Positions 1 through 64,000 of a DNA stretch of 64,000 nucleotides are shown one piece after another. Every line of letters begins with the position of its first letter. Within the stretch, counting starts at the first letter, position 1. Under the pieces are notes generated by a model. It made no database searches and was not told where the DNA came from. It saw nothing but the letters and a program-made list of their open reading frames with translations. This stretch comes from Acidobacteriota bacterium (GTDB taxonomy: Bacteria > Acidobacteriota > Vicinamibacteria > Vicinamibacterales > CAVVIG01): contig JAFDVO010000013.1 of the NCBI GenBank assembly GCA_018268955.1, positions 62,001-126,000 on the forward strand. The letters are read 5' to 3'. Both the position numbers and the translations under genes were made by a program.

Positions 1-1
1 T

Positions 2-3000
2 CCGGTCGGGAGCTTCTCGATTGAGGCGCGCGACACGGGGACCGGCCAGGCGGGCAGTGTCACCGGTTCGCTGACGCAGCACCTCCAGGTGCTCGAACGC
101 GAGGTGGTGACCGCGAGCTACGGCTCGCTGCACGGCAAGGTCTTCCGCGCCGACGGCCAGACGATCGTCGTCGGGGCGCGGGTCAGCCTCGGCTCGCGGC
201 TGGTGACGACCAACGAGCTCGGCGAGTACCGGTTCGAGATCCTGCCGCTCGGGAACTATCAGATCTCCGTGAGCGACCCGGGCACGGGCGGCCAGGGCGT
301 GAAGAACGTCACCCTGGCGACCAACGCCGCTGACATCGAGCAGAACATCTCGCTGGCGGCGCAGGGCAAGCTGCTGATCACCGTGCGCGACGCCGGCGGC
401 GTGGCCGTTCCGAACGCGTTCGTGCAGGTGTCGTCGGAGCAGGATGCGCTGACGGCAGCAGCCAGCGGCACGACCGGTCCGGAGGGCACGGTGCTCATCG
501 AGCGTCTGCTCGCGGGCACCGGCTTCATCCGCGCCAGCGCCGGCGCGCTGGAAGGCACGCTGAACAGCGTCAGGATCCCGGCCGACGTGCTCACCGAGTT
601 CACGGTGAGCCTGCAGCCCACCGGCACGATCACCGGCACGGTGTACGAGCCTGGCGGGCAGACGCCGGCCACGACCGGCTACGTGCGACTGAACGGCTGG
701 TACGGCCGCACCACCCCGATCAACCCGGATGGCACCTACACCTTCCTGCTGGTCGGGCAGGGCACGCACTCGCTGACCGTCTACGACGAGCTGAACCGGG
801 CGAGGGCCATCAGCCCGGCCGGTGGCGTGACGATCGCGACCAACGGCCAGACGGTCACCGCGAACTTCGAGAAGGTTGGCCTCGGCACGGTGAAGGGGGT
901 CGTGCTGTTCAGCGACAACCGTCCGGCCCAGGACTTCGGCGTCATGTTGCGGAGCCTCAACCCGACGTTCGGCGGCTACCAGTGGGCGCCGACTGACGGT
1001 GGTGGCAACTACGAGATCACGGGCGTGCCGGTAGGCGCGTTCACCGTGTCGACGTCGGACACGGGCCAGCAGGTGATCGGTGAGGCCGAAGGCGTGGTGC
1101 CGGCGCACAACGCGAAGATCACCGCCGACATCCTGCTGCAGAACAACGCCGTGACCCTCCCGCTCGTCCTGACGGACGGCAACGGGTACAGCTTCGACGT
1201 GCAGCGCGACGGGTCGATCGCTCGCGGCGGGTCGGCGTTCGGCGGCGTGTCCGGCGACCAGACCTTCGGCGCGAATGAGCTGACGCTGGTGAGCGGTGGT
1301 GTGCCGCTCGCCTTCACGGGCAACCCGATCAGCAGCATCGAGGATGCGCAGCGTGAAGTCGTCACCCGGCAGCCGAACCTGCACGGCCTCACCGTGACCC
1401 GCAAGGTGTTCGTGCCGAACGACGGTTACTTCACACGCGAACTCGAACTGCTGACAAACCCTGGCGACCAGCCGGTGACGGTGGACGTGCAGATCGCGAA
1501 CGCCGTGCGGCCTGCTGGCAACGGCAGCACCGTCAGCGGCGCGGCAACCGTGGTCGCGACGTCGAGTGGCGACCAGGTGTTCCAACAGGCCGACCGGTGG
1601 GTGATCGTCGGGCAGTCGAGCCATGTCCCGGAAACCGGCGCGGGCCGTCCGGCCCGGGCGTTCGTCACGCAGGGTGGCGGGGCGCTCCAGCAGGTCGGAA
1701 CCACGCAGGTCGACGGCCTCGACCCGACGATTGTCCGGTACGCCTGGCAGAGCATCGTCGTCCCGCCCGGCCAGACGGTCGGGCTGATGCACTTCATCGT
1801 GCAGCAGACCTCCGATGCGGCGGCGCAGGCGGCCGCCGAGCGGCTGGTGCAGTTGCCGCGCGAAGCGCTCGTCGGTCTCAGCCCGGAGGAACTCGGGCTG
1901 ATCCGCAACTTCGTCGTGCCGGCGGACGGGTCCAGCTCCGTCCCGGCCCTGCCGCTGATGCGCGGCACGATCACGGGCCGCGTGCTCGAGAGCGACGCGA
2001 CGACCGTTGTGCCACAGGCGAAGGTCAGTGTGGTCAGTTCGAGCGTGCTCTACCGTCGCCGGTTCACGGTAACGGCGGGGAATGACGGACGCTTCACGAT
2101 CGCGACGCAGGACACGGGCGCCAAGCGGTTCATCCCGCAGGTGCCGTTCACGCTGTCGGCAACCTATCCGGACGCGACCACCGTCGTCGCGCCGGATACG
2201 GCGGGCGACTTCCTCGTGGCGAACACGACGGCCACGCAGGACGTGACCTTCAGCAACACCGGCCAGGTGAGTGGCGCCATCCTGCGCCCAGGCAACGTGC
2301 GCGCCCCTGGCGGGAGCGTCACGATCTCCGGTCGCGGCGCGAGCTACGCCGTGGCGCCCGATGCGAGCTACCGGATCGGCGGGCTGCTGCCTGGCACCTA
2401 CACCGTCACGGGCACCATTCCGTCCGCGCAGGGTTCCCCGGTGGCGGCCGTCGGCACGGTAACCGTCAGCGCCGGCACCAACTCGCCGCTGGACCTGATC
2501 GCACCGCAGACGCTCGCGGTGACTGGCACCGTGCTGCGTGCGTCGAACGCGCCGGCCATCGGTGCGAAGGTAAAGCTCACGGCAACGGGCTTCAGCCGTG
2601 AAACGAGCACGAGCACGGGCGGGGCGTTCGCGCTGAGCGACGTGCCTCCTGGCACCTACAGGCTCGAGGCGATCGAGCCGCTGACGCAGATCGCTTCGGC
2701 CACCTCCGTCACGGTGGCTTCGGTGCCGGTCGACACGACGCTGACGCTGATTCCGGTCGGCTCGGTGTCCGGCACGATCACCTTGAACAACACGGGCGCA
2801 GGTGGACGGACGGTGAAGCTGCGCTACGTGCTCGCATCGGGTGCGGTCGGGTCCGACTCGACGACCACCGCCGGCAATGGCGGCTACCGCTTCGAGAACG
2901 TGCCGGCCTCGTCGTTCGTCGTCGAGGTCGACGATCAGGTCAACCACCTCTACGGGAAGGGCACCGGTCAGCTCGCGACCGACGGACAGGACGTGAAGGT

Positions 3001-6000
3001 GAACTTCGCGCTGACCGTCAACACCGTGTCGCTGCCGATCACGCTCTACGACGCGAACGGCTATCCGTACGACCTGGATGACACCGGCGCGATCATCAAC
3101 GGCAAGGACGGCGTGTTCTACGGCAGCGGCAATGGTGCCGGCATCCTGCAGCTCAACACCGGTTCCGTGATCGACACGTTCCACGCTGATTCAGTGGCGG
3201 TGCAGGAAATGGGCGGTCGCCAGATCCGGCTGTCCAGGGCGTTCAACGGCCTCCAGATCACGCGCAAGATCTACGTGCCGGACCGTGGATACTTCGCGCG
3301 GTTCGTGGATACGTTCACGAACCCGACGAACCAGCCGATCACCATCGGGGCAAACCTCGTCAACGTGATGGGGAACTACAACACGGGGGCCGGGCAGCTC
3401 ATCACCTCGTCCAGTGGCGACCGCACGTTGACGGCGTCAGCGGATGATGCGACGCGCGACCTGTGGGCGACCTTCGACGACACGCGCGACGTCGATCCGT
3501 TCCTCGACAGCTACGGCATGACAGCCGTCGGCATGGTCTGGGGCGGCGCAGGCGCGGCCCTGAAGCCCGGCGTGCTCGACTACCGCAACCTCAGCTACAT
3601 CAGCGGCCTCGAGGAGCACTTCGACGACCTCGTGGTCCAGCCGGGCCAGACCGTCTCGCTGCTGCACTTCGTCGTGCAGCAGGCGAGCCGCGCGGCGGCG
3701 AAGGCGTCGATGGAGCGGCTGGCCCAGCTGCCCCCGGAGGCGCTCGAAGGGTTGACCGTCGACGAACGTGCGGCGATCGGGAACTTCGTGGTTCCCGTTG
3801 ACGGCCAGTCGGCGGTCCCGGCGCTGCCTGGGTTGACCGGCGCCGTGAACGGCATCGTTCAGTGGGCCGACGGCACGCAGCCGTTCGCCGGGATCCCCGT
3901 GACCTTCAAGAGCGCGCACCCGCTGTTCGCGCGCTCCTATCAGGTGAACACGTCGTCGAACGGTGGGTTCTCGTTTACCGGCTCGTTTGCGACGGCGTCG
4001 GCGCCGCTGGCCCTGCCACTGGCCGACTTCACGCTGACGGCACAGGTGCCGGGGACGACGCTCACCACGTCGGCACCGGGGACCTTCCCAGTTGGCCAGA
4101 CCACGTCGACGACGAACATCGTGATCGCGTCGGCCGGGTCGGTGCGGGGCACGCTGCGGCGGAGCGACGGGTCGGCTGTGGCCAACGTGAACGTCTACGA
4201 CGACTACAACCGGTCGGTGAAGACCAACGGCGACGGGCAGTTCACGTTCGTCGGCTTCGCGGCAGGCTCGCACTCGTTCTATGCGGACCTGCCGGTTCCG
4301 TCCGGCCAGTACGGCAACTCGACGCTGACGGCCTCTGGCACCGCACAGGTGCTCGCGGGCCAGCGCGTCGACATCGTGCTCTCGTTCGCGCCCACCGGGG
4401 TGCTCAGCGGAGTCGTGACGACAGCGGGGTCGACGCCGATTGCCAGTGTGCAGATCCGCGCCGAGGGCCCAACATGGGGCTCCTGGCCGTACACCCGCTG
4501 GACCTACTCGAACGGGCAGGGTCAGTACCGACTCGACGACCTGGTTCCGGGCAGCTACAACGTGTATGCCTACGATCCGCGCACGGGCACGGATACGCTG
4601 GTCGCCGCCACGACCGTCTCGGCGAACCAGGTGAACCCGCTGAACGTCGCGCTGGCCGCGGTCGGCTCAGTGACGGTCACGGTGGTCTACCCGTCAACCG
4701 GGCTGCCGGCCGCCAACAGCGGCGTGCAGTTCCAGCTCGGACCGAATTGGTGGAGCTCGCCGTTCGTCTACACAAACAGCTCCGGCCAGGCCACGCTGAC
4801 CAATGTGCCTGGTGGAGCCGTGCGCGTGCGGGCGTTCCATCCGCTCAACAGCGACCTGCAGGGATTTGCCGACGGGACGCTGACGAACGAAGGACAGAAC
4901 CTGCCGCTGACCGTCACGTTGCCGGCTGTCGGCCAGGTGCGCGGCGTGTTCACCTCGGCCAAGGGACAGATCCTCGCGAATCAGTGGCTGCAGGTCCGGC
5001 GAGCCGAGGACGACGGGTTCATCAAGGAAGTCACGACCGATCAGTTCGGGAAGTTCCTGTTCACCGGTGTCCCGACCGGCATCCCGGTGCGCCTCTATGC
5101 GTGGTCGACGCGCAACTACGGCATCGTGAAGTACGGCACGACCTTCACGCTGCAGTCGGAGGGCGATGCGCACGAGGAGAACATCTCGCGGCCAGCTGTC
5201 GCGAATGTCCACGTGGTCGCCACCCGCGCGAACGGCCAGGCGTGGCCGATGCTGTCGGTGCAGGTGAAGGACACGGCGCGGCCCTACTTCCGGGGCGTGG
5301 CGACGACCGGCAACGACGGCGGAGCCCTCATCTGGGACATCGCCGAAGGGCCGTTCACCGTCAAGCTGCTCGATGCGAACACGGGAGTGCCGCTGTGGAC
5401 CGCCGACGGCGTGGTGCTGCCGACCGACGACGAGGGGCAGGTTGAACTGCCGGTGACCGTGACGCGGAACACCGGCACGATCACCGGGCGCGTCGTTGCC
5501 AGTGACGGCACCACGGCGATCGGTAACGTCACGGTGCGACTGCTGGACCGGGACTCGTCGACCCAGATCACGTCAGTGGTGACCGGTGCCGACGGTGTCT
5601 TCTCGTTCCCGAACCGGGTCTTCGGGGCTGCCGGCTTCCTGCTCGACGCGCAGGGCCCGTACGGGTCGGTCGGTCAGGCGACCGGGACGATCGACGCCGA
5701 GCAGGCGACCGTGCAGAAGGATGTGGTGCTGCCGGTGACTCTGGGCAGCGTCACTGGGACCGTGACCGCAGCCGGCGCGTTGCCGGTCGGCAACGTGGCC
5801 CTGACGCTGCACCGCGATGCCGACTACTTCGAGACGGTCTACACGGCGGCCGACGGCACGTATCGCATCGACAACGTGCTCACCGGCCCGGCGGGTCTCG
5901 GGCTCATCGCGGAGTACCCGGGCGTGTCGGCAGAAAAGCCGGTGCAGTTCACGGCGCAGGGGCAGGTCCTCGAGGTGAACTTCACGTTCGACCTGGTGCA

Positions 6001-7777
6001 GACCAACCTGACAGTCCAGGTGTTGGCGGGCGACGGACAGACGCCGGTCGAGAGCGCCGACGTGGCGATCCTGACCGACGGGGGCAGCCAACTCGGATAC
6101 CAGACCGCCAATGCCAGCGGTCAGGTCGTGTTCGGTGGGCTGTGGGTGCCGCCAGGCGGGTTCCAGGTGGCGGCGAGTTACAGCTACAACTCGAACGACG
6201 CCTCGGCCACGGTGCCCGTGCCGGTGCCGCAGCCATCCGCGACGGTCGTCCTGCAACTGCCGATGTCCGTGGTTCGCGGTCGCGTGACAGCGGCAGACGG
6301 CTCCGCTGTGTCGCGGCCAACGGTGTTCACGGAAGGAGCCGACGGCGTCACGCGCCAGGCGCGGCGGACGAAGGCGACGGGCGACTACGTGGTGTTCGGC
6401 ACGGTGCCAGGGGAGTTCACCATCACCGCGCAGGATCGCAATGGCGTCATCGTGACGGTCCAGGACACGATGCAGTCCGAGAACATCGCGGTGGTGCGTG
6501 ATCTGTCGCTCCCGGCGACCAGCACGGTGACCGGCCGTGTGTTCGGGCCGGACGGTCAGGTCCGTCCGTTCACCAGCGTCAGCCTCATCGGCAGCGGCCT
6601 TGCCTACGACCGATGGGAGGACACGGACGAGAACGGCGTGTTCACCTTCGCTGACGTGCCGGTCGGGGCGGTCTCGCTCTTCGCGTCGCTGTGGGAGGAC
6701 AGCCAGACCTACTACCTCTCCGCGAACGGCACGCTGACCGCGACGTCGACGCTGTCGCTCGATCTGCACACGCCTGACTCGACAGCACTGACGGGGCATG
6801 TGGTCGACGCGCAGGGCGTGGCCCAGCCGTTCGCTGACGTGCAGATCTACGCCTACACCGGCGCTGGTCCGCTCGGCTACTTCGACGAGTACGTGCAGGC
6901 TGGCCCCGAGGGTGAGTTCTCGATGTCCCGCGTGCCACAGGGCAGGGTGAAGATCGTGGCGACCTCACCGTCGGGTGACGACGTCGGCGTGCTGCATGTC
7001 ACGGCGAGTGCAGCCACGACCGATGTCGAGGTGCGGTACGGCACGGGGGTGTCGACGGACTACTCCCTCTTCGGCAGCAATGGACTCGTCGTCGCCCTCA
7101 CCGATGTGGCATCGATGAATGGTGGCGGGACCAGCACGACGTGGGGACCGCTCTCGTATACCTACGAGGGGTACCTGGTCGGCGACTACATCTGCTGCGA
7201 CTACTACCCCGCCCTCGACAACAACGGACGGCAGCTGACGTTCGGGCCGATTGAAGAAGGTTCGGGCCTCTTCATCACGCGCAAGGTGCTCATGCCCGAG
7301 GATGGACGGTTCGTCCGCTATCTCGAGATCGTCGAGAACACGACCGGCATCCCGCGCCAGGTGACGGTCGACGTTGACGCGAACAGCCAGGCTCCGGCCT
7401 CCAGCGCCAAGTGGCTGGTGACGCCCGACAACAGTGGGCGCCGGTACGTCGTCTCCGACGATACGTGGAACGGTGCGACGCCGCGGTACGCAGCCGTCGG
7501 CCACGTCATGGCCGGGGCGGGCACCGTGGCCGCGTCCCCGCGCATCAATGGGAGCTTCGAAAGCGGGAACAGCAACTACTTCCAGTTCGGCTGGCAGACG
7601 ACTGTTCCCGCCAACAGCCGCGTGGCGTTCCTGCACTACATCGTGCTGCGTGACGCGGATCAGGGCGCAGCGGCGGTGTCACAGTCCGAGTCGCTGGTGA
7701 ACCTCAGCGATCCGGAGGCGCTCGCTGGGCTCACGGCAGAAGAGAAGGCGTTGATCAGGAACTTCAACCTGCCGTGA
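2..7777 (+). CDS. Giant secreted protein with carboxypeptidase-regulatory-like repeats (5' partial)
   Basis: The frame is open from the first bases, so the gene begins upstream and at least 2590 residues are encoded here. Most of it is tandem beta-sandwich units of the carboxypeptidase regulatory-like (CarboxypepD_reg/SpaA-like) type, seen as recurring 'G-x-(I/V)-T-G-x-V' starts and 'T-x-x-(D/N)-G-x-(Y/F)-x-(F/I)-x-x-(V/L)-P-x-G' turns. Three copies of a different module of about 250 residues interrupt them, at about 1150-1950, 3025-3830 and 7030-7777. Each contains a 'TRK(V/I)-x-(V/M)P' motif and ends in a helical stretch with an 'E-x-x-x-I-x-NF' core. Few cysteines are present. Such proteins are usually exported adhesins or matrix proteins; that role is inferred. 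The two exported thioredoxin-like genes follow closely. Confidence 0.85.
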   Translation, partial: PVGSFSIEARDTGTGQAGSVTGSLTQHLQVLEREVVTASYGSLHGKVFRADGQTIVVGARVSLGSRLVTTNELGEYRFEILPLGNYQISVSDPGTGGQGVKNVTLATNAADIEQNISLAAQGKLLITVRDAGGVAVPNAFVQVSSEQDALTAAASGTTGPEGTVLIERLLAGTGFIRASAGALEGTLNSVRIPADVLTEFTVSLQPTGTITGTVYEPGGQTPATTGYVRLNGWYGRTTPINPDGTYTFLLVGQGTHSLTVYDELNRARAISPAGGVTIATNGQTVTANFEKVGLGTVKGVVLFSDNRPAQDFGVMLRSLNPTFGGYQWAPTDGGGNYEITGVPVGAFTVSTSDTGQQVIGEAEGVVPAHNAKITADILLQNNAVTLPLVLTDGNGYSFDVQRDGSIARGGSAFGGVSGDQTFGANELTLVSGGVPLAFTGNPISSIEDAQREVVTRQPNLHGLTVTRKVFVPNDGYFTRELELLTNPGDQPVTVDVQIANAVRPAGNGSTVSGAATVVATSSGDQVFQQADRWVIVGQSSHVPETGAGRPARAFVTQGGGALQQVGTTQVDGLDPTIVRYAWQSIVVPPGQTVGLMHFIVQQTSDAAAQAAAERLVQLPREALVGLSPEELGLIRNFVVPADGSSSVPALPLMRGTITGRVLESDATTVVPQAKVSVVSSSVLYRRRFTVTAGNDGRFTIATQDTGAKRFIPQVPFTLSATYPDATTVVAPDTAGDFLVANTTATQDVTFSNTGQVSGAILRPGNVRAPGGSVTISGRGASYAVAPDASYRIGGLLPGTYTVTGTIPSAQGSPVAAVGTVTVSAGTNSPLDLIAPQTLAVTGTVLRASNAPAIGAKVKLTATGFSRETSTSTGGAFALSDVPPGTYRLEAIEPLTQIASATSVTVASVPVDTTLTLIPVGSVSGTITLNNTGAGGRTVKLRYVLASGAVGSDSTTTAGNGGYRFENVPASSFVVEVDDQVNHLYGKGTGQLATDGQDVKVNFALTVNTVSLPITLYDANGYPYDLDDTGAIINGKDGVFYGSGNGAGILQLNTGSVIDTFHADSVAVQEMGGRQIRLSRAFNGLQITRKIYVPDRGYFARFVDTFTNPTNQPITIGANLVNVMGNYNTGAGQLITSSSGDRTLTASADDATRDLWATFDDTRDVDPFLDSYGMTAVGMVWGGAGAALKPGVLDYRNLSYISGLEEHFDDLVVQPGQTVSLLHFVVQQASRAAAKASMERLAQLPPEALEGLTVDERAAIGNFVVPVDGQSAVPALPGLTGAVNGIVQWADGTQPFAGIPVTFKSAHPLFARSYQVNTSSNGGFSFTGSFATASAPLALPLADFTLTAQVPGTTLTTSAPGTFPVGQTTSTTNIVIASAGSVRGTLRRSDGSAVANVNVYDDYNRSVKTNGDGQFTFVGFAAGSHSFYADLPVPSGQYGNSTLTASGTAQVLAGQRVDIVLSFAPTGVLSGVVTTAGSTPIASVQIRAEGPTWGSWPYTRWTYSNGQGQYRLDDLVPGSYNVYAYDPRTGTDTLVAATTVSANQVNPLNVALAAVGSVTVTVVYPSTGLPAANSGVQFQLGPNWWSSPFVYTNSSGQATLTNVPGGAVRVRAFHPLNSDLQGFADGTLTNEGQNLPLTVTLPAVGQVRGVFTSAKGQILANQWLQVRRAEDDGFIKEVTTDQFGKFLFTGVPTGIPVRLYAWSTRNYGIVKYGTTFTLQSEGDAHEENISRPAVANVHVVATRANGQAWPMLSVQVKDTARPYFRGVATTGNDGGALIWDIAEGPFTVKLLDANTGVPLWTADGVVLPTDDEGQVELPVTVTRNTGTITGRVVASDGTTAIGNVTVRLLDRDSSTQITSVVTGADGVFSFPNRVFGAAGFLLDAQGPYGSVGQATGTIDAEQATVQKDVVLPVTLGSVTGTVTAAGALPVGNVALTLHRDADYFETVYTAADGTYRIDNVLTGPAGLGLIAEYPGVSAEKPVQFTAQGQVLEVNFTFDLVQTNLTVQVLAGDGQTPVESADVAILTDGGSQLGYQTANASGQVVFGGLWVPPGGFQVAASYSYNSNDASATVPVPVPQPSATVVLQLPMSVVRGRVTAADGSAVSRPTVFTEGADGVTRQARRTKATGDYVVFGTVPGEFTITAQDRNGVIVTVQDTMQSENIAVVRDLSLPATSTVTGRVFGPDGQVRPFTSVSLIGSGLAYDRWEDTDENGVFTFADVPVGAVSLFASLWEDSQTYYLSANGTLTATSTLSLDLHTPDSTALTGHVVDAQGVAQPFADVQIYAYTGAGPLGYFDEYVQAGPEGEFSMSRVPQGRVKIVATSPSGDDVGVLHVTASAATTDVEVRYGTGVSTDYSLFGSNGLVVALTDVASMNGGGTSTTWGPLSYTYEGYLVGDYICCDYYPALDNNGRQLTFGPIEEGSGLFITRKVLMPEDGRFVRYLEIVENTTGIPRQVTVDVDANSQAPASSAKWLVTPDNSGRRYVVSDDTWNGATPRYAAVGHVMAGAGTVAASPRINGSFESGNSNYFQFGWQTTVPANSRVAFLHYIVLRDADQGAAAVSQSESLVNLSDPEALAGLTAEEKALIRNFNLP

Positions 7778-7799
7778 CGTGGCGGGAAGGATGAGGAGC

Positions 7800-8297
7800 A
7801 TGAATCGGATGCGAATGCTGATGGCAATGGCGATGGCGGCCGTCCTGAGCGCGGCCCTGCCGGCCGACGCCCAGGAACGCGCTCTGCCGGCCTTCGAGGT
7901 GCAGGCGCCGAGCGGGCAGGCGGTGGCGAGCAGCGCGCTCGCCCCGCAGGAGAAGTGGCTGCTGATCTACGTCAGCTCTGGCTGCCGCGCGTGTGAAACC
8001 CTGGTGCGGGCGCTGCCCAAGTGGCAGAGCGCCGCGCTGCTCGGGCGGACGGTGCTGGTGGTCGGCGGCGCGCCCGAGGCCGCGGCCGCATGGGTGCAGC
8101 GGCTGGTCACGCCGGAACTCCCGACGATGCTGTGGTACGGAGACGCATCGCGCGAGGCGGAGCAGGCGCTCGCACTCTCGGGCGCGCCGGTGCTGATTGG
8201 CGTCCAGAAGGGAGAGGTCGAATGGCAATTGAGCGGCGTGCTCAACTCGCCGGCGGCACTCGAGTCGGTGATTCGCAGCTGGGTGGAGCGGCCGTGA
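7800..8297 (+). CDS. Exported thioredoxin-like protein with CRAC motif
   Basis: This 165-residue protein begins with a signal peptide: a charged Met/Arg start, a hydrophobic core, and 'ADAQ' near residue 25. It has one thioredoxin-fold domain. The segment 'WLLIYVSSGCRACETL' places a CxxC pair at Cys62 and Cys65, so a periplasmic dithiol-disulfide role is plausible. The start is uncertain: in-frame GTG 7779 and ATG 7791 lie upstream, but ATG 7800 has a purine-rich GGGAAGG about 9 bases before it. The gene begins about 20 bases after the giant repeat protein and overlaps the next gene by GTGA, so the three are probably cotranscribed. The substrate is unknown. Confidence 0.7.
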   Translation: MNRMRMLMAMAMAAVLSAALPADAQERALPAFEVQAPSGQAVASSALAPQEKWLLIYVSSGCRACETLVRALPKWQSAALLGRTVLVVGGAPEAAAAWVQRLVTPELPTMLWYGDASREAEQALALSGAPVLIGVQKGEVEWQLSGVLNSPAALESVIRSWVERP

Positions 8298-8887
8298 CGC
8301 GCCACGGGATTCTCGCGGTCATGACGGTGAGTCTGGTCGCGATCGTCGTCCCGGCCGTGCGTGCGCAGTCGGTCTCCCCGGCGGCCTCGAACCAGCAGGC
8401 GAAGACGGACGAGGCACGGATGCGGGTCGCGTTCTACGCGGACCTGGCGGATGAAGGCGCGGCACGGCAGGCGGTCGTGCTCCGAGCGTTCGCCGACCGG
8501 CACAAGGACCAGATCCTCGTCGAGGTCCACCATCGGTTGCCGGCCGCCGTCGAACCACAGTCGCGCCTGGCCGACCTGGCGGTCGCCGCGGCGGCCCAGC
8601 AGGCGCGCGCGTGGGACATGGCGCAGATCATCCTTGCCAACGCCGATCGCCAGACGATGGCTGACTTTAGCGGGATGGCAAAGCAGCTCGAGCTCGACGT
8701 GCCGCGGTTCCAGGCGGCGCTGGTCAGCGGCGACGTGGCTGCGGCGGTTGTCGCTGACGCGGGAGGCAGTGCGAGCGCGGCACTGCCCGCCGGGGCGGTC
8801 GTCGTGATGGGCGATCGGGTGATGGCGTCGCCGACGCTGGCGACGCTCGAAGCCGCGTTCACGGCGCTCACGAGCGCGGCGAAGTAG
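8294..8887 (+). CDS. Exported DsbA-fold protein lacking cysteines
   Basis: This 197-residue protein has a signal peptide ending near 'VRAQS'. The GTG start at 8294 overlaps the stop of the preceding thioredoxin-like gene, which implies translational coupling. The body follows the DsbA-like thioredoxin pattern: a strand-helix start, a helical insert resembling 'A-x-x-W-D-M-x-x-I-I-(F/L)-A-N', then a 'L-x-L-D-x-x-R-F-x-A-A-L-x-S-G' helix typical of the NhaA/DsbA-like family. There is no cysteine anywhere, so it cannot be a thiol oxidoreductase. It may be a binding or chaperone-like derivative partnering the CRAC protein. The 3' end overlaps the convergent response regulator by 20 bases. Confidence 0.65.
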   Translation: MTRHGILAVMTVSLVAIVVPAVRAQSVSPAASNQQAKTDEARMRVAFYADLADEGAARQAVVLRAFADRHKDQILVEVHHRLPAAVEPQSRLADLAVAAAAQQARAWDMAQIILANADRQTMADFSGMAKQLELDVPRFQAALVSGDVAAAVVADAGGSASAALPAGAVVVMGDRVMASPTLATLEAAFTALTSAAK

Positions 8888-9593
8888 GGGCCTCGACGTC
8901 GGGCGCGGTTTCGAGCAGGCGGTATCCGAACTGCTTGACGGTGAGCAGGGCGCTCTCGAGGAGCGGCAGCTTCTCTCGGAGTCGACGCACGTGGACGTCC
9001 ACGGTGCGCGTGCCGCCCGTGTACTTGTAGCCCCACACGTCGGTCAGCAGCACGTCGCGTGACAGCACGCGTCCGCGGTTGCGGAGGAGGTACTGCAGCA
9101 GCAGGAACTCCTTCGCGGTCAGCACCACCGGATTCCCGGCGTCGGTCACGGTGTGCTGTGCGGTGTCGAGCGCGATCGGCCCGTAGACCAGCGTTGGATC
9201 AAGGGCTGGCGTTCGGGCGGTCCGCCTGAGGAGCGCACGGACCCGTGCCACCAGTTCATGGGGGCTGAACGGCTTGGGCAGATAGTCGTCTGCGCCCAGG
9301 TCCAGGCCTGCAATCCGGTCCGACTCCTCCGCACGTGCGGTCACCATGATGATGGGGATCGCCGCGGTCTTCTCGTCGGCCCTGACGCTCCGGCAGATAT
9401 CCAGCCCGCTCACCTGCGGCAGCATCAGGTCCAGTACCAGAAGATCTGGCGGGTTCGCCTGCACCAGCGTCAGCGCGTCGCGCCCCGCCGCACGCACCTC
9501 CACCTCGTACCCCGCCTTCTGCAGGTACCGCCGCATCAGATCCGCGATGTCCGGATCGTCTTCCACAACGAGCACACGACTCACGGGTTTCAT
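8868..9593 (-). CDS. OmpR/PhoB-family response regulator
   Basis: This 241-residue two-domain regulator has an N-terminal receiver with the acidic pair Glu11-Asp12-Asp13, phosphoacceptor Asp55 ('LLVLDLMLP'), Thr85 and Lys107 ('PKPF'), so phosphotransfer chemistry is intact. The C-terminal half is a winged-helix DNA-binding domain of the OmpR class ('LTAKEFLLLQYLL', 'VDVHVRRLREKL', 'GYRL'). No histidine kinase lies next to it, so its partner is encoded elsewhere. It is convergent with the DsbA-like gene and overlaps its end by 20 bases. Upstream lies a repeat-rich gap rather than a clear promoter. PhoB- or PhoP-type target specificity cannot be told from sequence. Confidence 0.92.
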   Translation of the reverse strand: MKPVSRVLVVEDDPDIADLMRRYLQKAGYEVEVRAAGRDALTLVQANPPDLLVLDLMLPQVSGLDICRSVRADEKTAAIPIIMVTARAEESDRIAGLDLGADDYLPKPFSPHELVARVRALLRRTARTPALDPTLVYGPIALDTAQHTVTDAGNPVVLTAKEFLLLQYLLRNRGRVLSRDVLLTDVWGYKYTGGTRTVDVHVRRLREKLPLLESALLTVKQFGYRLLETAPDVEAPTSPRS

Positions 9594-9616
9594 CCTAACG
9601 GAAGTCAGAACCCACG

Positions 9617-9651
9617 ATTCAGCACTCAGAATTCAGACGTCAGAATTCAGG
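9617..9651. repeat. 7-bp tandem array (NNTCAGN units)
   Basis: Five consecutive 7-bp units: ATTCAGC, ACTCAGA, ATTCAGA, CGTCAGA, ATTCAGG. The complementary word (TTCTGA-type) forms another array at 9761-9830, so the two can pair around the element between them. No coding gene lies in the 9594-9953 gap. Confidence 0.8.
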
Positions 9652-9654
9652 AGC

Positions 9655-9758
9655 AAGAGCGCCACCGCGGCGTGCGCGGAGCCGCGGAGATCCCTTGCGA
9701 AACACCCCTCTCCGTGGCCTCAGCGGCATCCGCGGCGGAGGATTTCGCAACCAGCTCT
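9655..9758 (+). repeat. Dispersed inverted-repeat element, copy A
   Basis: About 104 bases that match the reverse complement of 12264-12363 over most of their length. Shared words include AGAGCGCCACCGCGG near the start and CTCTCCGTGGCCTCAGCG in the second half. It is built from roughly 9-bp words that switch strand in the middle, and the ends 'AGAGC' and 'GCTCT' are complementary. It is not coding. The two copies are in opposite orientation, 2.5 kb apart. Confidence 0.75.
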
Positions 9759-9760
9759 GC

Positions 9761-9830
9761 GTCCCGAATCCCGAGTCCCACGTTCCGCTTCCAAGTTCTC
9801 AGTTCTGAATCCCGAGTTCTGACTTCGGAA
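9761..9830. repeat. 7-bp tandem array (TTCTGAN / TCCCGAN units)
   Basis: Ten consecutive 7-bp units with drift, among them GTCCCGA, ATCCCGA, TTCTCAG, TTCTGAA, TTCTGAC and TTCGGAA. The words are complementary to those of the array at 9617-9651, so the gap upstream of the glycine-zipper gene reads as a nested, degenerate hairpin. Confidence 0.75.
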
Positions 9831-9895
9831 CGATCCGTGTCCGCTAATCGGTACACCTCGGCCACAGGATTGTGCAATTTCCTCAGGAATTCGTG

Positions 9896-9910
9896 TGGCA
9901 CTGGGCTTGT
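9896..9910 (+). promoter_or_regulatory. Candidate sigma-54-like promoter element
   Basis: TGGCAC is followed after five bases by TTGT, close to the sigma-54 consensus TGGCAC-N5-TTGC. The downstream GC is replaced by GT, an important mismatch. It lies 44 bases before the ATG of the glycine-zipper gene. No enhancer site was identified. Confidence 0.3.
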
Positions 9911-9953
9911 TCTCTGGAGGGTGTCGCGCGAACGGCGCGCACTGGAGGCGGAG

Positions 9954-10487
9954 ATGACGAAGTACATCGCAGGGGTGTTGACGGTAATTGCCGCGGGCGT
10001 GTTGATGGTGGCCTACGGACTGCTGGTTCCGCGTGGGTCGATGGACGTTTCAGCCATGTCGATGACCGCGCCCGCGGGCTTCGCGTCAGGGACGGGGCTC
10101 CAGCAGCCGGTCGCGCTGTCGCAGCCGGTGGGTGGCATGGCGACGGTGGCCGGCTATCCGCAGGCGGCCACGCCTGTCGTGTACGTGCCGCAGGCCGCGC
10201 CCGCGATGACGTACGTGCCAGCGCCGCAGCCCGCCTACGCGCAGCCTGCGCCGCGGCCGATGCAGACGGTGGCCTACGAGCCGGTGCGGCGGGTGCGCGC
10301 CTCGAACACCCGGTACAGCGAGCGCTCGCGGTCGCAGCGCGACTGGAAGAAGACCGCGATGATCATCGGCGGATCGTCAGCAGCCGGCGCGGGCATCGGC
10401 GGGATCGTGGGCGGCGGCAAGGGCGCGCTGATCGGCGCGGCGATCGGTGGGGGCGCGAGCACCATCTACGAGACGATGAAGCATTGA
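9954..10487 (+). CDS. Membrane-anchored glycine-zipper protein
   Basis: This 177-residue protein starts at ATG 9954 behind a good GGAGG ribosome-binding site. An N-terminal hydrophobic segment (residues 6-25) is a signal anchor or signal peptide. A long Pro/Ala/Gln/Tyr-rich region follows, then a basic patch 'RSRSQRDWKK'. The C-terminal glycine zipper ('GAGIGGIVGGGKGALIGAA' with flanking Gly) is of the type found in outer-membrane or pore-associated small proteins. Many family members are of unknown role. The gene stands alone between the repeat-filled upstream gap and the DsbD-alpha-like gene. Confidence 0.75.
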   Translation: MTKYIAGVLTVIAAGVLMVAYGLLVPRGSMDVSAMSMTAPAGFASGTGLQQPVALSQPVGGMATVAGYPQAATPVVYVPQAAPAMTYVPAPQPAYAQPAPRPMQTVAYEPVRRVRASNTRYSERSRSQRDWKKTAMIIGGSSAAGAGIGGIVGGGKGALIGAAIGGGASTIYETMKH

Positions 10488-10540
10488 ATGTCGCGCGCGG
10501 CGTCCTCGACGGAGCCGCGGGGCCGCTCTAGAATGCTGGC

Positions 10541-11047
10541 ATGAAGACCGCGGCGTTCCTCGGCAGTCTCGTCGTCCTGCTCACCCTGGGTGCGGAGCCG
10601 TCCCGCGCCCAGGCGCTGCTCAGCGGCAAGCCGGTGGTGCAGCACGCGTCGGTGACTCCGTCCGCCAGCGCCACCAGCGCAAGCCCCGGCGCCAGGATCG
10701 CGCTCCACGCGGACGTCAGGCCCGACCGGTCCATCCACATCTACGGCGAGGGCGCGAAGGACTTCTCGCCGGTCCGCCTCGTGCTGACCCCGAACGCGAG
10801 CATCACCCCTGGCAAGCCGATCTACCCGAAACCCACGCCCATCGAGGTGCCAGGCACACCCGACAAGGTGCCGGCGTACAGTGCCCCGTTCCGCATTTCC
10901 GTCCCGGTGTCCGTGGCTCGAACCGCGAGGCCCGGCGACACCGTCACCATTGGCGCAGCGCTCAATTACCAGGCGTGTGACGACAGCGTCTGTTATCCGG
11001 TGACGGTGGCGCCCGTGCTCTGGACCGTGACGATCGCATCGCGCTAG
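10541..11047 (+). CDS. Exported DsbD N-terminal (alpha) domain-like protein
   Basis: This 168-residue protein has a signal peptide of about 23 residues. The mature part is a single immunoglobulin-like domain of the DsbD-alpha / 'disulphide bond corrector' family: 'IHIYGEGAKDFSPVRL' followed by the family signature 'LNYQACDDSVCYP' with Cys146 and Cys151 as the redox pair. In DsbD this domain passes electrons from the membrane to periplasmic clients. Here it stands alone without the membrane or gamma domains, so it would need an electron donor encoded elsewhere. It follows the glycine-zipper gene by 53 bases on the same strand. Confidence 0.8.
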   Translation: MKTAAFLGSLVVLLTLGAEPSRAQALLSGKPVVQHASVTPSASATSASPGARIALHADVRPDRSIHIYGEGAKDFSPVRLVLTPNASITPGKPIYPKPTPIEVPGTPDKVPAYSAPFRISVPVSVARTARPGDTVTIGAALNYQACDDSVCYPVTVAPVLWTVTIASR

Positions 11048-11180
11048 GCCCATCGTGCGTCGCTGCACGTCTGCGCGCGTGAGCGCCTGGGCAGCATCGC
11101 ACGCCCATGGCCCGCAGCGCCGTGGCGTTCCTGCGTGTGTGCGTTCGTGCGTTACGTGATTGCTCGCCAGCTCTGAGCAG

Positions 11181-11867
11181 TCAGAAAACCCTGCCGACCA
11201 GCGGGTAGCCCCAGAAGATCCCCAGGATGATCGACATCAACCCGACTGCGAAAGAGATTGCACGGGTGACCGTCCGGTGCGCGCCGAGCCGCGCGAGCGG
11301 CCAACCGAGGAGCCCTGAGAGGGCGGCCATCCCGACCGTCGAGCCGAGGCCGAAGAGCGCCATGTAGCTCAGGCGCGCCGCAGTCGAGGGCAGCGTCGTC
11401 AGCACGAGCGCCGTCAAGGCGCCGCTGCCGGCGAGCCCGTGGATCGCGCCGATCAGCAGCGGACGACGGGCGAGGGTCCAGGTACCGATGTGGACGTGGG
11501 CCGGCAGCCCCGAGTGCTGGTGGACGGCGAACGCATGTGAGTGCAGGTGCGAAGGCTGTCCGAGTGACCACGCCTGGTGCAAGGCTCTCGAGCCGAGCAC
11601 GATCAGCATGACGGCGACGAGCAGTTCGAAGAAGTCGGCGACTCGGGCCGGCAGTTCGGCGCGCAGCAGGACCAGAAACGCGCCGACGATCACGAGCCCG
11701 ACCGTGTGGCCGAGCCCCCAGCAGATCCCGAGGAACGCAGCCTTCAGGCTGCTGCGCTCGCGGCTCACGAGCGTGGATACCGCAGCGAGGTGATCCGGTT
11801 CGAGGGCGTGACGCATCCCGAGCAGCGATCCGAAACCGGAGCTGGTGATGAGCTCGAGAACGGCCAT
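11181..11867 (-). CDS. Nickel/cobalt-type (UreH/NiCoT-like) membrane transporter
   Basis: A 228-residue integral membrane protein with about six hydrophobic segments. The first helix carries 'RHALEPDHLAAV', matching the HX4DH metal motif of nickel/cobalt permeases (His20, Asp25, His26). A second conserved site, 'GLGHTVGL', and a His-rich cytoplasmic loop ('SHLHSHAFAVHQHSG') support metal binding. The length and layout fit the short UreH-like branch. No urease or hydrogenase genes lie nearby, so the metal is inferred. It is divergent from crcB, with 24 bases between starts. Confidence 0.72.
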   Translation of the reverse strand: MAVLELITSSGFGSLLGMRHALEPDHLAAVSTLVSRERSSLKAAFLGICWGLGHTVGLVIVGAFLVLLRAELPARVADFFELLVAVMLIVLGSRALHQAWSLGQPSHLHSHAFAVHQHSGLPAHVHIGTWTLARRPLLIGAIHGLAGSGALTALVLTTLPSTAARLSYMALFGLGSTVGMAALSGLLGWPLARLGAHRTVTRAISFAVGLMSIILGIFWGYPLVGRVF

Positions 11868-11891
11868 AATGCGGTACAGGATTCATCTTAC

Positions 11892-12263
11892 GTGAACATC
11901 CTGCTCATTGCGATTGGCGGGGCGGTCGGGTCGGTGTGCCGCTACCTGGTCACCTCCGCCGTGCTGCGCGCCCTCGGCACGCTGTTTCCCGCAGGGACCT
12001 TTGCCGTCAACGTCATCGGGTGCTTCGCGTTCGGGCTGATCACCGGGCTGGCGCAGGAGCGGGTCAACCTCACCCCAGACATGCGCGCACTGCTGCTTGC
12101 GGGCGTGCTCGGCGGGTTCACGACCTTCTCGTCCTACATGAACGAGAGCGTCGTGCTCGTCCGTCAAGGACAGTTCCTCTGGGCCGGCCTCAATCTCGGG
12201 GGGCAGGTCGTCACCGGGTTCGTCGCCTTCTGGATCGCGTTCTCGGTCGCCTCCTGGCGGTAA
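11892..12263 (+). CDS. crcB: Fluoride ion channel CrcB/Fluc
   Basis: A 123-residue protein with four hydrophobic helices. It has the family signatures 'GGAVGSVCRY', 'GTFAVNVIGCFAFG' (with the conserved pore Asn) and 'GVLGGFTTFSSY' (the Phe-box). CrcB/Fluc proteins form dual-topology dimers that export fluoride. The start is GTG 11892; a longer upstream frame would run through the divergent transporter gene and is not credible. With only 24 bases between the two starts there is no room for a fluoride riboswitch. The stop is immediately followed by repeat element copy B. Confidence 0.93.
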   Translation: MNILLIAIGGAVGSVCRYLVTSAVLRALGTLFPAGTFAVNVIGCFAFGLITGLAQERVNLTPDMRALLLAGVLGGFTTFSSYMNESVVLVRQGQFLWAGLNLGGQVVTGFVAFWIAFSVASWR

Positions 12264-12363
12264 GAGCCTGGTTCAAGGCTCCACCGCGGAGGACGCTGAG
12301 GCCACGGAGAGGTATTCCCAAAAGAACTTCCGCGACCTCCGCGCACTCCGCGGTGGCGCTCTT
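12264..12363 (-). repeat. Dispersed inverted-repeat element, copy B
   Basis: The element starts right after the crcB stop. Arms CCACCGCGGAG (12281-12291) and CTCCGCGGTGG (12346-12356) are perfect complements, and AGAGC/GCTCT lie at the ends. Read on the minus strand it aligns with copy A at 9655-9758. It could act as a terminator-like hairpin for crcB. Confidence 0.75.
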
Positions 12364-12415
12364 GTACCGTTGAAACGCACTCTTATCCTCGGTGGCCCCC
12401 GTGATAGAGCTCTTG

Positions 12416-12457
12416 TCCTCAGTTCTCATTTCTGACGTCTAACTTCTAACGTCCGGG
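12416..12457. repeat. 7-bp array supplying the oligopeptidase stop codon
   Basis: On the plus strand the units are TCCTCAG, TTCTCAT, TTCTGAC, GTCTAAC, TTCTAAC and GTCCGGG. On the minus strand this reads GACGTTAGAAGTTAGAC, a word almost repeated at 56937-56952. The stop and last codons of the oligopeptidase B gene (12439) lie within the array. Confidence 0.75.
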
Positions 12458-14565
12458 TTCCTGTTCACCAGGAGCACGAACGCATAGTGCAGCGCCGTCT
12501 CGCGGAGGCGTTCGAACCGCCCCGACTTGCCGGCGTGCCCAGCCTCCATGTAGGTGCGAAGCAGCAGCAGGTGGTCGTCCGTCTTGCGCGTGCGCAGGCG
12601 GGCGACCCACTTCGCGGGCTCCCAGTAGGTCACCCTCGGATCGGTGAGGCCCGCCGTCACGAGGATGTGCGGATAGGCCTGTGCAATGACGTTGTCGTAG
12701 GGCGAGTACGAGCCGATGTACTCGAACACCTCACGGCTCTCGATCGGGTTGCCCCACTCCGGCCACTCGATAGGGGTCAGCGGCAGTTCGCCGTCGCAGA
12801 TGGTGTTCAGCACATCGACGAAGGGCACGTGCGCGACAACCGCGCGGAAGAGGTCCGGCCGCATGTTCGCGACGGCGCCCACCAGCATCCCTCCGGCACT
12901 TCCGCCTTCGATGGTGATCTGGCCCGGCTTCGTCACCGCCTGTGCGCCGCTCGACAGATGCTCGGCGGCCGCGATGAAGTCGAGGAACGTGTTCTTCTTC
13001 TCCAGCTCGCGCCCGTGGCGGTACCAGCCGTATCCCTTGTCCTTGCCGCCGCGAATGTGCGCGATCGCATAGATGAAGCCACGGTCGACGAGGCTCAGGC
13101 GCGTGACTGAGAACGCAGGCGGGATGATGATGCCGTACGAGCCGTAGCCGTACAGGAGCAACGGCGCCGATCCGTCGAGCGGCGTCGACGTGCGCCACAG
13201 CAGGGAGATGGGGACCTGCTCGCCGTCGTGGCTGGTGGCGAACACACGCGACGATCGGTACTGCGACGCGTCGTGTCCACTCGGGACGATCTGTTGCTTT
13301 CGCAGCACCCGCGTCCGCGCACGCATGTCGTAGTCGAAGATCTGCTCTGGGGTGGTCATCGACGAGTACGAGAAGCGGAGCGTCGTCGTGTCGTATTCGA
13401 AACCCGGCTCGAGCCCGAGCGCGTACGCCTCTTCATCGAGGGCAATGGCGTGCTCTGTGTCGTCGGCATGGCGGATGACGATCCGCTGCAGGCCGGCTTC
13501 GCGTTCCAGCCGGACGACCTCGCCGGCGAAGCAGAGGAGGCCTTCGATCAACCGGCCGGGCACGTGCGGCACCCAGTCGCGCCAGTGCTCGCGCGAGGGC
13601 GTGGACGCAGGCGTGCGCATCACCTTGAAGTCCTCCGCGCCGCCCGCGTTCGTCAGGATGATCAGCTCGTCGCCGTGGCCGTGCACGCTGTACTCGACCC
13701 CGTGCTGGCGAGGCGCAACCAGCCGTGGCTCACTGGTCGGGTTCGCCGCGTCGATCAGGCGCACCTCCGTCGTCACGTGGTCACCGCTGGCGATCACGAC
13801 GAAGCGGCGGTTTTCTGTGAGGCCGAGGGAGACGAAGAAACCGGAGTCGTCCTCTTCGTACACCAGCACATCGTCTGACTGCGAGGTGCCGAGGCAGTGG
13901 CGGAAGACGCGGCACGGCCTGTGGTTCCGATCGAGCACGGTGTAGAACACGTGCGCGCTGTCCATGGCCCACACCACACGCCCGGAGGTCTCACTCAGCG
14001 TCTCGCCGTAGCTGACCGTCCCGTCGAACTCGCGGAAGCGGACCGTGAAGAGCTCGGACCCGAGCGTGTCGACCGCATACGCGAAGCGCGAATGATCCGG
14101 CGCGTGCGCGATGCCGCCGATGCGGAAGTACGACGCGCCTGACGATTCGGAGTCGCCATCGAAGAACACCTGATCCTGACCGGCCGCTGTGGCACGGGGC
14201 CGCCGCACGAACCGCGGATACTGGCCACCGGTCCGAAAGGCGCTGAAGTACTCCCACGCGCCGTCCGGCGCAGGCACCGACGCGTCATCTTCCGCGATGC
14301 GGCCCTTCATCTCCGCGAAGAGCTGCTCCTGCAGGTCCTCCGTTCCACGCATGACTGCTGCGGTGTACGTGTTCTCGGCCTCGAGGTACGCGCGGATGTC
14401 GGCCGGCAGTTGCGCCGGGTCGCGGATGACGTCCTGCCAGTTGTCGGCACGATGCCAGGCGAATTCGTCGGTACGGGAGATGCCGTGCGCGGTCAGCGTG
14501 ACGGGCTTCTGCGGCGCGCGTGGGGGCTGCGGGTGCGGGATCGAGGGCATCCTCTTATTGTCCAC
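12439..14565 (-). CDS. ptrB: Oligopeptidase B (S9 family serine peptidase)
   Basis: A 708-residue protein, the usual size for oligopeptidase B, with a seven-bladed propeller region (about residues 80-420) and a C-terminal alpha/beta-hydrolase domain. The nucleophile is in 'GGSAGG' (Ser near 557), with Asp in 'LTDPRV' (near 641) and His in 'AGHAGKSGR' (near 676). The segments 'YGSYG' and 'HIRGGKDKGYGWY' are typical of the family. It cleaves short peptides after basic residues in the cytoplasm; no signal peptide is seen. The start is GTG 14565 or ATG 14550. The extreme C-terminus ('DVRS') and stop are encoded by a 7-bp repeat array rather than conserved sequence. Confidence 0.92.
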   Translation of the reverse strand: MDNKRMPSIPHPQPPRAPQKPVTLTAHGISRTDEFAWHRADNWQDVIRDPAQLPADIRAYLEAENTYTAAVMRGTEDLQEQLFAEMKGRIAEDDASVPAPDGAWEYFSAFRTGGQYPRFVRRPRATAAGQDQVFFDGDSESSGASYFRIGGIAHAPDHSRFAYAVDTLGSELFTVRFREFDGTVSYGETLSETSGRVVWAMDSAHVFYTVLDRNHRPCRVFRHCLGTSQSDDVLVYEEDDSGFFVSLGLTENRRFVVIASGDHVTTEVRLIDAANPTSEPRLVAPRQHGVEYSVHGHGDELIILTNAGGAEDFKVMRTPASTPSREHWRDWVPHVPGRLIEGLLCFAGEVVRLEREAGLQRIVIRHADDTEHAIALDEEAYALGLEPGFEYDTTTLRFSYSSMTTPEQIFDYDMRARTRVLRKQQIVPSGHDASQYRSSRVFATSHDGEQVPISLLWRTSTPLDGSAPLLLYGYGSYGIIIPPAFSVTRLSLVDRGFIYAIAHIRGGKDKGYGWYRHGRELEKKNTFLDFIAAAEHLSSGAQAVTKPGQITIEGGSAGGMLVGAVANMRPDLFRAVVAHVPFVDVLNTICDGELPLTPIEWPEWGNPIESREVFEYIGSYSPYDNVIAQAYPHILVTAGLTDPRVTYWEPAKWVARLRTRKTDDHLLLLRTYMEAGHAGKSGRFERLRETALHYAFVLLVNRNPDVRS

Positions 14566-14716
14566 GCCTTTCCCGTGTCAACGGTTGTCCAGCCAGTCCG
14601 ACGATGGTAGCGTCGTCGTCCTCCGGGGTCAGGTGCATAGCTCGACCGTGGCACGCAGCTCGCACCACCGTTCGTTCAACGCACCGCCGTGAGAGGCGGC
14701 TGCACACGAACCGGAG

Positions 14717-15754
14717 ATGCCCGTGCCACATAAACACATCGAGATTCGCGTGGAAAACCTCGAGCAGACCGTTGCCTCACTGCAGTCGCTGCCCCGCCAG
14801 GTGCACGATCTCTCGTCGCAGTTCCTGCAACTGCGGCAAGACGTTCGGACTGATATTTCTGCGCTGACAGTGCGGGTCGATCGACTCGAAACTGGGGTCG
14901 GCGCGCTCCGCAGTGATGTTGTGGAGCTTCGAGGTGAGGTCGGCGACCTGCGTGAGGACGTTGGCGAACTGCGTGGTGACGTCGGTGAGCTGCGCGGTGA
15001 GGTGGGTGAGCTGCACGGGAACATTGGCGGGCTACGTGACGAGGTTCGTGGAATGCACGGCGAGCTCAGTGAGGTCAGGGCTGAACTCGGAGCAGTGCGG
15101 GGCGAAGCGCGAGAGATTCGCAGTGAACTTCGGGACGTTCGAAGTGACATCCGGGAACTACGCACTGACGTCGGCAGCCTGCGCGATGAACTGCGCACCG
15201 AAGCGGGCGGATTGCGGGGTGAGCTGCGCACTGAAGTGGGTGGGCTTCGCGACGAACTGCGCACCCAAGTGGGTGGCCTGCGCGAGGAGCTGCACACCGA
15301 AGTGAGCGGGCTTCGCGAGGAGGTGCGCACTGAAGTGGGTGGGCTTCGCGAGGAGCTGCACACCGAAGTGAGCGGGCTTCGCGAGGAGCTGCACACCGAA
15401 GTGAGTGGGCTTCGCGAGGAGCTGCACACTGAAGTGGGTGGCCTGCGCGAGGAGCTGCACACCGAAGTGAGTGACCTGCGCACTGAGCTCTACACCGTCC
15501 GCGATGAACTGAGTGGCCACATCAGTGGCCTGCGCACTGAGCTCTACATCGTCCGCGATGAACTGAGTGGCCACATCAGTGGTCTGCGCGGCGAGCTCCA
15601 TACCGTTCGCGACGAACTGCGCGCCGACATGGCGGCAATGAACAAGGAGCTGGCGGGTGCGATTCTGGACCAGGGGGCTGAGATGCGGAGCCTCTTCAAC
15701 GAACTCGCCAATCGCATCGCGCTTCCTGGCGGGGGGCATCAGCCTCGCGAGTGA
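14717..15754 (+). CDS. Long coiled-coil protein with heptad-to-hendecad repeats
   Basis: A 345-residue protein that is almost entirely a charged coiled coil with no cysteine. Residues 60-112 run in 7-residue units ('GELRGEV' type). Residues 152-250 are nine perfect-register 11-residue units ('VGGLREELHTE' type). Residues 254-307 are three 18-residue units ('LRTELYTVRDELSGHISG' type), that is 7+11. The period change implies a change of superhelix handedness or pitch. A short non-repeat C-terminus ends in a helical stretch 'MRSLFNELANRIAL'. There is no signal peptide or membrane segment. GTG 14723 is an alternative start with better GGAG spacing. No function is recognised. Confidence 0.8.
   Translation: MPVPHKHIEIRVENLEQTVASLQSLPRQVHDLSSQFLQLRQDVRTDISALTVRVDRLETGVGALRSDVVELRGEVGDLREDVGELRGDVGELRGEVGELHGNIGGLRDEVRGMHGELSEVRAELGAVRGEAREIRSELRDVRSDIRELRTDVGSLRDELRTEAGGLRGELRTEVGGLRDELRTQVGGLREELHTEVSGLREEVRTEVGGLREELHTEVSGLREELHTEVSGLREELHTEVGGLREELHTEVSDLRTELYTVRDELSGHISGLRTELYIVRDELSGHISGLRGELHTVRDELRADMAAMNKELAGAILDQGAEMRSLFNELANRIALPGGGHQPRE
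15170..15466 (+). repeat. Nine tandem 33-bp coding repeats
   Basis: Each 33-bp unit encodes one 11-residue coiled-coil repeat; adjacent units are nearly identical at DNA level (GAGGAGCTGCACACCGAAGT recurs). Two 54-bp units follow at 15476-15583. Units are multiples of three, so copy number can change without a frameshift. Confidence 0.85.
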
Positions 15755-15837
15755 TCGCGCCCTGGTCAGCAATCACCGATTCGAATCAGACATCAGCAAT
15801 CCCGCTCAGCGGATTCGGAAGAGCCAACTGTCGATGG

Positions 15838-17145
15838 TCAGATTTCCCTGACCCCGTGGCTGCGGATGAGGAAGTAGATCGCGACGCCGACGAGCAGGAC
15901 GCCGTTGATCTGCAGCACGGCCGGCGCGCCGATGTAGGTGGCGGCCCAGCCACTGGCGAGGCTGCCGAGCGGCATCCCGCCACGGAAGGCGAGCATGTAG
16001 ATGCTCATGACGCGCCCACGCATCTCGTTCGGTGCGGTGAGCTGCACGAGCGAGGTGACGGTCGAGAAGACCATCATCAGTGCGGCGCCGGTCAGGAACA
16101 GCAGCAGGTCGCTCAGCCACATCGTGCGTGACATCGCGAAAGCGACGATGAAGAGGCCGTAGGCGACCTGGACGAGCAGCACGGTCAGGCCCATGCGCGG
16201 GAACTTGCCCATCCACGCGACGACCAGCGCGCCGACCACCGAGCCCGCGCCCGAGAACGCCAGCAGGTGGCTGTAGGTGTTCGCCCCCTCCTTGAACACC
16301 GTCTTGGTGAAGACCGGCAGGAACGTCAGCACCGCAAATCCAAGGAACGTCGTCGTGGCCGCCAGCACGATCAGGGCGATGAGCGTGCCCTGTTCGCGGA
16401 CGTAGCGGATGCCGCCGGCGAGTTCGTCGCTGATGCTCTTCTGCTGCGTGGGCGGGCTGAACTTCACGCGCAGCGACATGAGCGTGTAGATCACGACCAG
16501 GAAGGAGGCTGCGTTCAGCGCGAAGCAGAGCGCCATCGCCTGCTGATCGCCAAGCCCCCAGCCCGTGCCCGCCGCAATCGTGACGCCGAAGAGCAGCGGA
16601 CCGATGACGCGCGCGATGTTGAACTGGATCGAGTTGAGGGCGACGGCGTTCGGCAGATCCTTCTTGTCCACGAGCGAGGGGACGAGCGTCTGGTACGCCG
16701 GCCCGCCGAAGGACTGTGCGATCCCGGTCACGAACGAGAGCGTGAGGATCCAGGGGATCGTCACGTAGTCGCCAAAGACGAGCAGCGCGAGTGCCGCTGC
16801 GGTCGCCATCTGCAGGTACTGCGAGCTCAGCAATGTCCGCCGTGAATCACGTCGGTCCGCGAGCACGCCGCCGACGAGCGTGAAGAGCATGATCGGCAAC
16901 TGCTGCAGGAACGAGTCGAGCCCGAGGAAGAACGCCGCGCGGCTCTCGGTCGCAAGCGAGGTCACCATCCAGTTCTGGGCGGTGATCTGGACCCAGGTGC
17001 CTACGCTCGAGGTACACGCGCCCAGCCACTGCACGCGAAAGTCGCGGTAGGTGAACGCCGCGAACATCCGGTGGAGCGCCTTGGACCCGAGAATCGCGGG
17101 AGCGTCGGGGGCGGGAGCGGCCTCTGCTCGAGTGGTGTTGGACAC
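15838..17145 (-). CDS. MFS transporter (MFS_3 / EntS-like)
   Basis: A 435-residue membrane protein with twelve predicted helices. An N-terminal cytoplasmic stretch precedes 'FRVQWLGACTSSVGTWVQITAQNWMV', the usual first-helix pattern of the MFS_3 group (enterobactin-exporter-like). The loop 2-3 signature appears as 'GGVLADRRDSRR', and 'PNEMRGRVMSIYMLAFRGGMPLGSLASGW' is typical of the second half. These proteins are proton-driven exporters; the substrate is unknown and there is no siderophore biosynthesis gene nearby. The start is 130 bases from imuA, in divergent orientation. Confidence 0.88.
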   Translation of the reverse strand: MSNTTRAEAAPAPDAPAILGSKALHRMFAAFTYRDFRVQWLGACTSSVGTWVQITAQNWMVTSLATESRAAFFLGLDSFLQQLPIMLFTLVGGVLADRRDSRRTLLSSQYLQMATAAALALLVFGDYVTIPWILTLSFVTGIAQSFGGPAYQTLVPSLVDKKDLPNAVALNSIQFNIARVIGPLLFGVTIAAGTGWGLGDQQAMALCFALNAASFLVVIYTLMSLRVKFSPPTQQKSISDELAGGIRYVREQGTLIALIVLAATTTFLGFAVLTFLPVFTKTVFKEGANTYSHLLAFSGAGSVVGALVVAWMGKFPRMGLTVLLVQVAYGLFIVAFAMSRTMWLSDLLLFLTGAALMMVFSTVTSLVQLTAPNEMRGRVMSIYMLAFRGGMPLGSLASGWAATYIGAPAVLQINGVLLVGVAIYFLIRSHGVREI

Positions 17146-17215
17146 GTAACGTTTTGTCGCGCAGGACTTTAGCCTGCACGAGCGCGCCGCTCATCTTACC
17201 GCAGCCGCATCCCAC

Positions 17216-17261
17216 TTGATCGCGCGAAACGCGGTGGGCTATAGTTTGCGGGTAGGCGAAC
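17216..17261 (+). promoter_or_regulatory. Candidate imuA promoter and overlapping operator dyad
   Basis: TTGATC (17216-17221) and TATAGT (17240-17245) are spaced by 18 bases, a sigma-70-like arrangement. An imperfect dyad, GTTTGC (17244-17249) and GCGAAC (17256-17261) separated by six bases, overlaps the -10. imuA operons are generally LexA-controlled, so this dyad is a candidate SOS box, but it is one example with a one-base mismatch between arms. Confidence 0.4.
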
Positions 17262-17275
17262 AAAAGGCGAAAACA

Positions 17276-18064
17276 ATGCTGCCTGCCCGCGCTGACCGCA
17301 ACACGCTCATCTCTGCACTTCGGGCCCGCCGGCTCGATCGGACCCTGACCTCCACATTGCCTGACGTTCGTCCTCGCGACGAGCAGGCGGTGGCTCCGAC
17401 GGGCGTACCTGCTGTCGATGGGCGGCTCGGGGGGGGGCTGCCACGGGGCCAGCTGTCGGAAGTGGTCGGGGCCCGGTCCTCGGGACGCACGTCGCTGCTG
17501 CTGCAGGCGATCGCGTCGGCGACACAGCGGGGCGAACTGGTGGCCCTGGTCGATGCGCTGGACATGCTGGATGTGCCGACCGCTGTCGCGGCAGGCGTCG
17601 ATCTGTCGCGCCTGCTGTGGGTGCGAGGGCATGTCGCGCTGCACGCCGGCTTCTGCCGCGACTTCGCGCAGCGATCGATGGAGCAGGCCGTGCGTGCGGT
17701 CGGCCTCGTGCTGCAGGCGGGCAACGTCGGCCTGGTCGTGCTCGATGTCGCCGAGGCTCCGCCCGATGCCGTGCGCCGGCTGCCGTTCACGACGTGGCTG
17801 CGGTTGCAGCGCATGGTCGAAGGCAGCCAGACGGCAGCCGTGCTGGTCGGCAGTGCGCCCATGGCGCGGAGTTCCGCGGGTGTGTCGATCCGGCTGCAGC
17901 GCGCCACCGCCGGTGCCGCGGCCACCGTGTCCAGCACGCATGCGCGCTTCTCGGGTGCGCTGTTCGAGGGGCTCTCGATTGAAGCCGGGGTGTCCCGTGC
18001 GCGGGTGCAGCCCGTAGATAGTTCGGCGATCGCACTGACCACACGAGCTGCACATCATGTCTGA
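17276..18064 (+). CDS. imuA: ImuA, RecA-like mutasome accessory protein
   Basis: A 262-residue RecA-fold protein. Residues around 40-60 read 'VDGRLGGGLPRGQLSEVVGARSSGRTSLLLQ', the ImuA/RecA start. The Walker A motif has Arg in place of the usual Lys ('GARSSGRTS'), which is common in ImuA and suggests weak or no ATP hydrolysis. The motif 'VGLVVLDV' fits Walker B. ImuA acts with ImuB and DnaE2 in SOS-induced translesion synthesis. ATG 17276 is chosen over TTG 17216 because the likely promoter lies between them and AAGG sits nine bases upstream. Its stop overlaps the imuB start by 8 bases. Confidence 0.88.
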   Translation: MLPARADRNTLISALRARRLDRTLTSTLPDVRPRDEQAVAPTGVPAVDGRLGGGLPRGQLSEVVGARSSGRTSLLLQAIASATQRGELVALVDALDMLDVPTAVAAGVDLSRLLWVRGHVALHAGFCRDFAQRSMEQAVRAVGLVLQAGNVGLVVLDVAEAPPDAVRRLPFTTWLRLQRMVEGSQTAAVLVGSAPMARSSAGVSIRLQRATAGAAATVSSTHARFSGALFEGLSIEAGVSRARVQPVDSSAIALTTRAAHHV

Positions 18065-20060
18065 CGTCCCAGCCGTGCCGTCTCCAGCAACCGAGGCCGC
18101 GCTGTTTGCGTGCCTCTACCAGCCGCCTGCACCGGGGGCCACGGCGAGTGACGTTCCACTGAGTGCGCACGTGCCCTCAGCGGGCGTCGTGGCGCCGTCG
18201 CCGCTCATCGCGATCGCGGCGGAGTTCTCCCCACGATACGAGCAGCACCGTGCGGATCTCGTGTCGGTCGACGTGCGTGGGTTGTCGCGGCTGCTGGGAA
18301 CGCCGAAGGCGATCGGGGCTGAGATGCGGCGCGACGCGGCGTCGCGCGGGGTGCGTGTGCATGTGGCCGTTGCTCCGACACGCATGGCTGCCGTGGTGCT
18401 GGCGATGGCGCGGCCGGGGCTCACCGTGGTTCCGGCTGGAAGCGTGGCGGATGCGCTCGCACCGGTGCCGATCGCCGTGCTCGAACAGCTGCATGAAAAT
18501 CCACTGCCGGCCGGCAGCAAGGCCGAGGCACGCCTGCGTGCGGAGGATGCGCGCGCGGCGATAGCGGCGTTGAAGCGCTGGGGGCTGCGGACGCTCGGCG
18601 AGCTCGCGGCGTTGCCCGCTGCCGATCTGGCAGCGCGGCTCGGGCGTGGAGGGCGTCTCTGGCAGGCGATTGCCCGCGGTGAGGATTCGCGTCCACTCGT
18701 GCCGATGCAGCCGGAGGAGCGCTTCGACGGCACGCTCGAACTCGAATGGCCGATCGAAGGGGCCGAACCGCTGTCGTTCGTGCTGACGCGCCTGCTCGAG
18801 CCGTTGTCCACGCGCCTCGAGCGCCGCGATCGTGGCGCGGCGGTCCTGCACGTCGTGCTGGGGCTCGTCACACGCGAGACGCACACCTGTCGCCTTGAAT
18901 TGCCCTCGCCGCTGCGCGACGTCCGTGCGCTGCGGACGCTCGCGCTCCTGGATCTCGAAACGCACCCGCCGTCGGCTGCGATCGATCGCGTGACGGTCAC
19001 GATCGAGCCGACACCTGGACGCATCCTGCAGCACACGTTGTTCGCGCGTCCGCACCCGACGCCGGAACAGCTCTCGACGCTGCTCGCACGGCTCGGCGCG
19101 CTGATGGGGGAGGACCGCGTGGGCGCACCGGCGGCTGTTGAATCATTCCGTCCTGGCGCATTCGAGCTGCGTCCGTTCGCCATCAACCATACGCCGGCCT
19201 CTGACCTCCGTCCTCTGTCCTCTAACCTCCAACCTCCAACCTCCGTCCTCTGTCCTCCGTTCTCCGCCCTGCGTCGTTGCCGCCAGCCGATCCCCGCGCG
19301 TGTTGTCGCGGATGCGCAGCTTCGTCCCCTGCGCGTCGCGACCGACCGCCGGGGATTCGCTGGCGGTGCGGTCCTCGCGAGTGCAGGGCCGTGGCGCACA
19401 TCCGGTGCGTGGTGGGAAGAGCAGGGGTCGAGCCTGGAAGTGAGAAGTCAGCAGTCAGAACGTGCGACCCGCCAACCCACCCTCCAACCCCCACCCTCCA
19501 ACCTCCAGAGGCGTGAGCTGTTCACGCGCGATGGCGATCTCGTCACGGTGCCTCTCCGGCAACGTGAGACCCATCGGCCCAGCAGCCCGAAGCCTGACGG
19601 GAACCAGGAGCCCGGAGTCGACAGTGTCCGGAGTCTGAAGCCGGAAGCCCAGAGCCGGAAGCCCGAAGCCGATCACGCCCGAAGCCCGGAGCCCCAAGCC
19701 GGGTCTGCCTCGAGCCTGAAGTCTGGACCTGGAGTCGAGAGGCCTGTAGCCGACCATGCCGGAAGCCGGAAGCCGGAAGCCCAGAGCCTGATGCCCGACG
19801 CCGACCATGCCCGACGCCCGGAGTCCCAAGCCGGGTCTGCCTCGAGCCTGAAGTCTGGACCTGGAGTCGAGAGGCCTGTAGCCGACGATGCCGGAAGCCG
19901 GAAGCCCGAAGCCCAAAGCCTCCCGTCCGTCCGTGCCATGCGCGAAGGCGGCCCGTGGAATCGCGATGAATGGGAGGTGGCGCTCGCCGATGGTGCGGTG
20001 TATCGGATCTTCCGCGACCGGCTGACCGATGCCTGGTTCATCGACGGAGTGGTGGACTGA
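18057..20060 (+). CDS. imuB: ImuB, Y-family polymerase-like mutasome hub with repeat insertions
   Basis: A 667-residue protein, longer than typical ImuB (about 450-550). Residues 1-375 give a Y-family DNA polymerase fold: 'YEQHRADLVSVDVRGLSRLLG' in the palm, then an HhH-like region 'LKRWGLRTLGELAALPAADLAARLG'. The acidic triad of active Y-family polymerases is not intact, as expected for ImuB, which serves as a scaffold for DnaE2 and the sliding clamp. The C-terminal motifs 'GPWRTSGAWWEE' and 'WNRDEWEVALADGAVYRIFRDR...FIDGVVD' are normally close together. Here they are split by about 150 residues of translated heptanucleotide repeat, and another 26-residue repeat segment begins near residue 380. 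The frame is intact throughout. Confidence 0.88.
   Translation: MSDVPAVPSPATEAALFACLYQPPAPGATASDVPLSAHVPSAGVVAPSPLIAIAAEFSPRYEQHRADLVSVDVRGLSRLLGTPKAIGAEMRRDAASRGVRVHVAVAPTRMAAVVLAMARPGLTVVPAGSVADALAPVPIAVLEQLHENPLPAGSKAEARLRAEDARAAIAALKRWGLRTLGELAALPAADLAARLGRGGRLWQAIARGEDSRPLVPMQPEERFDGTLELEWPIEGAEPLSFVLTRLLEPLSTRLERRDRGAAVLHVVLGLVTRETHTCRLELPSPLRDVRALRTLALLDLETHPPSAAIDRVTVTIEPTPGRILQHTLFARPHPTPEQLSTLLARLGALMGEDRVGAPAAVESFRPGAFELRPFAINHTPASDLRPLSSNLQPPTSVLCPPFSALRRCRQPIPARVVADAQLRPLRVATDRRGFAGGAVLASAGPWRTSGAWWEEQGSSLEVRSQQSERATRQPTLQPPPSNLQRRELFTRDGDLVTVPLRQRETHRPSSPKPDGNQEPGVDSVRSLKPEAQSRKPEADHARSPEPQAGSASSLKSGPGVERPVADHAGSRKPEAQSLMPDADHARRPESQAGSASSLKSGPGVERPVADDAGSRKPEAQSLPSVRAMREGGPWNRDEWEVALADGAVYRIFRDRLTDAWFIDGVVD
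19198..19274 (+). repeat. 7-bp array inside imuB (CCTCCAA-type)
   Basis: Eleven consecutive 7-bp units, including CCTCTGA, CCTCCGT, CCTCTAA and CCTCCAA twice in a row. It is translated as a Leu/Pro/Ser-rich stretch ('SDLRPLSSNLQPPTS') with no counterpart in the Y-family fold. Confidence 0.85.
19440..19509 (+). repeat. Strand-switching 7-bp array inside imuB
   Basis: Ten 7-bp units: GTGAGAA, GTCAGCA and GTCAGAA, then after 19461 pyrimidine-rich units such as CTCCAAC twice and CCCCACC. It lies directly after the conserved 'GPWRTSGAWWEE' motif. Confidence 0.8.
19584..19922 (+). repeat. Long degenerate 7-bp array inside imuB (GCCGGAA-type)
   Basis: About 340 bases of mostly 7-bp units such as AGCCCGA, GTCTGAA, GCCGGAA, GCCCAGA and GCCCGAA. 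It contains a direct duplication: 19693-19775 and 19825-19907 match with one mismatch, 132 bases (44 codons) apart. It is translated in frame as a Ser/Pro/Glu/Ala-rich, probably disordered stretch. Confidence 0.85.
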
Positions 20061-20072
20061 CAACGCACGCCG

Positions 20073-20162
20073 GGATGGCCAGGAGGGGCGGGAGGGCCAG
20101 GAAAGGAAGAGCACGGACATGGTCCCGGCCTTCCCGACTTTCCCGGCGCTCTCGACTTCTTC
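20073..20162. repeat. Strand-switching 9-bp array between imuB and dnaE2
   Basis: Ten 9-bp units: GGATGGCCA, GGAGGGGCG, GGAGGGCCA, GGAAAGGAA and so on, switching near 20118 to the complementary style (GGCCTTCCC, GACTTTCCC, GACTTCTTC). It fills nearly all of the 127-base imuB-dnaE2 gap. Confidence 0.8.
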
Positions 20163-20187
20163 GCACGTATCCACCAGCAGACTGCCC

Positions 20188-23100
20188 GTGTCTTACATCG
20201 AACTCCACACCGCATCAGCCTTCAGCTTCCTGCAGGGGGCCTCACTGCCCGAAGCGCTCGTCGAGCGCGCCGCGGAACTTGGGTACTCCGCGCTTGCGCT
20301 GCTCGATCGCGATGGCGTCTACGGCATGCCGCGCTTCCACAAGGCCGCGCGTGCCGCCGGCATTCGCCCCATTGTGGGGGCAGAGATCTCCGTAGGACAG
20401 GTCGGACAGGCGCGGCAGGCGGGGCTGCATCGTGAAGGGCGGGCCGGGCAGGTAGGGCAGGTAGGACTGAGCCGAGGACAGTCCACCCAGCCCCACCCGG
20501 CCAGCCTGCCCTTCACGTTGTCCCTCCTCTGCGCCTCCCAGGAGGGCTACCGGAATCTCTGCCGCCTGATCACGCAGATGAAGCTGGCCGCCCCAAAAGG
20601 CGAGGGGGCACTCCCCATCAACGCGCTCGAGGGCATGACCACCGGGCTTGTCGCCATCGTCGGCCGTGCGGCGCTCGATGCGAACCGCTTCGGCGTGGGC
20701 GGCCTTCTCGATCGGGTCGTCGGCCTGTTTGGGCGAGACCGGACCTACGTCGAACTGCAGCGGCACTTCAGGCGCGACGAGGAGGCGGACAACCAGGCGC
20801 TCGTCGCGATGGCCGAGGCGTTCCGGGTGCCGCTGCTGGCCACGAACGGCGTGCGCTTCGCGACCCCGGCGGAGCGCCCGCTGTTCGACGTCCTCACCTG
20901 CATCCATCACCATACGGATCTGGCCAATGCCGGGCGACGGCTGTCGTCGAATGCGGAGCGGTACCTCAAGTCACCAGACCAGATGGCGTCGCTGTTCGCG
21001 GACCATCCCCGTGCGCTCGCCAACACGCGCGACCTCGCGGAACGCCTCCAGTTCACGATGGCCGATCTCGGCTATCGCTTCCCCGAGTACCCGGTGCCGG
21101 CCGGCGAGACGCAGGCGTCGTTCCTCCGGCGCATCACGGACGTCGGCGCGCGCAATCGGTACCGGCCGTACCACGACAAGGCCCGTGCGCAGATCGCCCG
21201 CGAACTCGACCTCATCGAGAAGCTCGATCTTGCCGGCTACTTCCTGATCGTCTGGGACATCGTCAACTTCTGCCGCCAGCACGACATCCTCGTGCAGGGC
21301 CGCGGGTCGGCCGCAAACAGCGCCGTCTGCTACAGCCTCGGCATCACGGCTGTCGATCCGGTCGGCATGGACCTGCTGTTCGAGCGCTTCCTGTCGGAAG
21401 AGCGCGGCGAATGGCCCGACATCGACCTCGACCTGCCGAGCGGCGACAGGCGCGAGCGGGTCATCCAGCACGTGTACCAGAAGTACGGCCAGCACGGCGC
21501 CGCGATGACGGCGAACGTCATCACGTATCGGGGCCGCAGCGCGGCCCGCGAAGTCGGCAAGGTGCTCGGCTTCGACGCCACGCAGGTCGATCGCCTCGCG
21601 AAGGCGATGAACCACTTCGAGTTCGTCGACGCGACTGAAACGTTGCCGCGTCATCTCGCATCGGTTGGGCTCGATTTGAACGGCCATCGCGTGCGGCTGT
21701 TCGCCACGCTCTGGCAGCAGATGCAGGACCTGCCGCGCCACCTCGGCCAGCATTCGGGCGGCATGGTGATCTGCCAGGGACGGCTGGACTCGGTCGTGCC
21801 GCTCGAGCCCGCCAGCATGCCCGGGCGTGTCGTCGTGCAGTGGGACAAGGACGACTGCGCCGACATGGGCATCGTCAAGGTCGACCTGCTCGGCCTCGGG
21901 ATGATGGCGGTCATTCAGGATGCGCTCGCGCTGGTCAATGGGGGCTCGCGCGTGACAGAGGCCGGGGGGCAGAGGTCAGAGGTCGGGAAGCCGTTGACCT
22001 CCAACCTCCAACCTCCAACCGCTCCGGAAGCGAAGCCGGCCCAGAGCCGAGATCCCAGAGCCCAGAGCCTTTTAGTTGACCTCGCGCATCTTCCCCAGAA
22101 CGATCCCGCCGTCTACCGCATGCTGCAGGAGGCGGACACGATTGGTGTCTTCCAGGTGGAGTCGCGCGCGCAGATGGCGACGTTGCCGCGGCTGAAGCCG
22201 ACGACGTTCTACGACCTCGTCGTGCAGGTCGCCATCATCCGGCCCGGCCCCATCGTCGGGCAGATGGTGCACCCGTACCTGAATCGCCGCGCCGGCCGGG
22301 AAGCGGTGACGTACGCGCATCCCTCACTCGAGCCCGTGCTGGCGCGGACGCTCGGCGTGCCGCTGTTCCAGGAGCAACTGCTGCGGATGGCGATGGTCGT
22401 CGCCGACTTCACCGGTGGCCAGGCCGAGGAACTGCGGCGTGCGATGGGCTTCAAGCGATCCGAGAAGCGGATGAAGCAGATCGAAGTGCAGCTCCGCGCG
22501 GGGATGGCGAAGAAGGGCATCACGCCGGACGCGATGGAGCAGATCATCCTGTCCATCACGTCGTTCGCGTTGTACGGCTTCCCCGAGTCGCATGCCGCGA
22601 GCTTCGCGCTGCTGGCGTATGCGAGCGCCTACCTGAAGGCCCACTATCCGGCGGCGTTCTACACGGCGCTCCTCAACAACCAGCCGATGGGCTTCTATCA
22701 CCCGTCGACGCTCGTGAAGGATGCACAGCGGCACGGCGTGCGATTCCAGCCGATCGACGTGCAGGTGTCCGACTGGGACTGCACGGTCGAACCGGACGGG
22801 GCCGTGCGGTTGGGCCTGCGCTATGTGAACGGCCTGCGCGCCGAGGCGGGCAAGGCCATCGCGGCCAGAGACCGTCATCGCGGCGGACCGCCCGCTGACG
22901 TGCTCGTGTGTCCGAAGTGCGGCTGCGACGACCCGTCGATGCTCGAGCCGGTCGAGGGTCGAGGCGCGCGGCCAGGCACGTATTACTGCAACAACTGCTC
23001 GCACGACTGGGTGCCTGGTGCCCGACGGCCGCGTCGGTTTTCGTCACTCGACGAACTCGTGTCGCGGATTGGGCTGCGCCGCGACGAGATCGTGACGCTG

Positions 23101-23778
23101 GCCGACATCGGCGCGCTCAACGCCTTCGGGTACGACCGACGCGCGGCGCTCTGGCAGGCCGAGCGGATGGTGCGTCCGTCCGGCGCGCTGTTCAGCGATC
23201 GTGGCGCAGACACAGGAGCCGTCGACGCCTCGCAGTGGCTGGGGCCGGCGGCAGATCTGGCGCTCGCATCTGCCATTCAGTCAGGCATGTCGGATGAGGG
23301 GACGGCCACGGTCGATGATGCCGTTGCGCGTGAGGACGACGCCGAGTGTCCGCTGAAGCCGATGACCGAGGCCGAACGGCTCGTGGCCGATTATGCCGGC
23401 ACCGGCCTCACGGTCGGCCGGCACCCGATGGCGCTGCGTCGCCATGAGCTGGTGATGCGCGGCGTGCTGCGTGCCACCGACCTGCGTACCGCGCGGCAGG
23501 GCCGCATGGTGCGTGTGGCCGGCATGGTCATCACGCGCCAGCGCCCGGGCACCGCGAAGGGCTTCGTGTTCCTCACGCTCGAGGACGAAACCGGCATCGC
23601 GAACATCATCGTCCGGCCGGACCTGTTCGCGCAGGATCGATCCGTGATCGTCGAGGAGCCATTCCTCCTCATAGAAGGTGTCCTACAAAACCAGGACGGC
23701 GTGATTTCCGTTCGCGCAGAGGTCGTGCAGGGGCTCGGCGGCACGTCTGTGGACTTCGAGGCGCACGACTTCTATTGA
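20188..23778 (+). CDS. dnaE2: DnaE2 error-prone DNA polymerase III alpha subunit
   Basis: A 1196-residue C-family polymerase. GTG 20188 is chosen because the family start 'Y-x-E-L-H-x-x-S-A-F-S-F-L' follows at once; the frame upstream is repeat-derived. Order: PHP domain, palm with 'GRGSAANSAVCY' and 'EWPDIDLDLPSGDRRERVI', a third acidic region 'VKVDLLGLGMMAV', helix-hairpin region, and a C-terminal OB fold ('VRVAGMVITRQRPGTAKGFVFLTLED'). As usual for DnaE2 it lacks the tau-binding tail. Odd features are three insertions: a 9-bp-repeat segment at residues 69-110, a 7-bp-repeat segment at 594-628, and a zinc ribbon with Cys908, Cys911, Cys934 and Cys937. It performs translesion synthesis with ImuA and ImuB. 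Confidence 0.92.
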   Translation: MSYIELHTASAFSFLQGASLPEALVERAAELGYSALALLDRDGVYGMPRFHKAARAAGIRPIVGAEISVGQVGQARQAGLHREGRAGQVGQVGLSRGQSTQPHPASLPFTLSLLCASQEGYRNLCRLITQMKLAAPKGEGALPINALEGMTTGLVAIVGRAALDANRFGVGGLLDRVVGLFGRDRTYVELQRHFRRDEEADNQALVAMAEAFRVPLLATNGVRFATPAERPLFDVLTCIHHHTDLANAGRRLSSNAERYLKSPDQMASLFADHPRALANTRDLAERLQFTMADLGYRFPEYPVPAGETQASFLRRITDVGARNRYRPYHDKARAQIARELDLIEKLDLAGYFLIVWDIVNFCRQHDILVQGRGSAANSAVCYSLGITAVDPVGMDLLFERFLSEERGEWPDIDLDLPSGDRRERVIQHVYQKYGQHGAAMTANVITYRGRSAAREVGKVLGFDATQVDRLAKAMNHFEFVDATETLPRHLASVGLDLNGHRVRLFATLWQQMQDLPRHLGQHSGGMVICQGRLDSVVPLEPASMPGRVVVQWDKDDCADMGIVKVDLLGLGMMAVIQDALALVNGGSRVTEAGGQRSEVGKPLTSNLQPPTAPEAKPAQSRDPRAQSLLVDLAHLPQNDPAVYRMLQEADTIGVFQVESRAQMATLPRLKPTTFYDLVVQVAIIRPGPIVGQMVHPYLNRRAGREAVTYAHPSLEPVLARTLGVPLFQEQLLRMAMVVADFTGGQAEELRRAMGFKRSEKRMKQIEVQLRAGMAKKGITPDAMEQIILSITSFALYGFPESHAASFALLAYASAYLKAHYPAAFYTALLNNQPMGFYHPSTLVKDAQRHGVRFQPIDVQVSDWDCTVEPDGAVRLGLRYVNGLRAEAGKAIAARDRHRGGPPADVLVCPKCGCDDPSMLEPVEGRGARPGTYYCNNCSHDWVPGARRPRRFSSLDELVSRIGLRRDEIVTLADIGALNAFGYDRRAALWQAERMVRPSGALFSDRGADTGAVDASQWLGPAADLALASAIQSGMSDEGTATVDDAVAREDDAECPLKPMTEAERLVADYAGTGLTVGRHPMALRRHELVMRGVLRATDLRTARQGRMVRVAGMVITRQRPGTAKGFVFLTLEDETGIANIIVRPDLFAQDRSVIVEEPFLLIEGVLQNQDGVISVRAEVVQGLGGTSVDFEAHDFY
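20392..20517 (+). repeat. 9-bp array inside the dnaE2 PHP domain
   Basis: Fourteen 9-bp units in register with the codons: GTAGGACAG, GTCGGACAG, GCGCGGCAG, GGGCAGGTA twice, later CCCCACCCG and GCCAGCCTG. It is translated as 'VGQVGQARQAG...GQVGQVG' and splits 'GAEI' from the next conserved strand. Confidence 0.85.
21968..22072 (+). repeat. 7-bp array inside the dnaE2 palm/finger region
   Basis: Exactly fifteen 7-bp units (105 bases, 35 codons): GGCAGAG, GTCAGAG, ... GACCTCC, AACCTCC, AACCTCC, ... AGCCGAG, ATCCCAG, AGCCCAG. It sits between 'QDALALVNGG' and 'LAHLPQNDPAVYRML', which are adjacent in ordinary DnaE2. Confidence 0.85.
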
Positions 23779-23784
23779 TGCTTG

Positions 23785-23864
23785 TAATGCAAGAATGCAG
23801 AAATGCAGAAATGCAGAAATGCAGGAACGCACGAACGCTCGAACGCACGAACGCTCGAACGCAC
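23785..23864 (+). repeat. 8-bp tandem array upstream of the TonB receptor
   Basis: Ten 8-bp units in one register: TAATGCAA, GAATGCAG, AAATGCAG three times, then GAACGCAC and GAACGCTC alternating (five units). There is no strand switch. It begins 7 bases after the dnaE2 stop. Confidence 0.88.
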
Positions 23865-23912
23865 ACTGGCACGTTGCTGGTTCTCTTATCGTTCCGTTCA
23901 GTGCCCGCTTGC

Positions 23913-23918
23913 TATAAT
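23913..23918 (+). promoter_or_regulatory. Candidate -10 element for the TonB receptor gene
   Basis: A perfect TATAAT lies 74 bases before the ATG at 23993. No good -35 hexamer is seen at the right spacing. A short GC hairpin (GGGGC/GCCCC around 23949-23961) followed by a T-rich stretch lies in the leader. Confidence 0.4.
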
Positions 23919-23992
23919 CCCGACAATCTCGTCGCTCGCATTTCCCCGGGGCCGGGCCCCATTTTCCTTTCGACCGAACGGAGCAGATCACG

Positions 23993-26410
23993 ATGGTACT
24001 GGCGATACTTCTCGCCCTGTCGATGGCCGTGTCCGGCCTGACCGGTGTAGTGAAGGACACGAGCGGAGGCGCCGTTCCCGGCGCCTCGGTGACAGTCCAG
24101 AGCTCATCGGGCGCGGAACAGCAGACGGTCACGTCGGGACCTGACGGACGGTTCAGCTTTGCCACTGTTCCGGCGGACGCTGTCCTGATCGTGCGTGCCG
24201 GCGGCTTCGCGGAACAGCGCCAGACCGTAGGCACCCAGACCGACGTCGAGGTCACGCTCCAGCCGCCGTCCATTCTCGAAACGGTCGTGGTCACGCCCGG
24301 ACGCACCGAACAGCGGCTCGGCGACACGCCTGCCAGTGTCAACGTCGTCACGGCCGAGCAGATCGAATCTTCGCCGGCCATCGCCGTCGACGATGTGCTG
24401 CGCAGCGTGCCGAGCTTCAGCCTGTTCCGTCGCGCGAACAGCGTGGTCGCGCAGCCGACGACGCAGGGCGTGTCGCTGCGGGGGATCGGCCCGAGCGGCC
24501 AGAGCCGCACGCTCGTGCTGCTCGACGGCGTGCCGTTCAACGACCCCTTCGGCGGCTGGGTCTACTGGACCCGCGTGCCGATGGTCAGCGTCGACCGCAT
24601 CGAAGTCACCGAAGACACCGCCTCCGGGCTCTACGGCAACTACGCCATGGGCGGCGTCATCAACATCGTGACCAGCCGGCCTACGGCGCGCACGCTGGAG
24701 CTCAAGCCGCAGTTCGGCACATTCTCCGGTGCCAACGGCGGATCGGACAAGGGGAACACCCCGAAGTTCGACATGTTCGCAAGCCACGTCTACAAGAAGG
24801 TGGGCTTCGCCGTCGAGGGCAGCGCGCTGAACACGGACGGCTTCAAGACGGTGACGACCGAAGCCGGTCCGGTGGACAACAACGCGCGCGTGGATTACCG
24901 CAACGTCACGGGCAAGGTCGAGTACCTGCCCTCTGACCGCATCACCGTGTCGGGCCGCGTCGGGTACTTCAACGAGAACCGCGACAACGGGAAGATCGGT
25001 GAGCTGAACGACACGCGCTGGACCAGCATGAGCGGCGGCGTCCGCATGAAGCTGCGCGACCAGAGCGACCTCCAGGCGCGCGTCTACGGCGACATCCAGA
25101 AGGCCCACTACAACTTCCTGGCGGTGAGCAACGCGGCGACGACCCGCAACCTCGTGCGGCTTGCCACCGACCAGCGCGTACCCGTGAACGGCGTCGGCGG
25201 CATGCTCCAGTGGCAGAAGGCGATCGGCACGCGTCAGGCCCTGACGGCTGGCGCAGACTGGCGCTCGGTGGACGGCGACAGCCGCGAGGACGCGTACTCG
25301 GCGATTGCGGGAGCGGGCCCAGGCGCGGATGGGGTCACGCTCCCGGCACTGCTCACGGTGCAGCGGATTTCCGGCGGGACGCAGCGCAGCACCGGCGCCT
25401 TCGTGCAGGACGTCATCACGCCGGTCGAGAAGCTGGTCATCACCCTGAACGCGCGGGTCGATCACTGGCGCAACTACGACGGCCACAACCTCGAAACGAC
25501 CGTGGCCACCGGCCTGCCGACCGCGAACAACAAGCCGTCGATTCCCGATCGGACCGACACGGTCGTGAGCCCGCGTGTGGCGTCGCTCTACCACGTGACC
25601 GATCGCGTGACGGTCTGGGGCGCCATCAACTCCGGGTTCCGCGCGCCAACGCTGACCGAGCTCTATCGGCAGTTCTCGGTCGGCGCCATCACGACCCGCC
25701 CGAACGCGCAGCTCGGGCCCGAGCGTCTACTCGGTGGGGAACTGGGCCTCAACGTCGCGCCGATGCGGAACCTCACCGCGCGCCTGACGTGGTTCGACAA
25801 CCGCGTGAAGGACCCGGTCAGCAACGTGACCATGACGCCCAGCCAGCCCGACTACGCAAGCGTCTGTGTTGGCCTGGCGCTCGGCAACTGCGTCCAGAAG
25901 CAGAACCTGGGTCGGACGAAGATCGCCGGCGTGCAGACGGACGTCGAGTACCTCATCGGCCGTGACTGGCGCGTGAGCGGCGGTTACATCTTCAACAACG
26001 CGAAGGTAACCGACGGTGGAAGCGTGAACGCAGGCCTCGTCGGCAAGTACCTGGCGCAGGTGCCGAAGAACCGCGGCTCCCTGCAGGTGGCCTACACCAA
26101 CGCGCGGATCGCGAACGTGGCCCTGGCGTTCCAGTTTGCCGGGCTGCAGTACAACGACGACCAGAACGTCCAGTTCATTCCCGCTGCGACCCTGGCCGCC
26201 GCCGGTTACGACACCAGCATCACGGCCGGCCTGCCCGGCTACACGACCGTGGACCTGATGGCCTCGCGCGACCTCGGCTCGCGCTTCCAGGTGTTCGTCG
26301 GCGCGCAGAACCTCACCAACAAGGTGTTCTTCGTGCAGACCAACCCGTCGACCGTCGGCGCCCCGCGCATGGTGAACGTCGGCCTGCGCGTCCGCTTCGC
26401 CAGCCGGTAA
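23993..26410 (+). CDS. TonB-dependent outer-membrane receptor with N-terminal regulatory-like domain
   Basis: An 805-residue protein. A short signal peptide (residues 1-15) is followed by a carboxypeptidase-regulatory-like domain (about 16-95, 'GLTGVVKDTSGGAVPGASVTV'). The plug (about 98-215) has 'DDVLRSVPSFSL', 'RGIGPSGQSRTLVLLDGVPFND' and 'ASGLYGNYAMGGVINIVT'. A 22-strand-type barrel ends in 'VNVGLRVRFASR'. The layout is typical of Acidobacteriota and Bacteroidota receptors. The plug resembles the BtuB/siderophore branch, but the ligand is unknown and no transport partners lie nearby. GGAG lies nine bases before the ATG. It is convergent with the metallophosphoesterase across a hairpin array. 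Confidence 0.92.
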   Translation: MVLAILLALSMAVSGLTGVVKDTSGGAVPGASVTVQSSSGAEQQTVTSGPDGRFSFATVPADAVLIVRAGGFAEQRQTVGTQTDVEVTLQPPSILETVVVTPGRTEQRLGDTPASVNVVTAEQIESSPAIAVDDVLRSVPSFSLFRRANSVVAQPTTQGVSLRGIGPSGQSRTLVLLDGVPFNDPFGGWVYWTRVPMVSVDRIEVTEDTASGLYGNYAMGGVINIVTSRPTARTLELKPQFGTFSGANGGSDKGNTPKFDMFASHVYKKVGFAVEGSALNTDGFKTVTTEAGPVDNNARVDYRNVTGKVEYLPSDRITVSGRVGYFNENRDNGKIGELNDTRWTSMSGGVRMKLRDQSDLQARVYGDIQKAHYNFLAVSNAATTRNLVRLATDQRVPVNGVGGMLQWQKAIGTRQALTAGADWRSVDGDSREDAYSAIAGAGPGADGVTLPALLTVQRISGGTQRSTGAFVQDVITPVEKLVITLNARVDHWRNYDGHNLETTVATGLPTANNKPSIPDRTDTVVSPRVASLYHVTDRVTVWGAINSGFRAPTLTELYRQFSVGAITTRPNAQLGPERLLGGELGLNVAPMRNLTARLTWFDNRVKDPVSNVTMTPSQPDYASVCVGLALGNCVQKQNLGRTKIAGVQTDVEYLIGRDWRVSGGYIFNNAKVTDGGSVNAGLVGKYLAQVPKNRGSLQVAYTNARIANVALAFQFAGLQYNDDQNVQFIPAATLAAAGYDTSITAGLPGYTTVDLMASRDLGSRFQVFVGAQNLTNKVFFVQTNPSTVGAPRMVNVGLRVRFASR

Positions 26411-26425
26411 ACCCCAATCGGGCAC

Positions 26426-26505
26426 GTGGTGAGTTGGTGAGGTGAGTTGGTCAGGTGGTGAGTTCGAACTCGCTAACCGACCAACTCGCCAACTCACCAA
26501 TTCGC
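26426..26505. repeat. Strand-switching 8-bp array between convergent genes
   Basis: Ten 8-bp units: GTGGTGAG, TTGGTGAG, GTGAGTTG, GTCAGGTG, GTGAGTTC, then GAACTCGC, TAACCGAC, CAACTCGC, CAACTCAC and CAATTCGC. The switch is at GAGTTCGAACTC (26460-26471). The arms are about 34 bases and largely complementary, so the array can form one long hairpin and could terminate transcription from both sides. Confidence 0.85.
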
Positions 26506-27374
26506 TAGTTCCTCTTCTGCCTCGCCAGCGTCGCCGAGTCGACCGTCCGCCCCGCCCGTGAGATCGTCTGGATCGACATCGTGTCCTTCTCGATCTCGAC
26601 CAGCATGAAGGACATGTCCTGGTCGAACCCGGTGTCGGTCAGCGCCGACTTCCGCAGGTCCCCCTTCCGCAACTGCCCCGCCGATCCCGAGACGAAGTAG
26701 TAGATCCCCTTCTGCGGTTTCACCCGTTCGTAGACGTGGTCGTGACCCGAGAAGACGACGTTCACGCCGTACTGGACGAAGAGCGGTTCCAGCACGAGGC
26801 GCAGGTCGGTCTCTGACCCGTGTCGGCCCGCCGATGAGTAGAGCGGGTGGTGGAAGTAGGCGATCTTCCATTCGTCGGTGGCCTTCTTCAGCTCTCCGGT
26901 GAGCCAGTCCAGCTGCTTCGGGTCCATGTAGTCGCTGTCGAGGACGAAGAAGCGCACGTTCTTCTTCGTGTACGTGTAGTAGCGCTCACCGTTCATGTTC
27001 CACGGTTTGTAGAAGCGGTTCGTCTGCTCGTCGTGGTTCCCGAGCGCGGCATAGAACTTCACGCCCGCATCGAGCAGCGGGCCGTACGGTTTCTCGAACT
27101 TCGTCACGAAGTCCGCCGGCTTCTGGCTGCCGTACATGTTGTCGCCGAGCATGATCGCGAACTCGAACGGAAACACCCGATGTGCCTCGACCATCCGCTG
27201 CGCCACCTGGTACTGGCCGTCGTCACCCGTGCCGTTGTCGCCCATGGCCATGAACTTCACCGAGTCCGGCCGGTTCGGGAGCGTGAGCTGCAGCACCGAC
27301 TGGGCGCCGACCGGCCAGACGAGGAACAGGATGGCCAGGAGCATCGAGCAGGGCAGGAGGAGACGACGGGACAT
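26505..27374 (-). CDS. Exported calcineurin-like metallophosphoesterase
   Basis: A 289-residue protein with a signal peptide ending near 'PVGAQ'. All dinuclear metal motifs are present: 'GDNGTGD' (Asp46), 'LGDNMYG' (Asp78-Asn79), 'GNHDE' (Asn113-His114), 'YFHHPLYSS' and 'SGHDHVYER'. The arrangement is like purple acid phosphatase and related secreted phosphatases of about 300 residues. It probably hydrolyses phosphomonoesters or diesters in the periplasm or outside. The stop codon TAG lies at the edge of the 8-bp repeat array. The next gene upstream on the same strand starts at about 28038 and ends 19 bases before it, so the two may be cotranscribed. Confidence 0.88.
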   Translation of the reverse strand: MSRRLLLPCSMLLAILFLVWPVGAQSVLQLTLPNRPDSVKFMAMGDNGTGDDGQYQVAQRMVEAHRVFPFEFAIMLGDNMYGSQKPADFVTKFEKPYGPLLDAGVKFYAALGNHDEQTNRFYKPWNMNGERYYTYTKKNVRFFVLDSDYMDPKQLDWLTGELKKATDEWKIAYFHHPLYSSAGRHGSETDLRLVLEPLFVQYGVNVVFSGHDHVYERVKPQKGIYYFVSGSAGQLRKGDLRKSALTDTGFDQDMSFMLVEIEKDTMSIQTISRAGRTVDSATLARQKRN

Positions 27375-27393
27375 GGCGGTCCTTTGATCGGGA

Positions 27394-28038
27394 TCAGCGC
27401 TTGATGACCGGTACGGCGCCCGGCACGAAGTCCACGATGATGTTCGCGTCCCGATCGCGAAGAATCAGGTCGCGTCCCATGAACCGGTACTCGAGGCCGT
27501 CAGGCAGCCGCGGCAGGTTGACGAGGATCAGCGGCGGAACCGTGGCCAGTGCCGCCTTCTCGGGGTAGAGCGCATTTACGGCCGGTGGGGATTGCGCGGG
27601 CACCTCCTGCATGGCCGCGTACGCATCGCGGACGCCTCGCGTCTCGGTGTCGTGCTCGATGATCTGCTTGAAGTATGGCGCAGCCTCCCCAAACATGTCG
27701 CCCGGCTTCGCTTCCGCGCGCGCGCCCTTGAGGCGCGATGCCAGCGTATCCCCGGCGCGCTCGACCTTGCCCGTGCCCCGATCGCCGGGCCTGGGAGACG
27801 GCACTCCAGCGGTGAGCCGCTTCTTGAGCGCGACGTACTCGTCGATCCGCTTCAAGAACGCTTTCAACACCGCCTCCTTCGTCGCTTCCGCGGCAGGCTG
27901 GCGCCCGGCCGCAGCCGACGCACTCAGGGCCGTGCCGCGCGCGATGCTGCCGCACAACAACACGGCGATGGCTATCTGGCCCCACAGCCGGAGGTGGATG
28001 GTTGGGATGGCGAGCAACTTGCTCTTCGCAGGCGTCAC
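27394..28038 (-). CDS. Exported hypothetical protein
   Basis: About 214 residues with no family recognised. A hydrophobic segment ('IAIAVLLCGSIARGTALSASA') acts as a signal peptide or anchor. The mature part starts with a helical 'KEAVLKAFLKRIDEYVALKKRLT' stretch and ends in a beta-rich tail 'GLEYRFMGRDLILRDRDANIIVDFVPGAVPVI'. Similar small proteins are often annotated as hypothetical in Acidobacteriota. The start is uncertain: GTG 28038 is used, but TTG 28092 and TTG 28018 are possible. It is divergent from the PLD gene and lies just upstream of the metallophosphoesterase. Confidence 0.6.
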   Translation of the reverse strand: MTPAKSKLLAIPTIHLRLWGQIAIAVLLCGSIARGTALSASAAAGRQPAAEATKEAVLKAFLKRIDEYVALKKRLTAGVPSPRPGDRGTGKVERAGDTLASRLKGARAEAKPGDMFGEAAPYFKQIIEHDTETRGVRDAYAAMQEVPAQSPPAVNALYPEKAALATVPPLILVNLPRLPDGLEYRFMGRDLILRDRDANIIVDFVPGAVPVIKR

Positions 28039-28091
28039 GCGGGAGCAGATTTCAAGCTCCGTACCCTTTTGCCGCAGGAAGCTGAGCCGCA

Positions 28092-29024
28092 ATGAAGCTG
28101 ATAGTGGAACCAGACGACGGGATGGCCCCGATCCTGACGGCCATCAAACAGGCGAAGAAGTCGATCGACATCCTGATCTTCAGGCTCGACCGTGGGGACC
28201 TCGCCCGTGCGCTCGAAGCGGCGGTTGCGCGCGGCGTGGTGGTGCGGGCGCTGACGGCCCACACCAACAGGGGCGGCGAGAAGCACCTGCGGCGCCTGGA
28301 ACTGCACCTCCTGCAGCAGGGGGTGACCGTCTCACGTACCGCTGACGACCTGATCCGCTACCACGGCAAGATGATGATCGTGGACGGTCGCATCCTCCAC
28401 GTCTACGGCTTCAACTTCACCACGCTCGACATCGAGAAGAGCCGCAGTTTCGGCATCATCAGCCGGAACCCGACGCTCGTGCAGGAAGCGGCCAAGCTCT
28501 TCTCCGCCGACTTCGATCGCCATCCGTACGTCTCCGGGCACCAGCGCGTGATCGTCAGCCCGGAGAACTCCCGCGCGCGCCTCGCCGACTTCCTGAAGGG
28601 CGCGAAGCGGCAGCTGCTCATCTACGATCCCGGCCTGACCGACGATGGGATGTTGCGGATCATCACCGCGAAGATCAAGGCCGGCGTCGACGTGAAGATC
28701 ATCGGCAAGGTCGAGGACAAGTGGGATCTCGACTGCTGGGAGAAGTACCCCGGCAAGCGGCTGCACGTGCGCGCGATCGTGCGCGATGGCCAGCGCGCCT
28801 TCGTCGGCAGCCAGAGCCTGCGCAAACTCGAACTGGAGAAGCGGCGCGAGGTTGGCGTGATCATCACCGACCGTGCGGTGGTCGCAGAGATCATGAGCGT
28901 GTTCGCCCGCGACTGGGCAGACACGCCGGCAGGGAAGAAGGCGGCGAAGAAGACGCTGAAGAGCCTCAAGGCGGGGAAGCCGCTCGGGCCGGAGGAGAAG
29001 CTGCTGGCTGCCGCAGCGCTGTAG
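28092..29024 (+). CDS. Phospholipase D-family protein with two HKD-like motifs
   Basis: A 310-residue cytoplasmic-type PLD protein without signal or membrane segment. The first HKD motif is intact: His91, Lys93, Asp98 in 'YHGKMMIVDG', followed by 'YGFNFTTLD'. The second is 'LHVRAIVRDGQRAFVGSQSL', with His225, Arg227 in place of Lys, and Asp232. The family includes cardiolipin synthases, nucleases and phosphatidyltransferases. The lack of N-terminal helices argues against a cardiolipin synthase, and the Lys-to-Arg change may alter catalysis. It is divergent from the hypothetical gene. Confidence 0.8.
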   Translation: MKLIVEPDDGMAPILTAIKQAKKSIDILIFRLDRGDLARALEAAVARGVVVRALTAHTNRGGEKHLRRLELHLLQQGVTVSRTADDLIRYHGKMMIVDGRILHVYGFNFTTLDIEKSRSFGIISRNPTLVQEAAKLFSADFDRHPYVSGHQRVIVSPENSRARLADFLKGAKRQLLIYDPGLTDDGMLRIITAKIKAGVDVKIIGKVEDKWDLDCWEKYPGKRLHVRAIVRDGQRAFVGSQSLRKLELEKRREVGVIITDRAVVAEIMSVFARDWADTPAGKKAAKKTLKSLKAGKPLGPEEKLLAAAAL

Positions 29025-29057
29025 GCGCGGCAGCCAGGTCGGGGTTGTCGTGAGCGG

Positions 29058-30074
29058 TCAGCCCGGTTCGGCCGTGACGCCGACCGGGACACCGGCCGTG
29101 ACGCCGTTCCGCTCACGCCGCTTTCTCGCGCGCTCGCCAATCGCCACCGACCCGGTGAAGATCGAACCCACAGGGACGAAACCCCAGAGCTTGTGACGCG
29201 CGACTGCGCCGAGGCCGGCCGACGCGACGCACCCGCAGTTCTCGCAGTCGGGCGTGCCGCCGAACTGGCAGGGCTCGATTCGGGTGGTGAGGTCGGCGGA
29301 GACGCTGGTCGTCGTCCGGGCGAACACGCAATCGTCCGGGTTCTGCGGAGGCTCGGCGTAGACCTTCAGCATCCCTTCTGGCGCCTCGAGCTTCGGGTAC
29401 TTCAGGCGCAGCGCCATCAGGTCCGCAATCACGCGCGTGCGATCGTCCGGTGTCAGCCGCTCGTCCGAGACCTCGCCGATTTGCGGGGTGTAGAGGCTCA
29501 TCCAGACCTTCCGGACCTCGTCCTTCGCCGACCAGAACGCCAGGAACTCGTCGAGGTAGCCGGGGCGGTTGATCTGCTGCCGGGTGACCGTGCAGTGCAC
29601 GACGATCTTGTGCCCGACGATGTGCTTCTGGATGCGGTCGTAGGTGGCAGGGGTCCGCCTGGCGTCGTGCTCCGGCTGCAGGCCGTCGATCGAGACGGTG
29701 ATGTGCAGCTTCGGAATGGAGGCCCACTCCTTCGGAATCTCGCGCACCGCGCTCGTCACCAGCTGGACCCAGATGCCGCGCCTGGCGAGTTCAGGCAGGA
29801 TGGTGTTCAGCTCGCGGTAGCGCACGAGCGGCTCGCCACCGACGATCGAGACGTGCAGCGGCTTGTGCTGGTCGACCAGCGCGAGCACGTTGTCGATCAG
29901 TTCCTGTCCCTTGAAGTCGCGCACCTGGCGCAGCGTGATCTCGCCCCCGAGATGCTCTTCGCCGTAGGCGTAGCACCCCGGGCAGCGCAGGGGGCACTCG
30001 CGCGTGATCTCGATTGACAGCGAAGGCCGGTAACCTCCGAGAATGCGTCCCCAGGCTGCAATGATCCCCTGCAT
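29058..30074 (-). CDS. Radical SAM enzyme with C-terminal cysteine cluster
   Basis: A 338-residue radical SAM protein. Cys27, Cys31 and Cys34 form the CxxxCxxC cluster ('ECPLRCPGCY'), followed by 'SIVGGEPLVR' and 'VSIDGLQPEHD' as expected for the TIM barrel. The C-terminal part has further cysteines ('DDCVF' and 'CQFGGTPDCENCGC'), suggesting a second metal cluster as in SPASM/Twitch enzymes. ATG 30074 follows a G6 run and is preferred to TTG 30083. Its substrate is unknown. It is divergent from the SET-domain gene with 44 bases between starts, so shared control is possible. Confidence 0.82.
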   Translation of the reverse strand: MQGIIAAWGRILGGYRPSLSIEITRECPLRCPGCYAYGEEHLGGEITLRQVRDFKGQELIDNVLALVDQHKPLHVSIVGGEPLVRYRELNTILPELARRGIWVQLVTSAVREIPKEWASIPKLHITVSIDGLQPEHDARRTPATYDRIQKHIVGHKIVVHCTVTRQQINRPGYLDEFLAFWSAKDEVRKVWMSLYTPQIGEVSDERLTPDDRTRVIADLMALRLKYPKLEAPEGMLKVYAEPPQNPDDCVFARTTTSVSADLTTRIEPCQFGGTPDCENCGCVASAGLGAVARHKLWGFVPVGSIFTGSVAIGERARKRRERNGVTAGVPVGVTAEPG

Positions 30075-30118
30075 GCCCCCCAACTATAGCAGCGAACATC
30101 GGGTAGAGTAGGAAACCA

Positions 30119-30511
30119 ATGATCGAGCGGCGGAAATCGAAGATTCAGGGGTGGGGAGTGTTTGCAACGGAAACGATCCCCAAGAACAAGCGCATCATCG
30201 ATTACGCGGGCGAGAAGATCCCGAACAAGGAAAGCCTGAAGCGCGAGGCCAGGTACCTCGAGCAGGGGCACATCTGGTGCTTCAAGCTGACGAACCGGAC
30301 CGCGGTCGACGCCCACGTCGGCGGCAACATCGCCCGGTTCATCAACCATTCCTGCAAGCCCAACTGCTACGTGCAGATCACCGACGGCGTCATCTGGATC
30401 CGTGCGGCGAAGACCATCCGCAAGGGCACCGAGCTGACCTACGACTACAACACCCAGGGTGACGCCACGATCCCATGCAAGTGCCGTCCGGGGTGCACCA
30501 ACTTCCTGTGA
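30119..30511 (+). CDS. SET-domain protein lysine methyltransferase
   Basis: A compact 130-residue SET domain with all core motifs: 'GWGVFA' (11-16), 'NHSCKPNC' (76-83), 'ELTYDY' (105-110) and a post-SET cysteine group 'CKCRPGC' (120-126). These bind S-adenosylmethionine and a zinc ion and methylate protein lysines in the characterised family. Bacterial SET proteins are sporadic and their targets are mostly unknown; histone-like proteins are one possibility. GTAGGA lies a few bases before the start. Its stop overlaps the next gene start (GTGA), and a SpoIID gene follows, so an operon is likely. Confidence 0.88.
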   Translation: MIERRKSKIQGWGVFATETIPKNKRIIDYAGEKIPNKESLKREARYLEQGHIWCFKLTNRTAVDAHVGGNIARFINHSCKPNCYVQITDGVIWIRAAKTIRKGTELTYDYNTQGDATIPCKCRPGCTNFL

Positions 30512-31173
30512 GCGACGCGGGGCGGATGCGCACGCCTGTCCTCTACCTCCACGGGTTCGCATCGTCTCCGGAGTCCACGAAAGCCCGGTACTTCGCCGAG
30601 CGGCTCGCGGCGCACCGCGTCACGCTGACGACCCCGGACTTCAACCAGCCCGACTTCCGCACGCTCACGATGTCGCGGATGCTGAGCCAGCTCGGCGACC
30701 GCATCGACGAGGTCGGTGGCCGGGCGGTCCTCATGGGATCCAGCCTGGGCGGCGCGCTCGCGATCCTCGGAGCCGCGCAGTACGCAGGTGCGGTCGATCG
30801 GCTCGTGCTGCTTGCGCCAGCGGTCATGCTGGCCAAGCCTGGCCACTCGCTGCTGCCGCCCGAGCGCATGGCTGAGTGGAAGCATCGCGGTGCGCTGCCG
30901 TTTTTCCATTACGCGTGGAACGAGGAGCGCCTGCTGGATTACGCGTTCTATGAAGACTCCCTGCGCCACGATCCCTTCGATGCGCAGTTCGCCCAGCCGA
31001 CGCTGATTTTCCAGGGGCTTCGAGACACGGTCGTGTACCCGCAGCCGGTTGAAGCGTTCGCCGCCGCCCGACCGAACGTCACGCTGTCACTCCTGGACGA
31101 CGACCACCAGCTCGCGGCGAGCCTGCCGAGGATGTGGGAGTCGGTCGAGGAGTTCCTGGGGCTGCTGGACTGA
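30508..31173 (+). CDS. YqiA-like alpha/beta-hydrolase (predicted esterase)
   Basis: A 215-221 residue alpha/beta hydrolase. The start is GTG 30508 (overlapping the SET gene stop) or ATG 30526. 'VLYLHGFASSPESTKARYF' is the YqiA/YcfP signature. The nucleophile is in 'GSSLGG', the acid in 'GLRDTVVYP' and the histidine in 'DDDHQLA', so the catalytic triad is complete. Such enzymes hydrolyse short-chain acyl esters in vitro; the natural substrate is unknown. There is no signal peptide. The TGATG junction couples it to the SpoIID gene. Confidence 0.82.
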   Translation: MSDAGRMRTPVLYLHGFASSPESTKARYFAERLAAHRVTLTTPDFNQPDFRTLTMSRMLSQLGDRIDEVGGRAVLMGSSLGGALAILGAAQYAGAVDRLVLLAPAVMLAKPGHSLLPPERMAEWKHRGALPFFHYAWNEERLLDYAFYEDSLRHDPFDAQFAQPTLIFQGLRDTVVYPQPVEAFAAARPNVTLSLLDDDHQLAASLPRMWESVEEFLGLLD

Positions 31174-32774
31174 TGCAGCTCGCGCGTCCGCTGCTGGCCG
31201 CGCTGCTCGCGTTGACCACAGTCCCGGAGCAGCCTCTCCCCCTCCACGCGACGCCAGCATCCGCGCGGCCGACGACCCTCCCGCAGGCCGTTGCGCCGAT
31301 CGGCGCGAGCACCGTGCGCATCGGCGTACTGCGGAATGGCAAGTACGAGGTCACCACGCTGCCGCTCGAGGTCTACGTTGCCCGTGTGCTGGCCGGGGAA
31401 GCCGCGCCTGCGAGTCCGCAGGCGTCGCTCGAGGCGCTGGCGGTCGCCATCCGCACGTACACCGTGACGAACCGCGGGCGGCACGCGGCCGAGGGGTTCG
31501 ACCTCTGTGACCAGACCCACTGCCAGGTGATGCGCACGTCCACCGACGCGACCGAGCGCGCGTCGACCGCGACGGCGGAGCAGATCCTGCTGTACCAGGG
31601 GGCACCTGCAACGGTCTTCTACAGCGCGTCATGCGGCGGCCGCAGTGAGAAGCCCTCGAACGTGTGGCCCTCGGCCGACGATCCTCCGTACCTCTCGGTG
31701 CATGACGACGACGGCTGCGGTGGGTTCCCGATGTGGAGTGCGGAACTCGCCACGTCGGACCTGCAGCGCGCCCTGCGTGCCGGTGGGTACACCGGAAGCC
31801 TGCGTGACGTGCGCGTGCTCCGACGGAACGAGTCGGGGCGTGTCGCACGGCTGGCGCTCGACGGCATGTCGCCCGCCGAGATCAGCGGGCAGGATTTGCG
31901 GATGGTCGTGGGACGCAGCCTCGGGTTCCAGCACCTGCAGAGCACCCAGTTCGAGCTGCGACGGAACGGCAACGCCTTCCGCTTCTCTGGCCGCGGCGCC
32001 GGGCACGGGGTCGGCCTGTGCGTGATCGGCTCGATGAAGCTGGCGGCTGCGGGGCAGGACGCGGCGACGATTCTCGCGCGCTACTTCCCGGGGACGACGA
32101 TCGGCACGTCTGGCCCCCGGTTGACGTCCGTCACGCCCACCGCGCCCGCCATCGGGGCGCCGCCGCCCGCGCGGGTCGCCGCCCCAGCGGCGTCATCCGC
32201 ACCGACGATCGCTGACCCTGGTGTGTCGCACTCGCGGGAGGCCACGACCGCGGACGTGGAGGCCGGCGATCTGCAGCTCGTGCTGCCCGCGGCGGACCCG
32301 GGCGATCGACGGGCCCTGCTGGAACTCGTGCGCCGCGAACGCGCGAGCATCGCGGAGGTGTTGGGTGAGCCGGTTCGCCCTGTCCGCGTTCGTGTGTTCG
32401 AGACGAACGAGGCATTCGAGCACGCCTCCGGCCAGCCGTGGTTCGCCCTCGGCGGCGTGACCGGCGACGAAATCCAGCTGGCGCCGCTCTGGCTGTTGCG
32501 CGAGCGCGGCATGCTCGAACGCATCGTCAGGCGGCAGCTGGTCCGCCTGTTCGTTGACCGGGTGCTGCCCGCCAGGCCGTCGTGGATTCGTGAGGGAGCG
32601 GCGGTGCACTTCGGTGATGCCGGCGACGCGATGCCGTACCGTCCGCCGTGCCCGTCGGACGCCGAACTCCAGCATCCGACGTCGGTGGGGGCGCTGGGCG
32701 ATGCGCTCGCGAGGGCGCGCGGGTGCTTCGAGCGGCAGGTGAGTGGCGACCGCGACTGGCGGAAGGTGCGCTGA
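31173..32774 (+). CDS. Exported SpoIID/LytB-domain protein with peptidase-MA-like tail
   Basis: A 533-residue protein with a signal peptide of about 25 residues. Residues about 50-305 form a SpoIID/LytB amidase-enhancer domain: 'LPLEVYVARVLAGEA', 'ALAVAIRTYT', 'FYSASCGGRSE', 'GRGAGHGVGLC'. SpoIID is a lytic transglycosylase in spore formers, but SpoIID-domain proteins are widespread in non-sporulating bacteria. After a Pro/Ala linker the C-terminus ('IVRRQLVRLFVDRVLPARPSWIREGAAVHFGD') resembles the gluzincin peptidase-MA fold, but the HExxH motif is not seen, so it is probably inactive. The start ATG overlaps the esterase stop. Confidence 0.82.
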   Translation: MQLARPLLAALLALTTVPEQPLPLHATPASARPTTLPQAVAPIGASTVRIGVLRNGKYEVTTLPLEVYVARVLAGEAAPASPQASLEALAVAIRTYTVTNRGRHAAEGFDLCDQTHCQVMRTSTDATERASTATAEQILLYQGAPATVFYSASCGGRSEKPSNVWPSADDPPYLSVHDDDGCGGFPMWSAELATSDLQRALRAGGYTGSLRDVRVLRRNESGRVARLALDGMSPAEISGQDLRMVVGRSLGFQHLQSTQFELRRNGNAFRFSGRGAGHGVGLCVIGSMKLAAAGQDAATILARYFPGTTIGTSGPRLTSVTPTAPAIGAPPPARVAAPAASSAPTIADPGVSHSREATTADVEAGDLQLVLPAADPGDRRALLELVRRERASIAEVLGEPVRPVRVRVFETNEAFEHASGQPWFALGGVTGDEIQLAPLWLLRERGMLERIVRRQLVRLFVDRVLPARPSWIREGAAVHFGDAGDAMPYRPPCPSDAELQHPTSVGALGDALARARGCFERQVSGDRDWRKVR

Positions 32775-32824
32775 AGGCCGGAAGGCGCACGCCCCCAGCG
32801 CTGCCGTCTGCGACGTGCTCCTGC

Positions 32825-34141
32825 TCACCAGCAGATGCCGCGATACTCCGCCTGCAACAGCGCACCCGGTACGGGGAGCCGCACCAGGTCGATGACGATC
32901 TGTTCGGGCCGCGTGCGCTCGAGGGCCGGCGTGAACTCGGAGCTCTTGTTGCCGATGACGATCACGTCCGACCCGTCGATCACTTCGTCGATGGTGTCGC
33001 AGAGCAGGGAAGAGAGATGCGGGATCTGCTCCTCGATGTACGCCTTGTTCGCCCCGACCAGCCGGGCGATCGACACGTTGCGATCGTAGATCTTCAGCGA
33101 GCAGCCCTTGCCGAGCAGCGCCTCGGCGAGGATGACGAGCGGGCTCTCCCGCAGGTCGTCCGTGCCTGCCTTGAAGCTGAACCCGAGCAGTCCGACGCGC
33201 TTCTTGCCCGTCTCGAGCACCTCGGTGAGCGCATGCTCGATCTGCAGACGGTTGCTCGTGAGGATGGACGAGATGACCGGCAGGTCGACGTCGATCTCCT
33301 TCGCCCGGTACTGGAGGGCGCGCACGTCCTTCGGCAGGCACGATCCCCCGAACGCGAACCCCGGCTTCAGGTAGTAGGGCGAGAGGTTCAGCTTGTCGTC
33401 CCTGCAGAAGACGTCCATCACCTCGTGACTGTCGACCCCGAGGCGCTTGCACACGTTGCCGATCTCGTTGGCGAAGCAGACCTTCAGCGCGTGCCAGGTG
33501 TTGCTCGTGTACTTGATCATCTCGGCGACGCGAATGCTGGTGCTGATCAACGGCGCGTCGATCGCCTGGTAGAGCGCGATCGTACCGCTCGCGTCGGCCG
33601 CGTGGTTGTGTCCCACCAGCGTGAGCGGCGGCTTGCGAAAGTCCTTCAGGGCTGTCCCCTCGCGGAGGAACTCGGGGTTGACCGACACGCCGAACCCATT
33701 CCCATACTTCTTGCCTGACGCGCGTTCGAGCGCGGGGATGACCACTTCGTGCGTCGTCCCCGGAAGCACCGTGCTCCGCACTACCACGACGTGGTACGTC
33801 GGCTTCTTGGCGATCTCGGCGCCGATCTGTGTGGCGACCCGTTCCAGGTAGCTGAGGTCGAGGCTGCCGTTCTTGCGACTCGGCGTGCCCACACAGAGCA
33901 GGGACACGTCGGTCGCCGCGATCGCCTCCGCGGTGTCGGTCGTCGCGCGCAGGCGTCCGTCGCCAACGACCTCCGCAAGCTGTTCCTCCAGGCCCGGTTC
34001 GACAATCGGGCTTCTGCCGGCATTGACCGCCGCCACCTTGTCGGGATTCACATCGACGCCGACGACGTGATGGCCGTCCGCGGCAAATGAGGCCGCCGAG
34101 ACGCAGCCGACATACCCAAGACCGAATACCGAGACGTTCAT
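32825..34141 (-). CDS. algD: GDP-mannose 6-dehydrogenase (AlgD-type)
   Basis: A 438-residue NAD-dependent sugar-nucleotide dehydrogenase. It has the Rossmann start 'VFGLGYVGCVSAASFA', 'SPIVEPGLE', 'VVRSTVLPGTTHEVVIP', 'NPEFLREGTALKDF' and the catalytic 'GFAFGGSCLPKDVRAL' with Cys near 268, the position known in Pseudomonas AlgD. Segments 'LLGFSFKAGTDDLRESPL' and 'QAEYRGICW' at the C-terminus also match AlgD rather than UDP-glucose dehydrogenase. It would convert GDP-mannose to GDP-mannuronate for the polysaccharide made by this locus. It is the last gene of the minus-strand cluster. Confidence 0.93.
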   Translation of the reverse strand: MNVSVFGLGYVGCVSAASFAADGHHVVGVDVNPDKVAAVNAGRSPIVEPGLEEQLAEVVGDGRLRATTDTAEAIAATDVSLLCVGTPSRKNGSLDLSYLERVATQIGAEIAKKPTYHVVVVRSTVLPGTTHEVVIPALERASGKKYGNGFGVSVNPEFLREGTALKDFRKPPLTLVGHNHAADASGTIALYQAIDAPLISTSIRVAEMIKYTSNTWHALKVCFANEIGNVCKRLGVDSHEVMDVFCRDDKLNLSPYYLKPGFAFGGSCLPKDVRALQYRAKEIDVDLPVISSILTSNRLQIEHALTEVLETGKKRVGLLGFSFKAGTDDLRESPLVILAEALLGKGCSLKIYDRNVSIARLVGANKAYIEEQIPHLSSLLCDTIDEVIDGSDVIVIGNKSSEFTPALERTRPEQIVIDLVRLPVPGALLQAEYRGICW

Positions 34142-34181
34142 TGCTGCTCCTGCCTGTGCGCCAGCGGATGGCGCGTCGTAG

Positions 34182-34197
34182 TTCCTCGCGAGAGGAA
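34182..34197. other. Perfect inverted repeat with GCGA loop
   Basis: TTCCTC and GAGGAA flank GCGA, in the 88-base gap between the GT4 stop and the algD start. It could be an RNA hairpin in the algD leader. No T-run follows. Confidence 0.45.
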
Positions 34198-34229
34198 GAC
34201 CCGATGTCTGTGCCCGTATGCCGAGCGCG

Positions 34230-35522
34230 TCAACCCGATGTGGGGCGCGCCGTCGCCACGCGTGGCGTGTTCACCCTGACGGCCTGATCGACCGTTGTCA
34301 GTCGTGCGAAACGCATGAGCGCCTCTTCCAAATCCCCTGCCACCACGGACCAGTCGTACCGTGCGAGCACGAGCTCACGCGCAGCCTGCTCCAGCGCGCG
34401 TCGTCGGTCCACGTCGCGCAGCAGGCGGACGACGCCGCGTGCGAACGCGCGGGGCTCGTCCGCGAGCAGCAGGTGTTCACCGGCGGTGACCGGAAGGCCC
34501 TCCGCGCCGACGGTCGTGGAGACGACCGCCTTGCCCATGGCCATCGCCTCGAAGATCTTCAGCCGCGTACCGCCGCCAATGCGGAGCGGGACGATGTAGA
34601 CGGCTGCGTCGCGCATGAAGGGCCGGACGTCAGGGACCCGCCCGGTCACCTGCACGCCAGCGCCGTCTGCGAGACGCTGGACCGCGGGCGTGGGTGCACG
34701 CCCGACGATCTCGAGGCGGACCTCAGGTTCCTCCGCGCGGATCAGCGGGAGGATCTCCTTGCAGAAGAACTGCATCGCGTCTTCGTTCGGCAGCCAGTCC
34801 ATGGAACCGGTGAAGACCAGCGTCCGCGAGGTCGCCGGGCTCGCGCCGGCCTCGCGGGCCGGCGGAGCAAAGTACTCGGTGTCCACGCCCGTCGGCACCA
34901 CATGGATCGGGTGGCGTGCCGCGCCCGCGTACAGGCGCTCGAAGGTCTCGCGATCGGCATCGGAGACCGCCAGGACACCGTCGAATCGGGCGAGCGCGTT
35001 CCGCTCGAATCGGAGCATGCGCCGGTGCTGCACCGCATAGAGCAGGCGCTTCACCGTGCCCGCCGCGGTCTCGGCGTGGCGCCGCCAGATCTCCGCCTCG
35101 ACGTTGTGCGTGAAGAGCACCGCCGGGCAGGTGAGGCGCTCAGGCATGTTGACGATCGGCGGCAGGAAATCGCAGACGACCAGGTCGAACGCCGTGCGCG
35201 AGAGCACGTCGGCCACGGCGCGCCTGTAGGCAGACGATTCGTACTTCGCGACGGCGTACGGACGGGGATCGAGGAGGTGCCGCGCGGCATCGAGATAGAA
35301 CCGCCACGTACCCTTGGCCGCGTCGCGTCGTGGAACCGTGATCACCTCACTCGCGACCTCCCGCATCCCCTCCACGTCGTCTGGCGAATGCCCCGGATCG
35401 GCGTAGGAGAGGAACGTGATGGCGTGGTGGCGTGCGAGCTGCCGCATGAGGTGCCACGTGCGGAGCTTGCCGCCCTTGTCCAGCGGCAGGAGCAGATCGG
35501 ATTTGAGCCAGAGAATGCGCAT
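34230..35522 (-). CDS. GT4-family glycosyltransferase (PEP-CTERM/XrtA stp1-like)
   Basis: A 430-residue GT-B fold enzyme. The N-terminal domain starts 'MRILWLKSDLLLPLDKGGK' and has 'VLFTHNVEAEIWRR'. The C-terminal nucleotide-sugar domain has 'VFTGSMDWLPNEDAMQFFCKEILP', 'PLRIGGGTRLKIFEAMAMGKAVVST' and 'GAEGL', the GT4 EX7E-like region. This pattern resembles the sugar transferase found in exosortase-associated polysaccharide loci, though no exosortase is seen here. The donor sugar is unknown. It lies 3 bases from the upstream asparagine-synthetase-like gene and 88 bases from algD. Confidence 0.85.
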   Translation of the reverse strand: MRILWLKSDLLLPLDKGGKLRTWHLMRQLARHHAITFLSYADPGHSPDDVEGMREVASEVITVPRRDAAKGTWRFYLDAARHLLDPRPYAVAKYESSAYRRAVADVLSRTAFDLVVCDFLPPIVNMPERLTCPAVLFTHNVEAEIWRRHAETAAGTVKRLLYAVQHRRMLRFERNALARFDGVLAVSDADRETFERLYAGAARHPIHVVPTGVDTEYFAPPAREAGASPATSRTLVFTGSMDWLPNEDAMQFFCKEILPLIRAEEPEVRLEIVGRAPTPAVQRLADGAGVQVTGRVPDVRPFMRDAAVYIVPLRIGGGTRLKIFEAMAMGKAVVSTTVGAEGLPVTAGEHLLLADEPRAFARGVVRLLRDVDRRRALEQAARELVLARYDWSVVAGDLEEALMRFARLTTVDQAVRVNTPRVATARPTSG

Positions 35523-35525
35523 GCG

Positions 35526-37532
35526 TCAGGCCGCCGGTTGGTCAGCCGCCGCGCCTGCGGCGACGTCCGCCTCGTGCGCGGGCCGTGCGAGCGCGGGGGA
35601 CGGAGCCGAGAGGCTCTGGATGCCGCTGCCGTCGATGAACGTGCGGAACCAGAGCTCGAGGTTGAGGAGCATCCAGATGCGATCCCACCCGTCCGTGCTG
35701 GCGCTCGCGTGATCCTCGAGCAGCCGTTCGACGGCACGCGGCTCGATCACGCCGCGCTCGCGGGTGCGGCGGTCGAGCAGCACGTCCCGGATCGGTCCGA
35801 GCCAGCGCTCGCGCGTCCAGCGGGAGAACGGCACCGGAAAGCCCATTTTCGGTCGCGTGAGGATCGCCTCCGGGAGCACGCCCTTCATCGCTTCGCGGAG
35901 CACGCGCTTGGTGGTCCACCGCGAGAGCTTCCAGCTGTCCGGCAGCGTCCACGCATACTCCACGAGCTTGTGGTCGAGGAACGGCACGCGGCTCTCGATG
36001 GATGCGGCCATGCTCATCTGGTCCTGCTTCATCAGCAGTTCGACCAGGTAGGTCTTCATGTCGGCATAGAGCAGGCGCGTCAGGAGGCTGCTGCCAGCAG
36101 GTGGCTTCTCGAAGCGTGCGATCGATTCGCCGTACGCGCGTGCGTCGATGCCGGACTGGAGTCCTGCCGCGAGCAGCGCGCGCTGATCCCCAAGGCGAAT
36201 GGCCGCGAAGTTGTCGAGGAACATCGCCGCGGGCGTCCGGTCCATCGCCAGGAAGGACCGTGTGGCGAGCCGCCGCGCGCGCGGGGGCAGCGTGGGCAGG
36301 AGGGCATTGGCAACGGCTCCGCGCAGGGCCTTCGGCAGCATGCGCTGATAGACGGTGCCGGCCCGCCAGTTGAGGGCGATGCGCGGGTACTTGCCGTAGC
36401 CGGCCAGCAACTCGTCGCTGCCCTCGCCGGTCAGCACGACCGTGACATGCTCGCGCGCGAGCTTGGAGACAAAGTAGAGCGGGACGCTCGACGGGTGGGC
36501 GATCGGCTCGTCCTCGTGCCAGATCAGGCGTGGCAGCGCGCCGAAGAAGTCCTCATCATCGATCACGATCTCGTGCGGCTCGGCACCGATGGCACGGGCC
36601 ACGTCGCGGGCGTAGCCAAGCTCGTTGAACGCCTGTTCCTCGAAGCCGACCGAGAAGGTCTTGATCGGACGGCCGACCTGCCGCGCCATCAACGCGGCAA
36701 TCGCGCTGCTGTCGATGCCACCGGAGAGGAACATCCCGAGCGGCACATCAGCCATCAGCCGGAGGCGAACCGCTTCTTCCAGCAGTTCGCGGAAGCGCAC
36801 GACCGGATCGGCACCGGCGGCGAGGTCGCCGCTGGCACGGATGCCATTCCGCCGTCCCGCGGGCACGTCCCACCACTCCTGCACGGTCGCGCGCCCCTGC
36901 TCGAAGACGAGGCGATGGCCGGGCAGCAGCTTCCGGATGCCCACGAACATCGTGTCCTCGCCAGACACATAGCGCGTGCTCAGGAGTTCCGGTAGCGCTG
37001 CGAGGTTGGGCGACGTCGTCACCAGCCCGCTGGCGAGCAGCGCCTTGATCTCCGACGCAAACAGGAGGGTGCTCCCGACCTGTGCCCAGTACAACGGCTT
37101 TACGCCGAGCCGGTCGCGCACGAGAAGGAGGCGTCCGCGACGGCTGTCCCAGAGCGCGAACGCGAACATGCCGCGGAAGCGCTCGACGCACGCGTCGCCC
37201 CACTGCTCGTACGCGTGGACGATGGTCTCCGTGTCGGACCGGGTCCGGTAGCGATGGCCGTGCGACTCCAGCTCGCGACGCACCTCGGCGTGGTTGTAGA
37301 TCTCGCCGTTGTAGACGACCTGGACGCGTCCGTTCTCGTTCGCGAGCGGCTGGTGCCCGCTCGAGAGGTCGACGATGCTGAGGCGCCGGTGCGCCAGCGC
37401 CGCCCGCGCGTCGACGAACAGCCCGGCTTCATCCGGCCCACGATGCGTGAGGATGTCGCGCATGCGGATGGCGGTGTCCGGCGCGTCGGCGGGGAGCCCG
37501 TCGAACGACACGAAACCAGCAATGCCGCACAT
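35526..37532 (-). CDS. Asparagine-synthetase-type amidotransferase 1
   Basis: A 668-residue class II glutamine amidotransferase. The start is set at ATG 37532 because Cys2 must be the N-terminal nucleophile ('MCGIAGFVSF'); the longer frame would bury it. The glutaminase domain (2-200) has 'HRGPDEAG' and 'YNGEIYNH'. The synthetase domain has the pyrophosphate loop 'FLSGGIDSS' and 'VVLTGEGSDELLAGYGKYP'. In surface-polysaccharide loci such proteins amidate carboxyls, for example uronic acids. Its variant 'TGEGSDE' differs from 'SGDGGDE' in the other two copies. It overlaps the next gene by one base (TGATG). Confidence 0.88.
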   Translation of the reverse strand: MCGIAGFVSFDGLPADAPDTAIRMRDILTHRGPDEAGLFVDARAALAHRRLSIVDLSSGHQPLANENGRVQVVYNGEIYNHAEVRRELESHGHRYRTRSDTETIVHAYEQWGDACVERFRGMFAFALWDSRRGRLLLVRDRLGVKPLYWAQVGSTLLFASEIKALLASGLVTTSPNLAALPELLSTRYVSGEDTMFVGIRKLLPGHRLVFEQGRATVQEWWDVPAGRRNGIRASGDLAAGADPVVRFRELLEEAVRLRLMADVPLGMFLSGGIDSSAIAALMARQVGRPIKTFSVGFEEQAFNELGYARDVARAIGAEPHEIVIDDEDFFGALPRLIWHEDEPIAHPSSVPLYFVSKLAREHVTVVLTGEGSDELLAGYGKYPRIALNWRAGTVYQRMLPKALRGAVANALLPTLPPRARRLATRSFLAMDRTPAAMFLDNFAAIRLGDQRALLAAGLQSGIDARAYGESIARFEKPPAGSSLLTRLLYADMKTYLVELLMKQDQMSMAASIESRVPFLDHKLVEYAWTLPDSWKLSRWTTKRVLREAMKGVLPEAILTRPKMGFPVPFSRWTRERWLGPIRDVLLDRRTRERGVIEPRAVERLLEDHASASTDGWDRIWMLLNLELWFRTFIDGSGIQSLSAPSPALARPAHEADVAAGAAADQPAA

Positions 37533-39442
37533 CAGGCCGCCACCTCCGCGGCGCGGCGCCGCGTCATCGTGCCTTCTGCGCACTCACGGAACCACAGCTC
37601 CAGCATCAGGAGGCTCCAGAGGCGATGACGATGGTCCTTCGCCCCGGATTGATGTTCGCGCCAGATCCGCTCGACAGCGGTCACGTCGAGCAGCCCGCGG
37701 TTGCGCATCCGCCCGTCGAAGAACAGGTCGCCGGCCAGCGGCTTCAGTGCGGTTCGCAGCCAGTAGCCGATTGGGGCCTCGAACCCGTGCTTGGGGCGGT
37801 TCACGATCGGCGCGGGCACGTACCGCTCCAGCAGCCGCCGCAGCAGGTACTTGCCCTGCCCCTGACGGACCTTGAGCGCGCCGGGTACACGCGCCGCGAA
37901 CTCGAGGAGGCGATGGTCGAGCAGGGGTTCGCGTGCCTCGAGCGACACGGCCATGCTCGTGCGGTCAACCTTCGTCATGATGTCGTCGATGAGATAGGTG
38001 TTCGCGTCGACGTAGAGGGCCCGGTCCAGTGCGTCTGGCGATGGGCAGTCCTCGTACGCCGCCCTGAACCCGCGGAACGGGTCGGCGTCGCGGGTCTCGG
38101 CAGCGAAGGCCGGCGTGTACAACGCGGCCCGATCGCCATCCTCGAAGAACGAGTACGCGTGCTTCCGTGCGCAGGCGTCCGCCGGCGTCAGCGCGAGATG
38201 GCGGAGGGAACGGACGCCCTTCATGCGCAGGGGCAGGTACCGGCCCATCAGGCCCGCCGCCCGCGCAGCGGGTGCTCCCAGGCCCTCGCGCACGCGCGCC
38301 TCCCAGAGCTCCACGCGATGGCGTGCGTAGCCAGCCCACAGTTCGTCGCCGCCGTCGCCCGACAACGCCACCGTGACGTGCCGTCGCGCGGCTTCGGACA
38401 CGTAGTAGGTCGGCACCATCGATGAGTCCGCGAAGGGCTCATCGAAGTGCCACGCGAGCCGCGGCAGCAGGTCCGCCACCCGCGGCGAGACGACGTGCTC
38501 GTGCTGCTCCGTGCCGAGGTGCGTGGCGACGATGCGGGCGTGCTGAAGTTCGTTGTAGGCGTGCTCGTCGAAGCCGACGGACGTGGTCACAACCCGCCCG
38601 CGGTTCAGTCGGGCCATGACGGCGACCACCAGGCTGGAATCGATGCCGCCGGACAGGAAGGCGCCGAGCGGTACGTCGCTCATCAGCCGCAGTTCGACCG
38701 ACTCGGTGACCACCTCTTCGAGCCGATCGAGCAGTACCGGTTCGGTGTCGGTCCACGCGTCCCCGTCGAACGGCAACGTCCAGTACCGCCGCAGGCGGGC
38801 GTGGCCCCCCTCGACGACGAGCATGTGCGCGGCCGGCAGCTTCGCGATGTGCCGGTAGATGCTGACCGGCGAGGGGATGTACTGGAACGCGAGAAACGCG
38901 TCGATCGCCTCCGGATCCCACTCACGCCGGACCGCCGGATGCTGGAGCAGCGCCTTCAGCTCGGATCCGAACACCAGTGTCGACCCGTCAAGGTGGTAGA
39001 AGAGCGGCTTCACGCCCAGCCGGTCGCGGACGAGGAGCACACGGCCGGCCCGGCTGTCCCAGATGACGAACGCGAACATGCCGCGGAAGTCGCGGACGCA
39101 GTCATCGCCCCACTGCTCGTACGCGTGGATGATCGTCTCGGTGTCGGACTGCGTGCGGTAACGGTGGCCGAGGCTCTCGAGCCGCCGGCGGATCTCCGCG
39201 TGGTTGTAGATCTCGCCGTTGAACACGACCCACACGGAGCCGTCCTCGTTGCACATCGGCTGCTGGCCGTTGCCAAGGTCGACGATGCTGAGGCGCCGGT
39301 GGGCGAGGGCCGCGAACTGGTCGCAGTGCAGGCCCGCCTCGTCAGGACCGCGGTGGGTGAGCACGTCGCGCATGCTCGTCGCAATGGCGGCGGCGCCTTC
39401 GGGAAGGCCGTCGAACGAGATGAATCCGGCGATGCCGCACAT
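37532..39442 (-). CDS. Asparagine-synthetase-type amidotransferase 2
   Basis: A 636-residue amidotransferase with Cys2 ('MCGIAGFISF'), 'HRGPDEAGL', 'FNGEIYNH', pyrophosphate loop 'FLSGGIDSS' and 'LSGDGGDELWAGYARHR'. It is a paralogue of its neighbours: the glutaminase domains of copies 1 and 2 are strikingly similar. Both GAT and ATP-pyrophosphatase motifs are complete, so it should be catalytically competent. Whether it makes asparagine or amidates a polysaccharide precursor cannot be told from sequence; cotranscription with glycosyltransferases favours the latter. Its stop is shared with the start of copy 1. Confidence 0.88.
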   Translation of the reverse strand: MCGIAGFISFDGLPEGAAAIATSMRDVLTHRGPDEAGLHCDQFAALAHRRLSIVDLGNGQQPMCNEDGSVWVVFNGEIYNHAEIRRRLESLGHRYRTQSDTETIIHAYEQWGDDCVRDFRGMFAFVIWDSRAGRVLLVRDRLGVKPLFYHLDGSTLVFGSELKALLQHPAVRREWDPEAIDAFLAFQYIPSPVSIYRHIAKLPAAHMLVVEGGHARLRRYWTLPFDGDAWTDTEPVLLDRLEEVVTESVELRLMSDVPLGAFLSGGIDSSLVVAVMARLNRGRVVTTSVGFDEHAYNELQHARIVATHLGTEQHEHVVSPRVADLLPRLAWHFDEPFADSSMVPTYYVSEAARRHVTVALSGDGGDELWAGYARHRVELWEARVREGLGAPAARAAGLMGRYLPLRMKGVRSLRHLALTPADACARKHAYSFFEDGDRAALYTPAFAAETRDADPFRGFRAAYEDCPSPDALDRALYVDANTYLIDDIMTKVDRTSMAVSLEAREPLLDHRLLEFAARVPGALKVRQGQGKYLLRRLLERYVPAPIVNRPKHGFEAPIGYWLRTALKPLAGDLFFDGRMRNRGLLDVTAVERIWREHQSGAKDHRHRLWSLLMLELWFRECAEGTMTRRRAAEVAA

Positions 39443-39444
39443 AG

Positions 39445-40593
39445 TCAGAGGGGCGCGTAACGAGATTCGACCGGCCGGACCGGCACGCGCCTGGCGACCT
39501 CGTCGAGATAGAGGTGTTCGAAGGCCGACACCATGCGGTCGAACGAGAACCGCCGGAGCACGAACTCCCGCCCGGCCGCGGCGATGCCGCGCGCGAGCTG
39601 AGGGTCGCTCATGAGGCGGAGCATCTCTGTCGCGAGCGCGTGCGGGTCGCGTGGGGGCACCAGCAGCCCGGTGCGCTCGTGCTGCACGACCTCGAGGACC
39701 CCTCCCACTCGGCTCGCCACCACCGGCAGGCCCGCGGCCATCGCTTCGAGCAGGGCGTTGGGGAACGCTTCCGAATCCGAAGGCAGCACGCAGAGATCCG
39801 CTTCTCCCAGCCGCCGCGCCACGTCCTCGACGTGGCCCTCGAGCTGGAACGCATGGGCGACGCCGCGTTCGCGTGCGCGGGCCTCGAGCACTGGGCGCTC
39901 CGTGCCGCCCCCGATCAGCGTGAACCGCGCATCGGGGTAGCGCTGGAGGATGGCTGGCGCTGCGTCAATGAGGACATCCTGGCCCTTGCCTGGCCTGAGG
40001 TTCGCGACCATCGCCACCTGCCGAAGCGCAGGGGGCAGGTCCCGCGCGATGAAGCGCGATCCGTCCAGGCCGTTGGGCACGACGGCAATGCGGTCGGCGG
40101 CGAGCCGCTCGCGGACGAGGCGTTCGGCAACCGCGTGTGCGTTGGCTACCACGCGATGGGCGCACGCGTACGAGGCGCGCTGCACGACAACTTGCGCACG
40201 GCTCTTGCCGGCCGCGAACTCACGACGGCTGCCGAGCCGGACCGGGACGCCGGCCGCAGCGGCCGACGGCAGGAAGAAGATGTTCGTGTAGAGATCCGAC
40301 GTGTGCACGAGCGTGATGGACCGTTCGCGGCACCAGGCGCCGAACCGGCGCGCCTGGCGCAGCGTGTCGGTCCTCGCGAACCCGCGCAGCGGGAACGCGC
40401 CGATCGACGCGGCGGCCGACTCGACCTGTGGAAACCAGGCTCCGTCCGTGCTGAAGCACGCGACGTGCACCTGCCAGGACGTCGGATCGAGGCGACGGAC
40501 CAGCTCGATCATCTGCCGCTCGGTACCGCCCGGATGGAAGCTTTGAATTGCAATCGCAATCGGCAGAGGTCGGGCGATCGGCACGGTCCCCAT
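39445..40593 (-). CDS. GT4-family glycosyltransferase
   Basis: A 382-residue GT-B enzyme. ATG 40593 is chosen because the conserved start 'IAIAIQSFHPGGTERQM' follows; the longer frame upstream is poorly conserved and would cover the 115-base gap. Motifs: 'HTSDLYTNIF', 'ANLRPGKGQDVLIDA', 'LPSDSEAFPNALLEAMAAGLPVVASRVGGVLEVV', the last being the GT4 EX7E signature. No signal peptide is seen. It ends 2 bases before the start of amidotransferase copy 2. Confidence 0.85.
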   Translation of the reverse strand: MGTVPIARPLPIAIAIQSFHPGGTERQMIELVRRLDPTSWQVHVACFSTDGAWFPQVESAAASIGAFPLRGFARTDTLRQARRFGAWCRERSITLVHTSDLYTNIFFLPSAAAAGVPVRLGSRREFAAGKSRAQVVVQRASYACAHRVVANAHAVAERLVRERLAADRIAVVPNGLDGSRFIARDLPPALRQVAMVANLRPGKGQDVLIDAAPAILQRYPDARFTLIGGGTERPVLEARARERGVAHAFQLEGHVEDVARRLGEADLCVLPSDSEAFPNALLEAMAAGLPVVASRVGGVLEVVQHERTGLLVPPRDPHALATEMLRLMSDPQLARGIAAAGREFVLRRFSFDRMVSAFEHLYLDEVARRVPVRPVESRYAPL

Positions 40594-40708
40594 CTGAGCA
40601 AGCGGGGTGCCACGGTTCAGCGCGTCGACACTCCGGAAATTCCGCTTTTCGCGACGCCGTGCACGCCACAGTGGAAAGGCTTTTCGCAGAAAGTGGTGGA
40701 CGGGTGCG

Positions 40709-41494
40709 CTATGTGCAGTAGAGGTGGCCGCGGATAGCGCCGGGCAACTGCTCCGGCCGCTGCAGGAGCGACTGGCTCTCGACATGGAGGATGTCGTACC
40801 CCGCCTCCCAGAGCAGGGCCGCGACAGCGCGCACGTTGTGGAGCTTGAGGGCCGCGTCGGCCCCGTGCAGCTCGATATAGAGACGCGGGTGGCGCCTGCT
40901 CATGAGGGTCCGCATTCCCTGCAGCACGTCGAGCTCCAGCCCTTCGACGTCGAGCTTCACGAAGTCCGGTTCGGGCAGGCCGGAGGCGACCTGCTGGTCG
41001 AGCGTATCGACCTCGACCTCCACCGCCGCCACATGCGGTTCGTGCCGGATCTGATCGGCTATGCGTGCGTCGAGGGAGCCACGGGCGGTTTCGTCCGGCG
41101 GGAAGACGAGCGTGGCGCGCCCCGGCGCCGACCCGAGCGCCAGCTGCCGGAGGGTGACGTGACCGAATCCGTTGAGGCGGACGTTCTCCGCAATGCGCTG
41201 GGCATTGCGTGGGTTGGGCTCGAACGTGATCACGTGGCCACGCGGTCCGACGCGCCTCGCGAAGAAGAGCGTGAACACACCTTCGTACCCGCCGACGTCG
41301 TAGATCGTTTCGCCTTCGAGCGTGAGCTGCTCGAGGAACTCTTCTTCCGCCGAGCGCGCCCCGAGCCGGGGGACGAACCCGAGGCCGCCGCGGCGCTTGA
41401 GTCCACGGGCGAGGCCGTGGCGCACCGTGTACACGCGATGCGCGACAAGGGGCTGCAGTGAGGAGATGACGGCGCGTTTGAGCATCGGGTTCAT
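40709..41494 (-). CDS. FkbM-family SAM-dependent methyltransferase
   Basis: A 261-residue class I methyltransferase of the FkbM type. Motifs: 'IYDVGGYEGVFTLFFARRVGPRGHVITFEPNP' (SAM-binding motif I), 'VEVDTLDQQV' and the FkbM signature 'FVKLDVEGLELDVLQGM'. The family O-methylates sugars or related small molecules. The true start is ATG 41494, overlapping the stop of amidotransferase copy 3 by ATGA; an upstream extension would run through that gene. It lies inside the glycosyltransferase cluster, so sugar O-methylation is likely. Confidence 0.87.
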   Translation of the reverse strand: MNPMLKRAVISSLQPLVAHRVYTVRHGLARGLKRRGGLGFVPRLGARSAEEEFLEQLTLEGETIYDVGGYEGVFTLFFARRVGPRGHVITFEPNPRNAQRIAENVRLNGFGHVTLRQLALGSAPGRATLVFPPDETARGSLDARIADQIRHEPHVAAVEVEVDTLDQQVASGLPEPDFVKLDVEGLELDVLQGMRTLMSRRHPRLYIELHGADAALKLHNVRAVAALLWEAGYDILHVESQSLLQRPEQLPGAIRGHLYCT

Positions 41495-43407
41495 CCTGCG
41501 ATCGAGGCGGTCAGGCTCGCATGCCCGTGACCCTGATCGATGTAGTGGCAGTGCCAGCGTTCGAAGACGACGAGTTGCCAGAGGCGGAGCGAGTGATCGC
41601 GCCGGCCGGAGAGGTGCTCGTGCACCAGCCGCGTGACGAAGCGGGAATCGAAGTAGCCGCGCTGCTTCGCGCGCGCCGACAGCAGCGTGTCGGCAAACAG
41701 TTCCCGCAGCTGGCCGCGGAACCACACGCCGAGCGGCACGCCGAAACCCTGCTTGCGCCGGTCGACGAGGCCCGCTGGCAGCACCCGGGCCGCCACCTCC
41801 TTGAGGACGTGCTTGCGACGGCCCTCACGAATCTTGAGTGATGCCGGCAACGCCATCGCGAAGTCGATGACCGCGTTGTCAAGCAGCGGGACCCGGGATT
41901 CGATGGAGTGCGCCATGCTCATGCGGTCGACCTTGGTGAGCACGTCCTCAGGCAGGTACGTCTCCGTGTCGAAGCGCATCATCTGGCTGGGCCAGGGCAG
42001 CGAGGCGTAGCGGTCGAAATGCGCTGCAACCCGGACTTCAGGGTCCGGGTGCGCGAGTGCCGTCCGCAGATCCCCGGAGAGCAGCGCGGGCTTCTCATCT
42101 GCGCTGAAGTACCGTACCGCGTCGATGTAGCGCGCGCGGTCGCTGCGGCCGACGTGCCTGAGGAAGTTCTTGCCACGCATCCCGTGTGGCATCCGCTCTG
42201 CCGTGAGCGCTGCGACACGCCGCAGCACCGGCGGTGCGTAGCGATCGAACGCCGTCACGCGCGGATGCGGCACGTAGCGGTCGTATCCGCCGAACAGCTC
42301 GTCGCCCCCGTCTCCGGAGAGCACGACGGTCACGTGCCGTCGCGCCAGTTCGGACACGTACCAGGTGGGAATCGCCGACGCGTCGGCGAACGGCTCGTCG
42401 AAGTGCCCAATGAGCCGGTCGAGGATGTCGACCGCGTCGGGACGCACGACGAACTCGTGATGATCCGTGCCGACGTGTTCGGCCACCCGCCGCGCATGCT
42501 CCAGCTCGTCGAAGGCCGGCTCGTCGAAGCCGATGGAGAAGGTCTTCACCCTGGCCGACGAACGACGCGCCATCAGGGCGACGACCAGCGATGAGTCCAC
42601 GCCGCCCGAGAGGAAGGCGCCGAGTGGCACCTCGCTCACCATATGAGCGGCCACGGCGTCCTCGAGCACCTGCTCGAGAGCGGTCACTGCGTCGCCTTCC
42701 GTGCCGTGGAAGGGTTCGTCGACCGGCGGCCGCCAGTACGGGCGCACGTCGGCGGAACCGTCCCGCCATACGAGGACGTGGCCCGGAGGCAGCTTCTCAA
42801 TCCCCCTGAAGATGGACGCATCGCGCGGCGTGTAAAGGAACGAGAGGTAGTGGTTCAGCGCATCCGCGTCCACCTCGCGGCCGACGTCCGGCAGCGTGAG
42901 CAGCGACTTCAGTTCGGAGCCAAAAGCCAGACCGCTCCGCGTCCTCGCGTAGTACAGCGGCTTGATGCCCACCCGATCGCGTGCGAGGACCAGCTCGCGC
43001 GTCCGCACGTTCCAGAGTGCGAATCCGAACATGCCGCGCAGCCGCGGAAGGGCATCGAGCCCCCACTGTTCGTACGCGTGCACGATCGTCTCGGTATCCG
43101 ACGCGGTGGCGAAGTGATGGCCCAGCGACTCCAGTTCGCGTCGCAGCTCGCGGTAGTTGTAGATCTCGCCGTTGAAAACCAGCCAGAGGGTGCGGTCCTC
43201 GTTCGGCATCGGCTGGTGTCCGCCGGACAGGTCGATGATGCTGAGGCGGCGCATGCCGAGGGCGACGTCATCGCCCACCCAGACCCCTTCATCGTCCGGT
43301 CCGCGATGGCGAATCGCCGCGCACATCGCCCGGAGGCGCAGCTCCGCGCTGTCGGCGGTGTACCCGGACTGTTCGAACGCGTCCACGAACCCTGCAATGC
43401 CACACAT
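41491..43407 (-). CDS. Asparagine-synthetase-type amidotransferase 3
   Basis: A 638-residue amidotransferase starting 'MCGIAGFVDAF' with Cys2 as nucleophile. It has 'HRGPDDEGVWVGDD', 'RRLSIIDLSGGHQPM', 'FNGEIYNYRELRRELE', the loop 'FLSGGVDSS' and 'LSGDGGDELFGGYDRY'. It is the closest of the three to the amidotransferase of exosortase-type polysaccharide loci. The gene starts 3 bases from the heparinase-type gene stop and overlaps the FkbM gene by four bases, which indicates tight cotranscription. Confidence 0.88.
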   Translation of the reverse strand: MCGIAGFVDAFEQSGYTADSAELRLRAMCAAIRHRGPDDEGVWVGDDVALGMRRLSIIDLSGGHQPMPNEDRTLWLVFNGEIYNYRELRRELESLGHHFATASDTETIVHAYEQWGLDALPRLRGMFGFALWNVRTRELVLARDRVGIKPLYYARTRSGLAFGSELKSLLTLPDVGREVDADALNHYLSFLYTPRDASIFRGIEKLPPGHVLVWRDGSADVRPYWRPPVDEPFHGTEGDAVTALEQVLEDAVAAHMVSEVPLGAFLSGGVDSSLVVALMARRSSARVKTFSIGFDEPAFDELEHARRVAEHVGTDHHEFVVRPDAVDILDRLIGHFDEPFADASAIPTWYVSELARRHVTVVLSGDGGDELFGGYDRYVPHPRVTAFDRYAPPVLRRVAALTAERMPHGMRGKNFLRHVGRSDRARYIDAVRYFSADEKPALLSGDLRTALAHPDPEVRVAAHFDRYASLPWPSQMMRFDTETYLPEDVLTKVDRMSMAHSIESRVPLLDNAVIDFAMALPASLKIREGRRKHVLKEVAARVLPAGLVDRRKQGFGVPLGVWFRGQLRELFADTLLSARAKQRGYFDSRFVTRLVHEHLSGRRDHSLRLWQLVVFERWHCHYIDQGHGHASLTASIAG

Positions 43408-43410
43408 CGG

Positions 43411-45828
43411 CTAGCGCGCCTCCACACATCCCGCGCGCGCGGCCTCGCGGCGCTCGGTGGTCGTCGATCGGTGGTACGTCTGCATGAGTGCCTCAGCGTG
43501 CACCTGCAGGGTTGGCACACCATGGACCCTGGCCCACGAGCCGTCGACGATCGAGATCGATGGACTCGGGGTGCCCGTTCGGATGTAGAGCAACGCGGCG
43601 TCCGTCTCCACTCCGTCGGCGCTCCAGGCCCGGCCGACGTCGTTGCCCGAGACCCCGCTTCGGAGCGCGAACACGTCCGTTCCCTGCGTGCGCGAGAGTT
43701 GGGCGACGATCGGTCTGTCAGGGGCGTATCGCTCGTCAGGCGCGAGTGCCACTCGCTCGATGTCGTTCTCCGGGTCGAGGCTGAAGACGGAGACCAGTCG
43801 ATACGGGAGCGTGGCATGCTCACGGACCCGCAATGTGGATGACGGCTCGACACGCCCGTACATGGGCGAGTACCAGCCGGTCCGCTCGCCTTCGTCGCCG
43901 CACGTGAGGTCCGCGGCTCCGGACGACGTTGCCCACGTGATCCGCCTCGACCCGAGCATCAGCGCTCGCTGCGGGTCGACGTAGATCAGCCACGACGGGT
44001 CGACGTGCCACGAGGTGAGGACCTCGTGCGAGCCCGTGCCCGAGACGACATCCACCACCACGATCACGTCGTCATGCAGGTGGAAGACGTGCCGATGATG
44101 GTCGAAGGGGTGCCACGCCTCGTGGTGGCCCACCACGTAGTCAAAGGCAGCGTTCGTACGCCAGCTGTCGCACCGCGCGTCGGCCATGGACCGCCAGTGA
44201 AACGGGCCGGCCGCGGTCGATTGTTCTCGGCCGTCGATGACCAGCGTGTTGTGCAGCGCCGAGGATCGGAACCGATCTCGCAAGCCCGGGTCGGCGGTGT
44301 AGCAGGCGGTGCCCGGATCGATCAGCAGCGGCGTGCCGGCGACGGTCAGCGTCACGGCGAGCGCGTCGCTGTGGGCGTGACCGGCGTTCGCGTATCCATG
44401 CGGACCGGCATCGAACACGAGGTGGCTGCCTCCGGGCGATCGTGAGATGAAGTAGCCGGTGTCCGGCAGGGCCGCCGAGGAGATAGGGGCTGGCGTTCCG
44501 CGCCGCTCGAGCCGGAGACGCGCATCCGCCAGTGCCGGGTGGCTCAGCATCCAGAGCGCTTCCTCGGGCACCGGGCCGAGAGCCAGTTCCGGCTGGTCCG
44601 TGAGTGCCGCCGCGATCGAGAGGCTGTCGCGCAGGTCGTCTGGAGCCCTGCCGCACATCGGCAGCAGCATCCCTCCATCATCGTCACCGAGATGTGGGAT
44701 GCGGCCTGTGTCGTCACTGAGGAGCCTCGCCGCGTGCGCCAGCCGGCTCACGACCGCCTCGAAGCGTGCTGCGACCGGATCGTCGGTCACGCGCGCGACC
44801 GACAGCGCGAGCAGGTAGAAATCGAGCGTGTACCGGTGGTAGTGGGTGGAGCGCTCGAGATGCCCCCCGTCGGCGCCGATCTGGCGCGCGATCTCGTCGA
44901 CGAGAATCGTGCGTCCCCTATCGGCGTAGTGGCGTGCGCGGCGCAGGAAGGGCAGCGAGCGGCCGCCGACATAGAGCGCGAGCGCCTCGCCGAGCAGGTG
45001 CGTATTCGGGCTGAAGTAGTACGAGAGGTTCTGCTCGATGTGGCGCAGCTGCCGGTCAAGCGCGGCCACCACGTCGGACATCCACGGCTGCTCGGGCTCG
45101 GTCGCCTCGTCCGCGAACAGCGCGAGTGCCCACATCCACGAGAGGGCACGAAAGGCGAGTTCGAGCATGCTCGTCCAGTTGATGCCACGCAGCGGCGGGT
45201 TCGCGGCAATCCAGTCCAGGAGATGAGCGATGGCGGTCTGTCGATACCGCCCCTCTCCCGTCAGCCAGTAGGCGCGCCCGAGAACGAGGAGGTGCTGATG
45301 CCGATTCAGCTCCCAGATCACCTTGTGATCGCCGCACGAGGGATCGAGGTAGGGCACGTCGGCCCAGAAGGCGGGCGGAGCGCAACGGTGGTGCACCGGA
45401 TCGAAGTGCCAGTCCGGCAGTCCACGACCGCACGGGTCGAACGACAGGTCCCGGTACCCGAGCAGATCGAACCGCCCCGCAACGATACGGTCAGCGCGGT
45501 CACGCGCCAGTGTTGCAGCGTGTGGAACGTGGTGGCCGATGTCCTTCACGATTGCGCGGCGCAGGGACGAGCCGATCAGGAACGACGGAACGTCGGCGCG
45601 GAATGCTTCACGGATGGCCGTGTGGGCCGCGAGCCGGTCCCCACGCTGCGCGGCCGCATGTGGCGGAGAGCCCGGCACGAGTGCGCGTGTGATCTCCGCG
45701 TTCGTCCACCTAGAGGGCGATGCGTGCATGGCCACCCGCTGGGCGGCCGTGCGGAGGGCTGCCACCGTACGCCACTGCAGTTCCCTGCGGCTCATCGAAC
45801 GGAGCCGCGCCAGGCGAGAACGGCTCAT
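43411..45828 (-). CDS. Heparinase II/III-type polysaccharide lyase-like protein
   Basis: An 805-residue protein with two domains. Residues about 30-420 form an alpha/alpha-toroid (alginate-lyase/heparinase type: 'NRHQHLLVLGRAYWLTGEGRY', 'NWTSMLELAFRALSW', 'SPNTHLLGEALALYVGG'). Residues about 450-700 form the heparinase II/III beta-sandwich ('DAGPHGYANAGHAHSDALAVTL', 'PGTACYTADPGLRDRFRSSALHNTLVIDG'). No signal peptide is seen, unlike many secreted lyases. Such genes are regular members of exosortase-associated and other EPS loci. ATG 45828 overlaps the upstream GT4 stop (ATGA). The substrate may be the polymer made here. Confidence 0.85.
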   Translation of the reverse strand: MSRSRLARLRSMSRRELQWRTVAALRTAAQRVAMHASPSRWTNAEITRALVPGSPPHAAAQRGDRLAAHTAIREAFRADVPSFLIGSSLRRAIVKDIGHHVPHAATLARDRADRIVAGRFDLLGYRDLSFDPCGRGLPDWHFDPVHHRCAPPAFWADVPYLDPSCGDHKVIWELNRHQHLLVLGRAYWLTGEGRYRQTAIAHLLDWIAANPPLRGINWTSMLELAFRALSWMWALALFADEATEPEQPWMSDVVAALDRQLRHIEQNLSYYFSPNTHLLGEALALYVGGRSLPFLRRARHYADRGRTILVDEIARQIGADGGHLERSTHYHRYTLDFYLLALSVARVTDDPVAARFEAVVSRLAHAARLLSDDTGRIPHLGDDDGGMLLPMCGRAPDDLRDSLSIAAALTDQPELALGPVPEEALWMLSHPALADARLRLERRGTPAPISSAALPDTGYFISRSPGGSHLVFDAGPHGYANAGHAHSDALAVTLTVAGTPLLIDPGTACYTADPGLRDRFRSSALHNTLVIDGREQSTAAGPFHWRSMADARCDSWRTNAAFDYVVGHHEAWHPFDHHRHVFHLHDDVIVVVDVVSGTGSHEVLTSWHVDPSWLIYVDPQRALMLGSRRITWATSSGAADLTCGDEGERTGWYSPMYGRVEPSSTLRVREHATLPYRLVSVFSLDPENDIERVALAPDERYAPDRPIVAQLSRTQGTDVFALRSGVSGNDVGRAWSADGVETDAALLYIRTGTPSPSISIVDGSWARVHGVPTLQVHAEALMQTYHRSTTTERREAARAGCVEAR

Positions 45829-46937
45829 GCCTGCACCGCGGCGACGCGGGACTCTCGCGCCAGCGCGACTCTGTAGAGCGCCAGCCACTGCTCACGAACC
45901 CGTGGCCATGCCGACGCCTGCAGGGACGCGTGCCCAGCCTCCGCGAGGGCCCGCGCCCTGTCCGGAGCCGCCAGCAGGTGCAGCACATGCGCGGCGAGCT
46001 GGTCGTGGTCGTTCACCGGCGCGAGCAGCCCTTGCTCGCCGTGCCGCACGATTGTTGGAACGCCGCCCGCATCGGTGGACACCACCGGCAGCCCGCTCGC
46101 GTAGGCCTCCAGCACGGACGCAGGCATGTTGTCGATGTTCGGGCTCTGGATGTAGATATCGTGCGTGTCGTAGCACGAGGCGATCGACTCGGGTGCGACG
46201 CGGCCGGCAAACGTGACGTGGCGCAGGCCGAGGTCGCGCGCGAGATCGCGAAGGGCGGGCTCCTCCGAGCCGGCCCCGACGAGCGTCAGCGTCGCGTCAG
46301 GGTGGACACCCTGGATCTGCTGAAACGCACGGAGGGTGCAGGCCACGTTGTAGAGCGGTTCGAGATTGCGCGTCGACAGCAGCCGCGGACGCAGCGGTGT
46401 GCGCGGCCGATAGGGGAACCGATCGAGTGCAACGAGGTTCGGGATGACCGTGGCCTCGACATCGTATTCCGCGAAGACGGTCTGCAGGAATGCGGACGGC
46501 ACGGCGTTCTGGTCGACGTGCCGCAGCACCCACCGCGCAATGGCCGATCGGCGGAGGTGGTCAGGGGCCTCCCCGCTGCGGTAGTTCAGGACGACCGGCT
46601 TGCCGAGCAGCTTTGCGACGAGCACCGCCGGCAGCGGCGCCAGCAGGAACGACGTGTACGACGCCGAGAACACATGGACCACGTCCGCGCGCCGGAGTTC
46701 GCGGAACAGCAGTGCGAGATAGCAGGCCTCCGTCACGAGCGTGCGTGCGTACTTCACGCGCGTGGCCCACTGCAGCGGGCGGGGCGGCACCGGGTTGTGC
46801 GGCACGAGCCACGCGTCCAGTTGCGGATCGTCCTGCCAGGCACGGAGCAGGCGATCGGCCTGGACGGCCTGGCCGCCGAGGATGCGGAGTGAAGGGGCAA
46901 CGATCGCGACACGGATGCGGCTGCTGTCGAGGTCCAC
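45825..46937 (-). CDS. GT4-family glycosyltransferase
   Basis: A 370-residue GT-B enzyme with GTG start. The N-terminal part reads 'VAIVAPSLRILGGQAVQADRLL' and 'ADVVHVFSASYTSFLLAPLPAVLVAK'. The C-terminal part has 'TRNLEPLYNVACTLRAF', 'VGAGSEEPALRDLARDLGLRHVTFAGRV', and 'PSNIDNMP'-like acceptor 'SPNIDNMPASVLEAYASGLPVVSTDAGGVPTIV', the GT4 signature. It is the first gene of the long minus-strand operon and is divergent from the GT2 gene starting only 13 bases away, so a shared regulatory site must overlap coding sequence. Confidence 0.87.
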   Translation of the reverse strand: MDLDSSRIRVAIVAPSLRILGGQAVQADRLLRAWQDDPQLDAWLVPHNPVPPRPLQWATRVKYARTLVTEACYLALLFRELRRADVVHVFSASYTSFLLAPLPAVLVAKLLGKPVVLNYRSGEAPDHLRRSAIARWVLRHVDQNAVPSAFLQTVFAEYDVEATVIPNLVALDRFPYRPRTPLRPRLLSTRNLEPLYNVACTLRAFQQIQGVHPDATLTLVGAGSEEPALRDLARDLGLRHVTFAGRVAPESIASCYDTHDIYIQSPNIDNMPASVLEAYASGLPVVSTDAGGVPTIVRHGEQGLLAPVNDHDQLAAHVLHLLAAPDRARALAEAGHASLQASAWPRVREQWLALYRVALARESRVAAVQA

Positions 46938-46950
46938 GCGAGAGGCGGTT

Positions 46951-48035
46951 GTGCAAACACCGGTCCGGCGTCTCGAGCGTTTGTCGTCCGCAGTGGTGGA
47001 ACGCCGCTTGCCTCAGCCGTCGCCCGTGCGCCCGCGAAAACCCTCGACACCTGCGCCACCCGTGGTGAGCGTCATCACCCCCGCCTACAACGTCGGACGA
47101 TATCTCGCGGCGTGCCTCGACTCCGTGCTCGCACAGACCTTCCCGGACTTCGAAGTCCTTGTCGTCGACGACGGGTCTGTCGATGACACGGCAGATGTAC
47201 TCAGGGCATACGCTGCACAGGATTCCCGGGTGCGCGGGTTCAGAGGGCCCAATCGCGGCGTGTCGCACGCGCGCAACGTGGCGATGACACAGGCGAGAGG
47301 CCGATACTTCGCGCTGCTCGATGCCGACGACCGCTGGGCGCCGACCTGGCTCGAGGCCATGGTGCAGCGTCTCGAACGCGAGCCGGACGTGGCGATCGTG
47401 ACGGGGAATGCGGTGAACGACGGCGGCGGTGCGCTGGATGGACGGCCCGTGCGACCGTGGCCAGCCGAACCGCGGACCTTGCGGTTCCTCGACCTCGTCA
47501 CGCACGAAGATTCGGTGTTCATCATGGCGCTCTTCCGGCGGGCCGTCTACGAGCGGATCGGCGGCTTCAACGAGCGGCTGTATCGCAGCGAGGATTACGA
47601 CTTCTGGCTGCGAGCCGCCGCGGCCGACCTCCGGATCGTCACCCACCCTGAGCCGTTGGGGTGGTACCGGCGTCGACCGGATAGCGCGTCAGCAGACCAG
47701 GCGGCCATGTTCGCCAGCATCAAGGATGTGCTGGTGCGAGCGAGGTCCTTCCGCCACACCCCTCGCGCCGATGAGCTCGCCGCGATCGACCGGAAGCTCG
47801 ACCAGCTCGCCTCCGAGAGCCTGCTGCACTCCGCCAAGCGGGCGCTGTTGCGCCGTCGGTACTCGGAAGCGCGTTGCCACTTTTGGGAACTGTATCGTCG
47901 CGGAAAAGGACTTCCGTATGCGGCGATGGCACTGGCGCTGCCCCGCAGCCTGTGTGGTCCGCCTATCACGCACGACTCCGCGCCCGCGAGAGACAGGCGG
48001 CGCTGCGTCGAGGCGGGGAGCGCCTGCCTGCCTGA
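46951..48035 (+). CDS. GT2-family glycosyltransferase with probable frameshift at its end
   Basis: About 360 residues of GT-A glycosyltransferase: 'VSVITPAYNVGRYLAACLDSVLAQTFPDFEVLVVDDGSVDDT', 'ALLDADDRW' (DXD region) and 'SEDYDFWLRAAA'. GTG 46951 has GAGAGG five bases upstream; ATG 46915 is an alternative. After 'ALALPRSL' (47952) the reading frame turns into Arg/Cys-rich nonsense and runs without a stop into the next gene. Removing one TG of the TGTG at 47951-47954 gives a normal charged end ('WSAYHARLRARERQAALRR...') and a TGA at 48033-48035. So a 2-bp slip, real or an assembly error, is likely. Confidence 0.75.
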
Positions 48036-48144
48036 ACGGCAGAGGGTCTCGGCTCTGTGCGGCGCAGCGGTGTGGCCCGTTCGTCCGCGGCAGAAGCGAA
48101 GCGCTGCGGCCAGCAGGGCTCGCATCTTGCTGAGGCGACCCGGC

Positions 48145-49680
48145 GTGATCAGCTCAGCACGGGTCGTCAATCTCTTCGCCTGGTTCCTCGTCGCGGTCGG
48201 CGCCGCCTTCGCGGGCCAGACCTCCAAGGCGAACACCGTGACGGTCCCTGCGGGCGGCGACCTCCAGGCGGCACTGGACGGCGCTCGCCCCGGCGACGTC
48301 ATCTCGCTCGAACCCGGTGCGACCTTCGTAGGCAACTTCGTGCTTCGCACGCAGGCCGGAACGGATCGGCCCGTGGTGGTCCGTACGGCGGGCGCCGAGG
48401 CGGTCGCGTTCGGCCAGCGGATGACGCCGGAAAGGGCAGACACTCTGGCGCGTCTGCGGTCGCCGAACTCGATGCCGGTCCTGTCCACTGCGCCTGGGGC
48501 GCGAGGCTGGCGGATCGAACTGCTGGCGTTCGACGCGAACCGCGGCGGAGCCGGTGACATCATCGCGCTCGGGGACGGATCGAGCGCACAGCGCTCGCTG
48601 GCCAGTGTCCCCTCGGACATCACGCTGGACCGCCTCTATGTTCACGGGGACACGCGGGAGGGACAGAAGCGCGCGATAGCCCTGAATGCGGCACGCGTGG
48701 TCATTTCGAACTCCTCGATCGTGGACATCGCCGCGGTCGGGCAGGACTCGCAGGCGATCGCGGGCTGGAACGGTCCCGGGCGGTACACGATCGAGAACAA
48801 CACGATCGAAGCGGCCGGCGAGAACATCCTCTTTGGGGGCGCGGATCCGTCGATTCCGCAGCTGACGCCCGAGGACATCGTGATCCGCCGCAACCACATC
48901 GCGAAGCCGCTCGCGTGGCGCCAGCCGGGCACGCGCTGGCAGGTGAAGAACCTGCTGGAACTGAAGAACGCACGCGCCGTGCGGATCGAGGAGAACGTCT
49001 TCGAGCACAACTGGGCGCAGGCGCAGTCGGGCTATTCGATCCTGCTGACGGTGCGGAACCAGGACGGGGGCTGTCCCTGGTGCGAAGTGCGCGACGTTCA
49101 GTTCGTGCGCAACACCGTGCGCGACGTGGCGGCGGCATTCCAGATCCTCGGCACCGATTACCTCAAGCCGTCCCGGCAGACGACGGGCGTCGTCATCAAG
49201 GACAACGTCATCGCGGGATTGGACGGGCCCGCGTGGGGTGGCGACGGATACCTCCTGCAGATGACCGACGGTCCGCGTGACGTCGTGCTCGATCACAACA
49301 CGGTGATCCAGGGACGTTCGAGCGGCATCGCGAAGGTCGACGGCCGGGTCGACGGGTTCGTCTTCACGAACAACCTCGTCGCGCACGGCGCGTACGGGAT
49401 CATCGCGAGCGCGCGTGCGCCGGGGAATGACAGCATCCGCAACAACCTGCCGGGCGCGCGGATTGTGGGCAACGTGATCGCGGGGGGCAATCCGGCGTGG
49501 TATCCCTCGGGCAACCTGTTTCCATCGGTCGACGAATTCCGCGCCCAGTTCGTTGATGCGGCGGCCGGGGACTTCCGCCTGCAGCCGCAGAGCCCGTGGA
49601 CGAAGCAGGGGACCGACGGGCGGCCCCTCGGCGCCGACCTGCGGGCGCAGGCGCGCAACCCCGCCAGCGCCAGACCCTGA
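48145..49680 (+). CDS. Exported right-handed beta-helix protein
   Basis: About 511 residues. GTG 48145 has GAGG nine bases upstream and is followed by a signal peptide ('VVNLFAWFLVAVGAAFAGQ'). The mature protein is a parallel beta-helix: 'GGDLQAALDGARPGDVISLEPGATFVGNF', repeated N-ladders ('RYTIENNTIEAAGENILFGG', 'VRIEENVFEHNW', 'FTNNLVAHGAYGI'). It is a clear paralogue of the C-terminal half of the protein at 50715-53849 ('DSQAIAGWNGPG' in both). Such helices occur in polysaccharide lyases and epimerases; catalytic residues cannot be assigned. The frame is joined to the GT2 gene upstream by the probable slip. Confidence 0.8.
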   Translation: MISSARVVNLFAWFLVAVGAAFAGQTSKANTVTVPAGGDLQAALDGARPGDVISLEPGATFVGNFVLRTQAGTDRPVVVRTAGAEAVAFGQRMTPERADTLARLRSPNSMPVLSTAPGARGWRIELLAFDANRGGAGDIIALGDGSSAQRSLASVPSDITLDRLYVHGDTREGQKRAIALNAARVVISNSSIVDIAAVGQDSQAIAGWNGPGRYTIENNTIEAAGENILFGGADPSIPQLTPEDIVIRRNHIAKPLAWRQPGTRWQVKNLLELKNARAVRIEENVFEHNWAQAQSGYSILLTVRNQDGGCPWCEVRDVQFVRNTVRDVAAAFQILGTDYLKPSRQTTGVVIKDNVIAGLDGPAWGGDGYLLQMTDGPRDVVLDHNTVIQGRSSGIAKVDGRVDGFVFTNNLVAHGAYGIIASARAPGNDSIRNNLPGARIVGNVIAGGNPAWYPSGNLFPSVDEFRAQFVDAAAGDFRLQPQSPWTKQGTDGRPLGADLRAQARNPASARP

Positions 49681-49689
49681 CGCGCCGCT

Positions 49690-50523
49690 TCACTTGCGCA
49701 TCGAGATGACGCGTATGCCGGCGAAGGCGTCAAGGGCGCGCGTCCGCCGCAGCAGGGCCGCGTCGATCCGGTAGAGCGGCATCACGAACCGCTGCAGCAA
49801 CGGCACGACCTGGACGAGGTTGATGAACGGCAGCGAGAATGCGCGAGACCTGTACTCCCGGAATGCCGACGCGAAGGCGCGCAGCTCCGGATCGGTGAGC
49901 GGTCGCTCGTAGTCCGACACTTCTTCGGACCGGTAGGGAATCCACGAACGCACCATCCGGAGCAGGCGCGAGTTCCTGACGGGCTCCTGGAAGACCGCGA
50001 TCCCTCCCGGCTTCAACACCCTGTGGATTTCGCTCGCGGACCGCGCGAGATCGAGGTGGTGCAGGATCGCGATGCCCATGACCGCGTCGACCGAGTTGTC
50101 GGGCAGCGGAATCTCGTGCGCGGAGGCGGCGAGGAACGTGGCACGGCTCTCGACGCCGTGGAGGCTGAGCCGCTGGCGTGCGAGCGCGAGGAGATCGTCC
50201 GAGACGTCGAGCCCGATCACCCGCGCGCCCCGGACGGCGAGCGGCAGCGAGTTCTCGCCGTTGCCGCACCCGTAGTCGAGCACGGTCCTGCCGGACACGT
50301 CACCGATGACGTGGAACGCGTACTCGAGCGGGAATGCGGTGTCGGCCGGCGGCGCGAGGTATCGCTGGAGGTTCCACTCGGTGGTCCGAAGGCGGGCGGC
50401 AGGCGTGTGCCTCGCTTCGACGGCGCTCCGCTCGATCTCCGCCGCCTCCCACGCCCGGATGTCTCCGGAAGGGACCGTCACTGTCGCTGCGGCAGCCGGA
50501 CTCGCGTACTGATTCTGGTCCAT
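49690..50523 (-). CDS. Class I SAM-dependent methyltransferase
   Basis: A 277-residue methyltransferase. ATG 50523 has GGAGG nine bases upstream; the longer frame is Arg-rich and unlikely. Motif I is 'VLDYGCGNGENSLPLAVRGARVIGLDVSDDLL'; 'NSVDAVMGIAILHHLD' and 'VLKPGGIAVFQEP' are the Methyltransf_11/25 post-motifs. The C-terminus has hydrophobic segments ('FINLVQVVPLLQRFVMPLYRI') that may form a membrane-associated part. The target is unknown; the location suggests a lipid-linked or sugar substrate. It is convergent with the beta-helix gene with nine bases between stops. Confidence 0.85.
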   Translation of the reverse strand: MDQNQYASPAAAATVTVPSGDIRAWEAAEIERSAVEARHTPAARLRTTEWNLQRYLAPPADTAFPLEYAFHVIGDVSGRTVLDYGCGNGENSLPLAVRGARVIGLDVSDDLLALARQRLSLHGVESRATFLAASAHEIPLPDNSVDAVMGIAILHHLDLARSASEIHRVLKPGGIAVFQEPVRNSRLLRMVRSWIPYRSEEVSDYERPLTDPELRAFASAFREYRSRAFSLPFINLVQVVPLLQRFVMPLYRIDAALLRRTRALDAFAGIRVISMRK

Positions 50524-50661
50524 GACGTATCGCCTCCGAGCACCGCCATGAACACGCGGCCTCGCGAATCGCGCGAGCGCGTGTGACCCTGTGCGGTAAC
50601 GCGCCGCGCTCGTGCAAACAGGGGACCAGCAGGGAGGCGACCGGGGAACAGCAGGAGGCGA

Positions 50662-50702
50662 CCTCTTCGCCCGGCAGCCCGACGGCTGAGCAGGCGAAGA
50701 GG
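50662..50702 (-). terminator. Strong hairpin after the CBM6/beta-helix gene
   Basis: CCTCTTCGCC (50662-50671) and GGCGAAGAGG (50693-50702) are perfect 10-bp complements with an inner CAGCC/GGCTG stem in the loop. It begins 12 bases after the stop of the 50715-53849 gene on the minus strand. There is no T-run, so termination may depend on Rho or on the structure alone. Confidence 0.65.
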
Positions 50703-50714
50703 CCAGTCGGAGGG

Positions 50715-53700
50715 TTACTTCACGCCTGCGGTGGCCGCACGTACGGCGTCGATGTTGGCACCGGCGTCGGCGCCATCGAGGGCGGCATTGCGATATAGGC
50801 TCGAGGGGGCCAGATGGTAGTCGCCACCTTTCAGGTCGACGAAGCCAACTGCATCCATGTTCGCGGGATAGAAGTTGCCCGTCGGGTAGTAGCCGGGATT
50901 CGAGCCGGCCCACACGCCCCGGAGGAACATCGACCCTGGGAAGTAGGTCTTGATGGTGCCGTTCCCGGGAGAGGCGCCGCCGCCCATGATTGCCCAGGCG
51001 TTATCGGGGGCGATGTTGTTCGTCATCGTGAACTGCTGGACCGGATTCGTGTCCGCGTAGAGGACGGACGAGCCCGACTGCAGGATGGTGTTGTGATCCA
51101 CGGTGATGTCGACGCCACCGTTGATCAGCATGAACCGGCCGTCGCCGCCCCAGTTCGCGCCGCTCACGTCCTCGAACAGGTTGTTGCGGAACACGAAGTG
51201 GCCCGACGTGCCGCTCGGGAACCGGTAGTCCTTGCCCAGGATGTTGATGGCTGACGCCACGTGCCGGACGATGTTGTTCGTGAAGGTCAGGTTCTGCACG
51301 ACGCTCCACGGCGCGTAGCCATCCTGACTGCGGCCCGTGAAGACGAGCGCGTACCCCGACTGGGCCGCCAGCCAGTTGTTCTCGAACACGTTGCCGTCGA
51401 TTGTGACGCGCTGCGCGTTCTTCAACTCGAAGAGGTTCTTCACGTTGATGCTGCTGTTGGACCGCCAGGCGAGCGGCTTCGTGACGTAGTTCCGCGTGAA
51501 GCTGAGGTCCGACGGAATCAGGTCCACGATCGCCGGGTCGGCGCCGCCCAGCAGGAAGTTCTCGGACGCGGCCTCGAGGTAGTTGTTCGTCACCGTATAC
51601 GGCCCTGGTCCGTTCCAGCCGGCAATCGCCTGGGAGTCCTGCCCGACGTACCAGATGTTCGCGATGTACGAATCGCGGATCGTGGTCGACGCGCTGTTCA
51701 GGCCGATGCCGCGCTTCTGGCCGCTCGCATCGCCGTGGACGTAGACGCGATCCACCACGATGTCGTGCGGCACCATGGCCAGTGAGTTCTGCGCGTTCGA
51801 CCCGTCACCGAGGCTGATGACTTCGCCATACCCGCCGACGTTCGCCGCGAAGTCGAGCAGCTGGATGACGTAGTGATGCGCATAGGCCTCCGTAGCCAGC
51901 GCCGCAACGGTATTCGGGGACTTGAGTCTGGCCAGGCTCGTGGCAGCCGCGGGGGTGATCCGCGTCCCCGCTGGAACCGGATCCGCGATGTCTGTGCGGA
52001 TGGTGACAACGCTGGACCCGGTCTTCGCGGGGAGCGTGAAGTTGCCAACGAACGTCGCGCCGGCCTGGAGGAGCAGGGTGTCGCCAGGCTGCGCCGCATT
52101 GATCGCGGCCTGCAGGTCGTCGCCCTGCTTCACGATCACACGACGCGTCGCCGGCGTCGGCGACGTCGTGTCACCGGTCGTCGAACCGGTTGAGGGCGTG
52201 CCCGTCGTCGGTGTCGAGCTGCCGGGCGTGGTCCCGGTGTTGCCGCTGGGTCCGGTGACCGTGGGCACTGGGGCCACGATGACGGAGCCGAGGTTGAAGC
52301 CACCGGTGTCGACGTAGATCGTGAGGACCTGCGTGCCTGCTGCCAGGGCGGCGGTCCAGTTCAGGTCGCGCCACGTCTGCCATCCACCAGTCGCCGGGAC
52401 CGGCTGCGTCGCGGTGCTCACGGTGCCGACCTTCAAGTGCATCAGGCCGCTGGTATACGGGGACGCGACCTTCGCCGTGATCGCGTAGTTGCCCGCGGTC
52501 GTGACGTTGACCGTGTAACTCACCCACTCTCCATCGGCGGTCCACCCGATGTCGCTGCCGCCCAGGCTGCTGGCCTCGAGGTCCACGCCGCCGGTGCGGA
52601 CGGCACCGCCGTCGTTACCTGCGGTGGTGTCGTGGTACGCGATGCCCTCGTCTCCGAGGTCATAGCGACTCACGTCGATCGTGCCGGGGAGCGCGATGGG
52701 CGCACCCGTGAAGGGCTGCGGCGTCGCGGGGGACACGCGGAACCAGTTCAGGTTGCCGACGGCACCGCTCGCGCCATTCGCATCGAAGACGATGCGGATC
52801 TGCTGAGGGCCTCCGTCGAGGGACACCATCTTCGCGATCGTCTGCCAGGTCTGCCAGCTGCCTGTGGCAGGGATCGTCAGGGGGCCGGTCACATCGACGC
52901 CCGCGACCTCGACGTGGAATGTGCCGCCCGCGGCCGGGGACGCCACCCGCGCCTCGAAGCGGTAGGTGCCGGGAGCCGGCACGGTCACGTCGTACACCAG
53001 CCACTCGCCCGGAGCGATCCAGCCGACGTCGTAGCCACCTTCGGAAGCCGCCTCGATGTCGACCGCCGTGGTGCGATACGCGCCGCCGGCATTCACCGCG
53101 TCGACGTCCTTGTAGGCGAGCCCGGCGCCGCCATTGTCGAAGTCCTCCGCTTCCACCGTGCCCGGGAGGGCGAACGGCACGGCGTTGAACGGCGTGGCTG
53201 CAAGCACCGGGGTCGAGGCACGCGGCACGATGGTCGAATCGCCCAGGACCTGTCCCGGCGAGGTCTTCAGGTAAGTGACCGGGGACAGCACGACCTGATC
53301 GAGGCGCACGCCGTCCTCACGCGTCTGGATGCGAATCGTGTGCATGCCGCTGGTGGTGAACGCCACGACCGGAGCCTGGGACAGCCAGTACGCGCCGTCG
53401 ACCCAGCCCCAGCCGCTGAGCACTGCGCCATTGGCGCTCTGCAGGTTGAGGGTCAGGCCGCTGGTCGAACCGAGCGCATACACCCCCGCGCCGTTCGCAC
53501 CCGCGTCGGAGAACTGGGCGAACACGGAGTCGTTGTACTTGTTGTCGTTGCCGGCGCGCAGGCGCAGCCACACGTGATACGGTGTGCTGGCTGGCGCTGT
53601 GAAGGTGAACTCGACGTAGTCGGTGGGACTCGCGAGCGGTGCGTTCGTCGAGGACCAGCCCTGATCCGTGCTGACCAGTGCCTGGCCACGCGCGGCCGTC

Positions 53701-53849
53701 GTGTCTGCTGTTCGCGCCCAGTTGCCGGCGAGTTTCACCGCGTCGGTCGCGTAGAGGACCACCTCGGGCGCCGCGGCCCTGGCCGGCGAGGCCGCCAGCA
53801 TCAGGCAGGCACACGCCGCCCACACACCCCTGAGGGCTTCTTTCCGCAT
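50715..53849 (-). CDS. Large exported protein: N-terminal domain, two CBM6-like modules, beta-helix
   Basis: A 1044-residue protein. ATG 53849 has GGAG eight bases upstream, and a signal peptide ends near 'ASPARAA'. Residues about 27-185 are a beta-sandwich domain ('PYHVWLRLRAGNDNKYNDSVFAQF', 'HTIRIQTREDGVRLDQVVLSP') shared with the EEP protein divergent from it. Two CBM6-like modules follow (about 195-345 and 350-500, 'EAEDFDNGGAG', 'DIGWTADGEWVSYTVNV'). Then a Thr/Gly/Ser linker, and a right-handed beta-helix (about 550-1030, 'DSQAIAGWNGPGPYTVTNNYLEAASENFLLGG'). It probably binds and acts on extracellular polysaccharide; lyase, epimerase or structural role is unresolved. Confidence 0.85.
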   Translation of the reverse strand: MRKEALRGVWAACACLMLAASPARAAAPEVVLYATDAVKLAGNWARTADTTAARGQALVSTDQGWSSTNAPLASPTDYVEFTFTAPASTPYHVWLRLRAGNDNKYNDSVFAQFSDAGANGAGVYALGSTSGLTLNLQSANGAVLSGWGWVDGAYWLSQAPVVAFTTSGMHTIRIQTREDGVRLDQVVLSPVTYLKTSPGQVLGDSTIVPRASTPVLAATPFNAVPFALPGTVEAEDFDNGGAGLAYKDVDAVNAGGAYRTTAVDIEAASEGGYDVGWIAPGEWLVYDVTVPAPGTYRFEARVASPAAGGTFHVEVAGVDVTGPLTIPATGSWQTWQTIAKMVSLDGGPQQIRIVFDANGASGAVGNLNWFRVSPATPQPFTGAPIALPGTIDVSRYDLGDEGIAYHDTTAGNDGGAVRTGGVDLEASSLGGSDIGWTADGEWVSYTVNVTTAGNYAITAKVASPYTSGLMHLKVGTVSTATQPVPATGGWQTWRDLNWTAALAAGTQVLTIYVDTGGFNLGSVIVAPVPTVTGPSGNTGTTPGSSTPTTGTPSTGSTTGDTTSPTPATRRVIVKQGDDLQAAINAAQPGDTLLLQAGATFVGNFTLPAKTGSSVVTIRTDIADPVPAGTRITPAAATSLARLKSPNTVAALATEAYAHHYVIQLLDFAANVGGYGEVISLGDGSNAQNSLAMVPHDIVVDRVYVHGDASGQKRGIGLNSASTTIRDSYIANIWYVGQDSQAIAGWNGPGPYTVTNNYLEAASENFLLGGADPAIVDLIPSDLSFTRNYVTKPLAWRSNSSINVKNLFELKNAQRVTIDGNVFENNWLAAQSGYALVFTGRSQDGYAPWSVVQNLTFTNNIVRHVASAINILGKDYRFPSGTSGHFVFRNNLFEDVSGANWGGDGRFMLINGGVDITVDHNTILQSGSSVLYADTNPVQQFTMTNNIAPDNAWAIMGGGASPGNGTIKTYFPGSMFLRGVWAGSNPGYYPTGNFYPANMDAVGFVDLKGGDYHLAPSSLYRNAALDGADAGANIDAVRAATAGVK

Positions 53850-54488
53850 TGTCGTTACTCCGTGCTCGGTATGAGGACCGCCAGCGGCCAGAGCCGCTGC
53901 TGGCGCACTCATGGGGCAACGGGACGACCAGCGGGAAGAGGCAGGACGTTCTGGCGACAGGTGGTGCAGAACGCTCGAGGTCGGCGGCGCACGGATCTGA
54001 AACGTCGATCACGATCCTGTCGCGTCGGTCGCGTCGACAACGGCTGGGTGACCGGAAAACGTATCAGGTCAGTTCACGTACACCGCGTCGGGCCACAGAA
54101 CCGTGGCTTCTGTGCAGGTTTTGTATCTCAACACAACTCAACAGTTATCTTTACGTACGTTGAAATTCGCCTGATAACTTCAAGGTTTCGCACTCGAGCT
54201 GAGCGTCGGCGCGTAATCCTTACGATACGGCTCAGTTGTGAGTCTGTGCACGGCCGTGCGCGTCTCTCGCGAAGGCGCGGGAAACCTGTGAGAAAGCGCA
54301 TGTCCCCGTGGTGGTCCTCCACTTGCCCTTTCCAGGGCGGCTCGGCTCGTACCCGACCTGGGCCGGCCGAATTTCCTGAAATCAGTTCCTCGTCGCTGAA
54401 TCGCCTGGACGGCGCGCACTCGAGCGCTGCGCCCGACGCGAGCGCGGAGTGTCCGGCGGGGAACCGTGTGTGTGCCGACGGAGGGCAG
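53850..54488. promoter_or_regulatory. Intergenic region between two divergent exported CBM6 proteins
   Basis: A 639-base gap without a supportable gene. An AT-rich island (about 54115-54190) contrasts with the GC-rich surroundings and probably holds the promoters. It contains AGTTATC (54143-54149) and GATAACT (54173-54179), a perfect 7-bp inverted repeat with a 23-base spacer, and the palindrome ACGTACGT (54153-54160). A GCCAGC/GCTGGC hairpin (53880-53904) lies in the leader of the minus-strand gene. No riboswitch consensus was recognised. Confidence 0.5.
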
Positions 54489-56933
54489 ATGTTGAAGCGA
54501 ACGTGGCTTGGTGTGATCGCGGGCTGCGCCATGGCGATCGGGAGCGCGGCGACAGCCGCCGCACAGGACATCGTGCTGTACACGTCCGATGTGACCGTAG
54601 CCCAGGGCAATTGGGGCGCGGTTTCGGACGCCGGTGCGGCTGGCGGCCAGCGCATGACGAGCAACGACAGCGGATGGTCGTCGCCCAACGCGGCGCTCGC
54701 GAATCCATCCGACTACTTCGAGGCGACCTTCACCGCTCCCTCGTTCACGACGTACCACGTCTGGCTGCGGATGCGCGCTGGCAGCAACTCCAAGTGGAAC
54801 GATTCCGTGTGGGTGCAGTTCAACGATGCGGCCGACCCGAATGGGTCCGCGGCGTACCGCATTGGCACGACCGACGCGCTGCTGGTCAACCTCGAGCCGT
54901 GCAGCAATTGCGGCGTGTCGAACTGGGGATGGGCGGACAAGGGCTATTGGGTGTCCCAGAGCGCGCTGGTGATGTTCGGCGCCCGCGGCACTCACACCAT
55001 CCGCGTGCAGACGCGTGAGGACGGCGCGCAGATCGACCAGATCGTCCTGAGCCCGGCCACCTACCTGAATCGCGCACCGGGACAGGGCTCCAACGACGCC
55101 ACAATCCTGACCCACAACAATGGATCGGCGACCGGCACGACGAGCGGTGGGACGACCTCCGGATCGACCGGCACCTCGACCCCGTATCTCGGGTCGCCCG
55201 TGAACCTGCCCGGCACCGTCAACGCGCAGGACTTCGACAACGGTGGTGAAGGCGCTGGCTATCACGACACGTCGAAGGGGAACAACGGGGGCGCGGACCG
55301 CTCGGGCGACGTCGACATCGAGCCGAGCAGCGACGGCGGCAACAACGTCGGCTGGATCGAGGGTGGGGAGTGGCTGAACTACTCCGTCAACGTGACCACG
55401 TCCGGCAACTACACCGTGCAACTGCGAGTCGCGTCGCCCAGCGGCGGCGGTTCGATGCACGTCGGCTTCAACAAGAGCAATGTCTGGACGGCCGCCTCGA
55501 TTCCCGCGACCGGAAGCTGGCAGACCTGGACGACGGTGAACGTGCCGGTGACTCTGACGGCTGGCACCCAGCTGCTCACGCTTGGGTTCGACACGGCGGG
55601 CTTTAACATCAACCGCGTCACCGTGGTGGCCGCCGCGGGTGGCCCCACCGGCGGCACGACCGGTGGGACCACCACCTCAGGGTCGCCGACCCCCTACAAC
55701 GGCAACGGCGCCGCGATCCCGGGCACCATACAGGCGGAGGACTTCGACAACGGCGGCGAGGGCGTGGCGTATCACGACGCGTCCGCGGGCAACAGCGGTG
55801 GCGCCTATCGCAGCACCGACGTGGACATCGAGTCTAGCGCGGGAGGCGGCTACAACGTCGGCTGGACCGCCGCGGGTGAGTACCTGAACTACACGGTGAA
55901 CGTCGCCAGCGCGGGCAGCTACACGGTGCAGCTGCGGGTGGCGACCCCCAGCAACGGTGGCCTGCACGTCGGCTTCAGCACGTCCAACGTGTGGAGTGCC
56001 GTCTCGGTTCCGTCGACGGGCGGGTGGCAGGCCTGGACGACCGTGAACGTCCCGGTGACGCTCGTGGCCGGGCGCCAGCTGCTGACCCTCATGGTCGACT
56101 CCGGTAGCGTCAACTTCGACAGCGTCACGGTGACGGCGGGCAGCGGCAGCGGTAGCGGAAGCGGCTCCACGCCGGCGCCGAGCAACAGCGGCGGCAGCTA
56201 CACGACGAGCGGCTCGTTCCGCATGATGACCTGGAACATCCAGCACGGCACCAACGCCAGCGGCGCCTACAACCTGACGGCACAGGCGCAGTTCATCGCC
56301 AGCCAGAAGCCGGATGTCGTTGCGCTTCAGGAAGTGGAGACCTGGGACGAGAACCAGCCGCAGCGGCTCAAGCAGCTGCTCGAACAGTACACGGGGAACT
56401 CGTGGACCGTCGTCTGGGCTCCCGTCATCAATGCCGCCGGCACCGAGGGGAACGTGATCCTGACACGGCTGCCGGTCTCCGCCCAGAACACCTTCCAGAT
56501 GCACGCGACGAGCGACTACAGCATCATGTATGCGAACCGCGCGGCCGCACAGGCGACCGTGAAGGTCGGCAACGTCGACGTCAACGTCTTCTCGACGCAC
56601 CTGGATTACTACAGCACCAGCTACCGGACGATCCAGGAGCAGCAGCTCATGACCTGGGCGCTGAACTTCGGCGGCCCTCGGCTCATCGGCGGCGACTTCA
56701 ACTCGTGGTGGGGCGAGTACTGGATCACGAACATGCAGACCCAGTACACCGACACGTGGCAGGACTACACCGGCAGCAACCAGAACGGCTACACGGTCAA
56801 CAACGCCGTGCGGTTCGACTACATCTTCCGCTCGATGGACGGCGGCTGGCGTGTGACCCCGACCAACTGCTGGGTGCCGGTCACCTCGCTCTCGGACCAC
56901 AACCCGGTGATCGCCGACTACCGGGTGCAGTAA
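54489..56933 (+). CDS. Exported CBM6-endonuclease/exonuclease/phosphatase protein
   Basis: An 814-residue protein. ATG 54489 follows GGAGGG and a signal peptide of about 24 residues. Residues about 25-185 are the same N-terminal domain as in the divergent neighbour. Two CBM6-like modules follow (about 215-355 and 385-540, 'DFDNGGEG', 'GWTAAGEYLNYTVNV'), with Gly/Thr/Ser linkers. The C-terminal EEP domain (about 575-814) has 'MMTWNIQHG', 'VVALQEVE', 'STHLDYY', 'IGGDFNSWW' and 'LSDHNPVIADY', the complete metal-dependent catalytic set. It may be an extracellular nuclease or phosphodiesterase tethered to polysaccharide, for instance acting on matrix DNA. Confidence 0.88.
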   Translation: MLKRTWLGVIAGCAMAIGSAATAAAQDIVLYTSDVTVAQGNWGAVSDAGAAGGQRMTSNDSGWSSPNAALANPSDYFEATFTAPSFTTYHVWLRMRAGSNSKWNDSVWVQFNDAADPNGSAAYRIGTTDALLVNLEPCSNCGVSNWGWADKGYWVSQSALVMFGARGTHTIRVQTREDGAQIDQIVLSPATYLNRAPGQGSNDATILTHNNGSATGTTSGGTTSGSTGTSTPYLGSPVNLPGTVNAQDFDNGGEGAGYHDTSKGNNGGADRSGDVDIEPSSDGGNNVGWIEGGEWLNYSVNVTTSGNYTVQLRVASPSGGGSMHVGFNKSNVWTAASIPATGSWQTWTTVNVPVTLTAGTQLLTLGFDTAGFNINRVTVVAAAGGPTGGTTGGTTTSGSPTPYNGNGAAIPGTIQAEDFDNGGEGVAYHDASAGNSGGAYRSTDVDIESSAGGGYNVGWTAAGEYLNYTVNVASAGSYTVQLRVATPSNGGLHVGFSTSNVWSAVSVPSTGGWQAWTTVNVPVTLVAGRQLLTLMVDSGSVNFDSVTVTAGSGSGSGSGSTPAPSNSGGSYTTSGSFRMMTWNIQHGTNASGAYNLTAQAQFIASQKPDVVALQEVETWDENQPQRLKQLLEQYTGNSWTVVWAPVINAAGTEGNVILTRLPVSAQNTFQMHATSDYSIMYANRAAAQATVKVGNVDVNVFSTHLDYYSTSYRTIQEQQLMTWALNFGGPRLIGGDFNSWWGEYWITNMQTQYTDTWQDYTGSNQNGYTVNNAVRFDYIFRSMDGGWRVTPTNCWVPVTSLSDHNPVIADYRVQ

Positions 56934-56938
56934 GGGAC

Positions 56939-57008
56939 GTTAGAAGTTAGAAGTCAGACGTGAGAAGTCAGAGCTCAGAATTCAGCATTCTGAGTTCTGG
57001 CTTCGGAG
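56939..57008. repeat. Strand-switching 7-bp array at convergent gene ends
   Basis: Ten 7-bp units: GTTAGAA twice, GTCAGAC, GTGAGAA, GTCAGAG, CTCAGAA, then TTCAGCA, TTCTGAG, TTCTGGC and TTCGGAG. CAGAATTCAG (56976-56985) and CTGAGTTCTG (56990-56999) pair across a CATT loop with nine of ten matches. It may terminate both the EEP and flippase transcripts. The last codons and stop of the flippase lie in it. Confidence 0.85.
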
Positions 57009-58599
57009 CGCCGGCCCGCTGCGGTCGAAGCCGCAGCAGGAACGACCGGTAGCGCGCTCGAGTGGCCGCATCGAACCCGATCGTCACCAGCCCCACCAGA
57101 TAGACTACGCCGACCAGTGCGCCCTCCGCGACAACGCCCACCAGATGGTCAGGGGGCATCAGCATCCGTAGCGCAGCGCACGTCGCGGCGGCCGGCATTG
57201 CCGCAATCAGCGGCGGCAGCGCCACCTGCCGCAGCAACGCTCCCGGCTTGACGCCTGCCTCCCGGCACGCGACCGGCAGCAGCACGCCGAGGTTCGCAAT
57301 CAGGATCGGCACCGCCGTGCCGATCGCCACGCCGACAAGCCCCACCAACCGGATCAACACGACGCTGAGCGCGAGGTTGGCCAGGGCTTCCGCGAGCGCG
57401 GTGAATGCGACGAGGCGATGCTTCCCGGTGCCGAGCAGCAGGTTCCCCAGGGGACCCTGTCCCACGAGGACGATGCCGGTGAGCGCCAGCACGTACAGCG
57501 GCACGACCGCTGCCTCGAACCCCGGCCCCATCCACGTCCGCACCAGCGGTTCACCGAAGCCGATCAGACAGACGGTCACGCCTCCGACCAGCACGAGCGC
57601 AATCCGGGTCCCCTCGATCAGCAGACCGCGAAGGGCTTCGCGCTGGCTGGCTGCGCCGAGGCGAACGACAACCGGAAACAGCAGCGAGTTGAACTGCACG
57701 CACAGCTGCCGTTGATAGTCGGCCAGCCGCAGCGCCACCGCGTAGATGCCCACCGCTGTGGTCCCCAGCACTCCGCCAACGACGATGTTGTCGAGGTTGA
57801 AGCCGATCTGGATGGCGACATCGATGAGGAACAAGTAGATGCTGAACGCGGTCACGTCGCGAACGATCGTGCGGTCGAACAACGATCGACGGATGCGCAT
57901 CTCGGGGAACGCACGCCGCGCGGTCCACGCATACGCGCCGTAGCTGGCGAGGCCGACCGCCGTCGTGGCGCTCACGAGCGGCACGAGCCCGCCACCGTTG
58001 ACGAGCACCAGCACCGTGGCCACCGCGTTCGCCACCGACACGACCAGCGCGACCATGTTGTTCAGCGCGAAGCGCTGCCGCGCCGTGGTCACGGCCCCGA
58101 ACACCGTCATCGGGAAGCCGACGGCGATGCGCACGCCCATGATGCCGAGTAGCTGCTGCGCGCGCACGATGTCAGCCGGCGGCAGGTTGGGGAAGTGCGG
58201 GATGACGAGGAACGTGATGCCGACGACGCCCACGCCAGCGAGGCACCCGAGCACCGCGTAGACCAGCACGAACGTGCTGAGGACCCGGTTCACGCCGTCC
58301 AGATCACGACGCGCGTCAGCTTCAGCGATGTGGCGGACGAGACCGCTCCCGTACCCGAGATCCAGCAGCTGGAAGTAGTACGTGAACGAGGCGACAAGCA
58401 TCCAGAGCCCGTATTCGGCCGTGCCGAGGTGCCGCACGGTGAACGGCATGAGGAACACGCCGATCGCGATGTTCGCGATCAGCAGCGTGTATTTCGTCGC
58501 TGTGCCGGTGAAGAGTGTCCACGCGAGCGACGGGGGTGCGCCGGTCGGCGAGGGCTCGGGGGCGTGGCCGGGATCAGCCGCAGAAGGGGTCGGGAGCAT
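56968..58599 (-). CDS. Wzx-type polysaccharide flippase
   Basis: A 543-residue membrane protein with 12-14 helices, of the MOP/Wzx polysaccharide-transporter type. The first helix region reads 'TKYTLLIANIAIGVFLMPFTVRHLGTAEYGLWML', the usual Wzx start, and 'YYFQLLDLGYGSGLVRHIAEA' follows. The C-terminal half has 'TGIVLVGQGPLGNLLLGTGKHRLVAF'. It would move lipid-linked repeat units across the inner membrane. A Pro-rich N-terminal tail precedes helix 1. The extreme C-terminus ('KPELRMLNSEL') is encoded by the 7-bp repeat array, so it is not conserved sequence. Confidence 0.87.
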   Translation of the reverse strand: MLPTPSAADPGHAPEPSPTGAPPSLAWTLFTGTATKYTLLIANIAIGVFLMPFTVRHLGTAEYGLWMLVASFTYYFQLLDLGYGSGLVRHIAEADARRDLDGVNRVLSTFVLVYAVLGCLAGVGVVGITFLVIPHFPNLPPADIVRAQQLLGIMGVRIAVGFPMTVFGAVTTARQRFALNNMVALVVSVANAVATVLVLVNGGGLVPLVSATTAVGLASYGAYAWTARRAFPEMRIRRSLFDRTIVRDVTAFSIYLFLIDVAIQIGFNLDNIVVGGVLGTTAVGIYAVALRLADYQRQLCVQFNSLLFPVVVRLGAASQREALRGLLIEGTRIALVLVGGVTVCLIGFGEPLVRTWMGPGFEAAVVPLYVLALTGIVLVGQGPLGNLLLGTGKHRLVAFTALAEALANLALSVVLIRLVGLVGVAIGTAVPILIANLGVLLPVACREAGVKPGALLRQVALPPLIAAMPAAATCAALRMLMPPDHLVGVVAEGALVGVVYLVGLVTIGFDAATRARYRSFLLRLRPQRAGAPKPELRMLNSEL

Positions 58600-58637
58600 G
58601 GCCGCTAACCGTTGAGCATGAACCGGGCCAGCACACC

Positions 58638-59636
58638 TCAGTTGCGATGCGCGTTGAGGCGCGGGTCGGTCGCGAACTCCTCGAGGAGCACCGGAATCAG
58701 GCGCTCGGTGAATTGCGCCGCGCCGGTTTCGTTCAGGTGAAAGCCGTCGCGGTAGAGATTCGCGCCGAAGGTGCCCGAGGTCACGGGCCTGAGCACGGCG
58801 ACGTGATTCGCGTCGGCTGCCGCCATCAATGCGTCGGAGCCATCATCGGGGTTGAGCAGGGGCGGGACGAGGAGCACGAGCTGTGTGCCGTGCGCCTCGG
58901 TGACCGCGCGGAGACGGGCGATCCGCGACGCGAGGACCGGCTCGATGTCCTGCGTCACCATGGGCCTGTGGTCGACCGCACTCGACATGTTCATGAAATC
59001 CGCCAGGTCCGGCATGATGTGCCGCAGCACGAAGGTCCGCATCTCGGTGCGTGCACCCCAGAACTTGCTCACGCCCGCAAACAGCAGCCCGCTCGCCTGT
59101 GTGGGATGCATCCCGAGATCGAGCGCCACGCGTGGCAGGTCGCTCCGACTCATCATGTACTGCGCCGAGTAATCGCCTCGGATGTTCGGGCTGAGCCAGT
59201 GGCCGGTGCCGAGCATCACCAGCACGATGTCCGGTCGCGCGCCCTCATTGAACAGTCGTCGCAGCCCATAGAGCCAGTCGTAGTAGACGGTCTGTTCGAC
59301 CATGTACCGCCGTGCATCGAAGCGGTCTCCGAGCGACCCGCGCAGCCGCTCGAAGTCGACCCCCTCGTCCAGCAGCGAGTTGCCGATCACGAGGAGATGG
59401 CGCCCGTGCACGCCGTCCTGACCGATGCGGACGGCCGACCGGTACTCCGCGACCATTCGCCGCTGGATCTTGCTGGCGCGATCGAGCCCGGTGCGAGCCA
59501 CGACCTCGAGCCCGCCGGCCACGAGGGCACAGCCGATTGCCAGCGCCCATGTCGCGCGCCGCAGCCGCGCATGCCGCTCGCCAATCGTCAGCGGCCGCGC
59601 GCTCGACGTGTCAGAAACGGAAGTAGATGAACGCAT
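58638..59636 (-). CDS. SGNH-hydrolase-type protein, AlgJ/AlgX-like acetylation partner
   Basis: A 332-residue protein with one N-terminal membrane helix (residues 29-44) and a periplasmic SGNH domain. The nucleophile block is 'VIGNSLLDEG' (Ser87) and the acid/base pair is in 'YRDGFHLNE' (Asp297, His300). The gene overlaps the MBOAT gene end by 26 bases, so the two are expected to act together, as MBOAT and SGNH partners do in AlgI/AlgJ-type O-acetylation. This gene's ATG lies inside the MBOAT 3' end. Confidence 0.78.
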   Translation of the reverse strand: MRSSTSVSDTSSARPLTIGERHARLRRATWALAIGCALVAGGLEVVARTGLDRASKIQRRMVAEYRSAVRIGQDGVHGRHLLVIGNSLLDEGVDFERLRGSLGDRFDARRYMVEQTVYYDWLYGLRRLFNEGARPDIVLVMLGTGHWLSPNIRGDYSAQYMMSRSDLPRVALDLGMHPTQASGLLFAGVSKFWGARTEMRTFVLRHIMPDLADFMNMSSAVDHRPMVTQDIEPVLASRIARLRAVTEAHGTQLVLLVPPLLNPDDGSDALMAAADANHVAVLRPVTSGTFGANLYRDGFHLNETGAAQFTERLIPVLLEEFATDPRLNAHRN

Positions 59637-61068
59637 TGAGCTGGTTTGCCGCCAGGACGGCCACGAGGCTCATCAGCCCTACGCCAACAGCCACGCGCCG
59701 TGTGTCCACCGCGTGCTCGAATAGATACTCCTCGCCGCGTCGCTCGTTGATCAGGTCCATGACGAACAAGGGGATGGAAAAGATCGCGAGGAACCGCAGC
59801 GCGATGCCGTATTCGGGCGCCCACGCCAGCACGGTCAGGCCGCGCAGCATCGCGAACGCCGCGTGCACGCTCTCGGCGCGGAAGAAAATCCACGCGAGGC
59901 AGACGAGATGGAAGATCGCGACACGGGCCACCCAGGGCCTGAGCGTCAGCAGGCTGTCGCCCGCTGTCACGTCACGGCTCGTGGCCGGCGTCGTCTCCCG
60001 TCGCAGGTGCCCGGTCGTCCGTGTCACTGCCCGTTCGATCGCGAGCCAGCCGCCGTGGATGCCGCCCCAGACCACGAACGTCCAGTTCGCACCGTGCCAG
60101 AGCCCGCCGAGCAGCATCGTGAGCAACAGGTTGCGGTACGTCATCGCCTCGCCGTGGCGATTGCCGCCGAGCGGGATGTACAGGTAATCCCGCAACCAGG
60201 TGCTGAGGCTGATGTGCCACCGACGCCAGAAGTCCTGAAGGCTCGTCGCGAGGTATGGTTGCCGGAAGTTCACCATGAAGTGGAACCCGAGCAGCTGCGC
60301 GCTGCCGCGGGCGATGTCGCTATAGCCGCTGAAATCGCCGTAGATCTGCCAGGCGAACGCGTACACGCCGAGCAGGGTGGTGGCGAGGTTCGGATGTCCG
60401 AGTCGGCCCGAGAACGCGGCGTCGGCAATCAGCGCGCAGTTGTCGGCGATGACGGTCTTCCGGAACAGGCCGGACAGGATCAGCATCAGCCCGCTGAAGA
60501 AGCGCTCCTGGTCGAACGTCCGCGGGGCCTGCACCTGCGGGAGCAGGTGGTCCGGCCGCTGAATCGGGCCCGCAATCAAGTGCGGGAACAGGCTGATGAA
60601 CAGCGCGTACTCGATGAGCGAGTCCGCCGGCTCCAGCTTCCGGTGGTACACGTCGACGATGTAGGCGACCTCCTGGAACGTGTAGAAGGAGATGCCGGGC
60701 GGCAGCAGGATGCGGAGGGTCGTGACCGGCACTTGGTGGAAGCCAAGGCTCTCGAGGACCGTTGCGAACGAGTCGACGAAGAAGTTGAAGTACTTGAAGG
60801 CGGCGAGGAAGCCGAGGTTGACGACAAGCGAGACGGTCAGCAGCAGTCGGCGCCGACGCTGGTCTTCAGACGAGGCGATCGCGCGCGCGCAGTAGTAGTC
60901 CACGACCGTCGAGGCCGCAATCAGGCCGAGGAACCGCACGTCCCACCAGCCGTAGAACACGTAGCTCGCTGCGAGCAGCATCCGGTTCTGGCTGCGCCAG
61001 CCCAGTCGCCAGTAGAGGAAGACGACCGCCGCGAGGAAGAACGCGTAGACCGGTGTGTCGAAGAACAT
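59611..61068 (-). CDS. MBOAT-family O-acyltransferase, AlgI-like
   Basis: A 485-residue membrane protein with about 10-12 helices. The MBOAT core has 'PPGISFYTFQEVAYIVDVYH', 'FPHLIAGPIQRP', 'DFSGYSDIARGSAQLLGF', 'FWRRWHISLSTWLRDYLYIPLGG' and the catalytic 'LLGGLWHGANWTFVVWG' with His near residue 324 (His322 in AlgI). It would transfer acetyl groups across the inner membrane to the periplasmic SGNH partner that follows. It starts 3 bases after the stop of the GT2 gene upstream on the minus strand. Confidence 0.9.
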   Translation of the reverse strand: MFFDTPVYAFFLAAVVFLYWRLGWRSQNRMLLAASYVFYGWWDVRFLGLIAASTVVDYYCARAIASSEDQRRRRLLLTVSLVVNLGFLAAFKYFNFFVDSFATVLESLGFHQVPVTTLRILLPPGISFYTFQEVAYIVDVYHRKLEPADSLIEYALFISLFPHLIAGPIQRPDHLLPQVQAPRTFDQERFFSGLMLILSGLFRKTVIADNCALIADAAFSGRLGHPNLATTLLGVYAFAWQIYGDFSGYSDIARGSAQLLGFHFMVNFRQPYLATSLQDFWRRWHISLSTWLRDYLYIPLGGNRHGEAMTYRNLLLTMLLGGLWHGANWTFVVWGGIHGGWLAIERAVTRTTGHLRRETTPATSRDVTAGDSLLTLRPWVARVAIFHLVCLAWIFFRAESVHAAFAMLRGLTVLAWAPEYGIALRFLAIFSIPLFVMDLINERRGEEYLFEHAVDTRRVAVGVGLMSLVAVLAANQLNAFIYFRF

Positions 61069-61071
61069 GCC

Positions 61072-62115
61072 TCAGTTCCTCATCAGCCGCTCGTCGCTGC
61101 CGACGCGTGGTGCTGCCTGCGGCAGCGCGGCGGGCGCGCGACGGACCGAGCGGGACCAGCACTCCGAGAAGAGGCCGACGTACTGCAGCGTCTTCAGTTC
61201 CTCGATGAGCAGCGCCAGCGAGTCGGTGCGGCCGATCGTCTTCGCGTATCGCATCACCTGCGTCGCCGCCTGCCTGTAGAGGAAGCGGGGTACCCCGCCG
61301 ATGCGCGGCACCTTCTTCAGATCGAGGTCTGGAAACAGGTCGGCCAGCATCAACGCGTTCGTCTTGCCGTGCCAGTAGAACCACTGGCGGAAGTACTTGC
61401 GCGTCAGGCGCGAGGCGGGCACGTAGTGCCGAACGGCAACGCGCGGATCGTAGTAGCCGCGATACAGTCCGTGGCGCCGCAGTCGCACGAAGATCTCGTG
61501 GTCTTCACCGGAGATCAGCGTGTTGTTCACCTTGCCCAGGTCGGTGCGCCAGCCACCGATCGTGAGCAGGGCGGACCGGGCGAACGACAGGTTGGCGCCA
61601 ATCGGCAGCCGCTGACTGTGGCTCTCGGGCAGGTAATCTGCCGGCTCGTCGCCGTAGTCGACGATCGCCAGCGGTCCCCAGATGTCCTGCGCCCGCGCGG
61701 TGAGCAGTTCCGGCGGCGGCACCGATCCCCATCGGGGGATGACCTTGCCGAAGACGAACGTCAGCGGCTCCTTCGTCCGGAACGCATCGACGATGCGGAC
61801 GAGCCACTCGTCGCTCGGCAGCACGTCATCGTCCGTGAGCGCGATGACGTCTCCCTGTGCGTGTGAGAGGCCCAGGTTCAGCGCGAAGCTCTTGCCCTGG
61901 CGCGTCTCCCGCAGGCCGATGACCGGGAACGGGCCGGTGCGGGCGGCCTCGTCGATGACCAGCGGTGTGTTGTCGGTGGAGTTGTTGTCGACGACCAGGA
62001 TCTCGACGGTGCAGTCCGCAGGTGGCTGCAGCGTCTGCAGCTTCAGCATGGTCTCGCGCAGCAGGCGTGCGCGGTTGTACGTGCAGATGAGCACCGAGAC
62101 AGAGCGGACGTTCAT
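61072..62115 (-). CDS. GT2-family glycosyltransferase (tandem paralogue 1)
   Basis: A 347-residue GT-A enzyme. ATG 62115 is chosen because the conserved start 'SVSVLICTYNRARLL' follows. Motifs: 'VDNNSTDNT', 'ALTDDDVLPS' (the DXD-like metal site), 'PIGANLSFARSAL' and 'GEDHEIFVRLRRHGL', followed by 'YFRQWFYWHGKTNALM'. No membrane segment is seen. The gene overlaps its neighbour by ATGA. It belongs to a set of three in a row with the same motif order; the sugars used are unknown. Confidence 0.85.
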   Translation of the reverse strand: MNVRSVSVLICTYNRARLLRETMLKLQTLQPPADCTVEILVVDNNSTDNTPLVIDEAARTGPFPVIGLRETRQGKSFALNLGLSHAQGDVIALTDDDVLPSDEWLVRIVDAFRTKEPLTFVFGKVIPRWGSVPPPELLTARAQDIWGPLAIVDYGDEPADYLPESHSQRLPIGANLSFARSALLTIGGWRTDLGKVNNTLISGEDHEIFVRLRRHGLYRGYYDPRVAVRHYVPASRLTRKYFRQWFYWHGKTNALMLADLFPDLDLKKVPRIGGVPRFLYRQAATQVMRYAKTIGRTDSLALLIEELKTLQYVGLFSECWSRSVRRAPAALPQAAPRVGSDERLMRN

Positions 62116-63065
62116 ACGTGTCGTGCCGGGTTGGAGATGGTGCCCGTGCGCACCATGCCGAAGCGCGCGGCGGCGTAGCCGGCCGCGAACGCGGAGTCGA
62201 GCGCTCGGTCGACGGCCGAGGGCAGGCGCCCCCGCATGGCGGAGGCACAGGCGGCGGCGATGCCGGTCGAGAACTGCCGGAGCAAGTACGCTGGCCGCAG
62301 GTGACCGCCCTGCGAACGACGGTCGTCGTCCATCGTGGCGTTCGTGATCCCTGACCAGAAGAACCAGCGGAGGAAGTAGCCCAGGCGCATCCGCTCGGCC
62401 GGCACCCAGTGCGACACGATCGCATCGGGCTGGTACCACGCCTCATGGCCCGCGCCCTGGACGCGCTCGCAGAGTTCGTGGTCCTCGCCGGACAGCAGCG
62501 TGCCCCGCAGCTTGCCAAGGTGCGGGGCATAGCCCCCAAGGTCGTCCAGCACGGACCGACGCAGCGCCATGTTGGCGCCGAGCAGCGTGCGCGCGCCAAG
62601 ACGCTGCGGGGTCGTCCCGTAGTCGAGCAGCCCGAGCGGTGCGCCCAGGCGGCTATGGCTGGCGAGGGCCAGCCAGCGCGGCGCCCGGCGCTCCCATCGA
62701 GGGTGCACCGGACCGCCAGCGAGCGCTACCTTCGGATGGAGGAACGCCCGCGTGAGCGCGAGCAGCCATCCGTCTCCAACATTCACGTCGTCGTCCGTGA
62801 ACACGATCAGGTCGCCGGTCGCGGCGTGAAGCCCGGCCGCGATGGCGTGTGACTTCCCGGGTGTGGGCTCGTACAGGCGCCGAAGGGGAACGGGGAACTG
62901 GCAGGCGTGTTGGTCCACGACCGCTGCCGTGTGATCCGTGGAGCCGTTGTCGACGATCAGGACTTCGTCCCCTGAACCGTACGGTTGCTGCGCGAGATGC
63001 CGCAGGCACTCGTCGAGCAGCGCGGCCCGGTTCCACGTGGCGATGACGACGCTCGCAGAGGGCAT
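62112..63065 (-). CDS. GT2-family glycosyltransferase (tandem paralogue 2)
   Basis: A 317-residue GT-A enzyme starting 'MPSASVVIATWNRAALL'. Motifs: 'VDNGSTDHTAAVV', 'FTDDDVNVGDGW', 'LLGANMALRRSVLDDLGGY', 'GEDHELCERVQGAGH' and 'YFLRWFFWSGITNA'. The GANM and GEDHE blocks match paralogues 1 and 3, showing tandem duplication. It overlaps the start of paralogue 1 by four bases and begins 8 bases after the stop of paralogue 3. Confidence 0.85.
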   Translation of the reverse strand: MPSASVVIATWNRAALLDECLRHLAQQPYGSGDEVLIVDNGSTDHTAAVVDQHACQFPVPLRRLYEPTPGKSHAIAAGLHAATGDLIVFTDDDVNVGDGWLLALTRAFLHPKVALAGGPVHPRWERRAPRWLALASHSRLGAPLGLLDYGTTPQRLGARTLLGANMALRRSVLDDLGGYAPHLGKLRGTLLSGEDHELCERVQGAGHEAWYQPDAIVSHWVPAERMRLGYFLRWFFWSGITNATMDDDRRSQGGHLRPAYLLRQFSTGIAAACASAMRGRLPSAVDRALDSAFAAGYAAARFGMVRTGTISNPARHV

Positions 63066-63073
63066 GGGTCGGA

Positions 63074-64000
63074 TCAATTCGCCTCGGAGACGAATGGACG
63101 TGGAGCCGCGGCGCGGGCAGCGCGCAGGCGCTCGGTCGCAAACCACGCTTCGCGCACGTAGCCGGCAAACCAGCACAGGCGACCGGTCGCGCTGAAGCGG
63201 GCTGCCGGGGCGCGTCGGATGGCTGCCAGCAGCAAGGACATGACGTCCCCCGCCGCCTGGCGCCACAGGAAGCGCGGCACGCCGAGGAGATGCGGCACCG
63301 CGCTCTCGTAGGCGGCATCCAGGCGGGCGACGTCACGGCCGTTCTGGTGCAGCCATCGACGGAAGTACGATCGATCGAGCCGCTCCGACCCGACGCGATG
63401 GTGCACCACGGCTGTCGGCTCATACCGTCCGCGATAGCCTGCCTGCAGCATGCGCAGGAAGAACTCGTGGTCCTCGCCCGTTCGCGCGGACCCGTCGAGC
63501 TTCCCGAGATCCAGCCGGAGGCCGCCGAGCCGTTCGACGACGGCACGACGGACCGCCATGTTTGCGCCGATCGGCACCACCTGGTGATGATCGGTGCTGA
63601 TCGGCAGGCGTACGTCGCCGTTGTCGGGCACGGCAATCACCCCGTAGACCGATGGCGACAGCCACTCCGGCGGTTCGACTTCCCAGAGCGGCAGCACGCG
63701 ACCCGCGACGAAGTCGACCGCCGCATCGTCGAAGGCGTCAGCAAGCGAGCGCAGCCACTCCTGCTCCGGCTGTACGTCATCGTCCGTGAGCGCGATGAGG
63801 CTGCCCTCGGCCATCGCGAGCGCCTGGTTGACGGCGGCGGACTTCCCGGGATCCGAGACGAAGAGGTAGCGGACGAGCGGCGCACCGACCTGCGCGGCCG
63901 CCCGCGCGACCACGTCGGCCGTGTCGTCGCTCGAGCCGTTGTCAGCCACGACGATCTCGAAGCGGCCGGCAGGCCAGTCCTGCACGAGCAGCGCCTCGAG
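63074..64000 (-). CDS. GT2-family glycosyltransferase (tandem paralogue 3, 5' partial)
   Basis: The frame is open to the right edge, so the start lies outside the window; about 308 residues are visible. Motifs: 'VVADNGSSDDTADVV', 'ALTDDDVQPEQEW', 'PIGANMAVRRAVVERLGGL', 'GEDHEFFLRMLQAGY' and 'YFRRWLHQNGRDVA'. It shows the same order as paralogues 1 and 2. It is the most upstream visible gene of the minus-strand series GT2-GT2-GT2-MBOAT-SGNH, so the operon promoter lies to the right of the window. Confidence 0.83.
   Translation of the reverse strand, partial: LEALLVQDWPAGRFEIVVADNGSSDDTADVVARAAAQVGAPLVRYLFVSDPGKSAAVNQALAMAEGSLIALTDDDVQPEQEWLRSLADAFDDAAVDFVAGRVLPLWEVEPPEWLSPSVYGVIAVPDNGDVRLPISTDHHQVVPIGANMAVRRAVVERLGGLRLDLGKLDGSARTGEDHEFFLRMLQAGYRGRYEPTAVVHHRVGSERLDRSYFRRWLHQNGRDVARLDAAYESAVPHLLGVPRFLWRQAAGDVMSLLLAAIRRAPAARFSATGRLCWFAGYVREAWFATERLRAARAAAPRPFVSEAN

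Follow-up and report, generated by a model that had tools for sequence, protein, structure and literature searches.

Translated heptamer-type repeat arrays in variable loops of the mutasome proteins ImuA, ImuB and DnaE2 of Acidobacteriota

The mutasome operon imuA-imuB-dnaE2 of a soil-type Acidobacteriota bacterium and its relatives carries arrays of short tandem repeats, mostly with units of 7 or 8 bp, that are translated in frame within variable loops of the encoded proteins. The explanation that we consider probable is that dispersed repeats load the surface loops of these proteins, and that purifying selection retains only the in-frame, stop-free insertions. The window, that is the whole stretch of 64,000 nucleotides analysed here, comprises bases 62001-126000 of contig C4 (151,611 bp) from an assembly of 4.77 Mb.

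Pfam and NCBIfam matches together with gene position identify the order imuA, imuB, dnaE2 as a mutasome operon (Table 1), although the match of imuA to the NCBIfam model ImuA_translesion (7e-16) falls under that model's cut-off. ImuB is the catalytically dead Y-family protein of the mutasome, and the gene assigned to this class lies between imuA and dnaE2. Its predicted model combines a Y-family fold with a C-terminal all-beta ImuB-C domain, and the fold matches the DinB/Dpo4 Y-family polymerases (Foldseek, E 9e-16). Published descriptions of ImuB-C give it an all-beta, possibly SH3-like structure (PMC3765255; PMC6511836). Roughly the N-terminal half of the IMS domain is seemingly absent from the ImuB of the window and its relatives, where only positions 79-145 of the 148-position Pfam profile are matched, and the start of imuB (18057-18230) seems to encode an N-terminus that is short by Y-family standards. 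DnaE2 is 61-85% identical to the proteins of relatives when aligned outside its inserts.

Table 1. Features of the mutasome locus, in positions of the window
Feature	Position	Strand	Evidence or remark
imuA, RecA-like, first gene of the mutasome operon	17216..18064	+	Pfam RecA 1.1e-13; start codon uncertain
imuB, 667 aa	18057..20060	+	ORF list; Pfam IMS match weak; flanked by imuA and dnaE2
Linker 1, from Y-family core to ImuB-C, holding array 1 (CCTCCAA/CCTCTGT type)	19183..19275	+	lag-7 identity
ImuB-C domain, interrupted by insertion	19269..20057	+	AlphaFold2 model
170-residue insertion (aa 458-629), predicted disordered	19428..19943	+	alignment of 58 ImuBs
Heptamer array 2, GAAGTCA then CCTCCAA units	19441..19511	+	lag-7 identity 0.58
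Heptamer array 3, GAAGCCC/GAAGCCG	19581..19922	+	TRF period 132; z 8.6
dnaE2, error-prone polymerase	20188..23778	+	NCBIfam error-prone DNA polymerase, 1212.6 bits
DnaE2 insertion site 1 (aa 80-104), degenerate 9-bp-like repeats (GGGCAGGTA)	20425..20499	+	alignment, low pLDDT
DnaE2 insertion site 2 (aa 585-625)	21940..22062	+	arrays, alignment, low pLDDT
Further DnaE2 insertion site (aa 1011-1049)	23218..23334	+	alignment, low pLDDT
8-bp array AATGCAGA/GAACGCAC, untranslated	23786..23864	.	directly 3' of dnaE2; typical of the genome's intergenic arrays

The initial annotation had described three 7-bp arrays translated in frame within imuB, and both the ORF list and the lag-7 self-identity, scored against first-order Markov shuffles, agree with this. 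Lag-7 identity was 0.79 in array 1 (19198-19274; z 6.3), 0.72 across the full 93 nt of linker 1, and 0.52 in the degenerate array 3; the composite array 2 gave a z score of 3.9 and the imuB core, taken as a control, -0.3. The gene is a single reading frame of 667 codons, open across all arrays. The arrays were also thought to split ImuB-C, which holds for arrays 2 and 3, located in one loop, but not for array 1, located in the upstream linker. AlphaFold2 places the strands of ImuB-C at aa 405-418, 424-428, 437-449, 635-643, 648-654 and 659-666, with the insertion between strands 3 and 4. These flanking strands have mostly pLDDT above 90, whereas nearly all residues from aa 467 to 631 are below 50 (AlphaFold2, 58 aligned ImuBs). 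The motifs GPWRTSGAWWEE and WNRDEWEVAL are indeed pushed apart, although by 178 residues rather than the approximately 150 first proposed, compared to 6 residues in the congener G001. Within array 3, TRF detected a direct duplication of 132 bp (44 codons; approximately 19637-19768 and 19769-19900), the two copies being 93% identical with 8 substitutions and no indels.

Arrays of the same kind, overlooked in the initial annotation, are also found in dnaE2, where the low-confidence stretches of the protein model coincide with insertion hot spots of the alignment. At site 1, 24 of 49 DnaE2 relatives have an insert of at least 8 aa, and pLDDT is low over aa 74-104. Site 2 (low pLDDT 588-626; insert in 26/49 relatives) contains the heptamer arrays 21997-22020 (CCTCCAA) and 22039-22069 (AGAGCCC). 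The stretch at aa 1011-1049 is a non-repetitive linker here and carries repeats in relatives; 32 of the 49 have an insert, and low pLDDT extends over 1001-1049. In plasmid-encoded DnaE2s of Proteobacteria, most of the protein fits within only about 3.06-3.12 kb. These proteins thus appear compact, and the array trait of the mutasome seems to be lineage-bound as far as taxa beyond the Acidobacteriota, which were barely sampled, allow a comparison.

The relatives are Acidobacteriota genomes from metagenomes, several of them titled Vicinamibacterales, with a single congener (G001; ImuB identity 74%). The public record of this congener, L119 (CALQBJ020000180.1), is titled Bifidobacterium breve; its mutasome is 74-85% identical to that of the window, and it is probably a mislabelled metagenome bin. 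Between flanking motifs in 50 loci, the ImuB-C loop measured as little as 0-3 nt and as much as over 500 nt, and the hypervariable linker 1 between about 60 and 237 nt. The insert has no conserved length, 18 nt in the congener against 534 nt in the window, and the conserved insertion of fixed length that the initial annotation had named as a possible refutation was rejected, as lengths vary freely among relatives. The same ImuB loops are filled by different units, including CAGTCGG, ATCCCGA, AGTCCGG, TGGGCAG and GGATCGG, by 9-bp repeats of GTCGGGTGG types, by 8-bp repeats of CACAGAGG types and by palindromic elements. REP-like palindromes were observed in the ImuB linkers of thirteen loci (L006, L007, L008, L012, L015, L018, L019, L020, L027, L029, L041, L044 and L047), exemplified by GTAGGGGCACGGCATGCCGTGCCCCTAC, by GGGGTCGGAGTCGATTTC with its inverse, and by GGGGGTGGGGCCCCRCGCG, which suggests that the site accepts more than tandem arrays.

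The likely source of the arrays is found in the rest of the genome. Sampled stretches were searched for arrays, amounting to 864 kb of G000 (the genome of the window), 400 kb of G052 and 317 kb of G015. The G000 sample holds 130 arrays and 699 called genes; only 13 arrays overlap genes and nearly all are intergenic. Heptamer-type arrays well inside genes were found in these 864 kb only in imuB and dnaE2; of the other gene-overlapping arrays, two sit at the ends of genes, and four have a 9- or 18-bp unit whose period keeps the frame. Periods in the sampled stretches of G000 were 7, 8, 9 and multiples of these, with 4-6 and 10-12 absent, and the same narrow range was seen in the sampled stretches L051-L070 and the window. 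At 14897-15619 the window has repeats of 21/33/99/54 bp (CTGCGCGAGGAGCTGCACACCGAAGTG), with periods that are multiples of three, unlike the heptamer arrays; they are probably an in-frame repeat of coiled-coil type. The commonest intergenic family, CCTCCAA (10 arrays), recurs in both imuB and dnaE2. Furthermore, units are genome-specific, with 141 distinct ones in total, and 13.1% of array pairs within a locus have the exact unit in common compared to 0.63% of pairs between loci. This sharing of units within genomes, together with the recurrence of CCTCCAA, fits a genome-specific dispersal that fills intergenic DNA and loops alike.

The distribution among genes was analysed in 80 further Acidobacteriota loci together with the window. 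These loci were picked via imuB, have common ancestry and are mostly metagenome assemblies, and genes were called with a simple codon-usage caller. In total 63 arrays were found in imuB, 112 in dnaE2, 14 in imuA, 10 in 353 other genes and 90 in intergenic DNA. Counting only internal arrays, defined as arrays of a 7- or 8-bp unit that lie 60 bp or more within the bounds of a gene, 158 were located in 208 mutasome genes and a single one in 353 flanking genes; hosts were 75/208 mutasome genes against 1/353 others (Fisher p 1e-35, taking genes as independent). None was found in the 96 non-mutasome genes of at least 400 aa. Frame-neutral 9-bp units were considered as a type that might be enriched in genes; this was rejected (25/189 against 7/90, p 0.23).

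As controls, 30 orthologues of each of several proteins were collected from relatives. Internal 7/8-bp arrays per 100 kb amounted to 53 in ImuB, 47 in DnaE2, 12.5 in genes with a LigD polymerase domain and 1.9 in RecN, whereas DnaE1, PolA, MutS and DinB had none in 30 orthologues each. In the genome of the window the DinB match covers only 103 residues in a 111-aa frame (G000:C34:35992-36300), perhaps owing to a contig end or a broken gene, while nearly all relatives have a full DinB. The trait extends to LigD, another accessory repair protein (4 of 30 genes: L392, L394, L395 and L397). In G052, the hosts besides imuB are a xanthine-dehydrogenase-like protein, a 4Fe-4S protein and an FAD-linked oxidase; in G015, dnaE2 alone hosts clearly internal heptamer arrays, three in number. 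Because LigD takes an intermediate value and G052 has three other host genes, the mutasome is an extreme but not an exclusive case. RecN is a non-replicative protein of the SOS type. SOS induction or general dispensability as the full cause was rejected, since RecN and DinB have almost no arrays; dispensability combined with loop tolerance fits the intermediate value of LigD but fails for RecN and DinB, which host next to none. As to a passive link, the density of arrays in the mutasome correlated weakly with that of the intergenic DNA nearby (rho 0.21, p 0.13).

Since seven is not a multiple of three, the initial annotation proposed that slippage in the arrays could toggle ImuB, and hence the mutasome, making mutability phase-variable. 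In favour of this, a one-unit change would cost ImuB-C its three final strands, stops number 6 and 1 in the remaining forward frames of array 3, and switching of mutability via short tandem repeats in mutL has been published (PMC2955026). Frame changes were sought by tblastn, independently of gene calling; 99 of 104 imuB junctions were in frame without a stop, and in imuB and dnaE2 together four genes were off-frame at an array (L022, L026, L074 and L185). With 89 array-bearing mutasome genes called intact, about 4/93 are off-frame, so that at least 95% are in frame; this ratio is approximate because the locus sets behind its two counts overlap without being identical. In neuO, a true heptanucleotide switch with 3-53 copies, 42 of 64 genomes (66%) are OFF (PMC13001214), and the two shares differ strongly (Fisher p 2e-17). 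The large OFF share among sampled genomes that marks a contingency locus is thus missing, and so is a long, near-perfect tract; units are degenerate, and perfect copies number 3.0 and 3.4 in the window, with a median of 2.7 and a maximum of 5.4 across the whole set. The arrays moreover lie mid-gene, decorating several loops of ImuA, ImuB and DnaE2 alike, and the growth of array 3 includes the 132-bp in-frame step. Repeat slippage as an on/off switch of the mutasome is therefore not borne out, and we consider it improbable. Frame changes at or near a variable loop were observed in L022 (imuB of G025), L047 (imuB of G053) and L185 (imuB and dnaE2), where assembly error, a pseudogene or an off variant are alike possible. 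That the frame is under selection is supported both by the in-frame share and by the depletion of stops. Translated mutasome arrays with a 7- or 8-bp unit number 164. Stop triplets, counted in any frame, amount in mutasome arrays to 41 for the sense and 132 for the antisense strand, compared to 142 and 135 for the two strands of intergenic arrays. The results agree with strong selection for insertions that can be read through and speak against frequent switching, with rare off variants still compatible. A 7-bp array inside a gene hence need not be a phase switch.

Other roles for the arrays have to be weighed as well. Variable disordered loops might tune mutasome assembly or activity through ImuB-C spacing, site shielding or weak binding, so that lineages with loops would be favoured. 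In support of this, the arrays are concentrated on all three proteins of one complex and not on the paralogues DnaE1 and DinB, and the authors of a REP survey held that a similar decoration of repair genes is unlikely to be fortuitous (PMC3733652). However, loop sequence, length and presence vary freely, down to 0-3 nt in some relatives, the loops share no conserved peptide, and the proteobacterial plasmid DnaE2s appear compact; such a function is unlikely. Also unlikely is the reading of the mutasome as a selected target, in which lineages would retain genome-specific heptamer arrays in the loops because array length and rare frame loss set error-prone activity, as a heritable, evolvable control of the mutation rate. 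A function at the level of nucleic acid, with the arrays serving as hairpin-forming inverted pairs or G-rich repeats in the operon mRNA or DNA (translation control, pausing or binding sites), would agree with the 15 inverted against 5 direct pairs among close mutasome arrays of the 80 loci and with the quadruplexes that G-rich heptamers form in vitro (PMC4692102). Yet the arrays in the mutasome of the window are direct or unrelated, with no inverted pair among them, units differ among genomes, and the choice of array strand within genes follows stop avoidance, which makes this reading quite improbable. As nearly all of the genomes were assembled from metagenomes, array lengths could be affected by assembly error, and contigs of the relatives G006 and G048 end at these loops. 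The window is nevertheless internal to its contig with the frame open, and independent assemblies from many projects have different arrays at the same sites, each with the unit of its own genome; an assembly or sequencing artefact, named at the outset as a possible refutation, is very improbable.

According to the reading that we prefer, the arrays would be local copies of genome-wide, dispersed tandem repeats of 7, 8 or 9 bp that are normally intergenic. They would have repeatedly settled and grown in a few surface loops of the imuA-imuB-dnaE2 products, where they would be read as disordered peptide; the long loop from strand 3 to strand 4 of ImuB-C would be formed in the window by arrays 2 and 3. 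Selection would retain total insert lengths divisible by three and a sense strand without stops, so that the conserved strands and the downstream polymerase are made. Array 3 would have grown partly by the single 44-codon duplication, rather than by free heptamer slippage. The peptide sequence of the loop itself is probably unimportant. The analysis establishes the arrays and their spread, the enrichment in the mutasome, the keeping of the frame, the depletion of stops and, in predicted models, the location in loops; from these we infer tolerance of the loops instead of a use for them, a loop-bearing protein that still works, and a dispensable, seldom expressed operon as the source of the tolerance. 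Dispersal plus tolerance does not explain the preference for the mutasome, as RecN has almost no arrays and DinB none. That the three proteins of one mutagenic complex carry arrays in the majority of their variable loops throughout a phylum, while DnaE1 and DinB have none, provides a natural experiment in how repeat DNA becomes protein and in what makes a gene tolerant.

Rickettsia palindromic elements (RPE) are longer palindromes that are kept in frame in many protein-coding genes, and the STRR repeats of cyanobacteria are dispersed 7-bp arrays of few copies. The arrays described here resemble RPE in being retained in frame as extra peptide in coding genes, but they are tandem heptamers and are focused on the mutasome. 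Heptamer arrays of the type GGGNATC in Xanthomonas and Nostoc are dispersed, have few copies and are mostly intergenic, some as inverted pairs, and are under-represented in coding regions (PMC4692102). The commonest unit in our set, AATCCCG (GGGATTC by rotation and strand), has a similar G-rich make-up; here, in contrast, translated arrays are packed into one specific operon, and the units change from genome to genome. The neuO gene of E. coli K1 likewise contains translated 7-bp repeats, but as one tract in the 5' coding region, whereas the present arrays have about three perfect copies and lie in mid-gene loops (PMC13001214). The mutL switch also consists of short tandem repeats in a gene that sets the mutation rate; its three copies of an in-frame 6-bp unit inactivate the gene when their number changes (PMC2955026), whereas here a frame-breaking unit occupies tolerant loops.

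A search of the open-licence literature found no earlier description of heptamer arrays within ImuB or DnaE2. A paper of 2013 described REPs within genes for replication and repair, dnaE2 included, and in some species no other coding genes contain REPs; flexible linkers or loops were suggested as their sites, with speculation on a mutator role (PMC3733652). As with these intragenic REPs, dispersed repeats are translated here within genes for DNA repair and error-prone polymerases, they belong to a dispersed family, and they are inserted in frame where relatives are without them. REPs are, however, palindromes of 20-40 bp, in part tied to RAYT transposases as mobilisers (PMC3733652), while the arrays of the window are 7/8/9-bp direct tandem repeats with genome-specific units and are for this reason filed neither as REP nor as RPE. 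They differ further in being concentrated in imuA, imuB and dnaE2 together, in having no known mobiliser, and in having been compared with paralogue controls, by which the earlier speculation on REPs in repair genes (PMC3733652) becomes a testable pattern. The closest precedent is provided by REPs and Rickettsia palindromic elements in coding genes, including dnaE2 (PMC3733652), and the present case is the tandem-heptamer counterpart of REP-tagged repair genes, extended to the whole mutasome and tested against its paralogues.
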